Source of the DNA: a virus
Strand: one strand, 5' to 3'
Virus record (IMG/VR): IMGVR_UViG_3300042314_001708
Location: 1-44,127 of that record
Length of the DNA: 44,127 nt
Shown here: piece after piece, positions 1 through 44,127 of the stretch
How positions within the stretch are numbered: the first letter of the stretch is position 1
How the letters are laid out: each line of letters starts with the position of its first letter
Position numbers and translations under genes: made by a program
The notes under the pieces: model-generated
What the model saw: only the letters and a program-made list of their open reading frames with translations
What the model was told of the DNA's origin: nothing
The model's database searches: none

Positions 1-578
1 CTACCCATTTGAATTTGAACCGTAGATGAGTCTGATAGTGTTCCTCCAGTAGTTGACCCTAAATAAGGGTAACATGCCCAATTTATATATCTTTCATTAG
101 CAACAGGTATTTCAAATAATTGTCCTGTATACCCACTATTTTGTACTAATCCAAAATACCAATTTCTAATAGATTGAGATGCTCCACTTAAAGTTTCATA
201 AGTTTCCCCCGTATAATTTATTCCGTCAGGATAAGAACCTGATGTATCATAAAATACATAAATATTTTTATTGAGTGGTTGTCCACAAGATTCAAATCCC
301 CAAGTTTCTTCCGGCACTACTCCGCATTGAATTAATTGGGGAACTGTGACTAATGTCGTACTCGCCGATAATTGAATATAACAATATGTGTCATAATCAA
401 AGTCATTTGGTAACGTATACCAAGCGGGTAATGGTGTTGTTGGGGATATTTGACCAGCAGTTCCATATAATGTTGCTAAATTATAACAAGTCCCAATTGT
501 TGGTCCTGGATTAGCTTCACATACCACAATATCCGAAGTTACTGTACCGGTATAGTTGGTGATTAATATTTGAGCCAT
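1..578 (-). CDS. Fibre-like virion protein, 3' end outside the window
   Basis: The reading frame opens with ATG at 578 (MAQILITNYTGTVTSD) and stays open to the window edge, giving 192 codons without a stop, so the C-terminus is missing. I do not recognise the family. The sequence is rich in Thr, Ser, Gly, Tyr and Asn with scattered cysteines (VVCEANPG, GTCYNL, IQCGVV, ESCGQP), like the extracellular-type virion proteins encoded just upstream. The MAQ start resembles that of the preceding 1066-residue protein. It is the last gene visible in the baseplate/fibre cluster and has its own TATTTAT motif 21 nt before the start. A role in the tail fibre or host contact is inferred from position and composition only. 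Confidence 0.7.
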   Translation of the reverse strand, partial: MAQILITNYTGTVTSDIVVCEANPGPTIGTCYNLATLYGTAGQISPTTPLPAWYTLPNDFDYDTYCYIQLSASTTLVTVPQLIQCGVVPEETWGFESCGQPLNKNIYVFYDTSGSYPDGINYTGETYETLSGASQSIRNWYFGLVQNSGYTGQLFEIPVANERYINWACYPYLGSTTGGTLSDSSTVQIQMG

Positions 579-599
579 AATATATTATTTCTTTATTTC

Positions 600-606
600 A
601 TAAATA
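600..606 (-). promoter_or_regulatory. TATTTAT motif upstream of the 1..578 gene
   Basis: The coding strand reads TATTTAT followed by an A-rich stretch (GAAATAAAG), ending 21 nt before the ATG at 578. It is one of twelve same-oriented intergenic copies in this window. It may be a phage promoter element. Confidence 0.4.
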
Positions 607-636
607 TATCAACTCAAATAATTTTGTAACTAGTTT

Positions 637-3600
637 TTACTTCTTTACCGAGGTTGGGGTTGGTGTTTTTGTTTTTGTTGGTGTTGGTGTTGGGGTCGTA
701 AGACAGAATCCTCCGGAACAAGCTCCAACCTTATTATAAGATACTCTAAATGGTGGTGTTGGTGGTTTGAATCCTTTAGCACAGAAATTAGGACTAGTCG
801 TTAATCCATTAACAGTTATAATTACCTCTCTATCTATACAATCAATGTAGGTAATTGACACAGGGCTTGGGTTAGTATTATTAACATTATAACATTCACA
901 AGCTGGTGATGTTTTAGTTGGTGTTGGTGTTGGTGTTTTAGTCGGAGTGACCGTAGGTGTTACTGTCTTAGTTACCGTTGGAGTTACTGTCTTAGTCGGT
1001 GTAACTGTAGGTGTTGGTAATGTAATTGTTGTTTTTGTCGGTGTAGGTGTAGTTGTAGGAGTTTTAGTTACAGTAGGAGTGGGTGTGGTTGTAGGAGTTT
1101 TAGTTACAGTAGGAGTAACTGTTTTAGTCACCGTTGGTGTTGGTGTTTTAGTAGGAGTCACCGTTGGTGTTGGTGTATTACTGCAATAATCAGGAGCTTT
1201 ATATGTATACAACGCACTACAGTTAGCATCACTAAATGTAACATATATTGAGCAGTATTGACCGTCAGCAGTAATATCTGTAAATGATATATTGTAATCA
1301 GAACTAAATGGTGGATAATAAATTGTTTGTGTACGAGAACATCCATTTGCAATTATTAACGTTCCTGTTGATGGTGGATTAGATACATGAACCACATTAG
1401 TTCCTGAAATGTAATACGTTGAGGTATTTGGGTCACAAGCCGATGGACTAATACTATCAATAGTAATTGAGCATGGACTTGCGTCTGAAGGTGTTGGGGT
1501 AATCGTTTTTGTAGGTGTTACAGTATTTGTAGGGGTAACCGTAACTGTTGGAGTAACTGTTGGCGTGAAGGAAGGTTGAGGAGTTAATGTTGGTGTGACA
1601 CTAACTTCAGGTGATGGGACAGGAATTAATCCTGATGTTGATGTTGGGGTGATACTTGGTGTTGGTGTTATTTGTATTACTTGGTCACAAGTAACATTCA
1701 TTAAAATTCTAACCGAGATTTTAACTATATCAGAAGGTTGTAAAGGATTATCACACAAACTATTTATAACAATTCTTCCACTTTCATAATCAACAATTAA
1801 ACTTCCAAATACTCCTAAACTATTTAAATAATTTTGAACAATCTGGGCATACTGTAAATTTGTTGGAACATCAGTTAAAGATGTAGACGTGTATAAATCT
1901 AGTGTTGTCGCAGTAGTTCCCACTTCAATATCAACATAAAAATAAGCCAGGTTCATTAAACAATTTGATTGTCCGTTAGTTAATTCAACAAATGTTTGAT
2001 TTAACATCTGCAAAAATCCTACAGTATCATCATTTCCACAAACAAAATCACCACTACCGAAATCATAACTATATGTTGTAACTTCTCTTAATTCACATTT
2101 TACTGTTACGGTTTTTCTTGTTGAGCATCCTTGTGAATCTGTGACTGTTAATCCATAATTTCCATTACTTAAATTGTAAACCGCAAATCCTGTTTGACCC
2201 GAAACATCTCCCTCCCAAGTTAATGTATAAGGAGGTGTCCCACTATTAATAAATGCGGTTAATGTTCCTTGTGGTAAACATCCTGAATTAACTAAATTAA
2301 AATCAACTCCATTTGAACCACCTACTGTAAAATTTTTAGTTATAGAACAACCTGAATTATTTGTTAACGTTACCCCGTAACTTCCTTGTGGGATATTTTG
2401 TAAGGTGTAATCAGTTGTTAAATTTCTTATAGTCGCTCCGTTAGATAACCCCAAAGTGAATGTTTGTCCAGTTATTGTTGTTGTAATATCAATAAAACAG
2501 GTCCCATTATTAATTCCACAAGTGGTGTTAGTAGGTATAAGTTCAAAATCAAATCCTAAATCTTGAGTTAAAGTTATAGTATCAGTGTAAGTACAGGCGG
2601 ATGTCGCATCAGTGATACTAATTGTATACGTCCCAGCAGTTAAACTACCAAAAGTAATTGTAGAATTTGCAGGTAAATTGGATTGGGTAGAAACAAATCC
2701 GTTGTTACTAACACAGGATGCGGATAACGGAGCACCTCCCCCATTAATTGTGGTTGATATAAACCCACTATTATTTGAACAATCTCTAAATCCATTATTT
2801 GACGAAATTACTCCGAATGAATTTGCAGTTTGTAAATTAAAGGTTTGACTTACATTACAAGTACTACTTACTCCCGTAAAACTAAACGCCCCTGAAGATA
2901 AACCTGTAAATGATACCGTTCTACCACTTGTAAATGTTGAGCCATTTGACGTGTAATATGTGATAGGTAAAGAACCTCCTGATAATGTTATATTAACAAC
3001 GCCATCACTTAAAAAACAAGATGGATTTGTGAATGAAAATTCCGCAATTCCTAATCTATCGTCTAACCCAACTATAACAGTTTGAGTAACTTCACAACCT
3101 GAACCATCACTAACTGTTACAACATAATTTGTATTTGTTAATCCTGTTAAATTATAATCACTTGACTGTACACCAACATTAGTTGACCAAGTAACTGTAA
3201 CAGGAGGTATTTCATTATATAGTGTTAATAAAATTTCACCATTTGGGGTTAAAGCACATGGTGATGTATTAGTAACTTCAGCGTTAATTGATAAACTACC
3301 ATAAGAACTATCAATAACCATAGTTCCTGTGTTGGCACTACATCCTCCACCATCTTCTATAATAACATAATAAGCATTCGGTGATAATCCTGATATTGTG
3401 TATGGATTGTCTGTTGATTGTGTTACAGATAATAAAGTATCATCTACATCGTACAAACTAAAGGTATTTGAATTACCTAAATTTGGTGATAATGTGATTT
3501 CAATTTCCCCATTATTTAAACCACAAGTGCTATCAACAGCAATTGTATTTGCCGATATTCCTGATGAAATATAAAAATCAATTGTTGCCGTATTATTTAC

Positions 3601-3837
3601 TGGAGTGTCATAATCACTAACAAATATTGTATATGTACCTGCAGATAACCCTGTGAAAGTATAGGCCTCTCTAACTAATAAAACTGAAGTTCCAACATAT
3701 GGTGAAATAATTTGTGCAACAAATGGGCCACTACCAGTTAATATGTTAAGTGTCGCAGCACCACTACTACATAAAATATTACCATCACAACATCCGGTTA
3801 ATCCAAGGATTTCTAAACCAATTACATTCTGTGCCAT
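637..3837 (-). CDS. SprB-repeat and Thr/Pro-rich adhesin or tail-fibre protein
   Basis: This 1066-residue protein appears to be a modular extracellular-type virion adhesin. Residues about 90-620 hold roughly six to seven immunoglobulin-like units, each ending in the pattern G-x-Y-x-[VI]-x-[VIL]-[ST]-[DN]-x-x-G-C-x-x-[ST] (for example VSDGSGCEVTQTV, LTNNSGCSITKNF, VTDSQGCSTRKTV). This is the signature of SprB repeats from flavobacterial gliding adhesins. About residues 625-720 form a separate module resembling the C-terminus of the neighbouring 981-residue protein. Two low-complexity Thr/Pro blocks follow (about 725-785 and 890-975), separated by a Cys-containing globular segment, and a third short block ends the protein. 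The ATG overlaps the preceding stop (TAATG), so translation is probably coupled. A role in surface attachment is inferred. Confidence 0.72.
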   Translation of the reverse strand: MAQNVIGLEILGLTGCCDGNILCSSGAATLNILTGSGPFVAQIISPYVGTSVLLVREAYTFTGLSAGTYTIFVSDYDTPVNNTATIDFYISSGISANTIAVDSTCGLNNGEIEITLSPNLGNSNTFSLYDVDDTLLSVTQSTDNPYTISGLSPNAYYVIIEDGGGCSANTGTMVIDSSYGSLSINAEVTNTSPCALTPNGEILLTLYNEIPPVTVTWSTNVGVQSSDYNLTGLTNTNYVVTVSDGSGCEVTQTVIVGLDDRLGIAEFSFTNPSCFLSDGVVNITLSGGSLPITYYTSNGSTFTSGRTVSFTGLSSGAFSFTGVSSTCNVSQTFNLQTANSFGVISSNNGFRDCSNNSGFISTTINGGGAPLSASCVSNNGFVSTQSNLPANSTITFGSLTAGTYTISITDATSACTYTDTITLTQDLGFDFELIPTNTTCGINNGTCFIDITTTITGQTFTLGLSNGATIRNLTTDYTLQNIPQGSYGVTLTNNSGCSITKNFTVGGSNGVDFNLVNSGCLPQGTLTAFINSGTPPYTLTWEGDVSGQTGFAVYNLSNGNYGLTVTDSQGCSTRKTVTVKCELREVTTYSYDFGSGDFVCGNDDTVGFLQMLNQTFVELTNGQSNCLMNLAYFYVDIEVGTTATTLDLYTSTSLTDVPTNLQYAQIVQNYLNSLGVFGSLIVDYESGRIVINSLCDNPLQPSDIVKISVRILMNVTCDQVIQITPTPSITPTSTSGLIPVPSPEVSVTPTLTPQPSFTPTVTPTVTVTPTNTVTPTKTITPTPSDASPCSITIDSISPSACDPNTSTYYISGTNVVHVSNPPSTGTLIIANGCSRTQTIYYPPFSSDYNISFTDITADGQYCSIYVTFSDANCSALYTYKAPDYCSNTPTPTVTPTKTPTPTVTKTVTPTVTKTPTTTPTPTVTKTPTTTPTPTKTTITLPTPTVTPTKTVTPTVTKTVTPTVTPTKTPTPTPTKTSPACECYNVNNTNPSPVSITYIDCIDREVIITVNGLTTSPNFCAKGFKPPTPPFRVSYNKVGACSGGFCLTTPTPTPTKTKTPTPTSVKK
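900..1185 (-). repeat. Degenerate tandem repeat encoding Thr/Pro-rich linker
   Basis: The DNA is built from short degenerate units of the GTTGGTGTT/GTAGGAGTT type (plus strand) that encode TPTVTKTPT-like peptide. Within it, a 29-bp sequence at 1052-1080 recurs exactly at 1088-1116, a 36-bp (12-codon) period. A similar shorter block lies at about 1490-1670. All units keep frame, so copy-number change by slippage would lengthen or shorten the linker without breaking the protein. Confidence 0.8.
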
Positions 3838-6782
3838 TAACTACAACTTATACTAAAATCTACGTTTAATTTTATTTCAATACTACTACTATTCGCAATA
3901 GGACTAAATCCTAAATACTTTATTAAAACATTACTATCAATAATCTCAAAAGTATAACCATAACTAACCAAATTCGGTAAATATTGATTTAAAGCATTGG
4001 TCCAATCCGAATTACTTGGAGTATCCGTAGGTCCATTGCCATTATATATAATACTTGAAATTACATCAATACCATCTATTGACACTATCATCTTCCATGT
4101 TGTTGAGACAGAATTTTGATTACATGTATACCCTTGCGATATTTTCTGAGAAACGTAATTAAAAATTATTTCATTTAACAATGATTGGAAACTTGTGTAA
4201 CTAGTCGTTCCATTTAACCAAGGAAAAATTGGAAATGATGTTACTCCCTGACATGCTCCATGTAAAAATAAATCCCCATCAATAATACAGGGTTTACAAA
4301 GTGTCGGAGGAATAAACGCACTACAACTTCTTGGAATCTTATATGTGTGTTTTTGTCTTTGGAATGGGGCGTTACTATATTTAATACCCGTATTCCAAAT
4401 AGTTGACGATGGGATTAGTTGTTCCGCTAATTTTGGCCAATACGTACCTAAATTTTTAACATAATCAATTAATTTTTGATATGTGAAATTATCATTAGGA
4501 ATACCAACTTGATTTGCAGATTCCAAATACCTCCAATAAATTAATGACACGTCATCATAACCACTTGATATTTGTCGGTTTGCAACATTTACTTTATTTT
4601 GCCAAAATGTGTTAGCAAATTCAAAAAATGATTGTTTATTAGGTGGGACACTTGATGTCACCCTCATCCCATTACCATAAACTTGTTGTGTTGTATTATT
4701 TGAAATCGGATATCCATATTTTGATGACATGGTCCACACATCAAATACAAGACCCGCAGCAGGATTCATGAATAAATCAATGTTTTTGACGTTCAATACT
4801 AATCTCTCGTCATTTGCATAGTAGAATGCATTAAACCCTCCATCATTAGATATTCTAGTTTTATCTCTAAACGACCAACTCTTTTTATTATCACTAATTT
4901 TGGTTAATTTAAAACCTAAATCCATATATGGGAAATTTCTAAATCTATCAAGATATTGTTGTCCATAAGTGAATTTTTTAAAATCAGTTTGAACATTAGT
5001 GTTTTGCCCCGTGAATACAGATTCGGTATTATTAACATCCTGATTACTTTGGTGAGGGGGTGTTAACTCATACCAACCAGCACCTAACTGAAAGAAGAAT
5101 GAACTAGTGTTTGCAGGTGTTTTTGGGTATCCCTCTTCATCTATAGGGTAATCCCCTTCTAAAGTATCTACCGTTACAACATTTGTGGTCGCAGTATATC
5201 CTGAAAAAGTTTGTCCAAAAATTGAATATGTGTCATTAGGATTAAAACTAATTGTCTCTTCAAGTTTAGTTCCTCCAGATATTTTAGCCCACTCAGTTCT
5301 AAAATCTCTCATATTAATTTTTTGGTCAGCAAGATAAACTGTCTCATTAAACTCAATTAACGCTTCAGGAGCTCCAACCAATCTTAATAAGAATTCTAAC
5401 GCTCTTCTCGTACCTTTTGATTTAAATAGGTACGCCGAATTAAGAATTAAATTTTTATAAAATTGATAGTTAATTTCACTTGGTGTTAAACTTCTTGACA
5501 TTCCAGGATATGGGGACTTAGTATCATTCCCAAATACCGACTTCAAAAAATCTTCTTCAGTCACAGGAGATACGTTTATATTCCATCCTAATGTTTGTGA
5601 CAAATTTTTAAGTAGTTCCGATGGTATATCATTCTTAGTATTATAATTTACAGAATTCATATACGCAAGTGCGTCAATGAATTTTTTAACTTCATCAAAA
5701 CTTCTACCATATATATGTAATACTTTATCAACTCTTTGGTCGTAAGTATCAAATTCTTTAAAGGCGTCCGTTACTAAAAATCTTGAAATTAAATTTGTCT
5801 TTGAGTTATCAAAATTTGTAGCGATAGTATTAATTTGGTTAATATACGATGTGAAATTATTTGTAATAATATCCAAATTCCATTTTCCGTACAATGGCCA
5901 AGTGGCAGTTTCAGTACCAACAAATGTTGAGCCGTTGTCATTTTGTTTTGGAACTTGGAAAATAGCACTGTATTTGGGAGTTACTAATCTATTTAACAGA
6001 TATTTCTCAATTTCATCAAACGGTTCAGTAAATGCAACTTCGGTGTAATAATCGTTAGGTTTAATTATTAGAGTTTCGTAAGAATTAACTTCACCTGAAA
6101 ATGGATTACCTGCAACAGTTAAATTAAGATAACCACTAGTTAAACTAGTAGTTGGGGTCATGTTTAATATCTCGTATTGGATATCTCTGACATATACCGC
6201 ATACTTACTATACTCTAATGTCATATTTCTCAGATATGAAACCTCAAATTCTTTAGTTTCAATATTTCTAGTAGAATTAGACGTAAAATCAATTTCAAAT
6301 GGATTACTTATCTTACCAATCGGAATACTAAAAGTTGACGTATCTTCTTCAATATCAAACTCAATGTTAACCGCAGTATAACCCGATATAAAATCACCCC
6401 CTAAAGCATATAACTCAATTGCTGCAGGAAAATAATTAATAATATGTGTAATTGAAGATGCAAATCTTTTGGTTAATGGTCCATATGTTGAGAACTTAGT
6501 TACATTAGATAAGTCAAAATTTGGATAAACTCCAAATTCTTTAGCAACAATTCGTTTAGTTTCCTCAACAGACTCTATCTGTAAATTATCTAATGTTATT
6601 GGTGATGAAAATGCTCCAATTGAGAAAGTTCGGTTAACCTTTTCAGTTAAACTTGACGTAAACTCAAAATTACCTTGAGTTAGACCTCCCCCATCAACCA
6701 CTTGGAATCCAACAATATTATCCGAAAACGTGCCAGCTCCGCTAGATGGTCTCGGTGGATATCTATATAACTTTCTCGCCAT
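3837..6782 (-). CDS. Baseplate wedge protein, gp7 / tail protein I-like
   Basis: This is a 981-residue virion protein. Around residues 345-490 it has the character of the phage tail protein I (P2 gpI) fold that is also part of T4 gp7: a helical segment with FKSKGTRRALEFLLRLVGAP at about 455-475, preceded by a helix-rich stretch containing LSQTLGWNI. The N-terminal third is mostly beta-rich. The C-terminal 120 residues look related to a module in the downstream 1066-residue protein. In contractile phages this family links the inner wedge (gp6, gp25) to peripheral fibres, which fits the gene's place in the cluster. It is coupled to both neighbours by TAATG stop/start overlaps. The family call rests on motif recognition and not on a search. 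Confidence 0.5.
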   Translation of the reverse strand: MARKLYRYPPRPSSGAGTFSDNIVGFQVVDGGGLTQGNFEFTSSLTEKVNRTFSIGAFSSPITLDNLQIESVEETKRIVAKEFGVYPNFDLSNVTKFSTYGPLTKRFASSITHIINYFPAAIELYALGGDFISGYTAVNIEFDIEEDTSTFSIPIGKISNPFEIDFTSNSTRNIETKEFEVSYLRNMTLEYSKYAVYVRDIQYEILNMTPTTSLTSGYLNLTVAGNPFSGEVNSYETLIIKPNDYYTEVAFTEPFDEIEKYLLNRLVTPKYSAIFQVPKQNDNGSTFVGTETATWPLYGKWNLDIITNNFTSYINQINTIATNFDNSKTNLISRFLVTDAFKEFDTYDQRVDKVLHIYGRSFDEVKKFIDALAYMNSVNYNTKNDIPSELLKNLSQTLGWNINVSPVTEEDFLKSVFGNDTKSPYPGMSRSLTPSEINYQFYKNLILNSAYLFKSKGTRRALEFLLRLVGAPEALIEFNETVYLADQKINMRDFRTEWAKISGGTKLEETISFNPNDTYSIFGQTFSGYTATTNVVTVDTLEGDYPIDEEGYPKTPANTSSFFFQLGAGWYELTPPHQSNQDVNNTESVFTGQNTNVQTDFKKFTYGQQYLDRFRNFPYMDLGFKLTKISDNKKSWSFRDKTRISNDGGFNAFYYANDERLVLNVKNIDLFMNPAAGLVFDVWTMSSKYGYPISNNTTQQVYGNGMRVTSSVPPNKQSFFEFANTFWQNKVNVANRQISSGYDDVSLIYWRYLESANQVGIPNDNFTYQKLIDYVKNLGTYWPKLAEQLIPSSTIWNTGIKYSNAPFQRQKHTYKIPRSCSAFIPPTLCKPCIIDGDLFLHGACQGVTSFPIFPWLNGTTSYTSFQSLLNEIIFNYVSQKISQGYTCNQNSVSTTWKMIVSIDGIDVISSIIYNGNGPTDTPSNSDWTNALNQYLPNLVSYGYTFEIIDSNVLIKYLGFSPIANSSSIEIKLNVDFSISCS

Positions 6783-7690
6783 TACTGAACTATATTGTTA
6801 AAGTTTTTACTAAAGTCAATGTTATTATTTCTATCTTGTCTAACTTCAAATAACAATTTATTATATTGGTCTCTTACTTCAAACAAATTGTATTGTTTAT
6901 AAATGTTATTACCACTATCATACATTGTGTAGATACCATCATCAATAGATTTTGTTTGATTACCAAACAAGGCAATTGCCAATGTGGAAGCATCGTGTTC
7001 AACCATCTCAACTTCAACAGAAGTTGGGTTAAAAAATGTATTACTAATTATTATATTTTGTCCGGGTTGTCCGATAAATGGAGTTGCATTTGGTTTTGAA
7101 GTAGGTGCTGAAGATGGAGATAAAGTACAAAACATCAAATTAGTTTTAGAATCCGTATATCTATATCTAACAGCTTTTTGTACTGAGTTAACTAAATTTT
7201 CAGTAACCGCCTCACAATAAAAATTTGATGTGATTAATCTAAAAAAGTTAGGTATTTTAGCTCCTGAATCTCTTAGGTATTCAACACGATGTCCAACCAA
7301 CTCTTGAGGAATGAATTTATTTTGGAATTCATTAGGAACATTACTTATGTCAATAACAATCCCCTTAATGTTTGGTAACGAGGTCAAAACTCCACAATCC
7401 GTTATTGTAGTTCTGATTTGTGCAGGTCTTATATATAAAGTATAGATACCTAACTTATTAAATTCAGACGATGGTAATGTTAGATTATATAACCCCCCTA
7501 ATATCTCAATATTAGGATTCCCTCCAGTGTCACCATTATTAAAGTAAGGTCTAATAATTGTTCTCGCATCTAATTTTTTCAGAATAAAATTACTAGTCAC
7601 ATCCCTTGATGGGGTGTAATTTAATATTACCTCAATATCTGCCGGTGAGACATCCGCTGGTCTAATTGTTCCATATGAACCTACTGCCAT
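6782..7690 (-). CDS. Virion structural protein of unknown family
   Basis: The protein has 302 residues and begins MAVGSYGTIRPADVSPADIE. I do not recognise a domain. It is beta-rich, has no signal peptide or membrane segment, and contains three or four scattered cysteines. It lies in the tightly packed run of baseplate/fibre genes, starting 2 nt after the upstream stop and ending in a TAATG overlap with the 981-residue gene, so it is almost certainly co-translated with them. A structural role in the baseplate periphery or fibre attachment is inferred from context only. Confidence 0.6.
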   Translation of the reverse strand: MAVGSYGTIRPADVSPADIEVILNYTPSRDVTSNFILKKLDARTIIRPYFNNGDTGGNPNIEILGGLYNLTLPSSEFNKLGIYTLYIRPAQIRTTITDCGVLTSLPNIKGIVIDISNVPNEFQNKFIPQELVGHRVEYLRDSGAKIPNFFRLITSNFYCEAVTENLVNSVQKAVRYRYTDSKTNLMFCTLSPSSAPTSKPNATPFIGQPGQNIIISNTFFNPTSVEVEMVEHDASTLAIALFGNQTKSIDDGIYTMYDSGNNIYKQYNLFEVRDQYNKLLFEVRQDRNNNIDFSKNFNNIVQ

Positions 7691-7692
7691 TT

Positions 7693-8847
7693 TTAACTAA
7701 ATTTAAAAAATTTATATCCATATTTTTCCAAGTCCCCAATACTATCCACCTCATTTAATCTCTCTGTTTTCTCAAGTCCTGAATTTTTTCCTCTATCAAT
7801 AAATACATTCGTTTGTATTTCGGGCTCAAATGCAACATTAATTAATTCTTCTTCTTTCACAATTGGTTCTTGAACTAACCAAGTATCAATTAAACCAAAT
7901 GATTCAAACACCTGTATCGTTGCTCCGTCAGTAAAATCAACGTAACTACTATTTTGGATTGTATAAGCAGTATAGTTTTCATTTATTTCAGTTATCTGTC
8001 CAAAAGGTTCACCATTTTGGATTATTAGAGTTTGTCGGTATTTTTGAGGTCCGTAACTTCTTAACTCTGATAATCTTGATGATGTTTGAGCAGTGATTAA
8101 GAAAGGAGTATCAATATAATTACCACTAACTTGGTCACTTACTAAATTTACAGCATCTCCTGAAAAAATGTAGTCATAAGATACTGATGTATCAGCCCAA
8201 TTACCATTCATAGGTGTGAAATATGCAGTACCGTTCGGATTATCCACTGTCACACCCGTATAAGGTATTTCTAAATATTTAACCACAGAATTAATTCCCC
8301 AAGGAGTCGTCTGTATTAAATTTATCATATACGTTACAGGTCCCCCAAAATTATTATAAGTGTGTGTTAAGTTTTCAGGTGTAAACGTATTAATATCCTC
8401 AACATACCCATCCCCCCAGTCAATTTGAAAAGTTGTTTGTTGTATAAAATTTGAAAGATTATTGGAAGTATTATAAACAATTACTGTGTACGGATTGGCC
8501 GAACTTGCGGAAAATATAAAATTACACACCACTTCTTTTTGTGAAATCGCACCATCAAACACTGAATAATGTCCGTAGTCTACAGCACTTTCTAACAAGA
8601 GAATTGGAACCGATAAATCTGTAAGAGTTGATTCTCCATTAGTTCCCCCACTTAACAACTGAGTCATAGAAGAATATACTGTAGCATACCCATAATCAAC
8701 AACCGTAGTAGTTGTTGCAGTAACTTCACAACAAGGGTCTTCATCTAACTGATTACTTGTTGTTCCCGATGGATATTGAATAGTGAAAATTTTATTCAAT
8801 ATAACTTCAGGAGATATTTTAAAATAATATTTATTTTGATTATCCAT
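7693..8847 (-). CDS. Virion structural protein with PKD-like domain
   Basis: This 384-residue protein contains a PKD-like immunoglobulin fold at about residues 110-210, marked by FQIDWGDGYVED near 146 and LTHTYNN about 15 residues later. The WGDG...HTY pair is typical of PKD domains. PKD domains are common in bacterial surface proteins and phage tail proteins and usually serve as spacers or carbohydrate/protein binding modules. The N-terminus has a Cys pair (DEDPCCEV) and a Thr-rich strand. No signal peptide is visible. The start codon overlaps the upstream stop (TAATG). A baseplate or fibre role is inferred from position between other structural genes. Confidence 0.6.
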   Translation of the reverse strand: MDNQNKYYFKISPEVILNKIFTIQYPSGTTSNQLDEDPCCEVTATTTTVVDYGYATVYSSMTQLLSGGTNGESTLTDLSVPILLLESAVDYGHYSVFDGAISQKEVVCNFIFSASSANPYTVIVYNTSNNLSNFIQQTTFQIDWGDGYVEDINTFTPENLTHTYNNFGGPVTYMINLIQTTPWGINSVVKYLEIPYTGVTVDNPNGTAYFTPMNGNWADTSVSYDYIFSGDAVNLVSDQVSGNYIDTPFLITAQTSSRLSELRSYGPQKYRQTLIIQNGEPFGQITEINENYTAYTIQNSSYVDFTDGATIQVFESFGLIDTWLVQEPIVKEEELINVAFEPEIQTNVFIDRGKNSGLEKTERLNEVDSIGDLEKYGYKFFKFS

Positions 8848-9632
8848 TATGGGTTAACATATTCATACCAGGTTATTGGGGTTGTTTCTCCAACTCTCAC
8901 ATCATCTAATGTAAAAATTTTATAGGTTAGAGTTTCATAATCTAAAACAACCTTATAATAAAAATAATTTGAAGGATTAAAATTTGAATTCCCACTTCCA
9001 ATTGAATTTTGTGGAGCATTCATAAACTTTACAAAAATCCCTAATTTTGCATCAAAAAACTTTGCACTCATATAAAAAGTAGATATGTTTAGGTATTGGG
9101 TACTTCGTAACCAATATAGGAAAAACCCTTCTTTATCACCTAAAAAATCTAATTTATACTTTGGTATTTTAACATTCACATTATTAACTCCAACAACTGC
9201 AGGTTCTGTTTCTCCTTGAGTTGTAGGTAATATTATTGTAATGTAATTAATTTGATTAGTATCTTGAGTGGTATCGTAAAAATCCAATTTAAAAAATGAG
9301 TTTCTAAATGGATTTGAAAAATAATAAATTTGTTGGGGTGTAAACCCTTCACTAACATATGAATTAACATAATTTATATTTGATGGGGTTGACCCTGTAG
9401 GTGTGAAAAAAAATTGATAATTAACGTCAGTCCTTAATGATTCATCATGTTGAGCGTGAGTAAATCTAGCAACTTCGTAATCTTCGTTGGGGTTAATAAC
9501 CCTCTTAACTACTTGGTCATCATAGTTCTCAATATTATTTAGTTGGTCTAAATAATCTTCATTTGTTTCAACAGGAATTACTATCTCCCTATCGTTGTCA
9601 TTTACTAATATTTTAAATTTATTCACAATCAT
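8847..9632 (-). CDS. Virion structural protein of unknown family
   Basis: The protein has 261 residues when started at the ATG at 9632 (MIVNKFKILVNDNDREIVIP). The frame extends 11 codons further upstream, but that would overlap the preceding gene by 47 nt. The 9632 start gives a 14-nt overlap and a natural hydrophobic beta strand at the N-terminus, so I prefer it. No recognised domain; it is rich in Asn, Tyr and Phe with no cysteine cluster or membrane segment. It ends in a TAATG overlap with the PKD-like gene. The tight packing argues that it is a component of the same baseplate/fibre subassembly. Confidence 0.6.
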   Translation of the reverse strand: MIVNKFKILVNDNDREIVIPVETNEDYLDQLNNIENYDDQVVKRVINPNEDYEVARFTHAQHDESLRTDVNYQFFFTPTGSTPSNINYVNSYVSEGFTPQQIYYFSNPFRNSFFKLDFYDTTQDTNQINYITIILPTTQGETEPAVVGVNNVNVKIPKYKLDFLGDKEGFFLYWLRSTQYLNISTFYMSAKFFDAKLGIFVKFMNAPQNSIGSGNSNFNPSNYFYYKVVLDYETLTYKIFTLDDVRVGETTPITWYEYVNP

Positions 9633-11373
9633 CAACTGTAGGTAATTGTATCGCACCAAATACAAATTCGTTTATGTTATTTTCAGGATATATTTTAAAA
9701 TCTATATTCTGTAACGGATAATGAGCATTATTCATATATGGGAAATTAACCCCTCTCCCGTTTGAGTCAACATAACCATAAGGGTAAATGTCTCTCCATC
9801 TTAGGGTCCCCAAGGTTTCAGAATAAAAGGCGTATGGTGGAACATTTAAAATCCCTAAAACATTACTCTCCTCAATGTAATCAGAAAATACATTAATCGT
9901 AACACCATTATGTGGTTTGTAATAATAACCGTTTCTATTGGTTGACGCACTAAATGTTATATCAAACAACAAATTGTTAAATTCAAACTTATGATAAAAT
10001 TCAGATATTACACTTTCTTCTTGCAAATAACTATTATATTCACAAAAATCTCCATCTATAGTATCACCACTTACTAAATCTTGATTATAATAAAATTCAT
10101 AATTTTCACCATTAAATGTTTTAGTATATGAATTTGTTCCAATATTAGTATCGTTCAACAAATTGTTGTCGTCCCACCAATTTCCAGAGGTAAACGATAT
10201 GTTAAATTTATGACCTTGTTTTAAGGCAGAATTAGTTGTAGTGTTGGGTCTTGGTCGGTTAAACCATCCAAAATATCCCTTATTAATTATTGTTAAATAA
10301 AGTTCACTTAATGGTCGGTTTAAATTATCAGTATATCCTGATATTATAATGTCTTTAGAAAAAGTAATGTTGAAGTTTTGAGACCCGTCTTGTTCTACAA
10401 CTCTAGAAACATAATTAGGCGTTAAAGCGCTCGTCAAAAATTTTTTCTTACTAAAGAACCCGTTCTGTGAAAACGCAGCTTTTAATGGTATTGAATCCTG
10501 TGTGTTAGTCAGTATTTTATGTCTTCTAACGTAGTAGATTGATTTAGTATCCTCAGGGTTGGTAATATCAACAACCTTCTTAAATAATCCAATTGAGGAG
10601 TTTGCGAAAAATGGACTATCGTAACCGATATCCTGAATGTTAAAAATTATCTCATCACTACCATAACTTTCAGTTCCTAACATATCAACTTGGAAATACT
10701 TATTCCCATTAATACCGTCCCACCCACCTTGGAACTCAATTTCAACATAATCACCTTTTAGCAAATTATGTTTCATCGGACATCTAAACACTATGAAAAC
10801 CCTTCCGTTCATTTCTTGCCTTGAAATAATAAATGGAATCCCTTCGGAACAAGTCCAAGTAATTGAATTGGTTGGAGAGAAATAATGTTGGAATGTTTTT
10901 CCTGAGTTATTTTCAAAAGCATAACTTAGATAATATCCCCAATTGTAAGTCAATGCAGATTTTGTTGCAAAATCAACATGAACACTATCAGTATCGTTTC
11001 TATAAAAATTAAATTCTTTATATGGTGGATATCCATACCAAGTCCCTGGATGAGTTCCTCCAACTATTGAATTCTCAGCATCAGTATACAATAATTCATT
11101 TAAAAACGGACCATAACTTGTTCCATTGATATTAGTTGTCCCAGTATAAGCGTTGTAAAAAATTACTTTGGTTGAAAACGATGGTCTAAATATTGAACAC
11201 TCCTGCCTTTCGGAATTATAAAGTTCGGGTAAATTTATAATTGCCGACCTATCATATTCTTCAAGTTCCTGAATTTTACCATCCAAAAATGGAGTTATTC
11301 TCATATTACGATTAGGACTCGTTGCAAATTTTGCAGAACCTAAAAGTATCTCTATATTTTCATAACCACCCAT
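9619..11373 (-). CDS. Virion structural protein of unknown family
   Basis: This 584-residue protein begins MGGYENIEILLGSAKFATSP. It is beta-rich and has many aromatic and Asn residues, as expected for a receptor-facing or baseplate-peripheral protein. I do not recognise a catalytic motif or named domain. The start overlaps the stop of the 1751-residue gene (TAATG), and its own end overlaps the next start by 14 nt, so it sits in a translationally coupled chain. A structural role is inferred from this context and from the lack of any enzymatic signature. Confidence 0.6.
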   Translation of the reverse strand: MGGYENIEILLGSAKFATSPNRNMRITPFLDGKIQELEEYDRSAIINLPELYNSERQECSIFRPSFSTKVIFYNAYTGTTNINGTSYGPFLNELLYTDAENSIVGGTHPGTWYGYPPYKEFNFYRNDTDSVHVDFATKSALTYNWGYYLSYAFENNSGKTFQHYFSPTNSITWTCSEGIPFIISRQEMNGRVFIVFRCPMKHNLLKGDYVEIEFQGGWDGINGNKYFQVDMLGTESYGSDEIIFNIQDIGYDSPFFANSSIGLFKKVVDITNPEDTKSIYYVRRHKILTNTQDSIPLKAAFSQNGFFSKKKFLTSALTPNYVSRVVEQDGSQNFNITFSKDIIISGYTDNLNRPLSELYLTIINKGYFGWFNRPRPNTTTNSALKQGHKFNISFTSGNWWDDNNLLNDTNIGTNSYTKTFNGENYEFYYNQDLVSGDTIDGDFCEYNSYLQEESVISEFYHKFEFNNLLFDITFSASTNRNGYYYKPHNGVTINVFSDYIEESNVLGILNVPPYAFYSETLGTLRWRDIYPYGYVDSNGRGVNFPYMNNAHYPLQNIDFKIYPENNINEFVFGAIQLPTVDDCE

Positions 11374-14300
11374 TATAAATCAGTTTCATTTATATATTTA
11401 GTTTTAAATTTGTCATACGCACTAGCCCCTTTCTTTAATCCAAAATAAAAGAAAAATGGATTATTAACCTGTCTTTTATCTTGGAACCCGCTTGGTATTG
11501 AGTCAGTCGCATTTCCATTACTATCTACATTATAAATAAACCCTTTCCAATATTTTGAATTACTTGACCCAACAATTACCGAATGGGACGCCGGTGAAAT
11601 TCTATCAATTGATTGATATTTGTATTTAAAAAATCCACTTTCATTTGTATCCCAATTGTTATTCTGATTACCGAAAATAGTTCCTGAGTTAGTAGTTTTA
11701 AATTCCCATTCATAGAATGGAACTTCTTGTGAAAATGTACTTATGTATCCAAAATCAGATGGTAGAGGAGCCGTGGACGCATTCTCATTCCATATTTTTC
11801 TTCTTGGTGTGATGTAATCTCTATCTTGATTATTACCTGAAAAGAATATTTCAAAATAAGCATAATTAGAGTTATCTCTCATAACTTTAAATGACGTATT
11901 AATATCATATCCCTCAGGTGAGAATTCAGCAATTCCAAATTCAGAATTAACTGACGCCATTTGTGAGTAATCCCCATCAATAGTTCCAGGGAATAATATA
12001 TTTCCACTTGGGTTCCATCTTTTATTTCTAAAGAATCCCGCAACTGATGGGTCAGAACCACTACCAAGACCAGGTAAAAATAGACTGAGAAAATTCTCAT
12101 TAACAAATCTACTTAAAATCATAACATTCAATATGTCAGAAACATTTTTGAATGATGTTGAATCTAATTTATCAACAATATATCCATCATAATCATCACT
12201 GAAAACTATTTCCTGTAAGTAAGGAACTTTTGGTCCCAAGTCCATCATAGTTGTTGGAAATCCTAATTGTTTTTCATTTCCGTTATCATTTGCTCTTTCA
12301 TTTGCATCTCTACCAATAAATTTATTATTATTATCATTATATGGTGAACTTCTATAATAAAAATTATTAGTCGGGTCATGAAAATACATTAATTCTTTAC
12401 AATAATTGTAGTTAGGTTTGTTTTGAGTGTCAAAAAATGTATTCATTTGGAATGGGAAAGCATATAATGTCCCGTTTATCCAAGCATTTCCAAATGTGTG
12501 TGAAAACACATCAAAACATAACGCCATATTTAATTTTAATCTTTGTATAAATTCAATTATTAAATTGAAATCTTTTACAATGGAAATAATTGGGAATGAC
12601 ACTAAATTATAACATCCAAACCCATAATTAAACCAAGACCTAAATCCACCTGTATTATAATTTTTACCACAACAAGTTCCGTTACTTTCATCACAAGGTT
12701 TAATAGATACTGTATTATCGGGATTAACAACATAACATTCCAATGGAACCGCTTTAGAACAATCCGAAAGTGACTCAATCACATTCATATATTGTGATGG
12801 TATATCCTCAGTTTCTATTTCAGTGAAGGTATACACTTCAGGAGCACTTCCTAAAGCTTGAGCTGAACCAGATTCATCTAATAAATAAATTGTAAATGAA
12901 GGATTCTGATGCATTAATAAAATTCCGTTTCCTGTAGTATCACCTGAAGGAATTTGCGTGGAAGATGGTAATCTGTCAGTCCTCATTACTAGTTTACTTG
13001 GATTAACCATTTGAACTGTGGTACTTGAAGGGTATATATTTGAAATATATGATGCGTACGCCGAAACTTCATTTGGTACCGATTCTCCACAAAAAGTAGA
13101 TATAGAGTTTGACATTCCCAAATCAGCGTAACTTCCCCCTTCAACATACTCCCCAACACTATAACCATATTGAGAATTATTTCCTTGAGTAAACCACCAA
13201 CCAAGTTTTAAATTGTAAAAAGTATCACATCCGCAAGAAGTCGTACTAGCAACCGCATTGCTATCCGTTTGGACCTTTGTTAAATAGTTTGAGGATGGAA
13301 CAGATGCGGTTGTTGAATTTCCGTTCTCCCCTAATCTTGAGTAATACCGTAATAAATTACTTGTGTAAGAAGAGAATGTTCCCTGAACATCAAATGTTCC
13401 TTGAAAGAAGATACTACTACCAAAGTCAGTCGCATTATTTGTAGTAAACTGATTATGTCTTGGCAATTTTAATGAACTTGACGATGACTGTATTGGTATA
13501 TTTAAATTAAACTCCCCTGTTATTGTCAAACCTGCCTGCCCATAGTTTGCCCATCCAAATATTCTTGATAAGTCAATTTCTTGTTGTACTTTTGGTGAGT
13601 GCGGGTCAACACCTCTTTGTAGTATAATAATACCTAAACTTTGGGCTCCGTCATAGTAGAATAAAGGAGTCTGAATGTTTGAAGATGAGGAAGCGTCAAA
13701 TCCAGGGTTTGGAGCCAAACCAATACTTCTCCATAAAGCATCTTTACATGGGTTTTGAACATTAGAACCTAAATAATCCCCAACAATATCATAAACTCTC
13801 ATTTGATTATTCAAATACCTGTTTAAGAAGTCAGTTTTATTAGACCTATTTAAGAAATTACTGTTGATATTTGTATGATTCTCAGTTAAAGCGGAAAATG
13901 TACCTAACGTTAATCCAGTCAATACCTGAAAATATTCCATATCAGTAGGGAAAGTTAAGTAATCCTTTGATTCTCCACTATAGTTAATCGTATAAGTAAC
14001 TGAATTACTCACAGTTGGGTTTGATGGTGAAGCATAATTAACCGTCCATTGCGCCCCGTTTGAAATCGGGGTTCCTGTTATTGAGTTAGTTCCTCCAGTA
14101 TTAACAGTCGCACCTGTAAGATTTGGGTCGGTAGATAAAGTTGGGTCGCTGAATGAAATTAGTTGTCCTGAAATAAAATTACTTAATTCCGAACCATCAA
14201 CAACCAAGACCATTGTATTATCATAATGGTAGATATTACCATTACCTGTTACAGTTCTCTTAACTTGATTTCTACCAACACCACCGTTAATAGTTGTAGT

Positions 14301-16628
14301 ATCAAAATATTTATCCTTTAAATTAAAAGTATTTAATCTTTCAGCAATTGTTAATGAATTTGTGAACAAAACATCAAGATATTCAGGTCCATTAGCATCA
14401 TTAGGAGTGTCTTCATAAATCGTAGTCGTATTTGGTCCTTCCCATAGATACGGAAAATCCTGTTGGAAATCTCCTACAGTATACGCATCTGCACTATTAA
14501 AATCCGCAAGTGGGCTACTATTTATTGTTCCTGTTCTAGCGTCTGTTGCGTTTTGTTGTAACCCATCGGCAGTTTCATTACCGCTAAGGTCAATTTCAGA
14601 ATCTTTACAATCACATCTTTCACACCCATCTTCAGTGTATAATAAAAGAGGTAGTTTTACATTTCTAAACCAGTTATCCGCATATTTTGTTCTTTTTGGT
14701 TTTTCACCACATTCTTTTTTTGCTTTACCTAACCATCCTCTAATTTTATTTAACGCCTTACATATTCCGTGTATTAACATTTGTATAACCCACACAAGTT
14801 GCATAATCAAGAAGATTACAGGCCATAAGAACGCTAATAAATGCATAGGAATGATAATTGCCCTAAGCAAAAATTTCATAAGAGTTAAAAAGAAACTTAG
14901 TAATATGAATATTGGAACAAATCTATACTGAACATCATTAACAGGTAATTTATTAGTTGATTCATCACAATCATCTGTGTTTATATTTTTTATCTGTAAA
15001 GTATTCCAAGTAAATCTTCTTGACGTATATCTATCTAATAATTGTGACACAGTATATACTTTATTATATTTCATAAAATAAAACGTGTCTATACAATCAA
15101 TAGCCTCCTGAGGGTCATTGTAATCATACCAACTTAAACTAAATGCATATGACCTTTCTAATCTATATTTTACCAAAGGTATTTTTTCAAACACCCAAGT
15201 AGATGTTGCTTCATCATCCTCATATGTGGGAGTTATAGAAATAATATCATTTGAATTTAATAAAATGTCATTTTTGTTACCCACGTATGGGTTACCGTCT
15301 AATTCAACAACAAAATCAGTTACATTTGTTTTTGACTTAACACGATACACATAACCTGATTGTCCGACTATATTAATAACTGGGTCATTAGTTTGAATAG
15401 TAAAAGTTTCAGTATCCTGTAATAGAGGGTCTTCCCCACTGTTTGTCCATCCGTGTTCTTTAATGTTTGGAACTAAGAAATACCCTCTTCTGTTTTCTTC
15501 AGTAAGTCCCGCAGGTTGTTGCCATTTAATTTTAAATCTATATTTACCATTTGTAGGAATTCCTAATTTAGGGTCATCACTTAATACTCTTTCACCATTT
15601 TCATTAGTGTAAACATAGTCCAAGTTCATAGGGACTTCAATTACCCAAGTCCCGTCAGCATCTATCAATTTACCGTTTTGTGGTAAATCATATTTTTCTA
15701 AGACAGGATACCCATCATCATCAATATCTATAGTTTGTCTAATAGCAATAATCTGTCCAGGTCCTGTAGTTAATTGACATAATTGACCTAATTTAGATTT
15801 AACTTTACATCTTCTTTTAACTTTTTTAGTGGTTTCAGAAGAAAATATAGAACCCATAAATACCGCAGTTGGTTGTATGGTAATATTATTTTGCCCACTA
15901 CTCAAATCAAAATCTGCCCGAGTAATTCCTACTTGACAGGTATCATCTTGACCCCAAAATGCATTAACCTGTACTATCTTAGTTTCGTAAACAATCTGCG
16001 GAAGTTCATTAAAGTTATTTGAAGACCTAAAGAAACTACCATTAAATTGATTCTCAGTTCCTCTTCCAATTCTAATTAAATCTTGAGGAGTCATTGAGAA
16101 CTCCCCAATATCAGATAAGTCAACATTTAAAACTATCGTGTGAGTCCCAAGTGGGACTCCATAAATCATATAGTCTCCACTTTCATTTGTCGTTACAGTA
16201 TATTTGTAATACTTTTCAAAAAGTTCCGAAGCAACTGGGTCTTTTAATACATCTTCTCTTGTTGGGAATGTCCCTGTCGGTGAGTGTCCACTATAAGAAG
16301 CTACGTATGGTAGCAAATTATATTTATACCCATCTTCATTAACATCCTCAAGAGTTCTATAAGGATAGTATGAAGTTAAGACAGGATTATCTTCATCTTC
16401 AGGTCTAAGAGGTATAAATACAGATACTTTAGCCTTTGGTAGTCCATATCCCCCGTTCACAAATACTCTTCCCGCAATGACTCCATAATTGGCACATCCG
16501 ATTGGGTAAACATCTTCTTGTCTTATTTTAAGAGATAGTAATTCAATCTCTTCAAAATCTTGGTTTATGTTTACTGTTAAATTTTGGTCAATTCCAGGAG
16601 TTGTTTTTATCCTATAAATTTTACTCAT
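11373..16628 (-). CDS. Giant baseplate-cluster protein with internal transmembrane helices
   Basis: This 1751-residue protein follows gp6, the slot of peripheral wedge genes in T4. Residues about 45-190 look like one or two carboxypeptidase-regulatory-like beta sandwiches (GVIAGRVFVNGGYGLPKAKV, then ESGDYMIYGVPLGTHTI). Residues about 566-623 form a long, almost uncharged hydrophobic stretch (VPIFILLSFFLTLMKFLL, then IIIPMHLLAFLWPVIFLIM and VWVIQMLIHGI), enough for two or three membrane-spanning helices. A basic region follows and then a Cys-rich knot (DGCERCDCKDSE, about 665-677). The remaining 1050 residues are beta-rich with Cys pairs. Membrane helices are unexpected in a baseplate protein. 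They may insert into the host envelope during infection, or the protein may be displayed differently; both are inference. A TATTTAT motif lies 13 nt before the ATG. Confidence 0.65.
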   Translation of the reverse strand: MSKIYRIKTTPGIDQNLTVNINQDFEEIELLSLKIRQEDVYPIGCANYGVIAGRVFVNGGYGLPKAKVSVFIPLRPEDEDNPVLTSYYPYRTLEDVNEDGYKYNLLPYVASYSGHSPTGTFPTREDVLKDPVASELFEKYYKYTVTTNESGDYMIYGVPLGTHTIVLNVDLSDIGEFSMTPQDLIRIGRGTENQFNGSFFRSSNNFNELPQIVYETKIVQVNAFWGQDDTCQVGITRADFDLSSGQNNITIQPTAVFMGSIFSSETTKKVKRRCKVKSKLGQLCQLTTGPGQIIAIRQTIDIDDDGYPVLEKYDLPQNGKLIDADGTWVIEVPMNLDYVYTNENGERVLSDDPKLGIPTNGKYRFKIKWQQPAGLTEENRRGYFLVPNIKEHGWTNSGEDPLLQDTETFTIQTNDPVINIVGQSGYVYRVKSKTNVTDFVVELDGNPYVGNKNDILLNSNDIISITPTYEDDEATSTWVFEKIPLVKYRLERSYAFSLSWYDYNDPQEAIDCIDTFYFMKYNKVYTVSQLLDRYTSRRFTWNTLQIKNINTDDCDESTNKLPVNDVQYRFVPIFILLSFFLTLMKFLLRAIIIPMHLLAFLWPVIFLIMQLVWVIQMLIHGICKALNKIRGWLGKAKKECGEKPKRTKYADNWFRNVKLPLLLYTEDGCERCDCKDSEIDLSGNETADGLQQNATDARTGTINSSPLADFNSADAYTVGDFQQDFPYLWEGPNTTTIYEDTPNDANGPEYLDVLFTNSLTIAERLNTFNLKDKYFDTTTINGGVGRNQVKRTVTGNGNIYHYDNTMVLVVDGSELSNFISGQLISFSDPTLSTDPNLTGATVNTGGTNSITGTPISNGAQWTVNYASPSNPTVSNSVTYTINYSGESKDYLTFPTDMEYFQVLTGLTLGTFSALTENHTNINSNFLNRSNKTDFLNRYLNNQMRVYDIVGDYLGSNVQNPCKDALWRSIGLAPNPGFDASSSSNIQTPLFYYDGAQSLGIIILQRGVDPHSPKVQQEIDLSRIFGWANYGQAGLTITGEFNLNIPIQSSSSSLKLPRHNQFTTNNATDFGSSIFFQGTFDVQGTFSSYTSNLLRYYSRLGENGNSTTASVPSSNYLTKVQTDSNAVASTTSCGCDTFYNLKLGWWFTQGNNSQYGYSVGEYVEGGSYADLGMSNSISTFCGESVPNEVSAYASYISNIYPSSTTVQMVNPSKLVMRTDRLPSSTQIPSGDTTGNGILLMHQNPSFTIYLLDESGSAQALGSAPEVYTFTEIETEDIPSQYMNVIESLSDCSKAVPLECYVVNPDNTVSIKPCDESNGTCCGKNYNTGGFRSWFNYGFGCYNLVSFPIISIVKDFNLIIEFIQRLKLNMALCFDVFSHTFGNAWINGTLYAFPFQMNTFFDTQNKPNYNYCKELMYFHDPTNNFYYRSSPYNDNNNKFIGRDANERANDNGNEKQLGFPTTMMDLGPKVPYLQEIVFSDDYDGYIVDKLDSTSFKNVSDILNVMILSRFVNENFLSLFLPGLGSGSDPSVAGFFRNKRWNPSGNILFPGTIDGDYSQMASVNSEFGIAEFSPEGYDINTSFKVMRDNSNYAYFEIFFSGNNQDRDYITPRRKIWNENASTAPLPSDFGYISTFSQEVPFYEWEFKTTNSGTIFGNQNNNWDTNESGFFKYKYQSIDRISPASHSVIVGSSNSKYWKGFIYNVDSNGNATDSIPSGFQDKRQVNNPFFFYFGLKKGASAYDKFKTKYINETDL

Positions 16629-16641
16629 CGGACTTTATTTC

Positions 16642-16648
16642 ATAAATA
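16642..16648 (-). promoter_or_regulatory. TATTTAT motif upstream of the 1751-residue gene
   Basis: The coding strand reads CTATTTATGAAATAAAG, 13 nt before the ATG at 16628. The extended form TATTTATGAAATAAAG is identical to the copy at 600-606. Confidence 0.45.
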
Positions 16649-16696
16649 GTTATGACTGCATTTTATAAACACAATCAATTAAATTATAAGTCCTAA

Positions 16697-16703
16697 ATAA
16701 ATA
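16697..16703 (-). promoter_or_regulatory. Second TATTTAT motif in the gp6 to 1751-residue gap
   Basis: A further TATTTAT lies 7 nt after the gp6 stop codon, 68 nt before the next start. It may be an additional copy or chance in a very AT-rich gap. Confidence 0.25.
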
Positions 16704-16710
16704 AAATAAA

Positions 16711-18549
16711 TTAAGAAAGTGTAACTGATTGGAAGTTTTTAACTCTCACTCTAATGTCCTTTGTCGGGAACCTAATTTGATATATTTGATTAGGCAATGC
16801 GAATATTGTCCCTTCCTGAGGTTCAATCTGTCTAGTTATTGTATTTGAGTAAGCCATTGATGTTTGAGATGACGAATACTCACCTCCAACCTCGTTAAAA
16901 ATATCAATTTGAGTTACTGAAATTACACCATTTTCGGATTGTAAAATTCTATTAATCTCAGATATGTTAACGTTCTGACCAAGTTCTCTATTTGATGGAT
17001 TGAAATAACTTGACACCTTGTCAATTATTGATGTAATAATATTACCCTGATTTTGAGTTGACTCTAATACAACATATAGGTCAATACTTAGGTCAACAAC
17101 ATCCGCAGTTTCAATTGCGATATAATCATTAATCATTCTATAGTTTGATAAATAAGTTGCTAAGTTATCTAATAACGCATTTGATACCGTATTAGTTAAC
17201 GCCCCATTAGTATCGTATGAAAGAATCTTAACTTTAATTTTATTCTCTTCTTCCATTACCGCAACTTTAGCAGGTGCACCAAACTGACTTGGCATCTTTC
17301 TAATTAAAGCTTCGTAGTCATTCACAGTTACCGCTCTGTTTTGGCTTGCAAAGTTAAATGCCACATAGTTTCTAACTTCTTCTAACGTTGGTTGTCCTGC
17401 CCCACCAATAGCCGCAGTTACGTTATTACATCTCAATGAATTAACAACCGCAGTATTTGTAGTTTCGGAAGGTCCGTTTACAACAAATATTACAGTTCCA
17501 ATTTGATTAATCGTATTCACACCTAAATTACTTCCAACTCCACCACCTGAACGATATTGTATAAACAAAGTGGTATTCGCCTTTAAGGTTGACCCTAATG
17601 AAAAGTTATTTAAAAAATTTTGAATTGTAGGTAAGTTACCTGAATTTGTAAATTCTCTAAGTTGGTCTTCAGCTGAACCCGTTCCACCACCAAATGTTAA
17701 CTTCATAAATCCTTCAGGAGTAAACTCACTGATAAATCGGTTATTGGTTTGTATCCACTTACCAATTTTAACACCAGGCTTGTCTGATGGTTTAGTTGAG
17801 TCTTCAATAAAAACCCTATCTTGTGCCAACGCATCAACCTCATACCATCTACCATTAGTACCTAAGAACTCTTGAGGACTTGGGACATTAGCATAACTTG
17901 TTCCATCTTTTTGGATGATACTTGTAATACCTAAAACATTTTTACCAGGTAAGAAAATTTCATAGAATGGTCTAACATCATTTGGGGTTATTACTTGTTT
18001 AAATACTTTTGTAACACCATTTACAACTAATTCTCTTTTAGTAATTGTATAGTTAATAAGATTCCCTCTTGAATCAAAATTTGGAATTTTTAACCTATTC
18101 GGAAACCCTTGAGCATTATATGGTGATGTAAAATCAATATCATAAATGGTTTCAAATACTTGTCCCGCGCCAACAACCTGAGAACCTCTCCTTAATATAC
18201 CTTCATATCTTTCATCATCTTTATCACCAGCCGCAGGAACTGTAATGGAGAATTCAACTAATGATACTGACGGTCTTTGTCCGGGAATTTTTAAACCATA
18301 AGTTCTAGCCAAATTATAAACCGACGAGCGTTGTTGAGCAAACTGTAGGACAGTTTCTTGAACACTTCTATCAATATGATAATGTAAGTTATCTGCAACC
18401 GCAGCGTTTAAATCCATAAACACAGAGAACACGGAAGCATCGTTAAAATTATCAATTAATTCAGGATAATAAGTTTTAACATAATTAACAAGTTCAGTTC
18501 TTAATCCTTGGAAGTCCCTAACTGTATAGGATATTCTTTTTTCAGCCAT
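16711..18549 (-). CDS. gp6: Baseplate wedge protein gp6 (baseplate J-like)
   Basis: This 612-residue protein matches T4 gp6 / baseplate J family proteins. The N-terminus (YTVRDFQGLRTELVNYVKTYYPELIDNF) leads into NDASVFSVFMDLNAAVADNLHYHIDRS and the helix QQRSSVYNLARTYGLKIPG, the conserved beginning of gp6-like wedge proteins. A mid-region VTVNDYEALIRKMPSQFGAP near residue 405 is the conserved signature of the J/gp6 core, and a C-terminal beta domain follows. gp6 dimers form the inner baseplate ring with gp25 and gp53, encoded at 18554-19012 and 34857-35180 here. Length is close to T4 gp6 (660 residues). The start lies 4 nt after the gp25 stop, so the two are in one operon. Confidence 0.88.
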   Translation of the reverse strand: MAEKRISYTVRDFQGLRTELVNYVKTYYPELIDNFNDASVFSVFMDLNAAVADNLHYHIDRSVQETVLQFAQQRSSVYNLARTYGLKIPGQRPSVSLVEFSITVPAAGDKDDERYEGILRRGSQVVGAGQVFETIYDIDFTSPYNAQGFPNRLKIPNFDSRGNLINYTITKRELVVNGVTKVFKQVITPNDVRPFYEIFLPGKNVLGITSIIQKDGTSYANVPSPQEFLGTNGRWYEVDALAQDRVFIEDSTKPSDKPGVKIGKWIQTNNRFISEFTPEGFMKLTFGGGTGSAEDQLREFTNSGNLPTIQNFLNNFSLGSTLKANTTLFIQYRSGGGVGSNLGVNTINQIGTVIFVVNGPSETTNTAVVNSLRCNNVTAAIGGAGQPTLEEVRNYVAFNFASQNRAVTVNDYEALIRKMPSQFGAPAKVAVMEEENKIKVKILSYDTNGALTNTVSNALLDNLATYLSNYRMINDYIAIETADVVDLSIDLYVVLESTQNQGNIITSIIDKVSSYFNPSNRELGQNVNISEINRILQSENGVISVTQIDIFNEVGGEYSSSQTSMAYSNTITRQIEPQEGTIFALPNQIYQIRFPTKDIRVRVKNFQSVTLS

Positions 18550-18553
18550 AATA

Positions 18554-19012
18554 TTATATATTAATAATTACAAAATCTTTAGAGTTAAATACATTATCGG
18601 TGATAACGTAATCAATTCTAACTTTTGCGGTGTATTCTCTATTACCCATTCCTGTCATATTATATGTTCTCCCACCAGAATCCTCAACAGATGTTGCAGA
18701 ATCAACATCATCATTTGACGCATCAGTAATTGAAATTTTTGAAATTTTAAGGTTTGGTATATATCTCTCACAAGATTGTCTAATCTCCGCCTCAATACTA
18801 TCAAAAGTTAGACTGTCCATTGGCTCAAAAATATAATCATACAATCTACTTCCAAAATCAGGTAGGTAATATCTACTACCTCGTCTAGTCAACAATAAAT
18901 GCACTAAGTTATTCCTGATTTCATCATCCGCAGTTTGAGATAAACTTAAATATTTACCAAATTGAGATGTTCTGAAAGGAAAATCTATACCATATGTTTT
19001 TCCATTTGCCAT
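18554..19012 (-). CDS. gp25: Baseplate wedge protein gp25 (lysozyme-like wedge family)
   Basis: The 152-residue protein matches the gp25/W family: GIDFPFRTSQFGKYLSLSQT, then DDEIRNNLVHLLLTRRGSRYY with LPDFGSRLYDYIFEPMD, which includes the typical R-G-x-R-x-x-x-P-x-F-G-[ST]-x-L pattern. A conserved helix around SIEAEIRQSCERYIP follows. gp25 clamps gp6 and gp53 in the wedge and helps start sheath polymerisation. Length is near T4 gp25 (132 residues) with a short C-terminal extension. It is the first gene after the nrdA terminator and has two upstream TATTTAT motifs, so it likely opens a late transcription unit. Confidence 0.88.
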   Translation of the reverse strand: MANGKTYGIDFPFRTSQFGKYLSLSQTADDEIRNNLVHLLLTRRGSRYYLPDFGSRLYDYIFEPMDSLTFDSIEAEIRQSCERYIPNLKISKISITDASNDDVDSATSVEDSGGRTYNMTGMGNREYTAKVRIDYVITDNVFNSKDFVIINI

Positions 19013-19017
19013 ATCAA

Positions 19018-19024
19018 ATAAATA
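19018..19024 (-). promoter_or_regulatory. TATTTAT motif immediately upstream of gp25
   Basis: TATTTAT ends only 5 nt before the gp25 ATG (coding strand TATATTTATTTGATATG). If it is a promoter's -10 box, the transcript would have almost no leader. Confidence 0.35.
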
Positions 19025-19043
19025 TAAAGTCCTCTGTTATTTG

Positions 19044-19050
19044 ATAAATA
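19044..19050 (-). promoter_or_regulatory. TATTTAT motif between nrdA terminator and gp25
   Basis: The coding strand reads CTATTTATCAAATAACAG, 31 nt before the gp25 ATG and directly after the nrdA terminator's T-tract. This is the expected place for a promoter starting a new operon. Confidence 0.5.
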
Positions 19051-19054
19051 GTTA

Positions 19055-19083
19055 AAATAAAAAATCCCGACCTAGCTCGGGAT
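19055..19083 (-). terminator. Rho-independent terminator after nrdA
   Basis: On the minus strand a perfect 7-bp stem ATCCCGA/TCGGGAT (plus-strand arms 19064-19070 and 19077-19083, 6-nt loop) is followed by a T-rich run. It lies 15 nt after the nrdA stop codon and separates the DNA-metabolism genes from the gp25 operon. Confidence 0.85.
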
Positions 19084-19098
19084 AACACATCGGATTTG

Positions 19099-21531
19099 TT
19101 AAGAAGAACATCCAAAACAATCAAATTGACTATTGTCAGGTTTTGGAGGTAAGTTCATTGAACTGTAATCAACCTTTGGAGGTTCAGGAGTTGGATTTGG
19201 TTTGTTAACCTTTGAAATGTCAACCGCCAAGTGTTTTGCTCCAGTTGAGATTGCCTTTGTTCTAACATAGTAACAAAGTGTTTTCAATCCTTTTTCCCAT
19301 CCATAAAAATGTGATGAAGAAATCTTAGACAACGTTGGGTTACCCATATAAATGTTCATTGATTGTGATTGGTCAATGAATGGTGCTCTATCCGCAGCCA
19401 TTTCAATCAATGCCTTTTGTGAAATTTCCCAAATTGTTTTATACTTCTGAATTAAATGTTCAATTCTTTTAACTTTAAAGTTATATCTCTTATCTTCAGT
19501 ATCCAAGTAATTAAGGAAATTAATATTCTGAATTGAACCTTCGTTCATGATAATTTCATTCTTCAAATCTTCAGACCAAATTCCAATCTTCTCAAAATCA
19601 TTAATCAAATACTTGTTAACAATCATAATCTCACCACCAACAACACGTCGGTTAAAGATTGCTGAGTGAGCGGGTTCTGTCATTTCATATGAACCTGTAA
19701 TCTTTGCTGATGACGCGACAGGCATTTGAGCCGTAAATAAAGAGTTACAAACACCATATTTACTAACATTCTCTTTCAAGATTTGCCAAGGCCATCTTCC
19801 TGATAACTCATCTTCTTTCAATCCCCACATATCAAATTGGAATACTCCTTGTGACATAGGTGACCCGTTAAAGTGAGCGTATGGTTCATATTTACCATCC
19901 ATACACAATCTATTACTTTCAGTAATTGCTGCGAAATAGATAGTTTCAAAAATTTCTTTATTTAACTTACGAGCCTCTTCTGATGTGAAAATATAATCCA
20001 TCAAATAGAATACATCTGCCAATCCTTGGGTACCGATAGCAATTGCTCTTTGTTCTAATCCACCTTTACGTCCTTTCTCAGTTGAGTAGTTATTGATATT
20101 AACAACTTTGTTTAATGCTCTAACGACTTTACGTGTTTCTCCATACAATCCATTAAAATCAAACTCCCCGTCCTTAACGTAGTTCTTTAATACCATAGAT
20201 GATAGAGTACAGATTGCGGTTGTCTTTTCATCAGTGTATTGGTAAATCTCATTACAAAGATTTGATTGTTTGATGACACCAATGTTTTGGTGATTTGTTT
20301 TCTTGTTAGCATTGTCTTTAGAACACAAATATGGAACACCTGTTTCAATCTGAGATTCAATAATCTTATTCCAAATTTCTTGAGCTTTAACCTTTTTACC
20401 AAGACCCATATTAACCGCTAACTGATAATTTTCTTCATATTCAGTACCATAAGATTCTTGTAATGGTTTGATTCCCGCCTTAACAATATCGTTAGGACAG
20501 AACAAATACCAATCGTCATTATCCTTAACTGCTTTCATGAAGTTATCAGGAATCCAAAGTGCGGTAAATAAATCACGAGCTCTCAATTCTTCAGCACCTG
20601 TGTTCTTTTTAATCTCCAATAAATCCATGATATCTTTATGCCAAGGTTCCAAATAGATGGCAGCTGAACCAGGTCTACGTCCTTGTTGGTTAAAGAAACG
20701 AAGTGACTCATTAACAATCTTTAAGTATTTCAAAAGTCCACCAGCATATCCACCTGAAGATGTAATACGACTTTCTTTACTACGAATATTTGACATTGAT
20801 AATCCAATACCCGCAGCATCAGATGAATATGTTGAGATGTCTCTCATAGTATTCAACAATCCTTCACGAGAATCTGAATCGTTGTAATGAAGAACACAAG
20901 ATGCAAGTTGTGGAACCTTTGTACCCGCATTAATCATAATTGGAGTCGCTGGTGATATTCTTTGACTTGATAACGCTTGGTAATACTCAACGGCCTCTTC
21001 AAATGTATTGGTCACCCAAAGAGCAACTCTCATATACATATGTTGTGGTCTTTCAACAACCTTACCACTTGGTAATTTCAACAAATACATTTCAGATAAA
21101 GACCTCCAAGCAAAATAGTCAAAGTTATAATCGTTATCGTGATTGATAATCTCATCAATCTTACTTGGTCCGTAAGACTCAACAATTTCCATTAACTCAT
21201 TACTCACAATACCGTCAACGTGTAATATACTCATCGTATTTGAGAAACTTGGGTCAGTTTCTTTATGGTAAGATGAAATAGCAACTGATGAAGCCAAACG
21301 AGAATAGTCATGATGACTTCCTGTAAAAGCCGCAGCAATTTCATAAATTAACTTATCCAAATCCTTTGTAGTGATAAGACCCTCAGTCGGAACTGAGGTT
21401 ATCACTTTAATAAAGATTTCATCAGAATTAACGTTCAATCCTTTTGAAGCTCGTTTAATTCTTTGATAAATTTTTTGTGGATTGAACGACGCATCGTCTC
21501 CACTACGTTTTTTAATTCTTAGTGACATCAT
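19099..21531 (-). CDS. nrdA: Class I ribonucleoside-diphosphate reductase, large subunit
   Basis: The 810-residue protein catalyses reduction of ribonucleotides to deoxyribonucleotides. An N-terminal ATP-cone (about residues 3-90, KKRSGDDASFNPQKIYQRIK) indicates allosteric dATP/ATP control. The catalytic core shows PIMINAGTKVPQLASCVL with the first redox cysteine, the NLCNEI motif near residue 427 with the radical cysteine and its Asn/Glu partners, and the second redox cysteine in AICTLSSM about 20 residues later. The C-terminus ends in CFGCSS, the Cys-x-x-Cys pair that passes electrons from thioredoxin or glutaredoxin. All key residues are present, so the enzyme should be active with the NrdB encoded just upstream. 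A terminator follows the gene. Confidence 0.96.
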   Translation of the reverse strand: MMSLRIKKRSGDDASFNPQKIYQRIKRASKGLNVNSDEIFIKVITSVPTEGLITTKDLDKLIYEIAAAFTGSHHDYSRLASSVAISSYHKETDPSFSNTMSILHVDGIVSNELMEIVESYGPSKIDEIINHDNDYNFDYFAWRSLSEMYLLKLPSGKVVERPQHMYMRVALWVTNTFEEAVEYYQALSSQRISPATPIMINAGTKVPQLASCVLHYNDSDSREGLLNTMRDISTYSSDAAGIGLSMSNIRSKESRITSSGGYAGGLLKYLKIVNESLRFFNQQGRRPGSAAIYLEPWHKDIMDLLEIKKNTGAEELRARDLFTALWIPDNFMKAVKDNDDWYLFCPNDIVKAGIKPLQESYGTEYEENYQLAVNMGLGKKVKAQEIWNKIIESQIETGVPYLCSKDNANKKTNHQNIGVIKQSNLCNEIYQYTDEKTTAICTLSSMVLKNYVKDGEFDFNGLYGETRKVVRALNKVVNINNYSTEKGRKGGLEQRAIAIGTQGLADVFYLMDYIFTSEEARKLNKEIFETIYFAAITESNRLCMDGKYEPYAHFNGSPMSQGVFQFDMWGLKEDELSGRWPWQILKENVSKYGVCNSLFTAQMPVASSAKITGSYEMTEPAHSAIFNRRVVGGEIMIVNKYLINDFEKIGIWSEDLKNEIIMNEGSIQNINFLNYLDTEDKRYNFKVKRIEHLIQKYKTIWEISQKALIEMAADRAPFIDQSQSMNIYMGNPTLSKISSSHFYGWEKGLKTLCYYVRTKAISTGAKHLAVDISKVNKPNPTPEPPKVDYSSMNLPPKPDNSQFDCFGCSS

Positions 21532-21550
21532 AGTTTAAAAAGATAGTAAA

Positions 21551-22498
21551 TTAAAAGTCATCAGTAAAGGAGAGAGTCTCATTTAACTTTGCTTTTTGAT
21601 ATTCAACAGTTCTAGACTCAAAGAAATTACCTTTTGTTTCAACGGCAATTTGTTCCATAAATTTAAATGGTTGTTCAACATTAAATTGTTTCTTACATCC
21701 AAATTTAACAAGTAGACCATCTACCACAAACTCCAAATATTGTTTCATTAAATTTTGGTTCATTCCAATAAGAGATACTGGTAATGATTCTGTGATAAAT
21801 TCTTTTTCAATTTCCAAAGCGGATAATAGAATTTCTTTAATTCTTTTCTCACTTGGTTTGTTTTCAATATGATTATTCAACAAATGAATTGCAAAATCAC
21901 AATGTAAATTTTCATCTTTAAAGATTAAAGAGTTAGCGTTACATAAACCTTGCATAATACCACGAGACTTTAACCAAAAGATTGAACAGAATGAACCTGA
22001 GAAGAAGATTCCTTCTACTGCAGCAAATGCTACCAATCTTTCTTGGAACGATGCGTTTTCAATCCAATCCAAAGCCCATTTAGCTTTCTTTTGAACTGCT
22101 GGAAGATTATCCAATGCTGTAAAACATTTATTTTTTTCCTCTTCATTTGAAACGTAAGTATCAATAAGAAGAGAATACATTAATGAATGGATATTTTCCA
22201 TTGCAAGTTGGATTCCGTAAAAGAATTTTGCTTCAGGGTACTGAACCTCACGATAGAAATTCTCAGCTAAATTTTCATTAACAATTCCATCTGAAGCCGC
22301 AAAAAACGACAAAATGTTCTTAATGAAGTATTGTTCGTTTTCTGATAAATTTTCCCAATCTCTAATATCACCACTTAAATCAATTTCTTCAGCGGTCCAA
22401 AATGCCGCTTGGTGCATTTTATAAAATTCCCAAATATCATTATATTGAATTGGGAAGATTACAAATCTATTCGGGTTTTCTACTAATATTTTTTCCAT
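21551..22498 (-). CDS. nrdB: Class I ribonucleoside-diphosphate reductase, small subunit
   Basis: The 315-residue protein is the ferritin-like subunit that generates the radical used by NrdA. Metal ligands are visible: D70 (FFAASDGI), E101 and H104 in ENIHSLMY, E162 (AAVEGIFF), and E196/H199 in [10 protein letters not shown]108 in ENIHSLMY occupies the radical tyrosine position, so this is a tyrosyl-radical type enzyme. Length is a little below E. coli NrdB (376 residues), as in other phage versions. nrdB precedes nrdA with a 19-nt gap; the pair forms the end of the DNA-metabolism operon. No Shine-Dalgarno sequence precedes the ATG. Confidence 0.96.
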
Positions 22499-22522
22499 GT
22501 GTATAACTTTGTGTTTTAATAA

Positions 22523-23896
22523 TTATGCTTGTTGTTGTTTTCTTTTCTCCATAACTTCTTTAATTCTGTCTTTTTTCTGTTGCTCTCTGTTTTCTTCTAA
22601 TCCTAAGAAAGTAACAGAACTTTCAGTGTCAATTTCCATCAACTCATTATTAAATTTACAATTTTCAAATACAATCCCGTCTTTACCAATACGTGACTTT
22701 GTAATTGCAATTGTTGCCAAATTTAATTCTTTTTGTTGTAAAGATTTTGCAATTGTGATAATAACGTGACCAACTTGAGCTTTCTTAATTGAACCTCCCA
22801 TTTGGTCAGTAGTAACAACCTCAGACGAGATTGAACTCCTATTACCTTGAGTTGCCGTCCAACCTGCGATGTGCAGTTCGTGACACATTGCTTCAAATGC
22901 TCTCATTACTGAACCCTCACTCTTCCATTCATCCTCTAATGCCTTTTCAGGGGTTACACAATCAATGTAATCCAAAATAACTACATCAATATTTGTTCCA
23001 TCAGCAATTAATTTTCTAATCTGACTTTTTATTTGGGACATTGTAAGTGTGTCCGAAGGTAACTTAGTTAGTAAAAGTTTATTTGGCATTGTTTCCTTAA
23101 TAACTCTTACTTTCTCCAAAACTTCTTCTTTGTGTTCACCTAATTTGTCAGGAGCAATACCTGTCCACATAGTGAAATGTTTTCTTTGGATAATCTTTGG
23201 ATTGTCCTCAAAAAATATTTGAAGAACATTGAACCCCATGTTAAAAGCGTGATTAGCAATTTTTGAAGTTACGGTAGTTTTACCAACACCTGTTGGTGCT
23301 AAAATTACTCCGATTTCCCCCTTTGCTAATCCACCTTTTAATAGATTATCAATTCCTGGTATACCCATAGGTATTGGATGTCTGTAATCGTCAGATAACA
23401 CGTCATCAAGGTTATCAAATACGTTTTCTGTTCCTCTGTCTACATTCCCTACCTGTAACGCATCTCTTACCATTGATTCAAGTTGGTCGTAAGACTCAAA
23501 CTCACCTGAATCAATGATTTTTTGAGCCTTACCCATTACCTTCTGTAATTCTTGTTGTTTACAGAATTTTAATGCCTTTTCTTGAACGAATGACTTACCT
23601 TCGTCAGGTGCGATTTTAATCTCACCTATCGTATCTAACACAATTTTTCTTGCTAATTCTTGCGAAATTTCACTTTTTGCGATTTGAGACAGAGTTTCAA
23701 AATTAGGGCTAGCTTCGTACTTAGAATAGTACTCCTTAATCATCTGTATGATGATTTTATAATATTTGTTTTCAAAATATCCAGCTTCAAGAACCCCCAC
23801 AATTGAATGTGAGAAGTCCTTGTCTGTTATAATTTGATTCAGTAACTGTAACTGAAATGTTTGTCCTAAATAATCAAAATTCTTGTCTGAACTCAT
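22523..23896 (-). CDS. gp41: Replicative DNA helicase, DnaB / T4 gp41 family
   Basis: This 457-residue protein unwinds DNA at the phage replication fork. The N-terminal helical domain (about 1-130, LGQTFQLQLLNQIITDKDFS) is typical of gp41/DnaB. The RecA-like motor domain has Walker A APTGVGKTT at 200-208, Walker B VVILDY at 305-310, and the motif TATQGNRSS near 360 followed by a DQMGGSIKKAQVGHVII stretch typical of DnaB motif H4. It ends with a Gln/Lys-rich tail. The gene stands upstream of nrdB with a 24-nt gap. A TATTTAT motif lies 20 nt before its start, the only DNA-metabolism gene here with one. A primase partner is not in the window. Confidence 0.92.
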   Translation of the reverse strand: MSSDKNFDYLGQTFQLQLLNQIITDKDFSHSIVGVLEAGYFENKYYKIIIQMIKEYYSKYEASPNFETLSQIAKSEISQELARKIVLDTIGEIKIAPDEGKSFVQEKALKFCKQQELQKVMGKAQKIIDSGEFESYDQLESMVRDALQVGNVDRGTENVFDNLDDVLSDDYRHPIPMGIPGIDNLLKGGLAKGEIGVILAPTGVGKTTVTSKIANHAFNMGFNVLQIFFEDNPKIIQRKHFTMWTGIAPDKLGEHKEEVLEKVRVIKETMPNKLLLTKLPSDTLTMSQIKSQIRKLIADGTNIDVVILDYIDCVTPEKALEDEWKSEGSVMRAFEAMCHELHIAGWTATQGNRSSISSEVVTTDQMGGSIKKAQVGHVIITIAKSLQQKELNLATIAITKSRIGKDGIVFENCKFNNELMEIDTESSVTFLGLEENREQQKKDRIKEVMEKRKQQQA

Positions 23897-23916
23897 AAGT
23901 GTCTGTTGGTTTTTTG

Positions 23917-23923
23917 ATAAATA
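23917..23923 (-). promoter_or_regulatory. TATTTAT motif upstream of helicase gene
   Basis: The coding strand reads AATATTTATCAAAAAACC, 20 nt before the helicase ATG and directly after the stop codon of the 150-residue gene. Confidence 0.35.
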
Positions 23924-24376
23924 TTAACGAGCCAAGCGAACACCCATGTAATCTAAAGTTAAATTTTTTGATGAAAAAATTTCTGTCAATTCTCTGAGTA
24001 AATCCTTCAATAGGAATCTAACATCAACAGTGTATCTAACTTTTGGTGGGTAAATCTTAGCATCAAATTGTCTGTGATGAATCATGTCTCCGTCAATTTT
24101 TACAAAGATATTAAAATTTTCGGGACCATCAGTAAAAGAAGTTTCCAATACTTGTGGGTCTTCAGATATTTGATATTCATTTTCAAGCAAATAATCCACA
24201 GACCTCATCTTCAAATACTTTTGAAGTCTTTCTGTAAAGTCATAAACTTGGTCATAAACATCCATTGAGTTTTTTGCCTTTGGGTTATACCCTCTGACAT
24301 TGTAAAAACGTTGAACAACGATGTTGTCATTTAGAGTTAACAAAAACTCCATTTTTGTCATTTCATTTTGATTCAT
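23924..24376 (-). CDS. Conserved-looking hypothetical protein in replication operon
   Basis: The protein has 150 residues and I do not recognise its family. It is a mixed alpha/beta soluble protein without cysteines, signal peptide or membrane segment. Notable features are the N-terminal MTKMEFLLTLNDNIVVQRFYNVRGYN, a central acidic stretch, and the basic C-terminus YMGVRLAR. It sits between the RNase H-like nuclease (3-nt gap) and the helicase, so a role in replication or repair is plausible by context only. An internal ATG six codons in is an alternative start. Confidence 0.7.
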   Translation of the reverse strand: MNQNEMTKMEFLLTLNDNIVVQRFYNVRGYNPKAKNSMDVYDQVYDFTERLQKYLKMRSVDYLLENEYQISEDPQVLETSFTDGPENFNIFVKIDGDMIHHRQFDAKIYPPKVRYTVDVRFLLKDLLRELTEIFSSKNLTLDYMGVRLAR

Positions 24377-24379
24377 TTT

Positions 24380-25384
24380 TTATCTTTTTTTTGGTTTGTT
24401 TTTTTCTTTTCTTGTTAGTTTCATAAATGGTTTAAGGAAATATGTCCAAGCGTCATCACCTTTAGGTAGATACTTGAAGAGTCCATCTTCAACCATATAT
24501 TTAATAATGTTTCTGTAACTTCTACCTTCTTGCTCTAATGTTTCGTTAACGATTTCAATAATTTCCTGTTTGTCCTCATCCGTGAGTAGAGGGTTAGATA
24601 AATCAACAATTTGTTCATTTACTATAAAAAATTCGTTTTCAAAGATACCTGATTTTGTTTTACCTGTTAGAAGATTTTTTAAAGTTTGATTATCTTTTTG
24701 TTCCTTTAATAAACCTTCAGCCTTTGTTAAAATATCGTTATAAGAAATTTCTTTTTCAAGTATCTCAGGAAAAAATTTAACTAATGTTTTTTCTCCGAGC
24801 AAATATATACCCTCTATGTTATCAGATTTATCACCTGTTAATATTTTTAAAGTTTTAACATTATAGTGTGGGAATTCAAAACTATCAAATTTAATCTTAT
24901 CCCCGTGTTTAAACGTGGATTTAAGTGATGGTGAGTATACTGACACCTTTTCAGAAATAAGTTGGGTTAAGTCCCTGTCTGAAGAAAAAATTAACTTGTT
25001 CTCATTTTCAGAAACTTGACAATAATAGGCAATCAAGTCATCAGCTTCTCTTCCACTAATCTCAAGTTGTCTGATATAAACTTCCTCAAGATATTGTTTG
25101 ATACGATTTTTTTGTTTTAGGTAGGACATAAAGACTGCGTCCTCCATCGTTAATTTACGATTTTGTTTATATTGGGGATAAAGAACCCCACGCAAACTCG
25201 TGGAGTCTTCACCGTCCCAAAATACCACTACCTTGTCAAAATTTTGTTCGTCAATGAACTTACGAAGAGTATTCATAAAATGATACAATGCTCCAATATG
25301 TTCACCATTATGAAAGTAATCTTTCACTCCGTGGAACCCAATCTTCATCAGATTATTTCCGTCAACAAGTAATGTTTTTTTCAC
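24380..25384 (-). CDS. rnh: 5'-3' exonuclease / flap endonuclease, T4 RNase H-like
   Basis: This 334-residue protein belongs to the FEN/5'-nuclease family that removes RNA primers and flaps from Okazaki fragments. Metal-binding acidic residues are visible: D8 in LLVDGNN, D57 in VVFWDGED, E113, D115 and D116 in READDL, D136 and D138 in SSDRDL, and D185/D188 in the helix-hairpin-helix region GDKSDNIEG. Length is close to T4 RNase H (305 residues). The start codon is GTG at 25384; the first in-frame ATG would remove D8, so GTG is supported. It lies 10 nt after uvsX. The C-terminal tail is very basic (LTRKEKNKPKKR), fitting DNA binding. Confidence 0.92.
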   Translation of the reverse strand: MKKTLLVDGNNLMKIGFHGVKDYFHNGEHIGALYHFMNTLRKFIDEQNFDKVVVFWDGEDSTSLRGVLYPQYKQNRKLTMEDAVFMSYLKQKNRIKQYLEEVYIRQLEISGREADDLIAYYCQVSENENKLIFSSDRDLTQLISEKVSVYSPSLKSTFKHGDKIKFDSFEFPHYNVKTLKILTGDKSDNIEGIYLLGEKTLVKFFPEILEKEISYNDILTKAEGLLKEQKDNQTLKNLLTGKTKSGIFENEFFIVNEQIVDLSNPLLTDEDKQEIIEIVNETLEQEGRSYRNIIKYMVEDGLFKYLPKGDDAWTYFLKPFMKLTRKEKNKPKKR

Positions 25385-25394
25385 TGAAAACTAA

Positions 25395-26387
25395 TTAAAA
25401 TTGTTCGTTTTCAAAAGTTTCTTCATTCTCGTCAAGGGTAATTTCCCCTGTACCTGAAAGGATTGCGTTCCAATATTGTGAATACTCTTTTTTGTATTTT
25501 TCAAGAGCGTCTTTATCGTCAGCAATATATCCTTGCGGTGTTGCAATAATCTTACCGTCTTTATATCCTAATCCATTAATATGGTTCTTTAGAACAGAGA
25601 TTTTAGTTCTAATAGCGTAAGATACTGTTCTACCATTTTTAGTTGCCGTAATGTGATTAATACCTGCATTTTTCTGATTACCAAATAGGAATACAAGAGC
25701 TGATGCTAACCAAAGTGCCTCACCACCCTTCGCTTTAATAGTTGGTTGTCCAAATGGATTATCAGGTAATTCAACCCAAGGTTGATTGACTACAACCATT
25801 GTATTTGTATACGGATAATCTTCCTTACGTGATTTAGTAATACGAGCTTGGATACCCATACCAATCTTATCTGCCAATACCGACGCATTATGTTGTTTAC
25901 CGCCTTTACCATCAAAGGTCATCTTACAAGGAATAGAACCTACTGAATCCCAAAGGAAACAAAGTGAATAAGGAATATTACCCTTTTCTTGTTCATCCAA
26001 TAATTCATTAATGTAGTCAGTTACTTGTTCAATATAGTCAAAGTTGTCGTTGAATATGAACTGTCCGTCCCATTCACCGTCGGTCATCTCCGCCACCAAA
26101 CCGAGTTCAACTGCGTGGTCCCAGCTCCATTTTTTCTCGGTGATAATGAAAACAGGCAAATGCCCCTTCTTCTGAGCAGACACAGCGGCTTTGACAAGAG
26201 CCGTCGTTTTGGAAGAATTTGAGTGCCCCAAGAACATATTGATGTTGCCCAAAGCAGGACCAGGTAAACCGCAACTACTATGGAAAGCTTCACCGACTTC
26301 ATAAAAGTCTGTTTCTTTATATTTGGTTTTTGTGGAGTATTTGTCCTTAATCGCATCTAATGAGAATTCTTTTTTCTTTATAGCCAT
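25395..26387 (-). CDS. uvsX: UvsX / RecA-like recombinase
   Basis: This 330-residue strand-exchange protein matches the T4 UvsX group of RecA-like ATPases. Walker A is GHSNSSKTT (54-62), with Ser in place of the second Gly, as in UvsX proteins. Walker B is FLWDSVGS (144-151), and MVVVNQPW marks the RecA motif leading into loop L2. A pairing-loop-like segment KAKGGEALWLASALVFLFG is clear. The acidic C-terminus (ITLDENEETFENEQF) resembles regulatory tails in RecA/UvsX. It functions with the gp32-like SSB encoded upstream in recombination-dependent replication. A terminator-like hairpin separates it from that gene. Confidence 0.92.
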   Translation of the reverse strand: MAIKKKEFSLDAIKDKYSTKTKYKETDFYEVGEAFHSSCGLPGPALGNINMFLGHSNSSKTTALVKAAVSAQKKGHLPVFIITEKKWSWDHAVELGLVAEMTDGEWDGQFIFNDNFDYIEQVTDYINELLDEQEKGNIPYSLCFLWDSVGSIPCKMTFDGKGGKQHNASVLADKIGMGIQARITKSRKEDYPYTNTMVVVNQPWVELPDNPFGQPTIKAKGGEALWLASALVFLFGNQKNAGINHITATKNGRTVSYAIRTKISVLKNHINGLGYKDGKIIATPQGYIADDKDALEKYKKEYSQYWNAILSGTGEITLDENEETFENEQF

Positions 26388-26423
26388 AAATGTCTATGTG
26401 TTTAAATTGTTAGTATGAAAATG

Positions 26424-26455
26424 AAAAAGGATGGACACCATGCAAGTGCCCATCC
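26424..26455 (-). terminator. Rho-independent terminator after the gp32-like gene
   Basis: On the minus strand a stem GGATGG/CCATCC, continued by CAC/GTG after one mismatch and closed by a 7-nt loop, is followed by TTTTT (plus-strand A-run 26424-26428). It lies just past the stop codon at 26463. It probably lets the SSB gene be expressed at a higher level than uvsX downstream. Confidence 0.8.
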
Positions 26456-26462
26456 GTATAAA

Positions 26463-27308
26463 TTAGAATGGTAAGTCACCATCAGGTTCTGACTCAGCTT
26501 GTGGGTCAGTGTATGATGTAGAACCACCACCAATTACCATTTCGTCTGATTCACTGTTACCATATACATAACCACCTTTGTCAGAATCCCATCTTGGAGT
26601 TTCTCCACGAGCAATTGCTTCAAGATATTCGGTTGGTTTTTTAGAGTAAACATCTCTCCAAGTCAACTCATCGTTAACCCAAGATTTACCTGTTGCCTCG
26701 TCAGTGTGGATTGGAGTAGCATCATCATACATAACTGTTTGGATGATTGTATATTCCTTACCTTTTGGAGTTTTAGCTTTAGCTAATTCAATGATAAGGT
26801 CACGTCCTTTTTCAGGGTCTGTAATATCTCCTTTTGCTTTCCAAATTGGAATGATTTTGTCAAGAACACCTTCGTTCTTATAGTTGTGTTTGAAACGCCA
26901 GAATTTTGGTCCGTCCGCTTCGTTATCACGGTCAATAACTTTAACAATGTAGAATTTACGAGCTTTGTACTGTTTAGCAAGTTCTTTGTCAGAATCTTTA
27001 CCTGTACTAATAAGAGCATCATGAACATCTGTTAAAGGTGTTGCCTCATTGTCGTTTTTACCTGGGTCATACAACTTGTTCCATTGTCCTCCGATTTGAA
27101 CTTCGTGAAACCACGCTTCAACAAATGGTGAACTACCGTCCTTAGTAGGAAGGATACGAACTCGTTTTTGAGCCGATGATTGATTTTGTGGAAGAATTGC
27201 TGCGAAATACTTTTTCATTCGCTCTTCCTGCGTCATTTTGTTTGACGCTCCGCCTGATTGTTTTGATTTTTCGTACTGTGCCAGAACTGAATCTAAGACT
27301 GATGACAT
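26463..27308 (-). CDS. gp32: Single-stranded DNA-binding protein, T4 gp32-like
   Basis: This 281-residue protein coats ssDNA during replication and recombination. It shows the gp32 layout: a basic N-terminal cooperativity segment (MTQEERMKKYFAAILPQ), a core with KRVRILPTKDGSSPFVEAWFHE and ARKFYIVKVIDRDNEADGPKFWRF, and an acidic tail. Two features differ from T4 gp32. There is no cysteine in the whole protein, so the zinc site (a Cys-x-x-Cys region after KLYDP) is gone. The last residues are DGDLPF, like the DDDIPF tip of bacterial SSB. It has its own host-type promoter and its own terminator, consistent with high monocistronic expression. Confidence 0.9.
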   Translation of the reverse strand: MSSVLDSVLAQYEKSKQSGGASNKMTQEERMKKYFAAILPQNQSSAQKRVRILPTKDGSSPFVEAWFHEVQIGGQWNKLYDPGKNDNEATPLTDVHDALISTGKDSDKELAKQYKARKFYIVKVIDRDNEADGPKFWRFKHNYKNEGVLDKIIPIWKAKGDITDPEKGRDLIIELAKAKTPKGKEYTIIQTVMYDDATPIHTDEATGKSWVNDELTWRDVYSKKPTEYLEAIARGETPRWDSDKGGYVYGNSESDEMVIGGGSTSYTDPQAESEPDGDLPF

Positions 27309-27341
27309 AAATTATAAGTTTTAAAAAGTTAATTATTAAAA

Positions 27342-27371
27342 CAAATATAATCCAAAATAGTCAAAAGTCAA
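27342..27371 (-). promoter_or_regulatory. Bacteroidetes-type promoter for the gp32-like gene
   Basis: The coding strand shows TTG (27371-27369), a 19-nt spacer, then TATATTTG (27349-27342), an exact match to the Bacteroidetes -33 TTG and -7 TAnnTTTG consensus. It begins 2 nt after the upstream stop codon and leaves a leader of about 25-30 nt before the ATG at 27308. Confidence 0.7.
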
Positions 27372-27372
27372 A

Positions 27373-28050
27373 TTACATCTTGTACAAATCTTGTTGGTCA
27401 GTCGGTGGCATGAATGTTTTTTTAATTTCTGATGGAGAGTAATCCTCAACCTCATCAGAAGTTAAAATGTATTCGTTTTTACCAGTTTTTTCTAAATCCT
27501 CTTCTTTATCTTCAAAAAAATCACTTAATTTTTGATTAAATGGGTAGGAATCTAAACTTCTCAATTCTAATTTTTCTTCAGGAGTTTTTGGTCTCATTTT
27601 ATCAACTTTCATTTCAAGTTGATTTATTTTATCTACGATTTGGTCCATATCAGCCAACTTAGATGTTAATTCTTCAAGTTGTCCAAATAATTGTCCAAAA
27701 TAATCATCCTGTTTTGTTTGAGTTTCTTTCTGAGCATTTACCAAATCAGTTATCTCTAATTCCTCAGAACCTGTTTCTTCAGAATCCATTTCCTCTTCTG
27801 ATTTACCTGAGTCATCAATTTTTTCCACTTCAGAATCTGTCTCAACATCAATAACTTGAGGTTCCGCAGGTGCGGGTGGTCCGGCTAAAGTTGGGTCCGC
27901 AGGTGGTGTTGCAGTATCTCCAATTGGTGGTGTTTCACCTACACCAGGAATTGGCTCTTCTATAGGTGGAAGAGCATCTTGTTCATTTAAGTATTGATTA
28001 ATACTTCTGTATCTCTTAATTTCAGAAATGATTTTTTTATCAATTGCCAT
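27373..28050 (-). CDS. Acidic, proline-rich protein with coiled coil, unknown function
   Basis: The protein has 225 residues and I do not recognise its family. Residues about 25-65 are Pro/Gly-rich (EEPIPGVGETPPIGD, LAGPPAPAEP) and probably disordered. Residues about 66-105 are strongly acidic. Residues about 110-155 form a heptad-like coiled coil (FGQLFGQLEELTSKLADMDQ). The C-terminus, FMPPTDQQDLYKM, is well defined. It lies between a 74-residue gene (4-nt gap) and the gp32-like gene with its own promoter. By position it could belong either to the virion or to DNA metabolism; neither is shown by the sequence. Confidence 0.65.
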   Translation of the reverse strand: MAIDKKIISEIKRYRSINQYLNEQDALPPIEEPIPGVGETPPIGDTATPPADPTLAGPPAPAEPQVIDVETDSEVEKIDDSGKSEEEMDSEETGSEELEITDLVNAQKETQTKQDDYFGQLFGQLEELTSKLADMDQIVDKINQLEMKVDKMRPKTPEEKLELRSLDSYPFNQKLSDFFEDKEEDLEKTGKNEYILTSDEVEDYSPSEIKKTFMPPTDQQDLYKM

Positions 28051-28054
28051 TTTA

Positions 28055-28279
28055 TTATCCGTTTAATAATCTTTTAATTCCGTTTGGAGTTTCAACATTA
28101 ACTTTCTTATTAACACTCATTGTGTTATCTACTCTTTCAATAAGTCCATCTTTCATTCTAACAGTGTAACAATCTCCACTGTCTAAATCACATACCTCTT
28201 TGAACCCGTTTCCAGCATCTTTTTCTGAATATCTTGTTCTTTTACCAAGATAATTGTCTAAAATTAATTGTAAGCTCAT
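28055..28279 (-). CDS. Small hypothetical protein
   Basis: The protein has 74 residues (MSLQLILDNYLGKRTRYSEK), with two cysteines in VCDLDSGDCYTVRMKDG that could form a small beta hairpin. No family recognised. It is supported as real by codon use like its neighbours, by a TATTTAT motif 16 nt before the ATG, and by the 4-nt gap to the next gene. Function unknown. Confidence 0.65.
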   Translation of the reverse strand: MSLQLILDNYLGKRTRYSEKDAGNGFKEVCDLDSGDCYTVRMKDGLIERVDNTMSVNKKVNVETPNGIKRLLNG

Positions 28280-28295
28280 AACTTTGTTTTTTTAT

Positions 28296-28302
28296 ATAAA
28301 TA
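28296..28302 (-). promoter_or_regulatory. TATTTAT motif upstream of the 74-residue gene
   Basis: The coding strand reads TATATTTATATAAAAAAAC, 16 nt before the ATG at 28279, in the short gap after the 2182-residue hub-like gene. Confidence 0.45.
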
Positions 28303-28318
28303 TACTGATTATCTGAAA

Positions 28319-31300
28319 TTACAGAACTCTTGATGCTTTAGCATTTTTTAATGCGGATTTAATTTCATTTTTAAACAAATTCCAAACATCTTTATTATCT
28401 CTCTTAAAAGAATCAATCTGATTATCTGTCATAGACAGCCATAACCTGGAATATTCTGAAAAAGTATTATTTATGAAATCGTCAGGTATTTCCCCGCTTT
28501 GAATTTGAGATTCTGTAGGTATTATTAAATTACCACCACTATTACTATAATAGGCTGCCATCATTTGTATTGCCTTATCATAACTTTCAAAAGATGCCAT
28601 TGGTATTGAGTTCCCCTTACTATCTTGTTGACAATAATATGTTTCATTAAAGAAGGTACCTAAATTTCCTCCCCAATCTCTATTTAATCTTACCTTACCT
28701 ATATTATAATTAAACCCTTTTGCTCCATTTGATTCTGAATCATAAATAGTGTTATAAACTAACCATCTAACATTTTCATTTGTTATAACTGATAATTTTT
28801 GTTGTAACATAGAAGGTGTAAGTTCTTGTGTTTGTGAAGCTCCAGTAAATATATAATTTTTAAACTTTGAACTAAGTAAATTACCACAATTAACATTATT
28901 TGAGGCAGTATTACTAATTTCTTGAGTAATTGGTTTTGTTGAGCCGTCTATATTATTGGCAGCAGTTGTTGTTGTCGTAATAATACCCTGAGTACTATTG
29001 GAGAGATTATTAATCTGTGACGCAGCATTTTCCTCTTGTTTTCTTGTTTCAACAATATCTTCTAGTATTTCCCTAATCGCACCCTGAACATAAGAATCAA
29101 TTGGTGGCATTGAGAACATTGATTGTCTACTACCAGCAAAAGTGGTTTTAAATGAACCAGGACTTATTTGGTGTTCAACTTTAGTAATCATATATGTTCC
29201 ATTAAACATAGGAACGTGTCTCAAGTTAAAATACATTAATGGTTGTATTAATGCATTACCTAAACAAGTTACCGAACATTCATAACTTCTACTTCTATAA
29301 AAATTCCAAAGAGACGTATTTTGAGTTATAGTTTTTCTACCTGAAGCCTGATTAATCTGTTGGTCAAGAGCTGCCGCAGCCTCTTTAGTCATCTTAGCAG
29401 GATTAGTACTAACATTAAAGGTTGAGAATATATTTTGGTTTCGTATTCCAATGTCAACATTAAACCCAACTACTCTATTTGATTTCGCATAATCCGTCTT
29501 ACCCTGTAATGTCTCAATTAAAGGATTGTCTGACGCTCTTCGTAATTCAAATGTATCTGACTTATATCGGTAATCATCATTATTACCCATATCTAAATAC
29601 GTAGATTTTGTATCATTATAGATACATAATAATTTTGGTGAACTTTTTCGGGTATCTACCGACATAAAAGTACCAAACAATTGATTTCCAAATTCTAAAG
29701 TGGAATCTACTCTTGGTATGTCTTGAGTTGCAACTTCATCAGCATTATAAAAATTAATCCACTGAGGCATCATCATGGTATACATATTATGTCCCATAAT
29801 TATACCATTAATAAATGTGAAAGTACTTGCCGATTTATTTAAATTCTTAAACATGTTTTTTAATTCAAACGGATTCACAATTATTTTGTCACCAATATCC
29901 CTACTCGCTCTATCTAAAAATAGAAAATCCTCAAATAATGTAGTTTCACTATAATCATTACCCGCAATCCAAGTATCATTTAATGCCTTAAAATCATCAT
30001 ATAATAAAAATTTCATTTGGTCCCCATCATATGAAACTTTAGGGGTTGCTTCATTTACTTCAGAAACATTAGGTAATTCATTTCTAGCTTTTAACAAGTA
30101 ATAATTTAACACAACATTCATATAATTTTGAGTTTCTCTAAGATAACTTCTAATATCTGCCAAGAATGTTGTACCGTTATAAATTGAGTTATTACGTTTT
30201 TGCGTTGCGTACATTTTGATAAGTGGTGCAAGTATTTCAATATTTTCCTCAGAAAATCTCACATTATTATCAACAAAGAAATCAGTTATATATGAAAAAT
30301 TATTACTATATGCCATACCAGGGTAATCAGAAAACCCAACATAAATTTGTAATTTTTTCCATGTTTCAGGAAAAGATGCTTGGGATTGAGCTAAGGTAGT
30401 GGTATCATTCAATGATGGTAAAGAACCAATTTCATATTGTCCAAAAGTATATGGTTCTTCAATAAAGAACTCAGTTGACAAAGCAAAACTATAAAATACT
30501 CTTTTATCATATTTTGATGGATTTCCAATTTTTATGAATTTTTCATAATTCATGAACCCTTGGAAATTAGTGAAAAAATTGTTTAGCTGAGTATTATAGT
30601 TTTCTGAAAATTTCAATAACTCGTTGGGGTTTGTTGACCCATTAAATCCAAATAATTCTTTAAATAATAATTGGAAATTTAAATATTCTTTATTTGGTAC
30701 ATTTTGTATTCTATTAATAGTTTGTCTAATAGTGACTTCACTAACCGTAATATTTTCTTGATTTCCATTAAATACTCCTTGTGTGTCAACACTGGTCTCT
30801 TGTTTTTTTAATATTTGAAACTCCCATTCAGATTTACTAAAATTTAAAAAGTGGTTTTCAAATTGGTCCAATTCTTCTTTAGAGAATGTTCCAAATAAAT
30901 CTTCAATTGATGAATATTGATTTGACAAATGGAAAGCCATTTGGTCTTCAGAATCACTATTAATTTTTTTCATCCATTGTTTTGGTGTCGGTTTTGTAAT
31001 TAAATTATTATTAAAATACCCATATTGAGACACCGCCCAAAACATTCTAGCCGACCCATTAAAAACCGAACTATTGTTTGGTATACTATTTTTAGCTTTA
31101 TTTAATTGTGTATTTAAACAATCATATTTAGCCTGATTAAGTTGTCCACCAACAGATGGAACAACATAACTTCTTCCACTATTATTGTCTTTAAAAATTA
31201 CCGACCAACTATTAAAAGTTAAAGCTTGGTTAGGTAAAGTATCATCATATCCCGCAGGTAGTGTAAATGAGGCCCCGTCATTATTCATATAGGTAACACT

Positions 31301-34300
31301 TATATCTCCACTTTGTATTTTTTGATTAATTTCTTGACTTGAGTAATTTGTTAAAAAATTAAGACCTGTTGTAAATAACGAAATATCATTAATCAATTTA
31401 GGATAAAACCCAACATTCATAATTGTTGTATCAACCCCATTAATTTCTTGCGTTGTTTGTAGTTGTATTTTTCTTAATCCTGAACCATAATTAAATTGAT
31501 AAGTTGTTTGTGGATTATTACCAATTGGGTCGTACATATTATTTACATCAATATCATCCCAAACTTCATCAAGAAAATCAACTCCAGTTTCAATAAATGT
31601 TTTATATCTGTTCCAAACTGAACCAATTTTTAATATAAAGGCGTATGGTACTTTATGTAATCCTCCAAATTTAGTCATACCCGCAAAAATGTAATCAAGT
31701 GAGGTTTCCACCCCATTTTCTCTTGAACGGTATTTTTCCCTTAGGGTTGCAATTGGTAATGAGTTTAGGAAAAGATACGCAGCTGCTTTATAAGGATGAG
31801 CATCCCCTAATTGCCACTTTTCCACCCCTTTTGAAATGGCATTTACAAAATAAGGTGTGTTAATTATTGACGTAGTTTGACTACCTGATAACCCACCATT
31901 ATAGTTTGAGTATTCTACAGCTCCTTGAGTTGTAAACATTTTTCTACTATCCGTAAATTTTCTATAGAAATTTTTAAAATCTAAAACATCAGGTTGTATT
32001 GGACCCGCTTCGCTTAAATATAAGAAGTTAGTAACAGGTTTTACCTTATCGGCAGATGCAAAATTCTGATTGTTAAAATTAGCTACCAAATTTTTTGTAT
32101 CGTATAAAAATAACGTTTTTGAGGTGTTCATTATTGATTCGTTTGTTGAACCAATACCATAACTCATTTGATTCCTATTCCACCCATTAATTGCAAATGG
32201 AAAAACATCTACAATATTTTTTTCGTTGTTCTGTGTTGATTGTAAGTAAACCGAGATTTTATCTTCAGTAACAGGAGATTCAACTGAAACTTTAGTATTA
32301 AAGGATTCAAAATCATATATAACAAATGGACTCTCAACTTTAGCTTTAATATATGGAGTATTGAAATACCCTCTAATATAATTTTGCCAACTTTGTCCAA
32401 CTCCGTTATTTGAAATTCCTGCTAAGAAATTCAAATACACATTAGAGTTTAAGTTATATTCTTTAATTTTCTGTATTAAATATGGAGAACCAGCTCCCAA
32501 AGATTTTTGTAAATTAATGAACTCAGCATCTCCAATTGGTAAATAGGATTGGGATGAAATAAATGATGGTTTATTAAACCTCTGATAATAAAAAGGTAAC
32601 ATCATTCTTTCATACATCTCATAAAAGAATTTAACCTCCTCTTTATTTGCCATTATAACATTTGATAGTTCGTATTCAATAGCATTGTATGAAGCTCTAT
32701 TAATCAATTCAGCATTATTACCAACAATTTGAGGATTATTTGGTGGGGTGTCAATTTGTAATCTACCCTTTAAATATTCTTCAACAAATTCAACTTCAGG
32801 CCAATATTGATATATATATCCCTTAGTTTTTGACTTTACTGAACTATCACCAGGGTATCTTAATTCAAATTTTTCACCCTTATCACTATTAGTTTCAACA
32901 TAATAATGAGGCCAAGGATATACAGGTATTAAATTACCATCAGCACCCCTAACTGAATCTTTTGAGTCAGGAGATGGGGCCGTTTTATCATCCCCTAATA
33001 CCGCAGCTAACCTATATTTGTTTTGTCTTTGGTTCCATGCCGATTCGTGAACATCTTCCATTAATCTGATAAATCCTTCAGTACTCGCCATAATAACCGC
33101 TAATACATTTCTTATTGTCGGTTGGAAACCTAATCCTTCTTCAGATTTGCCTATTTTTTCAGCAAGTGCGGCATTTAAAGCGTCGTCAATTGTTTTCTTT
33201 TTTTCATCAATTTGGGCGTATATTTTTTTAATATAACTTTCAAATGAATTTATATTATCACCTTCAATTATAAATAAAGGGGTTGATTCTGGTTTTATTC
33301 CATATTTTTCTAATTCAATAGTAATTTCTTTTTTACCTCCACCATCTTGTTGTTGTGATTGTTGACTACTTTGATTATTACCACCACCTTCTAATGTTGT
33401 CTGAATTAAAGCCTTCAAAGGTAATAAAACCTGAGTATTATACTCAATTCTTAATTTGGCAATATCATTTGCAGTAGCAACTTTACCTGTCCTTTCCTCG
33501 TATGTTTTTTGAAAATTAATATCGTTTTCACTTTTAGAATTTCTTAAAAAATCATCAATACTAATACCTGTTGGATTTATTTTAGTTACAATTTTTTTAC
33601 CATCAATTAAAATCTCACCGGTCCCACCAAATGTTTTATTCAGTAATAATTTATCTTTGTTTGTTTTTAATCTTGTATCTAAATCTTTAACCGCCTCAAG
33701 AATTCCACCACCAAATGCATATTCAGGTCTAAGTTGGTAAACTTTAATATCTCTGTCCTTTAAAATCCAATATGTATTTTGGTCACAATATTTGTTAAAC
33801 CAACTATTACCACCAACGTATGTTTGGATATCCCCTTCATACTCTTGAACTAATCTTTTATACTTGTCAGTATCTGTAAGTGGACTTAAATCTTGTTGAC
33901 CAAATGATTTTAAAATATAAGATTCTAATCTTGTTAATCTCTCTATCATTTCCTGCATTGTAATCTCAGGAAAATCCGTAGGTATTAAATTCTTAGCCTT
34001 GTATTCAGAATATACTTCTTTTATTTTTTGTAACCCCTTTGCCTCATTTAATGTTAAAACATTAGTACCTAATTTAGCTAAGCTATTAGTAATTGTTGGG
34101 GTTACAGTATATTTTTTATTATACATATATGGTGTCGCCAAAGCATGGGACATCATAATACTTGTTAAAATATTATATTTAAACGCCTGAAATTCAGTAT
34201 CAATGTCATAATTTCCCGTTGTTGAATTAAAACTACAATTAAATTTGTTAAGAGTTAACTGTAATTTAACGGCCTGTCCCAAATAACCTTTTATCGTTAA

Positions 34301-34867
34301 ATAAAAAATAGGATATGGAAAATTAAAAAATGTTGCATATGGAGAATTTTCTCCTTTTTCAAAAAGAGCCCTACCTCTAATATCTACGAATTTAATTCTT
34401 ACTGTAGGTTGGTTCCAATTGTTTGTTATAGTTATACTTTGAATACCGAGTAATCCAGTATCCTTATTATTTATAGTTTGCTGTTGAAAATAGAATTCCG
34501 TTGGTTTGTCTGTAGATGAAATCTTTTGACCTTGTTCTGATGGTTGATTAAGTCCCTCACCTTTAATTGTGTTTTCACCTGTGAACTCATCGTAAAATTC
34601 ATTCGTTAATGAACTACCTCCACCAGGTTTCATGAAATTTATTGACGCAATATTAACAAGTTCTCCTGTTGCGGCCCCATTTAAACCCAATGCAAGTCGG
34701 GTTCTTGGGAATAGATTACATTCTAAATTTGCATAACAAACTAAATTTTCGGGGGGTAAAAATCTTTCCCCAACATTACCTTCTTCATCAATAGTTTTAT
34801 TTGGGTCAACAAGGATAATGTTTTCATAGTCAAATTCAACTAATATATTTTTTTCTTTACCTACCAT
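28319..34867 (-). CDS. Giant baseplate hub-like protein, possible C-terminal muralytic domain
   Basis: This 2182-residue protein is the largest in the window. A segment at about 1854-1901 (RSRSYECSVTCLGNALIQPL, then YFNLRHVPMFNGTYMITKVEH) looks like the conserved late part of baseplate hub proteins (gp27/gpD type), where the chain closes the hub barrel. The N-terminus (about 1-240) is a beta domain with PYPIFYLTIKGYLGQAVKLQLTL. A Gln/Gly-rich linker occurs near residue 500. After a Thr/Ala-rich linker (about 1930-1980), the last 200 residues form a separate domain with YDSESNGAKGFNYNIGKVRL and SFESYDKAIQMMAAYYSN, reminiscent of glucosaminidase or transglycosylase folds, as in the lysozyme of T4 gp5. 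The wall-degrading role is inference. It overlaps the gp53-like gene by 11 nt. Confidence 0.55.
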   Translation of the reverse strand: MVGKEKNILVEFDYENIILVDPNKTIDEEGNVGERFLPPENLVCYANLECNLFPRTRLALGLNGAATGELVNIASINFMKPGGGSSLTNEFYDEFTGENTIKGEGLNQPSEQGQKISSTDKPTEFYFQQQTINNKDTGLLGIQSITITNNWNQPTVRIKFVDIRGRALFEKGENSPYATFFNFPYPIFYLTIKGYLGQAVKLQLTLNKFNCSFNSTTGNYDIDTEFQAFKYNILTSIMMSHALATPYMYNKKYTVTPTITNSLAKLGTNVLTLNEAKGLQKIKEVYSEYKAKNLIPTDFPEITMQEMIERLTRLESYILKSFGQQDLSPLTDTDKYKRLVQEYEGDIQTYVGGNSWFNKYCDQNTYWILKDRDIKVYQLRPEYAFGGGILEAVKDLDTRLKTNKDKLLLNKTFGGTGEILIDGKKIVTKINPTGISIDDFLRNSKSENDINFQKTYEERTGKVATANDIAKLRIEYNTQVLLPLKALIQTTLEGGGNNQSSQQSQQQDGGGKKEITIELEKYGIKPESTPLFIIEGDNINSFESYIKKIYAQIDEKKKTIDDALNAALAEKIGKSEEGLGFQPTIRNVLAVIMASTEGFIRLMEDVHESAWNQRQNKYRLAAVLGDDKTAPSPDSKDSVRGADGNLIPVYPWPHYYVETNSDKGEKFELRYPGDSSVKSKTKGYIYQYWPEVEFVEEYLKGRLQIDTPPNNPQIVGNNAELINRASYNAIEYELSNVIMANKEEVKFFYEMYERMMLPFYYQRFNKPSFISSQSYLPIGDAEFINLQKSLGAGSPYLIQKIKEYNLNSNVYLNFLAGISNNGVGQSWQNYIRGYFNTPYIKAKVESPFVIYDFESFNTKVSVESPVTEDKISVYLQSTQNNEKNIVDVFPFAINGWNRNQMSYGIGSTNESIMNTSKTLFLYDTKNLVANFNNQNFASADKVKPVTNFLYLSEAGPIQPDVLDFKNFYRKFTDSRKMFTTQGAVEYSNYNGGLSGSQTTSIINTPYFVNAISKGVEKWQLGDAHPYKAAAYLFLNSLPIATLREKYRSRENGVETSLDYIFAGMTKFGGLHKVPYAFILKIGSVWNRYKTFIETGVDFLDEVWDDIDVNNMYDPIGNNPQTTYQFNYGSGLRKIQLQTTQEINGVDTTIMNVGFYPKLINDISLFTTGLNFLTNYSSQEINQKIQSGDISVTYMNNDGASFTLPAGYDDTLPNQALTFNSWSVIFKDNNSGRSYVVPSVGGQLNQAKYDCLNTQLNKAKNSIPNNSSVFNGSARMFWAVSQYGYFNNNLITKPTPKQWMKKINSDSEDQMAFHLSNQYSSIEDLFGTFSKEELDQFENHFLNFSKSEWEFQILKKQETSVDTQGVFNGNQENITVSEVTIRQTINRIQNVPNKEYLNFQLLFKELFGFNGSTNPNELLKFSENYNTQLNNFFTNFQGFMNYEKFIKIGNPSKYDKRVFYSFALSTEFFIEEPYTFGQYEIGSLPSLNDTTTLAQSQASFPETWKKLQIYVGFSDYPGMAYSNNFSYITDFFVDNNVRFSEENIEILAPLIKMYATQKRNNSIYNGTTFLADIRSYLRETQNYMNVVLNYYLLKARNELPNVSEVNEATPKVSYDGDQMKFLLYDDFKALNDTWIAGNDYSETTLFEDFLFLDRASRDIGDKIIVNPFELKNMFKNLNKSASTFTFINGIIMGHNMYTMMMPQWINFYNADEVATQDIPRVDSTLEFGNQLFGTFMSVDTRKSSPKLLCIYNDTKSTYLDMGNNDDYRYKSDTFELRRASDNPLIETLQGKTDYAKSNRVVGFNVDIGIRNQNIFSTFNVSTNPAKMTKEAAAALDQQINQASGRKTITQNTSLWNFYRSRSYECSVTCLGNALIQPLMYFNLRHVPMFNGTYMITKVEHQISPGSFKTTFAGSRQSMFSMPPIDSYVQGAIREILEDIVETRKQEENAASQINNLSNSTQGIITTTTTAANNIDGSTKPITQEISNTASNNVNCGNLLSSKFKNYIFTGASQTQELTPSMLQQKLSVITNENVRWLVYNTIYDSESNGAKGFNYNIGKVRLNRDWGGNLGTFFNETYYCQQDSKGNSIPMASFESYDKAIQMMAAYYSNSGGNLIIPTESQIQSGEIPDDFINNTFSEYSRLWLSMTDNQIDSFKRDNKDVWNLFKNEIKSALKNAKASRVL

Positions 34868-35180
34868 AATAATAGAAATGGTTATCTAACAAAGCTTTAT
34901 AATCTTGTAATGACGGTATTAATGGAAATGGTATTGTCAATAATCCATTATTAGGGATATTCATCTCTAATCCCCCATACTGAGGATTAGCTTGTAAGAT
35001 TAACCACCCAAATAACGGAGAGCCATAATATTCCTGAGATATTTTATCCAAACGTGATACATTAACCATGTAAACATATCGTTTATCAGTACCTTTAGAG
35101 TTTAACTTAATACCAGGTACTACCGTCTGTTGACCATTAATTAAAAATGTAGAATATCTATCGTAGGTGCTTTCAGCCAT
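34857..35180 (-). CDS. gp53: Baseplate wedge protein, gp53 / LysM-like
   Basis: This 107-residue protein has a LysM-like core typical of gp53-family wedge proteins: YVYMVNVSRLDKISQEYYGSP, LFGWLILQANPQYGG, and the closing G-x-L-x-IPFPL strand (NNGLLTIPFPL). gp53 joins gp25 and gp6 in the inner baseplate of T4 and binds between wedges. T4 gp53 is longer (196 residues), so this is a minimal form. The gene is coupled on both sides: TAATG overlap with the 1678-residue gene and 11-nt overlap with the hub-like gene. A generic LysM tail protein (P2 gpX type) is the main alternative. Confidence 0.7.
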   Translation of the reverse strand: MAESTYDRYSTFLINGQQTVVPGIKLNSKGTDKRYVYMVNVSRLDKISQEYYGSPLFGWLILQANPQYGGLEMNIPNNGLLTIPFPLIPSLQDYKALLDNHFYYYGR

Positions 35181-38100
35181 TAGTTAAATTTGTGTTTACC
35201 ATTGAATGTTTGTTTATCATCATTACTATTCCCTGTTAAATATATATTCCTTAGTTGGGTTTGTAAATCTTCACTTGCACTTGTGTTAACGATATATGTG
35301 AATTTCCTATCTAAACTAGTGTCACCTTCTATTTTTGTATACTGTTGTTCGTATGTTGTCTTCCAATTACTAATCATAGTGTCAACATTCAATATTTTAT
35401 TTTTATATACATCATAAAATCTTGTAAAAATATAATCTACTATCAATAGTTTAACACTTTCCTCATTTGAAGTACCTTTAACTACCTCTGTCAAAAATTC
35501 TTGTTTCTTAGCGTCATCTCTAAAAATAGGGTCCATAATTACCATAAATTTAGCATCTCCGGGGGTAACTGGTGACTCAAATCCAAGTAATCCATTAACA
35601 TCAAAACTATCGGAAGGAATCAATCCAACATCTTTTAAAGAACTATGAAAACCATTTAATAGATTAGTTATAGATTGATAATCTTCACCAAATTTTGTAA
35701 ATGTATTTACATTATTTTCAGTAATACCTGAAATGTCTAAAACTTCCACGGATTGGTCTGAATTAATTTTTCCGTCGTGTAAAGAACTAATAAAATCAGA
35801 CTTTTCCATATTAATGACAAGTTGTTCTTGAGGTGATAATATTTCCTGTATTACTCTACTCAAATCTACTGTGAAATTATTTTTATAATTTTCAATATAT
35901 GTTGTCAAATTTTGATATACTCTTCGTTGGTCTCGTCTAGATAATACCCCTCCGTCTCTATTTTCAATTGCAATCTGCCATGATAACCCTTCACTACTAA
36001 CATTTGCAATAATATCTTCAAACCAATAATCAATCTCTCCCTGAATTTCATCAGGTTTACCAAAAATTTCAACTTTAGCCGAACTATCAGGTAAACTTGC
36101 GGTTCCCGTAGAATATATTCTTTTAGAACCAAAAACTTGAATAAGTGTTCCGTTATAGGGTGTTTTAAAATCGGTAAGTTTAGAAATTATAGTATTAATA
36201 TAATTTTGACAAGATGCCGAGAACCCATTCATGAATTCTTTATAGTTGATAACTCCTGTTGTTGATTCAGGTAATTCCTCCCTTGTTTCTTGAGTTCCAA
36301 TATATCCACCTCCGTTATTTTGAATCGCGTTTTGAATAATTGTTGAACCTGATTGTTCTCCTCTATCCTCTAATATTTGTCTAACCAAATCCTCATCTAA
36401 TTTTTTGAACGAGTCATCAGTCCATTCAGCCCTTTCATCAAATATTTCAGTATTTGCATAATAATTAAAAGACAACGCATTTTGTAATGTATCAATTGGT
36501 TCTTTCAATCCCGAACCTCCAACAAAGTTAAATCCTAATGTGACTTTAGCAATCATAGGTTGGAAACCAATTCCCTCAGGATTAAAATCATATACAGGTT
36601 CATAAGTAATATTAATTGAAGTCGGGATTATTCTCGTATTATAAAAATCACCAATTCTTAATATCAATACGGGAGGAGCACCAAAAGCGGTGTTAGTCGC
36701 GGCATTGTATTTTGGTTTTCCATCCGCCCCAATTGTTGGTATCGTATCCCCAGGTCTTGAACATTGGTTTAGGAATGTTAATCTTGAGTTAAGACCTTCG
36801 GGGGTCATTGAGTGGAAAGCCGGTGTAAAATATTTTAATTTTTGTTTTATTGAGTCATATATCATAGGATTTTCACCTTGTATTGCGGTAAAATAATCAC
36901 ATTCAGATAATAAGTCTCTTAAAACTTTTTTGGAAATTCCGTCTTTAATTTTTTGTGTTGTTGTAATTGTTGGTGGTGTAATAACTGGAGTATTTATACT
37001 CGGAACTGTGTTAGAACCTATATTATTTAAAATATTAGGAGGAGTCTCTCCTGTTGGGTCTCCTGTTGGGTCCCCTGTTGGGTCACCTGAAGGATTACCT
37101 GTCTCAATTTTAATATCTTTAATTGCAACTCTTCTACACCACATCGCTTGGTAAGAATAAATTGTATTATAGTTATTATTTGAACTAGCAGAATCTTGGT
37201 CACTACAACTTACACTTGGACTAGTTGCCCCTAATTCCTTAGCAACAACATTAACAGCCTCTTCACCTTGTGGTTCTTGATTTATTACAATTTTTTTATC
37301 TTCAATAAATTTTTGAAAGGCCTTACCGTAATCCGTAGTATCTTCTTTAAACCATTGTAAAACAGAATCAATCCTTCTTTTAGATAACCACTCGTTATAT
37401 TGAATAGTCGCAGGTCTTGACGCACTTCCAACTAAAGTTATTGTAATTGTTTTAATATTTGTATTATTATTTAAAACTGATACGACATCTTTTCTAAAAT
37501 CTTTTTCAATAGTGGCATTATGTTCAACAACATTCGTAAAAGTATTTGCAACTTGTTGTCTATTTGCAGCAGGTGCGTTAGTATTATACTTTGATTTCAT
37601 TCCAATATAGCTGTTATATGCTGTTTTCCAACTATAACTAGCCGTAGCAACACCCTTTTGTTGTGGTGGTGGAACATCGTTATGAAAATACCATCCTAAA
37701 TTCAAATATTTATTGTTTAAATCAGAACCAGGGTCCGTTTTATTAGTTTCAGGTTTAGTCTCAGAACCTCCAGTTCCGTTTCCTCCTCCACCACCATTAA
37801 TACCCTCATCACCTTCAATAACCCCTTCATCAGTACTAGTTGTATTTATACCCGCTTCAGCACCAACTTGAGCCAATTGGTCAGCATTAACAGATGGGTT
37901 TGTGATAATTTGTTGATAAGTAAATAAATCTCTTGTTGGGATAGTTGTAAATCTTCTCGCTAATTCATACAGGTCATATTTTAAACATCCTGCAAAAAAT
38001 GAATCAACAATTGAGTTAACTCTTTCAACATTTGACTCGTTTTGTAATATCTTATTAGTGATTGTATTCAATACCGAAGGATGGTCAACAATCATTTTCC

Positions 38101-40216
38101 AACTCAATGAACCAGAACGGGTTGTGTTTCTATAAGTATAAACAGGCTCAGGTCTTCCCAAAATTTCAACACTATCAAACCTTGGTGATATTGTCTCATT
38201 AAATGATAAATCATACGGTGGAAACCACATAACTCTACCTCCATTAGGTCCTCTCTCACAAACAGGTAAATCATCATACGTAAATCCAGGTCTGTTTGAA
38301 GTTCTCCAAGCTAAATTCTCAATTGAGAACATATACTTTTTAACTTTATTATCAACAATATTTGTTGACCCTGGATTTTTTAACGGAGCAATATTTAAAT
38401 TGTATGTATTATCAATTATTGAATATGTGAACTTTCTTCCAGAGGTAGTAATACCGTCTGTCTTTTGTAAATCATTATAAGTATAGTATGGAGTATCTTT
38501 AGCAAACACTCTACAATATTCTACTCCCCCTCCATGTTGGTTTGTCGCGGAATCATACGTATAACTAACAACTCTTGAACCTTTTGTCAACTCTCTATAT
38601 CCGTCATGGAAAACTTTAGATAATTGATTAATTGCGTTACCGACATGTCCCAATCTAGCAGTACCTGCAGGTGTTGAGTCTAATAATCTCTGAGTATTAT
38701 CTAATATACTACCATTTTTGAAATTAACATTTGATGAACTATAATTACCATCAAATTGACTACTAATCTGATTAAATTCAGGGTCTTGACTTGAGGAAAA
38801 ATCTCCTCCGACTTTTGCTCCGAATCCAGGATTATTATACCCTTGGGATGTCCAAACAAAACCACCAGCAATACCTCCAGCATTAATTGTTGGGTTACCT
38901 TTTAAACCAAATTTAAAATCTTGGTCTTCCCCCTCATACAACTTACCCATCGCATCAGGTCCAATAACAGGTGATTTAACCTGTTGTCCAACTGAATTTG
39001 TAGGTAATTGACCTGGAGGTGAGAAAATTGATGATGGGTCTGAGTTATTCTGTCCAATATAAAAATCTGACGGTGGAGCTTCTTCCCCATCAGTTAATCT
39101 TTCAATAATTTCTAAAAGACCTCTACCAAGATTTCTTGCTAAACCTCTATTATATCTTGGCTTATATTTGTTATAATCAATGTTATTAAATAACGCAGAC
39201 CTTTGTCCTTGCCCTGTATTACTTAAAAATACTTGTGAATAATCTGTATTAGTATCTAAACTTCCAAATATTGTTCTTGGGTCTCTACCTCCCGCAAATG
39301 CGGAAACAATTTGATTGGCAGCAGTAGGTCTCCACTGAGCCATATCTTCATCAAAGTAATCACCAGGAATAGGAGATGCTGGAAAATATGTTCCTGATAA
39401 CTTCAATAAGAAATTAGCTGCAAAATCAATAGGATTTTCAGGAACTGTAATTGAGTAATTCTTTTCAATTAAAGGAATTCTACCACTTGCAACTTGTGCC
39501 AATGCGACAGGGTCACTCAAAGCTTCTGAAAGATTCTCACGACCAAATGTCGCTCTTTCAATTTCTCTATCTACTCTATATTGTAACGCATCCCTTAAAA
39601 AGGTCGCCCCAAGTTGGGCCAACTGACTATCCTGTGAAAGTGACCCATTATCTCCTTGTGGTGTATTATCAAAAAGAATTGAATATGGAGAATATGAAGA
39701 TGGTAAAAAATTAACAGGTGTTGGGTTGGCGTAAAATGAATACGTTGGGACAAATTGTAAGTTATTTATCTCCTCCAAGAACACTTGGTCAAATGAATAC
39801 TTATTTAACGCAGGAATATTTTGTTCTGCCGTAACTTGAGCATAATTTGGCCACCCTTGTCCCACTAAACTTTGTTGTGGAAGTGAAGCGTCCATAACAT
39901 CATACTCGCCAGCATTAGCGTTTTGAACTAAAGGTAAAGATTGTGTTATTGTCACACCATATCCACCTTCAGGTCCATATTCATTTAAAACATATAATCC
40001 ATGATATTGGGGTGGGACTAAATTAGAGGGTGGGTCAGCAATTAAACTATCAGGTGAATCAATAACTGAAAAATTACTCTGAACATATTCAAAATTTTGT
40101 TGAGCAACAGGTGGAGTATAAGAACCCGCAATCGTATATGGTTGTAAGTTTCTTACGACTAAACCATTCCTGAAATTTTCAGTATTAAAAAATGATAATG
40201 GACTATCTATCGGCAT
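35180..40216 (-). CDS. Giant baseplate/tail protein with OmpA-like peptidoglycan-binding domain
   Basis: This 1678-residue protein lies between the tape measure and gp53-like genes. At about 880-1000 it has an OmpA C-terminal-like domain (ITITLVGSASRPATIQYNEW, LSKRRIDSVLQWF, then KIVINQEPQGEEA); the pattern [GA]-x-[AT]-S-x-x-x-[ILV]-x-x-N-x-x-LS-x-x-R-[AI]-x-x-V is the peptidoglycan-binding signature. A Gly-rich linker (about 805-828) precedes it and a GDPT tandem repeat (about 1040-1052) follows. Around 650-700, GRVMWFPPYDLSFNE and ILGRPEPVYTYRN look like a conserved tail module, with a second beta module near 1215-1250 (FNFVGGSGLKEP). By position it may take the place of the gp48/gp54 tube-initiation proteins, perhaps fused to a wall-binding domain. 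The OmpA call is stronger than the rest. A TATTTAT motif lies 6 nt upstream. Confidence 0.6.
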   Translation of the reverse strand: MPIDSPLSFFNTENFRNGLVVRNLQPYTIAGSYTPPVAQQNFEYVQSNFSVIDSPDSLIADPPSNLVPPQYHGLYVLNEYGPEGGYGVTITQSLPLVQNANAGEYDVMDASLPQQSLVGQGWPNYAQVTAEQNIPALNKYSFDQVFLEEINNLQFVPTYSFYANPTPVNFLPSSYSPYSILFDNTPQGDNGSLSQDSQLAQLGATFLRDALQYRVDREIERATFGRENLSEALSDPVALAQVASGRIPLIEKNYSITVPENPIDFAANFLLKLSGTYFPASPIPGDYFDEDMAQWRPTAANQIVSAFAGGRDPRTIFGSLDTNTDYSQVFLSNTGQGQRSALFNNIDYNKYKPRYNRGLARNLGRGLLEIIERLTDGEEAPPSDFYIGQNNSDPSSIFSPPGQLPTNSVGQQVKSPVIGPDAMGKLYEGEDQDFKFGLKGNPTINAGGIAGGFVWTSQGYNNPGFGAKVGGDFSSSQDPEFNQISSQFDGNYSSSNVNFKNGSILDNTQRLLDSTPAGTARLGHVGNAINQLSKVFHDGYRELTKGSRVVSYTYDSATNQHGGGVEYCRVFAKDTPYYTYNDLQKTDGITTSGRKFTYSIIDNTYNLNIAPLKNPGSTNIVDNKVKKYMFSIENLAWRTSNRPGFTYDDLPVCERGPNGGRVMWFPPYDLSFNETISPRFDSVEILGRPEPVYTYRNTTRSGSLSWKMIVDHPSVLNTITNKILQNESNVERVNSIVDSFFAGCLKYDLYELARRFTTIPTRDLFTYQQIITNPSVNADQLAQVGAEAGINTTSTDEGVIEGDEGINGGGGGNGTGGSETKPETNKTDPGSDLNNKYLNLGWYFHNDVPPPQQKGVATASYSWKTAYNSYIGMKSKYNTNAPAANRQQVANTFTNVVEHNATIEKDFRKDVVSVLNNNTNIKTITITLVGSASRPATIQYNEWLSKRRIDSVLQWFKEDTTDYGKAFQKFIEDKKIVINQEPQGEEAVNVVAKELGATSPSVSCSDQDSASSNNNYNTIYSYQAMWCRRVAIKDIKIETGNPSGDPTGDPTGDPTGETPPNILNNIGSNTVPSINTPVITPPTITTTQKIKDGISKKVLRDLLSECDYFTAIQGENPMIYDSIKQKLKYFTPAFHSMTPEGLNSRLTFLNQCSRPGDTIPTIGADGKPKYNAATNTAFGAPPVLILRIGDFYNTRIIPTSINITYEPVYDFNPEGIGFQPMIAKVTLGFNFVGGSGLKEPIDTLQNALSFNYYANTEIFDERAEWTDDSFKKLDEDLVRQILEDRGEQSGSTIIQNAIQNNGGGYIGTQETREELPESTTGVINYKEFMNGFSASCQNYINTIISKLTDFKTPYNGTLIQVFGSKRIYSTGTASLPDSSAKVEIFGKPDEIQGEIDYWFEDIIANVSSEGLSWQIAIENRDGGVLSRRDQRRVYQNLTTYIENYKNNFTVDLSRVIQEILSPQEQLVINMEKSDFISSLHDGKINSDQSVEVLDISGITENNVNTFTKFGEDYQSITNLLNGFHSSLKDVGLIPSDSFDVNGLLGFESPVTPGDAKFMVIMDPIFRDDAKKQEFLTEVVKGTSNEESVKLLIVDYIFTRFYDVYKNKILNVDTMISNWKTTYEQQYTKIEGDTSLDRKFTYIVNTSASEDLQTQLRNIYLTGNSNDDKQTFNGKHKFN
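37054..37096 (-). repeat. 12-bp tandem repeat encoding GDPT
   Basis: The plus strand shows about three successive units of CCTGTTGGGTCN, giving GDPTGDPTGDPTGE in the 1678-residue protein. It is a short flexible linker next to the OmpA-like domain and could vary in copy number without a frameshift. Confidence 0.8.
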
Positions 40217-40222
40217 ACATTA

Positions 40223-40229
40223 ATAAATA
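40223..40229 (-). promoter_or_regulatory. TATTTAT motif upstream of the 1678-residue gene
   Basis: The coding strand reads AGTATTTATTAATG, 6 nt before the ATG at 40216. An AT-rich hairpin (CATATA/TATATG) lies just upstream. Confidence 0.4.
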
Positions 40230-40254
40230 CTATTCATATAGTTTTATATGATTT

Positions 40255-42219
40255 TTAACCTTCCGTTTTTGTTAAAAACTTTTCTAAAGTTGGAACGAAA
40301 TCCGCCAAGAACCCTTGGGATAACATATAATCTTTAAACCACGCTTCAACTCCACTAAACTTATGTTCAATTTCAACCTTACCCGATGCAGTAACCGTTG
40401 AATTGGTTTGACCCCCTGATTTATTATCAGAACTACCCGTTGGTATATTTGGAGATAATAAAACTGAGTCGTCTTTATCAGCAAAAAAACTTCCTTTTTC
40501 ACCCATTACAACTAAGCCACCATCTGGACTAATTACACCATCGGAAACTTGTCTACCATTCATTAAAGATTTTACAAAATTTTGTAAGGCATTAATCATA
40601 TCAGGAGTAATTTGAAACGGGGTGTCGTATTCGGGATTGCTTTGGAATGCTTCCTGTTGGTTTTTCCCATAAACATCTGAAAATTCTTTAAAATCTTCTA
40701 TTTTTTTTGCCCCAATCTCTTTAATAACCTCTGTCAGTTTTTTTCCAGCATCTGCCAAAGTTGTTTCACCCTTGATGAGGGACTCTAACATTTGGTCAAT
40801 TTGTTTACTCGCCAAGTTAATTTTAGTTGTAATACCTTTTGTCCCTTCTTCTCCATATAAAACATCCATTAATGTCTGAACAACAGGTTCAACAGACCCC
40901 CCTGCAAACGACACTTTATCCTGAGCAACTTTTGATGCTGCCAAAGCGGTCGGAACTCTACTTGTTCCCGCTTTAAATGCGTTTGAAATATTCGCTAAAT
41001 GTCCATTCGCATCTCTTAATAATTCCTCAGTACTTTTATTTGCGTTTTGTTGAGCTTTTTCAACACCCTTTAAATCATCTTTTTTAAGGTCATCAACAGC
41101 TTTAATAACATTATAACCTAGGTCTTTATCATAAACTTCAATTTCATATTTTCCAGTTGTCTCATTAAGTTGAGCCATATTCGCAACCATCGTTCTAGCT
41201 TCCTCACTTGCAAATTCATCAATACTTGGAAATTTAATTTGTCCCATTTTAGCTTCCAATTCAAAAGCATTTCTACCCATTTTTTCCAACTCTTTAGCCG
41301 GTATACCTAATGTTGCTGCAACTTCTCTAATCTGTCTTTGAGCCCCTGGCATAACAACAAATCTTTGTTGTTTTTCATCAAATTCCATAAATGATTTTGA
41401 TATCTCAACAATATTTCTTTGTAACTCCGCAGGGTCATTTTCAGCCATGTTCATTAAAGATATTGGGTCTAACATTCCTGTTACTTGGACCCCCATTCTT
41501 TGTAGACCCGCAGCCATATCAAGAGCCTTCTGAGGGTCAAATAAATTGTTTGCCAAATCCAAAGTGGTCTTCATATTAGCTTTAAACAAAATTGATTCAG
41601 TCGCCATTTTAGCCATTCCTTGAACTCCATTATCAAAATTAAATAGATTTAACTCAGAAGCATTTGCGTTAATTTGTTTAAATACCGCACTGGCACTTAC
41701 ACCATATCTTGATGCCGATTGTATAATATCTTCAGAACTTTTTAGTGTTCCTTGAACGGTTAATCCTAAATTTTTAAAAGTTTCGTAATTACTAGACGCA
41801 GCCTGAACTGCAGTTTGTGATATACCCTTTGTTAACTCAGCTTGAACTAAAAATCTTTCATATTGGTCCCCCTGTAATGTAAAATTAGTTTGTTCCTGTT
41901 CAGTAATTTTTTGTTGTAAAGACGCAATATCTGCGAATGTAAAACCATATTCTTCAGCCGCTTCTTTACCCGCAATAAGATTTTGTTTAATTTTTTGAGA
42001 GTATATATCACCTCCACCCATCGTTTTATTAAACGACGATGCAAGTCCTTCTAATTGACTAAAAATTGATGCAAACGACTTTAAAATTTCAGCAGGATTA
42101 AACGCATTTTTAAAATACGTTGCCATACTTTCACCGGCTTCCGTTAACGGGTCGGCTAAATCTTTTGTTTGCAGTTTTTCTGTTTTACCAGCTTCACCTG
42201 ATTCTCCTGTTTGTAACAT
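40255..42219 (-). CDS. gp29: Tail tape measure protein
   Basis: This 654-residue protein is predominantly alpha-helical and sits just after the tail assembly chaperone, the standard place of the tape measure gene. The N-terminal half has long Ala/Gln-rich helices (ASIFSQLEGLASSFNKTMGG, IQSASRYGVSASAVFKQINA, AAGLQRMGVQVTGM), and the C-terminus contains a predicted helical part followed by a small beta segment (FFADKDDSVLLSPN). It is of similar size to T4 gp29 (590 residues), so by the usual scaling of about 0.15 nm per residue the tail would be near 100 nm. No clear membrane helix or peptidase motif is seen. A TATTTAT motif lies 13 nt before the ATG. Confidence 0.8.
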   Translation of the reverse strand: MLQTGESGEAGKTEKLQTKDLADPLTEAGESMATYFKNAFNPAEILKSFASIFSQLEGLASSFNKTMGGGDIYSQKIKQNLIAGKEAAEEYGFTFADIASLQQKITEQEQTNFTLQGDQYERFLVQAELTKGISQTAVQAASSNYETFKNLGLTVQGTLKSSEDIIQSASRYGVSASAVFKQINANASELNLFNFDNGVQGMAKMATESILFKANMKTTLDLANNLFDPQKALDMAAGLQRMGVQVTGMLDPISLMNMAENDPAELQRNIVEISKSFMEFDEKQQRFVVMPGAQRQIREVAATLGIPAKELEKMGRNAFELEAKMGQIKFPSIDEFASEEARTMVANMAQLNETTGKYEIEVYDKDLGYNVIKAVDDLKKDDLKGVEKAQQNANKSTEELLRDANGHLANISNAFKAGTSRVPTALAASKVAQDKVSFAGGSVEPVVQTLMDVLYGEEGTKGITTKINLASKQIDQMLESLIKGETTLADAGKKLTEVIKEIGAKKIEDFKEFSDVYGKNQQEAFQSNPEYDTPFQITPDMINALQNFVKSLMNGRQVSDGVISPDGGLVVMGEKGSFFADKDDSVLLSPNIPTGSSDNKSGGQTNSTVTASGKVEIEHKFSGVEAWFKDYMLSQGFLADFVPTLEKFLTKTEG

Positions 42220-42232
42220 AAGTTTTTTTTAA

Positions 42233-42239
42233 ATAAATA
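42233..42239 (-). promoter_or_regulatory. TATTTAT motif upstream of tape measure gene
   Basis: The coding strand reads GGTATTTATTTAAAAAAAAC, 13 nt before the ATG at 42219 and 15 nt after the stop of the chaperone extension. Confidence 0.45.
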
Positions 42240-42254
42240 CCTTAATAACTAAAT

Positions 42255-42434
42255 TTACTCTTGTCGGCTATCACTTACTAGTTTATCCAAAAGAAATCTT
42301 CTAGTGCTTATAGGCATTATCATAAAATCACTATACGATATATGAAGAAATTTTGCTAAATAATAAAATTCAAGGTTTCTACCCTGTGAGTAATCAGAAG
42401 AAAGGACGAAAAAACTCAACCCCAAAGAGAATAT
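42255..42434 (-). CDS. Probable frameshift-expressed extension of the tail assembly chaperone
   Basis: A 59-codon frame with no good start codon overlaps the end of the gp26-like gene in the +1 frame and ends at TAA 42255-42257. Its protein, ending NLEFYYLAKFLHISYSDF and MIMPISTRRFLLDKLVSD, looks like a genuine helical domain: the pattern H-x-S-x-x-[DE]-[FIL]-[ML]-x-[ML]-P-x-x-x-R-R-x-[FLW] resembles the short C-terminal domains of tail chaperones encoded just before tape measure genes. The only ATGs are inside the domain; two TTGs occur early. A run of six U's in GAG UUU UUU CGU (plus strand 42409-42414) inside the overlap is a candidate +1 or -2 slip site. The fused product would have about 295 residues. 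Independent TTG initiation is the alternative. Confidence 0.6.
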   Translation of the reverse strand: MFSLGLSFFVLSSDYSQGRNLEFYYLAKFLHISYSDFMIMPISTRRFLLDKLVSDSRQE

Positions 42435-43143
42435 CTACGACGACCTCTTTTCCTGACGGGGCTATAACTGTTTGTCTTAAATCCAATCTTGGTTCATTTT
42501 CAAGCATAAAATTCTTTATGTGTTTTGAATCCATAATTGGCATATTATCAATGTATTTTGAAAGTTCTTCCTTATTTCTAATTCCGTCAATCTCAACAAT
42601 CATTTTTGACAATCTTAAAGTTTGTCTTGGAGCAACTCTACCAGCTGGGTACGAATCAATAATCCTGTCAATTTCAGCACTATCACCAGCAGTAAGAGGT
42701 CTTAATAGAACTTTTGAACCTGATTTTGGTAAAACCGTTTCAAAAAAACCTTCGTCATTTGGTTCAACCTGAGTATCTTTAGTGTATAACTCAGTCAAAA
42801 TTAATTCAGTACTAAATTGTTTTCCTGTTTCAGGGTCAGTCGCTTTAATATTATATTGAGGACCAAATGATGTGTTTCTTAGAAAGACCATAATCGCCTC
42901 AACATCACCATTTAATAGTTCTTCAGGTCTGATGTCTGGTTCATAAATTTTATTTCTTAGTAAAGTCATCATTAATCCTTCTTTGGTGCTCCCTCCCATT
43001 AAAATGTTTTCGTCGGCTGCGGTTAAATACCCAATCTTTAAACTTTTCTTTTTATTTGCATAAAATTTACCCTTTGATGGTAGTGGTACTACATCATGTG
43101 GTAGACTAAAATTCATTTGTCCATATTGAGATGTTTGGTCCAT
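42394..43143 (-). CDS. gp26: Tail assembly chaperone / baseplate hub protein, gp26-like
   Basis: This 249-residue protein resembles the T4 base plate protein gp26 family: VPLPSKGKFYANKKKSLKIG, YLTAADENILMGGS, and the signature DIRPEELLNGDVEAIMVFLRN near residue 75-95. A second conserved part is KVLLRPLTAGDSAEIDRIID. gp26-type proteins take part in hub and tail assembly in T4. Placement directly upstream of the tape measure gene, together with an out-of-frame extension at its 3' end, matches the two-frame tail chaperones of many phages. It has a TATTTAT motif 19 nt upstream of the ATG. Confidence 0.75.
   Translation of the reverse strand: MDQTSQYGQMNFSLPHDVVPLPSKGKFYANKKKSLKIGYLTAADENILMGGSTKEGLMMTLLRNKIYEPDIRPEELLNGDVEAIMVFLRNTSFGPQYNIKATDPETGKQFSTELILTELYTKDTQVEPNDEGFFETVLPKSGSKVLLRPLTAGDSAEIDRIIDSYPAGRVAPRQTLRLSKMIVEIDGIRNKEELSKYIDNMPIMDSKHIKNFMLENEPRLDLRQTVIAPSGKEVVVDILFGVEFFRPFF
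42406..42414 (-). other. Candidate programmed frameshift site
   Basis: The mRNA reads GAG UUU UUU CGU in the chaperone frame. The six-U run permits a +1 slip of tRNA-Phe (UUU to UUU) or a -2 slip into the extension frame, which is open here. The normal frame ends five codons later at UGA (42394-42396). The site is inferred and unproven. Confidence 0.4.
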
Positions 43144-43162
43144 AGTATTTTTTTTTAAAAAA

Positions 43163-43169
43163 ATAAATA
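43163..43169 (-). promoter_or_regulatory. TATTTAT motif upstream of gp26-like gene
   Basis: The coding strand reads AACTATTTATTTTTTTAAAA, 19 nt before the ATG at 43143 and just after the small zinc-finger ORF. Confidence 0.45.
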
Positions 43170-43183
43170 GTTAAGGAAATAAA

Positions 43184-43303
43184 TCAATCCTTATTCTCTT
43201 TTTTGTTATGTCTATTATCAAATTCTTCTTGTGTTTCAAATTTTTTACCACAAGTTGGACATACAAATTCGGTATTACCTGAAAAAAAAAGTTCCATACA
43301 CAT
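43184..43303 (-). CDS. Small zinc-finger-like protein
   Basis: A 39-codon ORF (MCMELFFSGNTEFVCPTCGK, then KFETQEEFDNRHNKKENKD) lies between the tail tube and gp26-like genes. FVCPTCGKKF followed by H 13 residues after the second Cys resembles a C2H2 finger, but the final His is missing; Asn, Glu or Asp would have to replace it. The Cys-x-x-Cys pattern and its fit in an otherwise empty 199-nt gap support a real gene. The ATG lies in the loop of the terminator hairpin after the tube gene, and the T-tract is translated as Leu-Phe-Phe, so the start is uncertain; no other start precedes the Cys pair. Confidence 0.5.
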   Translation of the reverse strand: MCMELFFSGNTEFVCPTCGKKFETQEEFDNRHNKKENKD

Positions 43304-43316
43304 AAGTATATGGAAC
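43282..43316 (-). terminator. Rho-independent terminator after tail tube gene
   Basis: A perfect 8-bp stem GTTCCATA/TATGGAAC (plus-strand arms 43291-43298 and 43309-43316, 10-nt loop) is followed on the minus strand by nine T's. It lies 27 nt after the tube stop codon, consistent with separate high-level expression of the tube protein. Confidence 0.85.
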
Positions 43317-43328
43317 AAATTTTTATTA

Positions 43329-43335
43329 ATAAATA
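43329..43335 (-). promoter_or_regulatory. TATTTAT motif between tube stop and terminator
   Basis: The coding strand reads ATTATTTATTAATAAAAATT, 25 nt before the small ORF's ATG but upstream of the terminator hairpin. If active, its transcript would begin with the hairpin. Confidence 0.25.
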
Positions 43336-43342
43336 ATAAATT

Positions 43343-43831
43343 TTAGTATACTAAGATACAACGGTCAGGTCTTAGACTTGCCGAAATTGTTGCCAAAGCG
43401 TCTTGAGAGTAATTCAAACTATCAAAGTTCACATTTGTTAAGAAAGTTCCTTGTAGAATCCATTTCTCAACAACAACTCCTGTTGGGTCTAACAATTCCA
43501 AATCAATATCTTTCTTATATCCAGCTGCGTATCCCATACGTCCTGTAACAGATTCAGCATGTAAACGAACCCATTCCATTAAAGCTTGAGCCGCAGAAGG
43601 TCCGATTGGGTCACGGAACTTAACATTAATTTCATTCCAAGTAAATCTACCCGCAACATATGTTGAAGTATTTAAAAATTGAATTTCAGTTGAATTAATT
43701 TTTATATTTGGTCTTGATGTTGATTCCACGAACCACTCATTAATCCCTAAAGATGAAGGGAATCTCAAAATGAATCTGTTTTGTCTTTTGGGTTCGTAAG
43801 GAACCGGCATTTTCATCAGTAAATCAGCCAT
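43343..43831 (-). CDS. gp19: Tail tube protein, T4 gp19-like
   Basis: This 162-residue protein forms the inner tail tube. It matches the gp19 family in size (T4 gp19 is 163 residues) and sequence: RQNRFILRFPSSLGINEWFV at the N-terminus, STRPNIK, the central TWNEINVKFRDPIGPSAAQAL followed by MEWVRLHAE, and the C-terminal pair of strands (LDPTGVVVEKWILQGTF, then SYSQDALATISASLRPDRC-like). A TATTTAT motif 32 nt upstream and a strong terminator downstream make it a likely single-gene, high-expression unit, as needed for a protein present in over a hundred copies per virion. Confidence 0.92.
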   Translation of the reverse strand: MADLLMKMPVPYEPKRQNRFILRFPSSLGINEWFVESTSRPNIKINSTEIQFLNTSTYVAGRFTWNEINVKFRDPIGPSAAQALMEWVRLHAESVTGRMGYAAGYKKDIDLELLDPTGVVVEKWILQGTFLTNVNFDSLNYSQDALATISASLRPDRCILVY

Positions 43832-43863
43832 TGTTTTATATTTTTAATTTTGTTTTATTACTT

Positions 43864-43870
43864 ATAAATA
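43864..43870 (-). promoter_or_regulatory. TATTTAT motif upstream of tail tube gene
   Basis: The coding strand reads CACTATTTATAAGTAATAAAA, 32 nt before the ATG at 43831. No TTG is present at -33, which suggests a promoter needing only a -10-like box. Confidence 0.5.
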
Positions 43871-43957
43871 GTGCGGTTAGCATTTTTTTCTATTTACTTT
43901 TGTTTTTTTTAATCTAAACTTCTACTAGTTCCAGTTCCAGTATTAAATAATAATTTA

Positions 43958-44127
43958 TTAATTAATTTTTCTTTTATTTCCTGATTGAGTAGAATAAACT
44001 TTTACTCCTGGTTCATCTCCAAATTCAGTATCAAACATTTCAACATTCTTTGGGTCATCGTCAGATACTCCTAACTGAAAATCTAGTATAAAATTATTAG
44101 ATATTTTGTCTTTAATTATGGCTCTTA
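43958..44127 (-). CDS. C-terminal end of an unidentified protein, start outside the window
   Basis: The last 56 codons of a gene read RAIIKDKISNNFILDFQLG, then VSDDDPKNVEMFDTEFGDEP and GVKVYSTQSGNKRKIN, ending at TAA 43958-43960. I do not recognise the family. Position just upstream of the tail tube gene suggests another tail gene, for instance where T4 has the sheath gene gp18, but the sequence gives no direct support for sheath. Confidence 0.55.
   Translation of the reverse strand, partial: RAIIKDKISNNFILDFQLGVSDDDPKNVEMFDTEFGDEPGVKVYSTQSGNKRKIN

Follow-up and report, generated by a model that had tools for sequence, protein, structure and literature searches.

A tail assembly chaperone gene in a bacterial virus lineage that is very likely decoded in two ways by +1 frameshifting at UUU_CGN

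Introduction

The gp26-like gene described here is, in all likelihood, a tail assembly chaperone gene that is decoded in two ways, the second of them by programmed +1 frameshifting at UUU_CGN; the case is built on comparison of the sequence with its relatives. The gene lies in a viral DNA of 44,127 nt (IMG/VR record IMGVR_UViG_3300042314_001708), referred to throughout as the window, and all coordinates are positions within it. The 3′ end of the gene overlaps a frame that encodes a C-terminal extension, which is strongly conserved and very probably translated.

G-T frameshifting is described as widely conserved in long-tailed phages ‘except T4’ in a 2016 review (PMC5009743). The occurrence of short and long chaperones as separate genes in T4-like phages has been attributed to Vladimirov, Gautam and Davidson 2022 (as cited in PMC10885494 and PMC12846349), and PMC12846349 also credits that study with poly-T −1 signals in T4-like phages. 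Going by these sources, it is already known that these genes encode chaperones, that T4 has a pair of them and that a −1 version exists. No report of +1 shifting in PF12322 chaperones was found in the literature searched, where the work of Vladimirov 2022 is represented by the papers that cite it. As far as that literature shows, a +1 shift at UUU_CGN is a new version of the known tail chaperone frameshifting. An earlier note, made from the letters of the window, had proposed a frameshifted tail chaperone extension in a T4-like setting, a proposal that conservation, position and gp26-family homology now support.

Organization of the locus

The relevant genes lie on the minus strand in the order tail tube, gp26-like, extension frame and 654-aa ORF (Table 1). 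The gp26-like protein matches the Pfam family PF12322 (T4_baseplate) at 36.4 bits, above the curated cut-off of 24.5, and the PHROGs family phrog_150 (baseplate hub) with an E value of 9.7e-10. The extension frame occupies most of the gap between gp26 and the next gene. It is indeed, as the earlier note had said, a frame of 59 codons that overlaps the 3′ end of gp26 and has no credible start: in the window, two TTG are all that resembles a start until the 12th codon past the shift is reached. A +1 shift at TTT TTT CGT joins 245 residues of gp26 to 50 residues of the extension, giving exactly the fused length of 295 residues that had been foreseen.

Table 1 Features of the chaperone locus and its neighbours in the window
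Feature	Coordinates	Strand	Remarks
Tail tube gene, upstream of the gp26-like gene	43343..43831	−	phrog_4542 tail tube protein, E 4.1e-29
44-codon ORF, between tube and chaperone genes	43184..43318	−	TTG start
gp26-like gene, short tail assembly chaperone form, 249 aa	42394..43143	−	ATG to TGA; PF12322
+1-frame open stretch, 59 sense codons	42258..42434	−	No conserved start; stop TAA at 42255..42257
GGGG	42420..42423	−	Six to nine bases 5′ of the shift site; possible Shine-Dalgarno-like stimulator
Shift site TTT TTT CGT	42406..42414	−	Inside the overlap of gp26 and extension
P-site codon UUU	42409..42411	−	Would re-pair to UUC, 42408..42410
A-site codon CGT	42406..42408	−	
C-terminal extension after a +1 shift, 50 codons	42258..42407	−	Long form of 295 aa
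654-aa ORF, presumed tape measure protein	40255..42219	−	Presumed from position only
1678-aa ORF, past the presumed tape measure gene	35180..40216	−	

The 654-aa ORF gave no convincing family match in PHROGs or Pfam; a single BLASTP comparison with the annotated tape measure of SP-15 yielded a weak E value of 0.026. An annotated tape measure gene follows gp26 in LIS04. The annotated tape measure gene of SP-15 follows gp26 and one 39-aa ORF, which itself lies inside the extension frame. A host search of genome_contigs found no relatives of the extension or of gp26.

Conservation of the extension frame and selection upon it

In our judgement an open frame of 59 codons is unremarkable by itself, and in one genome it could arise by chance; the remarkable part is its conservation. 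Our first set comprised 63 IMG/VR relatives, five of which run off the contig and 58 of which reach the end of gp26. The +1 frame is open in all 58 covering relatives, extending 127-172 nt beyond the start of the gp26 stop codon, and once duplicates are merged, these relatives represent 28 different DNA stretches, with 20 different proteins encoded by the extension. A second set was obtained by searching with the extension only (best 80 of 573 loci, 48 distinct). The stretch TTTTTTCG stands at the junction in 48/48 of these distinct loci, and at least 222 open zero-frame codons lie upstream of it in 47/48. For the third set, the DNA pattern was scanned while allowing four to eight bases between GAN and CGN (at least 80 loci, 76 distinct); exactly six bases separate the two in all 80 matches listed, and in all 80 the +1 extension is open, three of them ending at a contig edge. 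The three sets overlap one another. Their union contains, among the matches listed, 139 distinct extensions that are complete and stand behind UUU_CGN, and the first set pooled with the second (best 80 of 573) holds the 73 distinct extension sequences that underlie the counts below.

Substitutions in these sequences bear the mark of selection at the protein level. Over the 36 codons after the overlap, uncorrected pN/pS is 0.17 in the +1 frame, and the two remaining frames give 1.16 and 1.68 (30 disjoint pairs, 73 distinct sequences), and over all 502 pairs it is 0.20 versus 0.88 and 1.78. By this measure the extension frame evolves as a protein. The notion that the frame overlaps gp26 by chance, or that a fusion has decayed or been mis-sequenced, sits badly with such values, with the open frame in each of the covering relatives and with the lack of any length variant in the 80 matches listed of the gap-tolerant scan, and we attach practically no weight to it.

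The earlier note had raised the case of an extension encoded elsewhere with its own ATG. The extension profile finds a single match, at this place, in 12/12 window-clade records; a separate ATG-started ORF for the extension does occur in two loci of a different clade, described below. The same profile matches the uncultured huge phage LR756508 at the expected place (E 0.0011) and found no match in LIS04, GXN1, SP-15 or T4. The earlier note had also looked to a profile search of the 59-residue frame for a link with known tail chaperones. That link did not materialize: the frame alone has no match up to an E value of 1 in PHROGs or Pfam.

The probable shift site

The sequence TTY TTT CGN is present at the junction in 73/73 distinct relatives among the matches listed. 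In the same distinct sequences it is accompanied downstream by CCT in 72/73, a following TTC in 73/73 and a second TTC in 70/73. Six U occur in the window and in 72/73 distinct members among the matches listed. In four members (L013, L056, L140 and L147) the +1 frame is closed by a TAG that abuts TTTTTTCG on its 5′ side, which would place the shift in them after the TAG, within the last gp26 codons. Eight of the 73 distinct members (such as L014, L101, L144 and L154) do not have the usual stop and read further; hence this stop codon is not the signal. The candidate stretch that remains is GAN TTT TTT CGN CCT TTC TTC, in which the second TTT is the sole codon whose tRNA would still meet a cognate codon after moving by one base (UUU to UUC).

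The two Phe codons can be compared beyond the window clade. Fifty-eight +1 rows were chosen for the tree described below, and 52 of them encode Phe-Phe close to the end of the protein. UUU is used for the second Phe in 52/52 of these, and UUC for the first in 14/52. The window uses TTT and TTC in a ratio of 577:189, and the contrast between second and first Phe codon serves as an internal control for this codon bias. The base after the second UUU is C in 42 rows, U in nine and A in one; the site of LIS04 reads UUU_A and that of SP-15 reads UUU_CAC. UUC UUU CGN is found in L034, a member of the window clade, and also in GXN1 and others. Phe-Phe is missing from L197, L202, L205, L207 and L211, and from L065, which has UUU_C.

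The earlier note had read the six-U run as permitting slippage by +1 or −2. The run is there, but the probable slip signal is UUU_C and not the U run itself. Slippage by −2, which would add one residue to the product, finds its footing in the six U, which let UUU re-pair at −2 in the window and in 72/73 distinct members among the matches listed, and in the precedent of phage Mu, where gpGT arises by a −2 shift (PMC3498833). In L034 and 13 further +1 rows, however, the codons are UUC UUU and the second UUU would meet UCU, while the C after the second UUU, needless for a −2 shift, is kept in 73/73 among the matches listed. We consider a −2 shift improbable. A +1 shift is the most likely event, because relatives with UUC UUU CGN bar re-pairing at −2 and because the second codon is always UUU among the Phe-Phe rows when the first may be UUC.

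The six-T run before the junction would also suit slippage of RNA polymerase, by which an mRNA short of one U would be read normally. Runs of six are short for RNA polymerase slippage, and members with TTC TTT C, where only three T stand in a row, still conserve the frame; this explanation is highly improbable.

Alternatively, the extension could be a separate small gene translated from a weak or internal start inside gp26. The genes of 15/20 distinct proteins have a TTG five codons ahead of the shift codon, and those of 4/20 (L016, L028, L034 and L058) have an ATG eight codons ahead of it, and outside the window clade a separate ATG-started ORF exists in L172 and L178 and is annotated in RHph_I1_18. 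Yet no single start is conserved, whereas the slip site is fixed, and five of the 73 distinct members among the matches listed (L013, L056, L116, L140 and L147) have no +1-frame ATG, GTG or TTG within the stretch that ends with codon 12 of the extension. The ATG of L013 is the 13th codon after the shift, inside the first predicted helix. For the window clade we regard an independent gene as quite unlikely, and +1 slippage at UUU_CGN as the preferred reading.

In L094, upstream of position 1169, just 19 open zero-frame codons precede an otherwise typical shift site. In one distinct sequence, whose row is that of L094, GCT replaces CCT.

Codons and RNA around the site

The putative A-site codon is CGT in 35, CGC in 21 and CGG in 17 of the 73 distinct sequences among the matches listed. 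Across 23 ORFs of the window, CGG and CGC each account for 2/442 Arg codons and CGT for 44/442, and TTT-CGN occurs in frame once. Selection for slow decoding in the A site is not proven by these figures, since the window's own A-site codon is CGT, the commonest CGN in the window, and since Arg together with UUU_C forces CGN in any case.

Glycine ahead of the site is encoded by GGG in 73/73 distinct sequences among the matches listed, making GGGG; GGG amounts to 152/936 Gly codons (16%) in the 23 window ORFs. Pairing with an anti-Shine-Dalgarno tail of the Bacteroidota type is within the strongest ~6% of gp26 10-mers (median of 67 loci). This pairing is modest and GGGG is absent at the same place in the other +1 rows listed; its role as a Shine-Dalgarno-like stimulator is thus suggestive only. 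Downstream of the site, no clear stimulatory RNA structure emerged: in 40 of 67 loci, compared with simple shuffles, mean z was −0.83 and −1.17. On the upstream side, the adjoining 60 bases are predicted to fold more strongly than simple shuffles in 40 window-clade loci, with a mean z of −2.15.

One gene family with several arrangements

PF12322 is present in one copy in 16/16 non-T4 records searched, many of them fragments, and in two copies in T4. LIS04, GXN1, SP-15 and LR756508 each have one copy, with a +1 extension after gp26. QdP_Psa3 (L071:2962-3838) combines a TTC TTT C junction with a +1 extension; its protein has no Pfam match and matches phrog_13792, a family of unknown function that, by reason of the shared junction and extension, may join the same chaperone family. 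In most members of a third +1 clade the site reads UUY UUU UGG. Inside that clade, the extension of L172 and L178 (after position 1708) has an ORF of its own, which begins with ATG just past the gp26 stop, and fusion is therefore not universal.

Extensions in the −1 frame are also found. XacN1 and RHph_I1_18, both with PF12322, have one, annotated as a separate ORF in the latter. T TTT TTY with a −1 extension occurs in the cyanophages and relatives P-HM2, syn9, S-RIM14, phiM12, Melnitz-3, pf16, Cr30 and Moby, where annotation treats the extension as a small gene, either gp51-like or hypothetical, and where it has no common start. Among cyanophage-like loci of IMG/VR (best 80 of 576, less one that was too short and one duplicate), T TTT TTC is separated from the stop by one codon in 78/78 distinct loci, each of which has a −1 extension. 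A search for SP-15-like loci (35 loci, three too short and five duplicates) returned 24 distinct loci with a +1 and three with a −1 extension. In both searches the extension was assigned to the frame that stays open furthest beyond the stop.

Two PF12322 genes each are present in T4, Aeromonas phage 31 and RB43. The earlier note had described T4 gp26 and gp51 as separate genes; they are two genes, but both belong to PF12322 and T4 is not a simple exception. The two look like a short form and an in-frame long form. The gp51-like long gene and the gp26-like short gene of RB43 (L081:2501-3794) are in tandem on the same strand and overlap, and the pair of T4 is divergent; the RB43 pair looks like a tandem duplication. 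In another T4-like contig (L306:1501-2246), the gp51 homologue is not readable in one frame.

Profile comparison with hhalign gave a probability of 97 for −1 extensions against gp51 ends and of 94.8 for window extensions against SP-15-type extensions; the value for window extensions was moderate against −1 extensions (47.5) and weak against T4-type gp51 ends (18). Phe-Phe near the C-terminus is invariant in 31/31 aligned rows. We built an unrooted tree from 84 chosen rows, from which columns filled in fewer than 30% of rows were dropped. It separates +1 and split rows from −1 and T4-type rows (bootstrap 95, SH-aLRT 58, 96% of bootstrap trees), and the four states need three changes on it, the least possible. 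A quick tree needs the same three changes but has the long-branched −1 row XacN1 joining the +1 side at its base; the tree tool warns of long branches for XacN1 and for the T4-type rows. Being unrooted, the tree gives no order of +1 and −1.

Predicted structures

The model of the short form is of good confidence (pLDDT 86.6), and its predicted fold matches the baseplate hub subunit of SP-15 with a Foldseek E value of 2.6e-17. Foldseek found no match for the gp26 model in the PDB at E ≤ 0.001. Among PDB chains re-aligned with VIA-align, the HK97 tail assembly chaperone 2ob9 came second (Z 5.5, rmsd 4.3, 92 residues), after 3fgx (Z 5.9, rmsd 4.5, 86 residues). The fold link to 2ob9 suggested by these models is moderate, below the level that would settle a chaperone fold.

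The compact helical domain that had been read from the translation of the extension reappears in its AF2 model as three predicted helices (pLDDT 89.5). The best BFVD row for this model comes from Microbacterium phage BonaeVitae and is named a tail assembly chaperone (TM 0.87 by query, E 0.29), and 5/50 BFVD rows among the matches listed are named tail assembly chaperones; none of the 50 matches listed reaches E ≤ 0.001. Sequence searches of solved structures returned chance-level rows only.

Discussion

A working scheme can be proposed for the window gene. Most ribosomes would read on to UGA and release the 249-residue short form, which would be the equivalent of lambda G. A minority, standing at Phe-Phe with the Arg codon CGN in the A site, would slip by +1: the P-site tRNA-Phe would leave UUU, pair with UUC, and reading would continue in the +1 frame. 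The product would be the 295-residue long form, similar to lambda GT, with its predicted C-terminal domain of three helices. If lambda is a guide, the short form may cover the tape measure protein in many copies, and the long form, present in fewer, may bring in tube subunits.

Such a locus has much in common with lambda G/GT and its counterparts in P2, Mu and HK97, which likewise follow the tube gene and comprise a short form with a small C-terminal domain in a second 3′ frame. Their shifts, however, are mostly −1 (−2 in Mu), whereas that of the window would be +1 at UUU_C, and in the searches run these chaperones had no sequence match to window proteins. T4 gp26 and gp51 share PF12322 with the window, and the extra C-terminal stretch of gp51 matches the −1 extensions; T4 has two genes, however, where the window has one gene with a putative shift, and the window extension only weakly resembles gp51 ends. 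The −1 chaperones of cyanophages and T4-like phages share with the window the gene family, the place of Phe-Phe and an extension before the next gene, but the cyanophage type shifts by −1 at U UUU UUC and the window lineage by an apparent +1.

A close likeness of signal is that to influenza PA-X, for which a +1 shift at UCC_UUU_CGU was shown by mass spectrometry (Firth 2012, PMC3498833). The same paper argued for P-site slippage from UUU to UUC and predicted a UUU_C class of sites. PA-X and the window share the P-site tetranucleotide UUU_C, an Arg CGN codon in the A site and the proposed +1 direction; PA-X belongs to a eukaryotic virus and has UCC as the preceding codon, whereas the candidate site of the window lineage belongs to a bacterial virus and is preceded by UUU or UUC. 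A review notes that the bulky modification of base 37 of tRNA-Phe may hinder +1 slippage at UUU_U. Shifts by +1 in phage tail genes have precedents in the archaeal virus HSTV-2, whose shift is called ‘very likely +1’, and in Listeria phages, with +1 at CCC_UGA in tsh (tail shaft protein) genes (both PMC5009743). The Listeria site thus lies in a tail shaft gene and is CCC_UGA, in contrast to UUU_CGN in a chaperone gene.

It seems reasonably likely that this lineage of bacterial viruses uses the UUU_CGN +1 signal described from eukaryotic viruses, and that the direction of shifting at one Phe-Phe hinge is an old inherited trait, +1 on one side of the tree and −1 on the other, and that the separate genes 26 and 51 of T4 emerged from within the −1 side. 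The T4 ‘exception’ would then be framed as part of one family that makes two chaperones by +1 shifting, by −1 shifting, from two genes or from split genes, versions that appear mostly to arise from the same hinge. The 139 distinct complete extensions behind UUU_CGN among the matches listed offer material from bacterial viruses for testing rules of +1 slippage. The finding also points to long forms of chaperones that are missing or split in annotation.

Neighbouring open reading frames

Beyond the presumed tape measure gene, the 1678-aa ORF is without a strong family match and contains a weak OmpA-like stretch (E 0.08). The 44-codon ORF that separates the tube gene from the chaperone gene codes for a CxxC peptide, CPTCGKKFETQEEFDNRHNK, which resembles a zinc finger.
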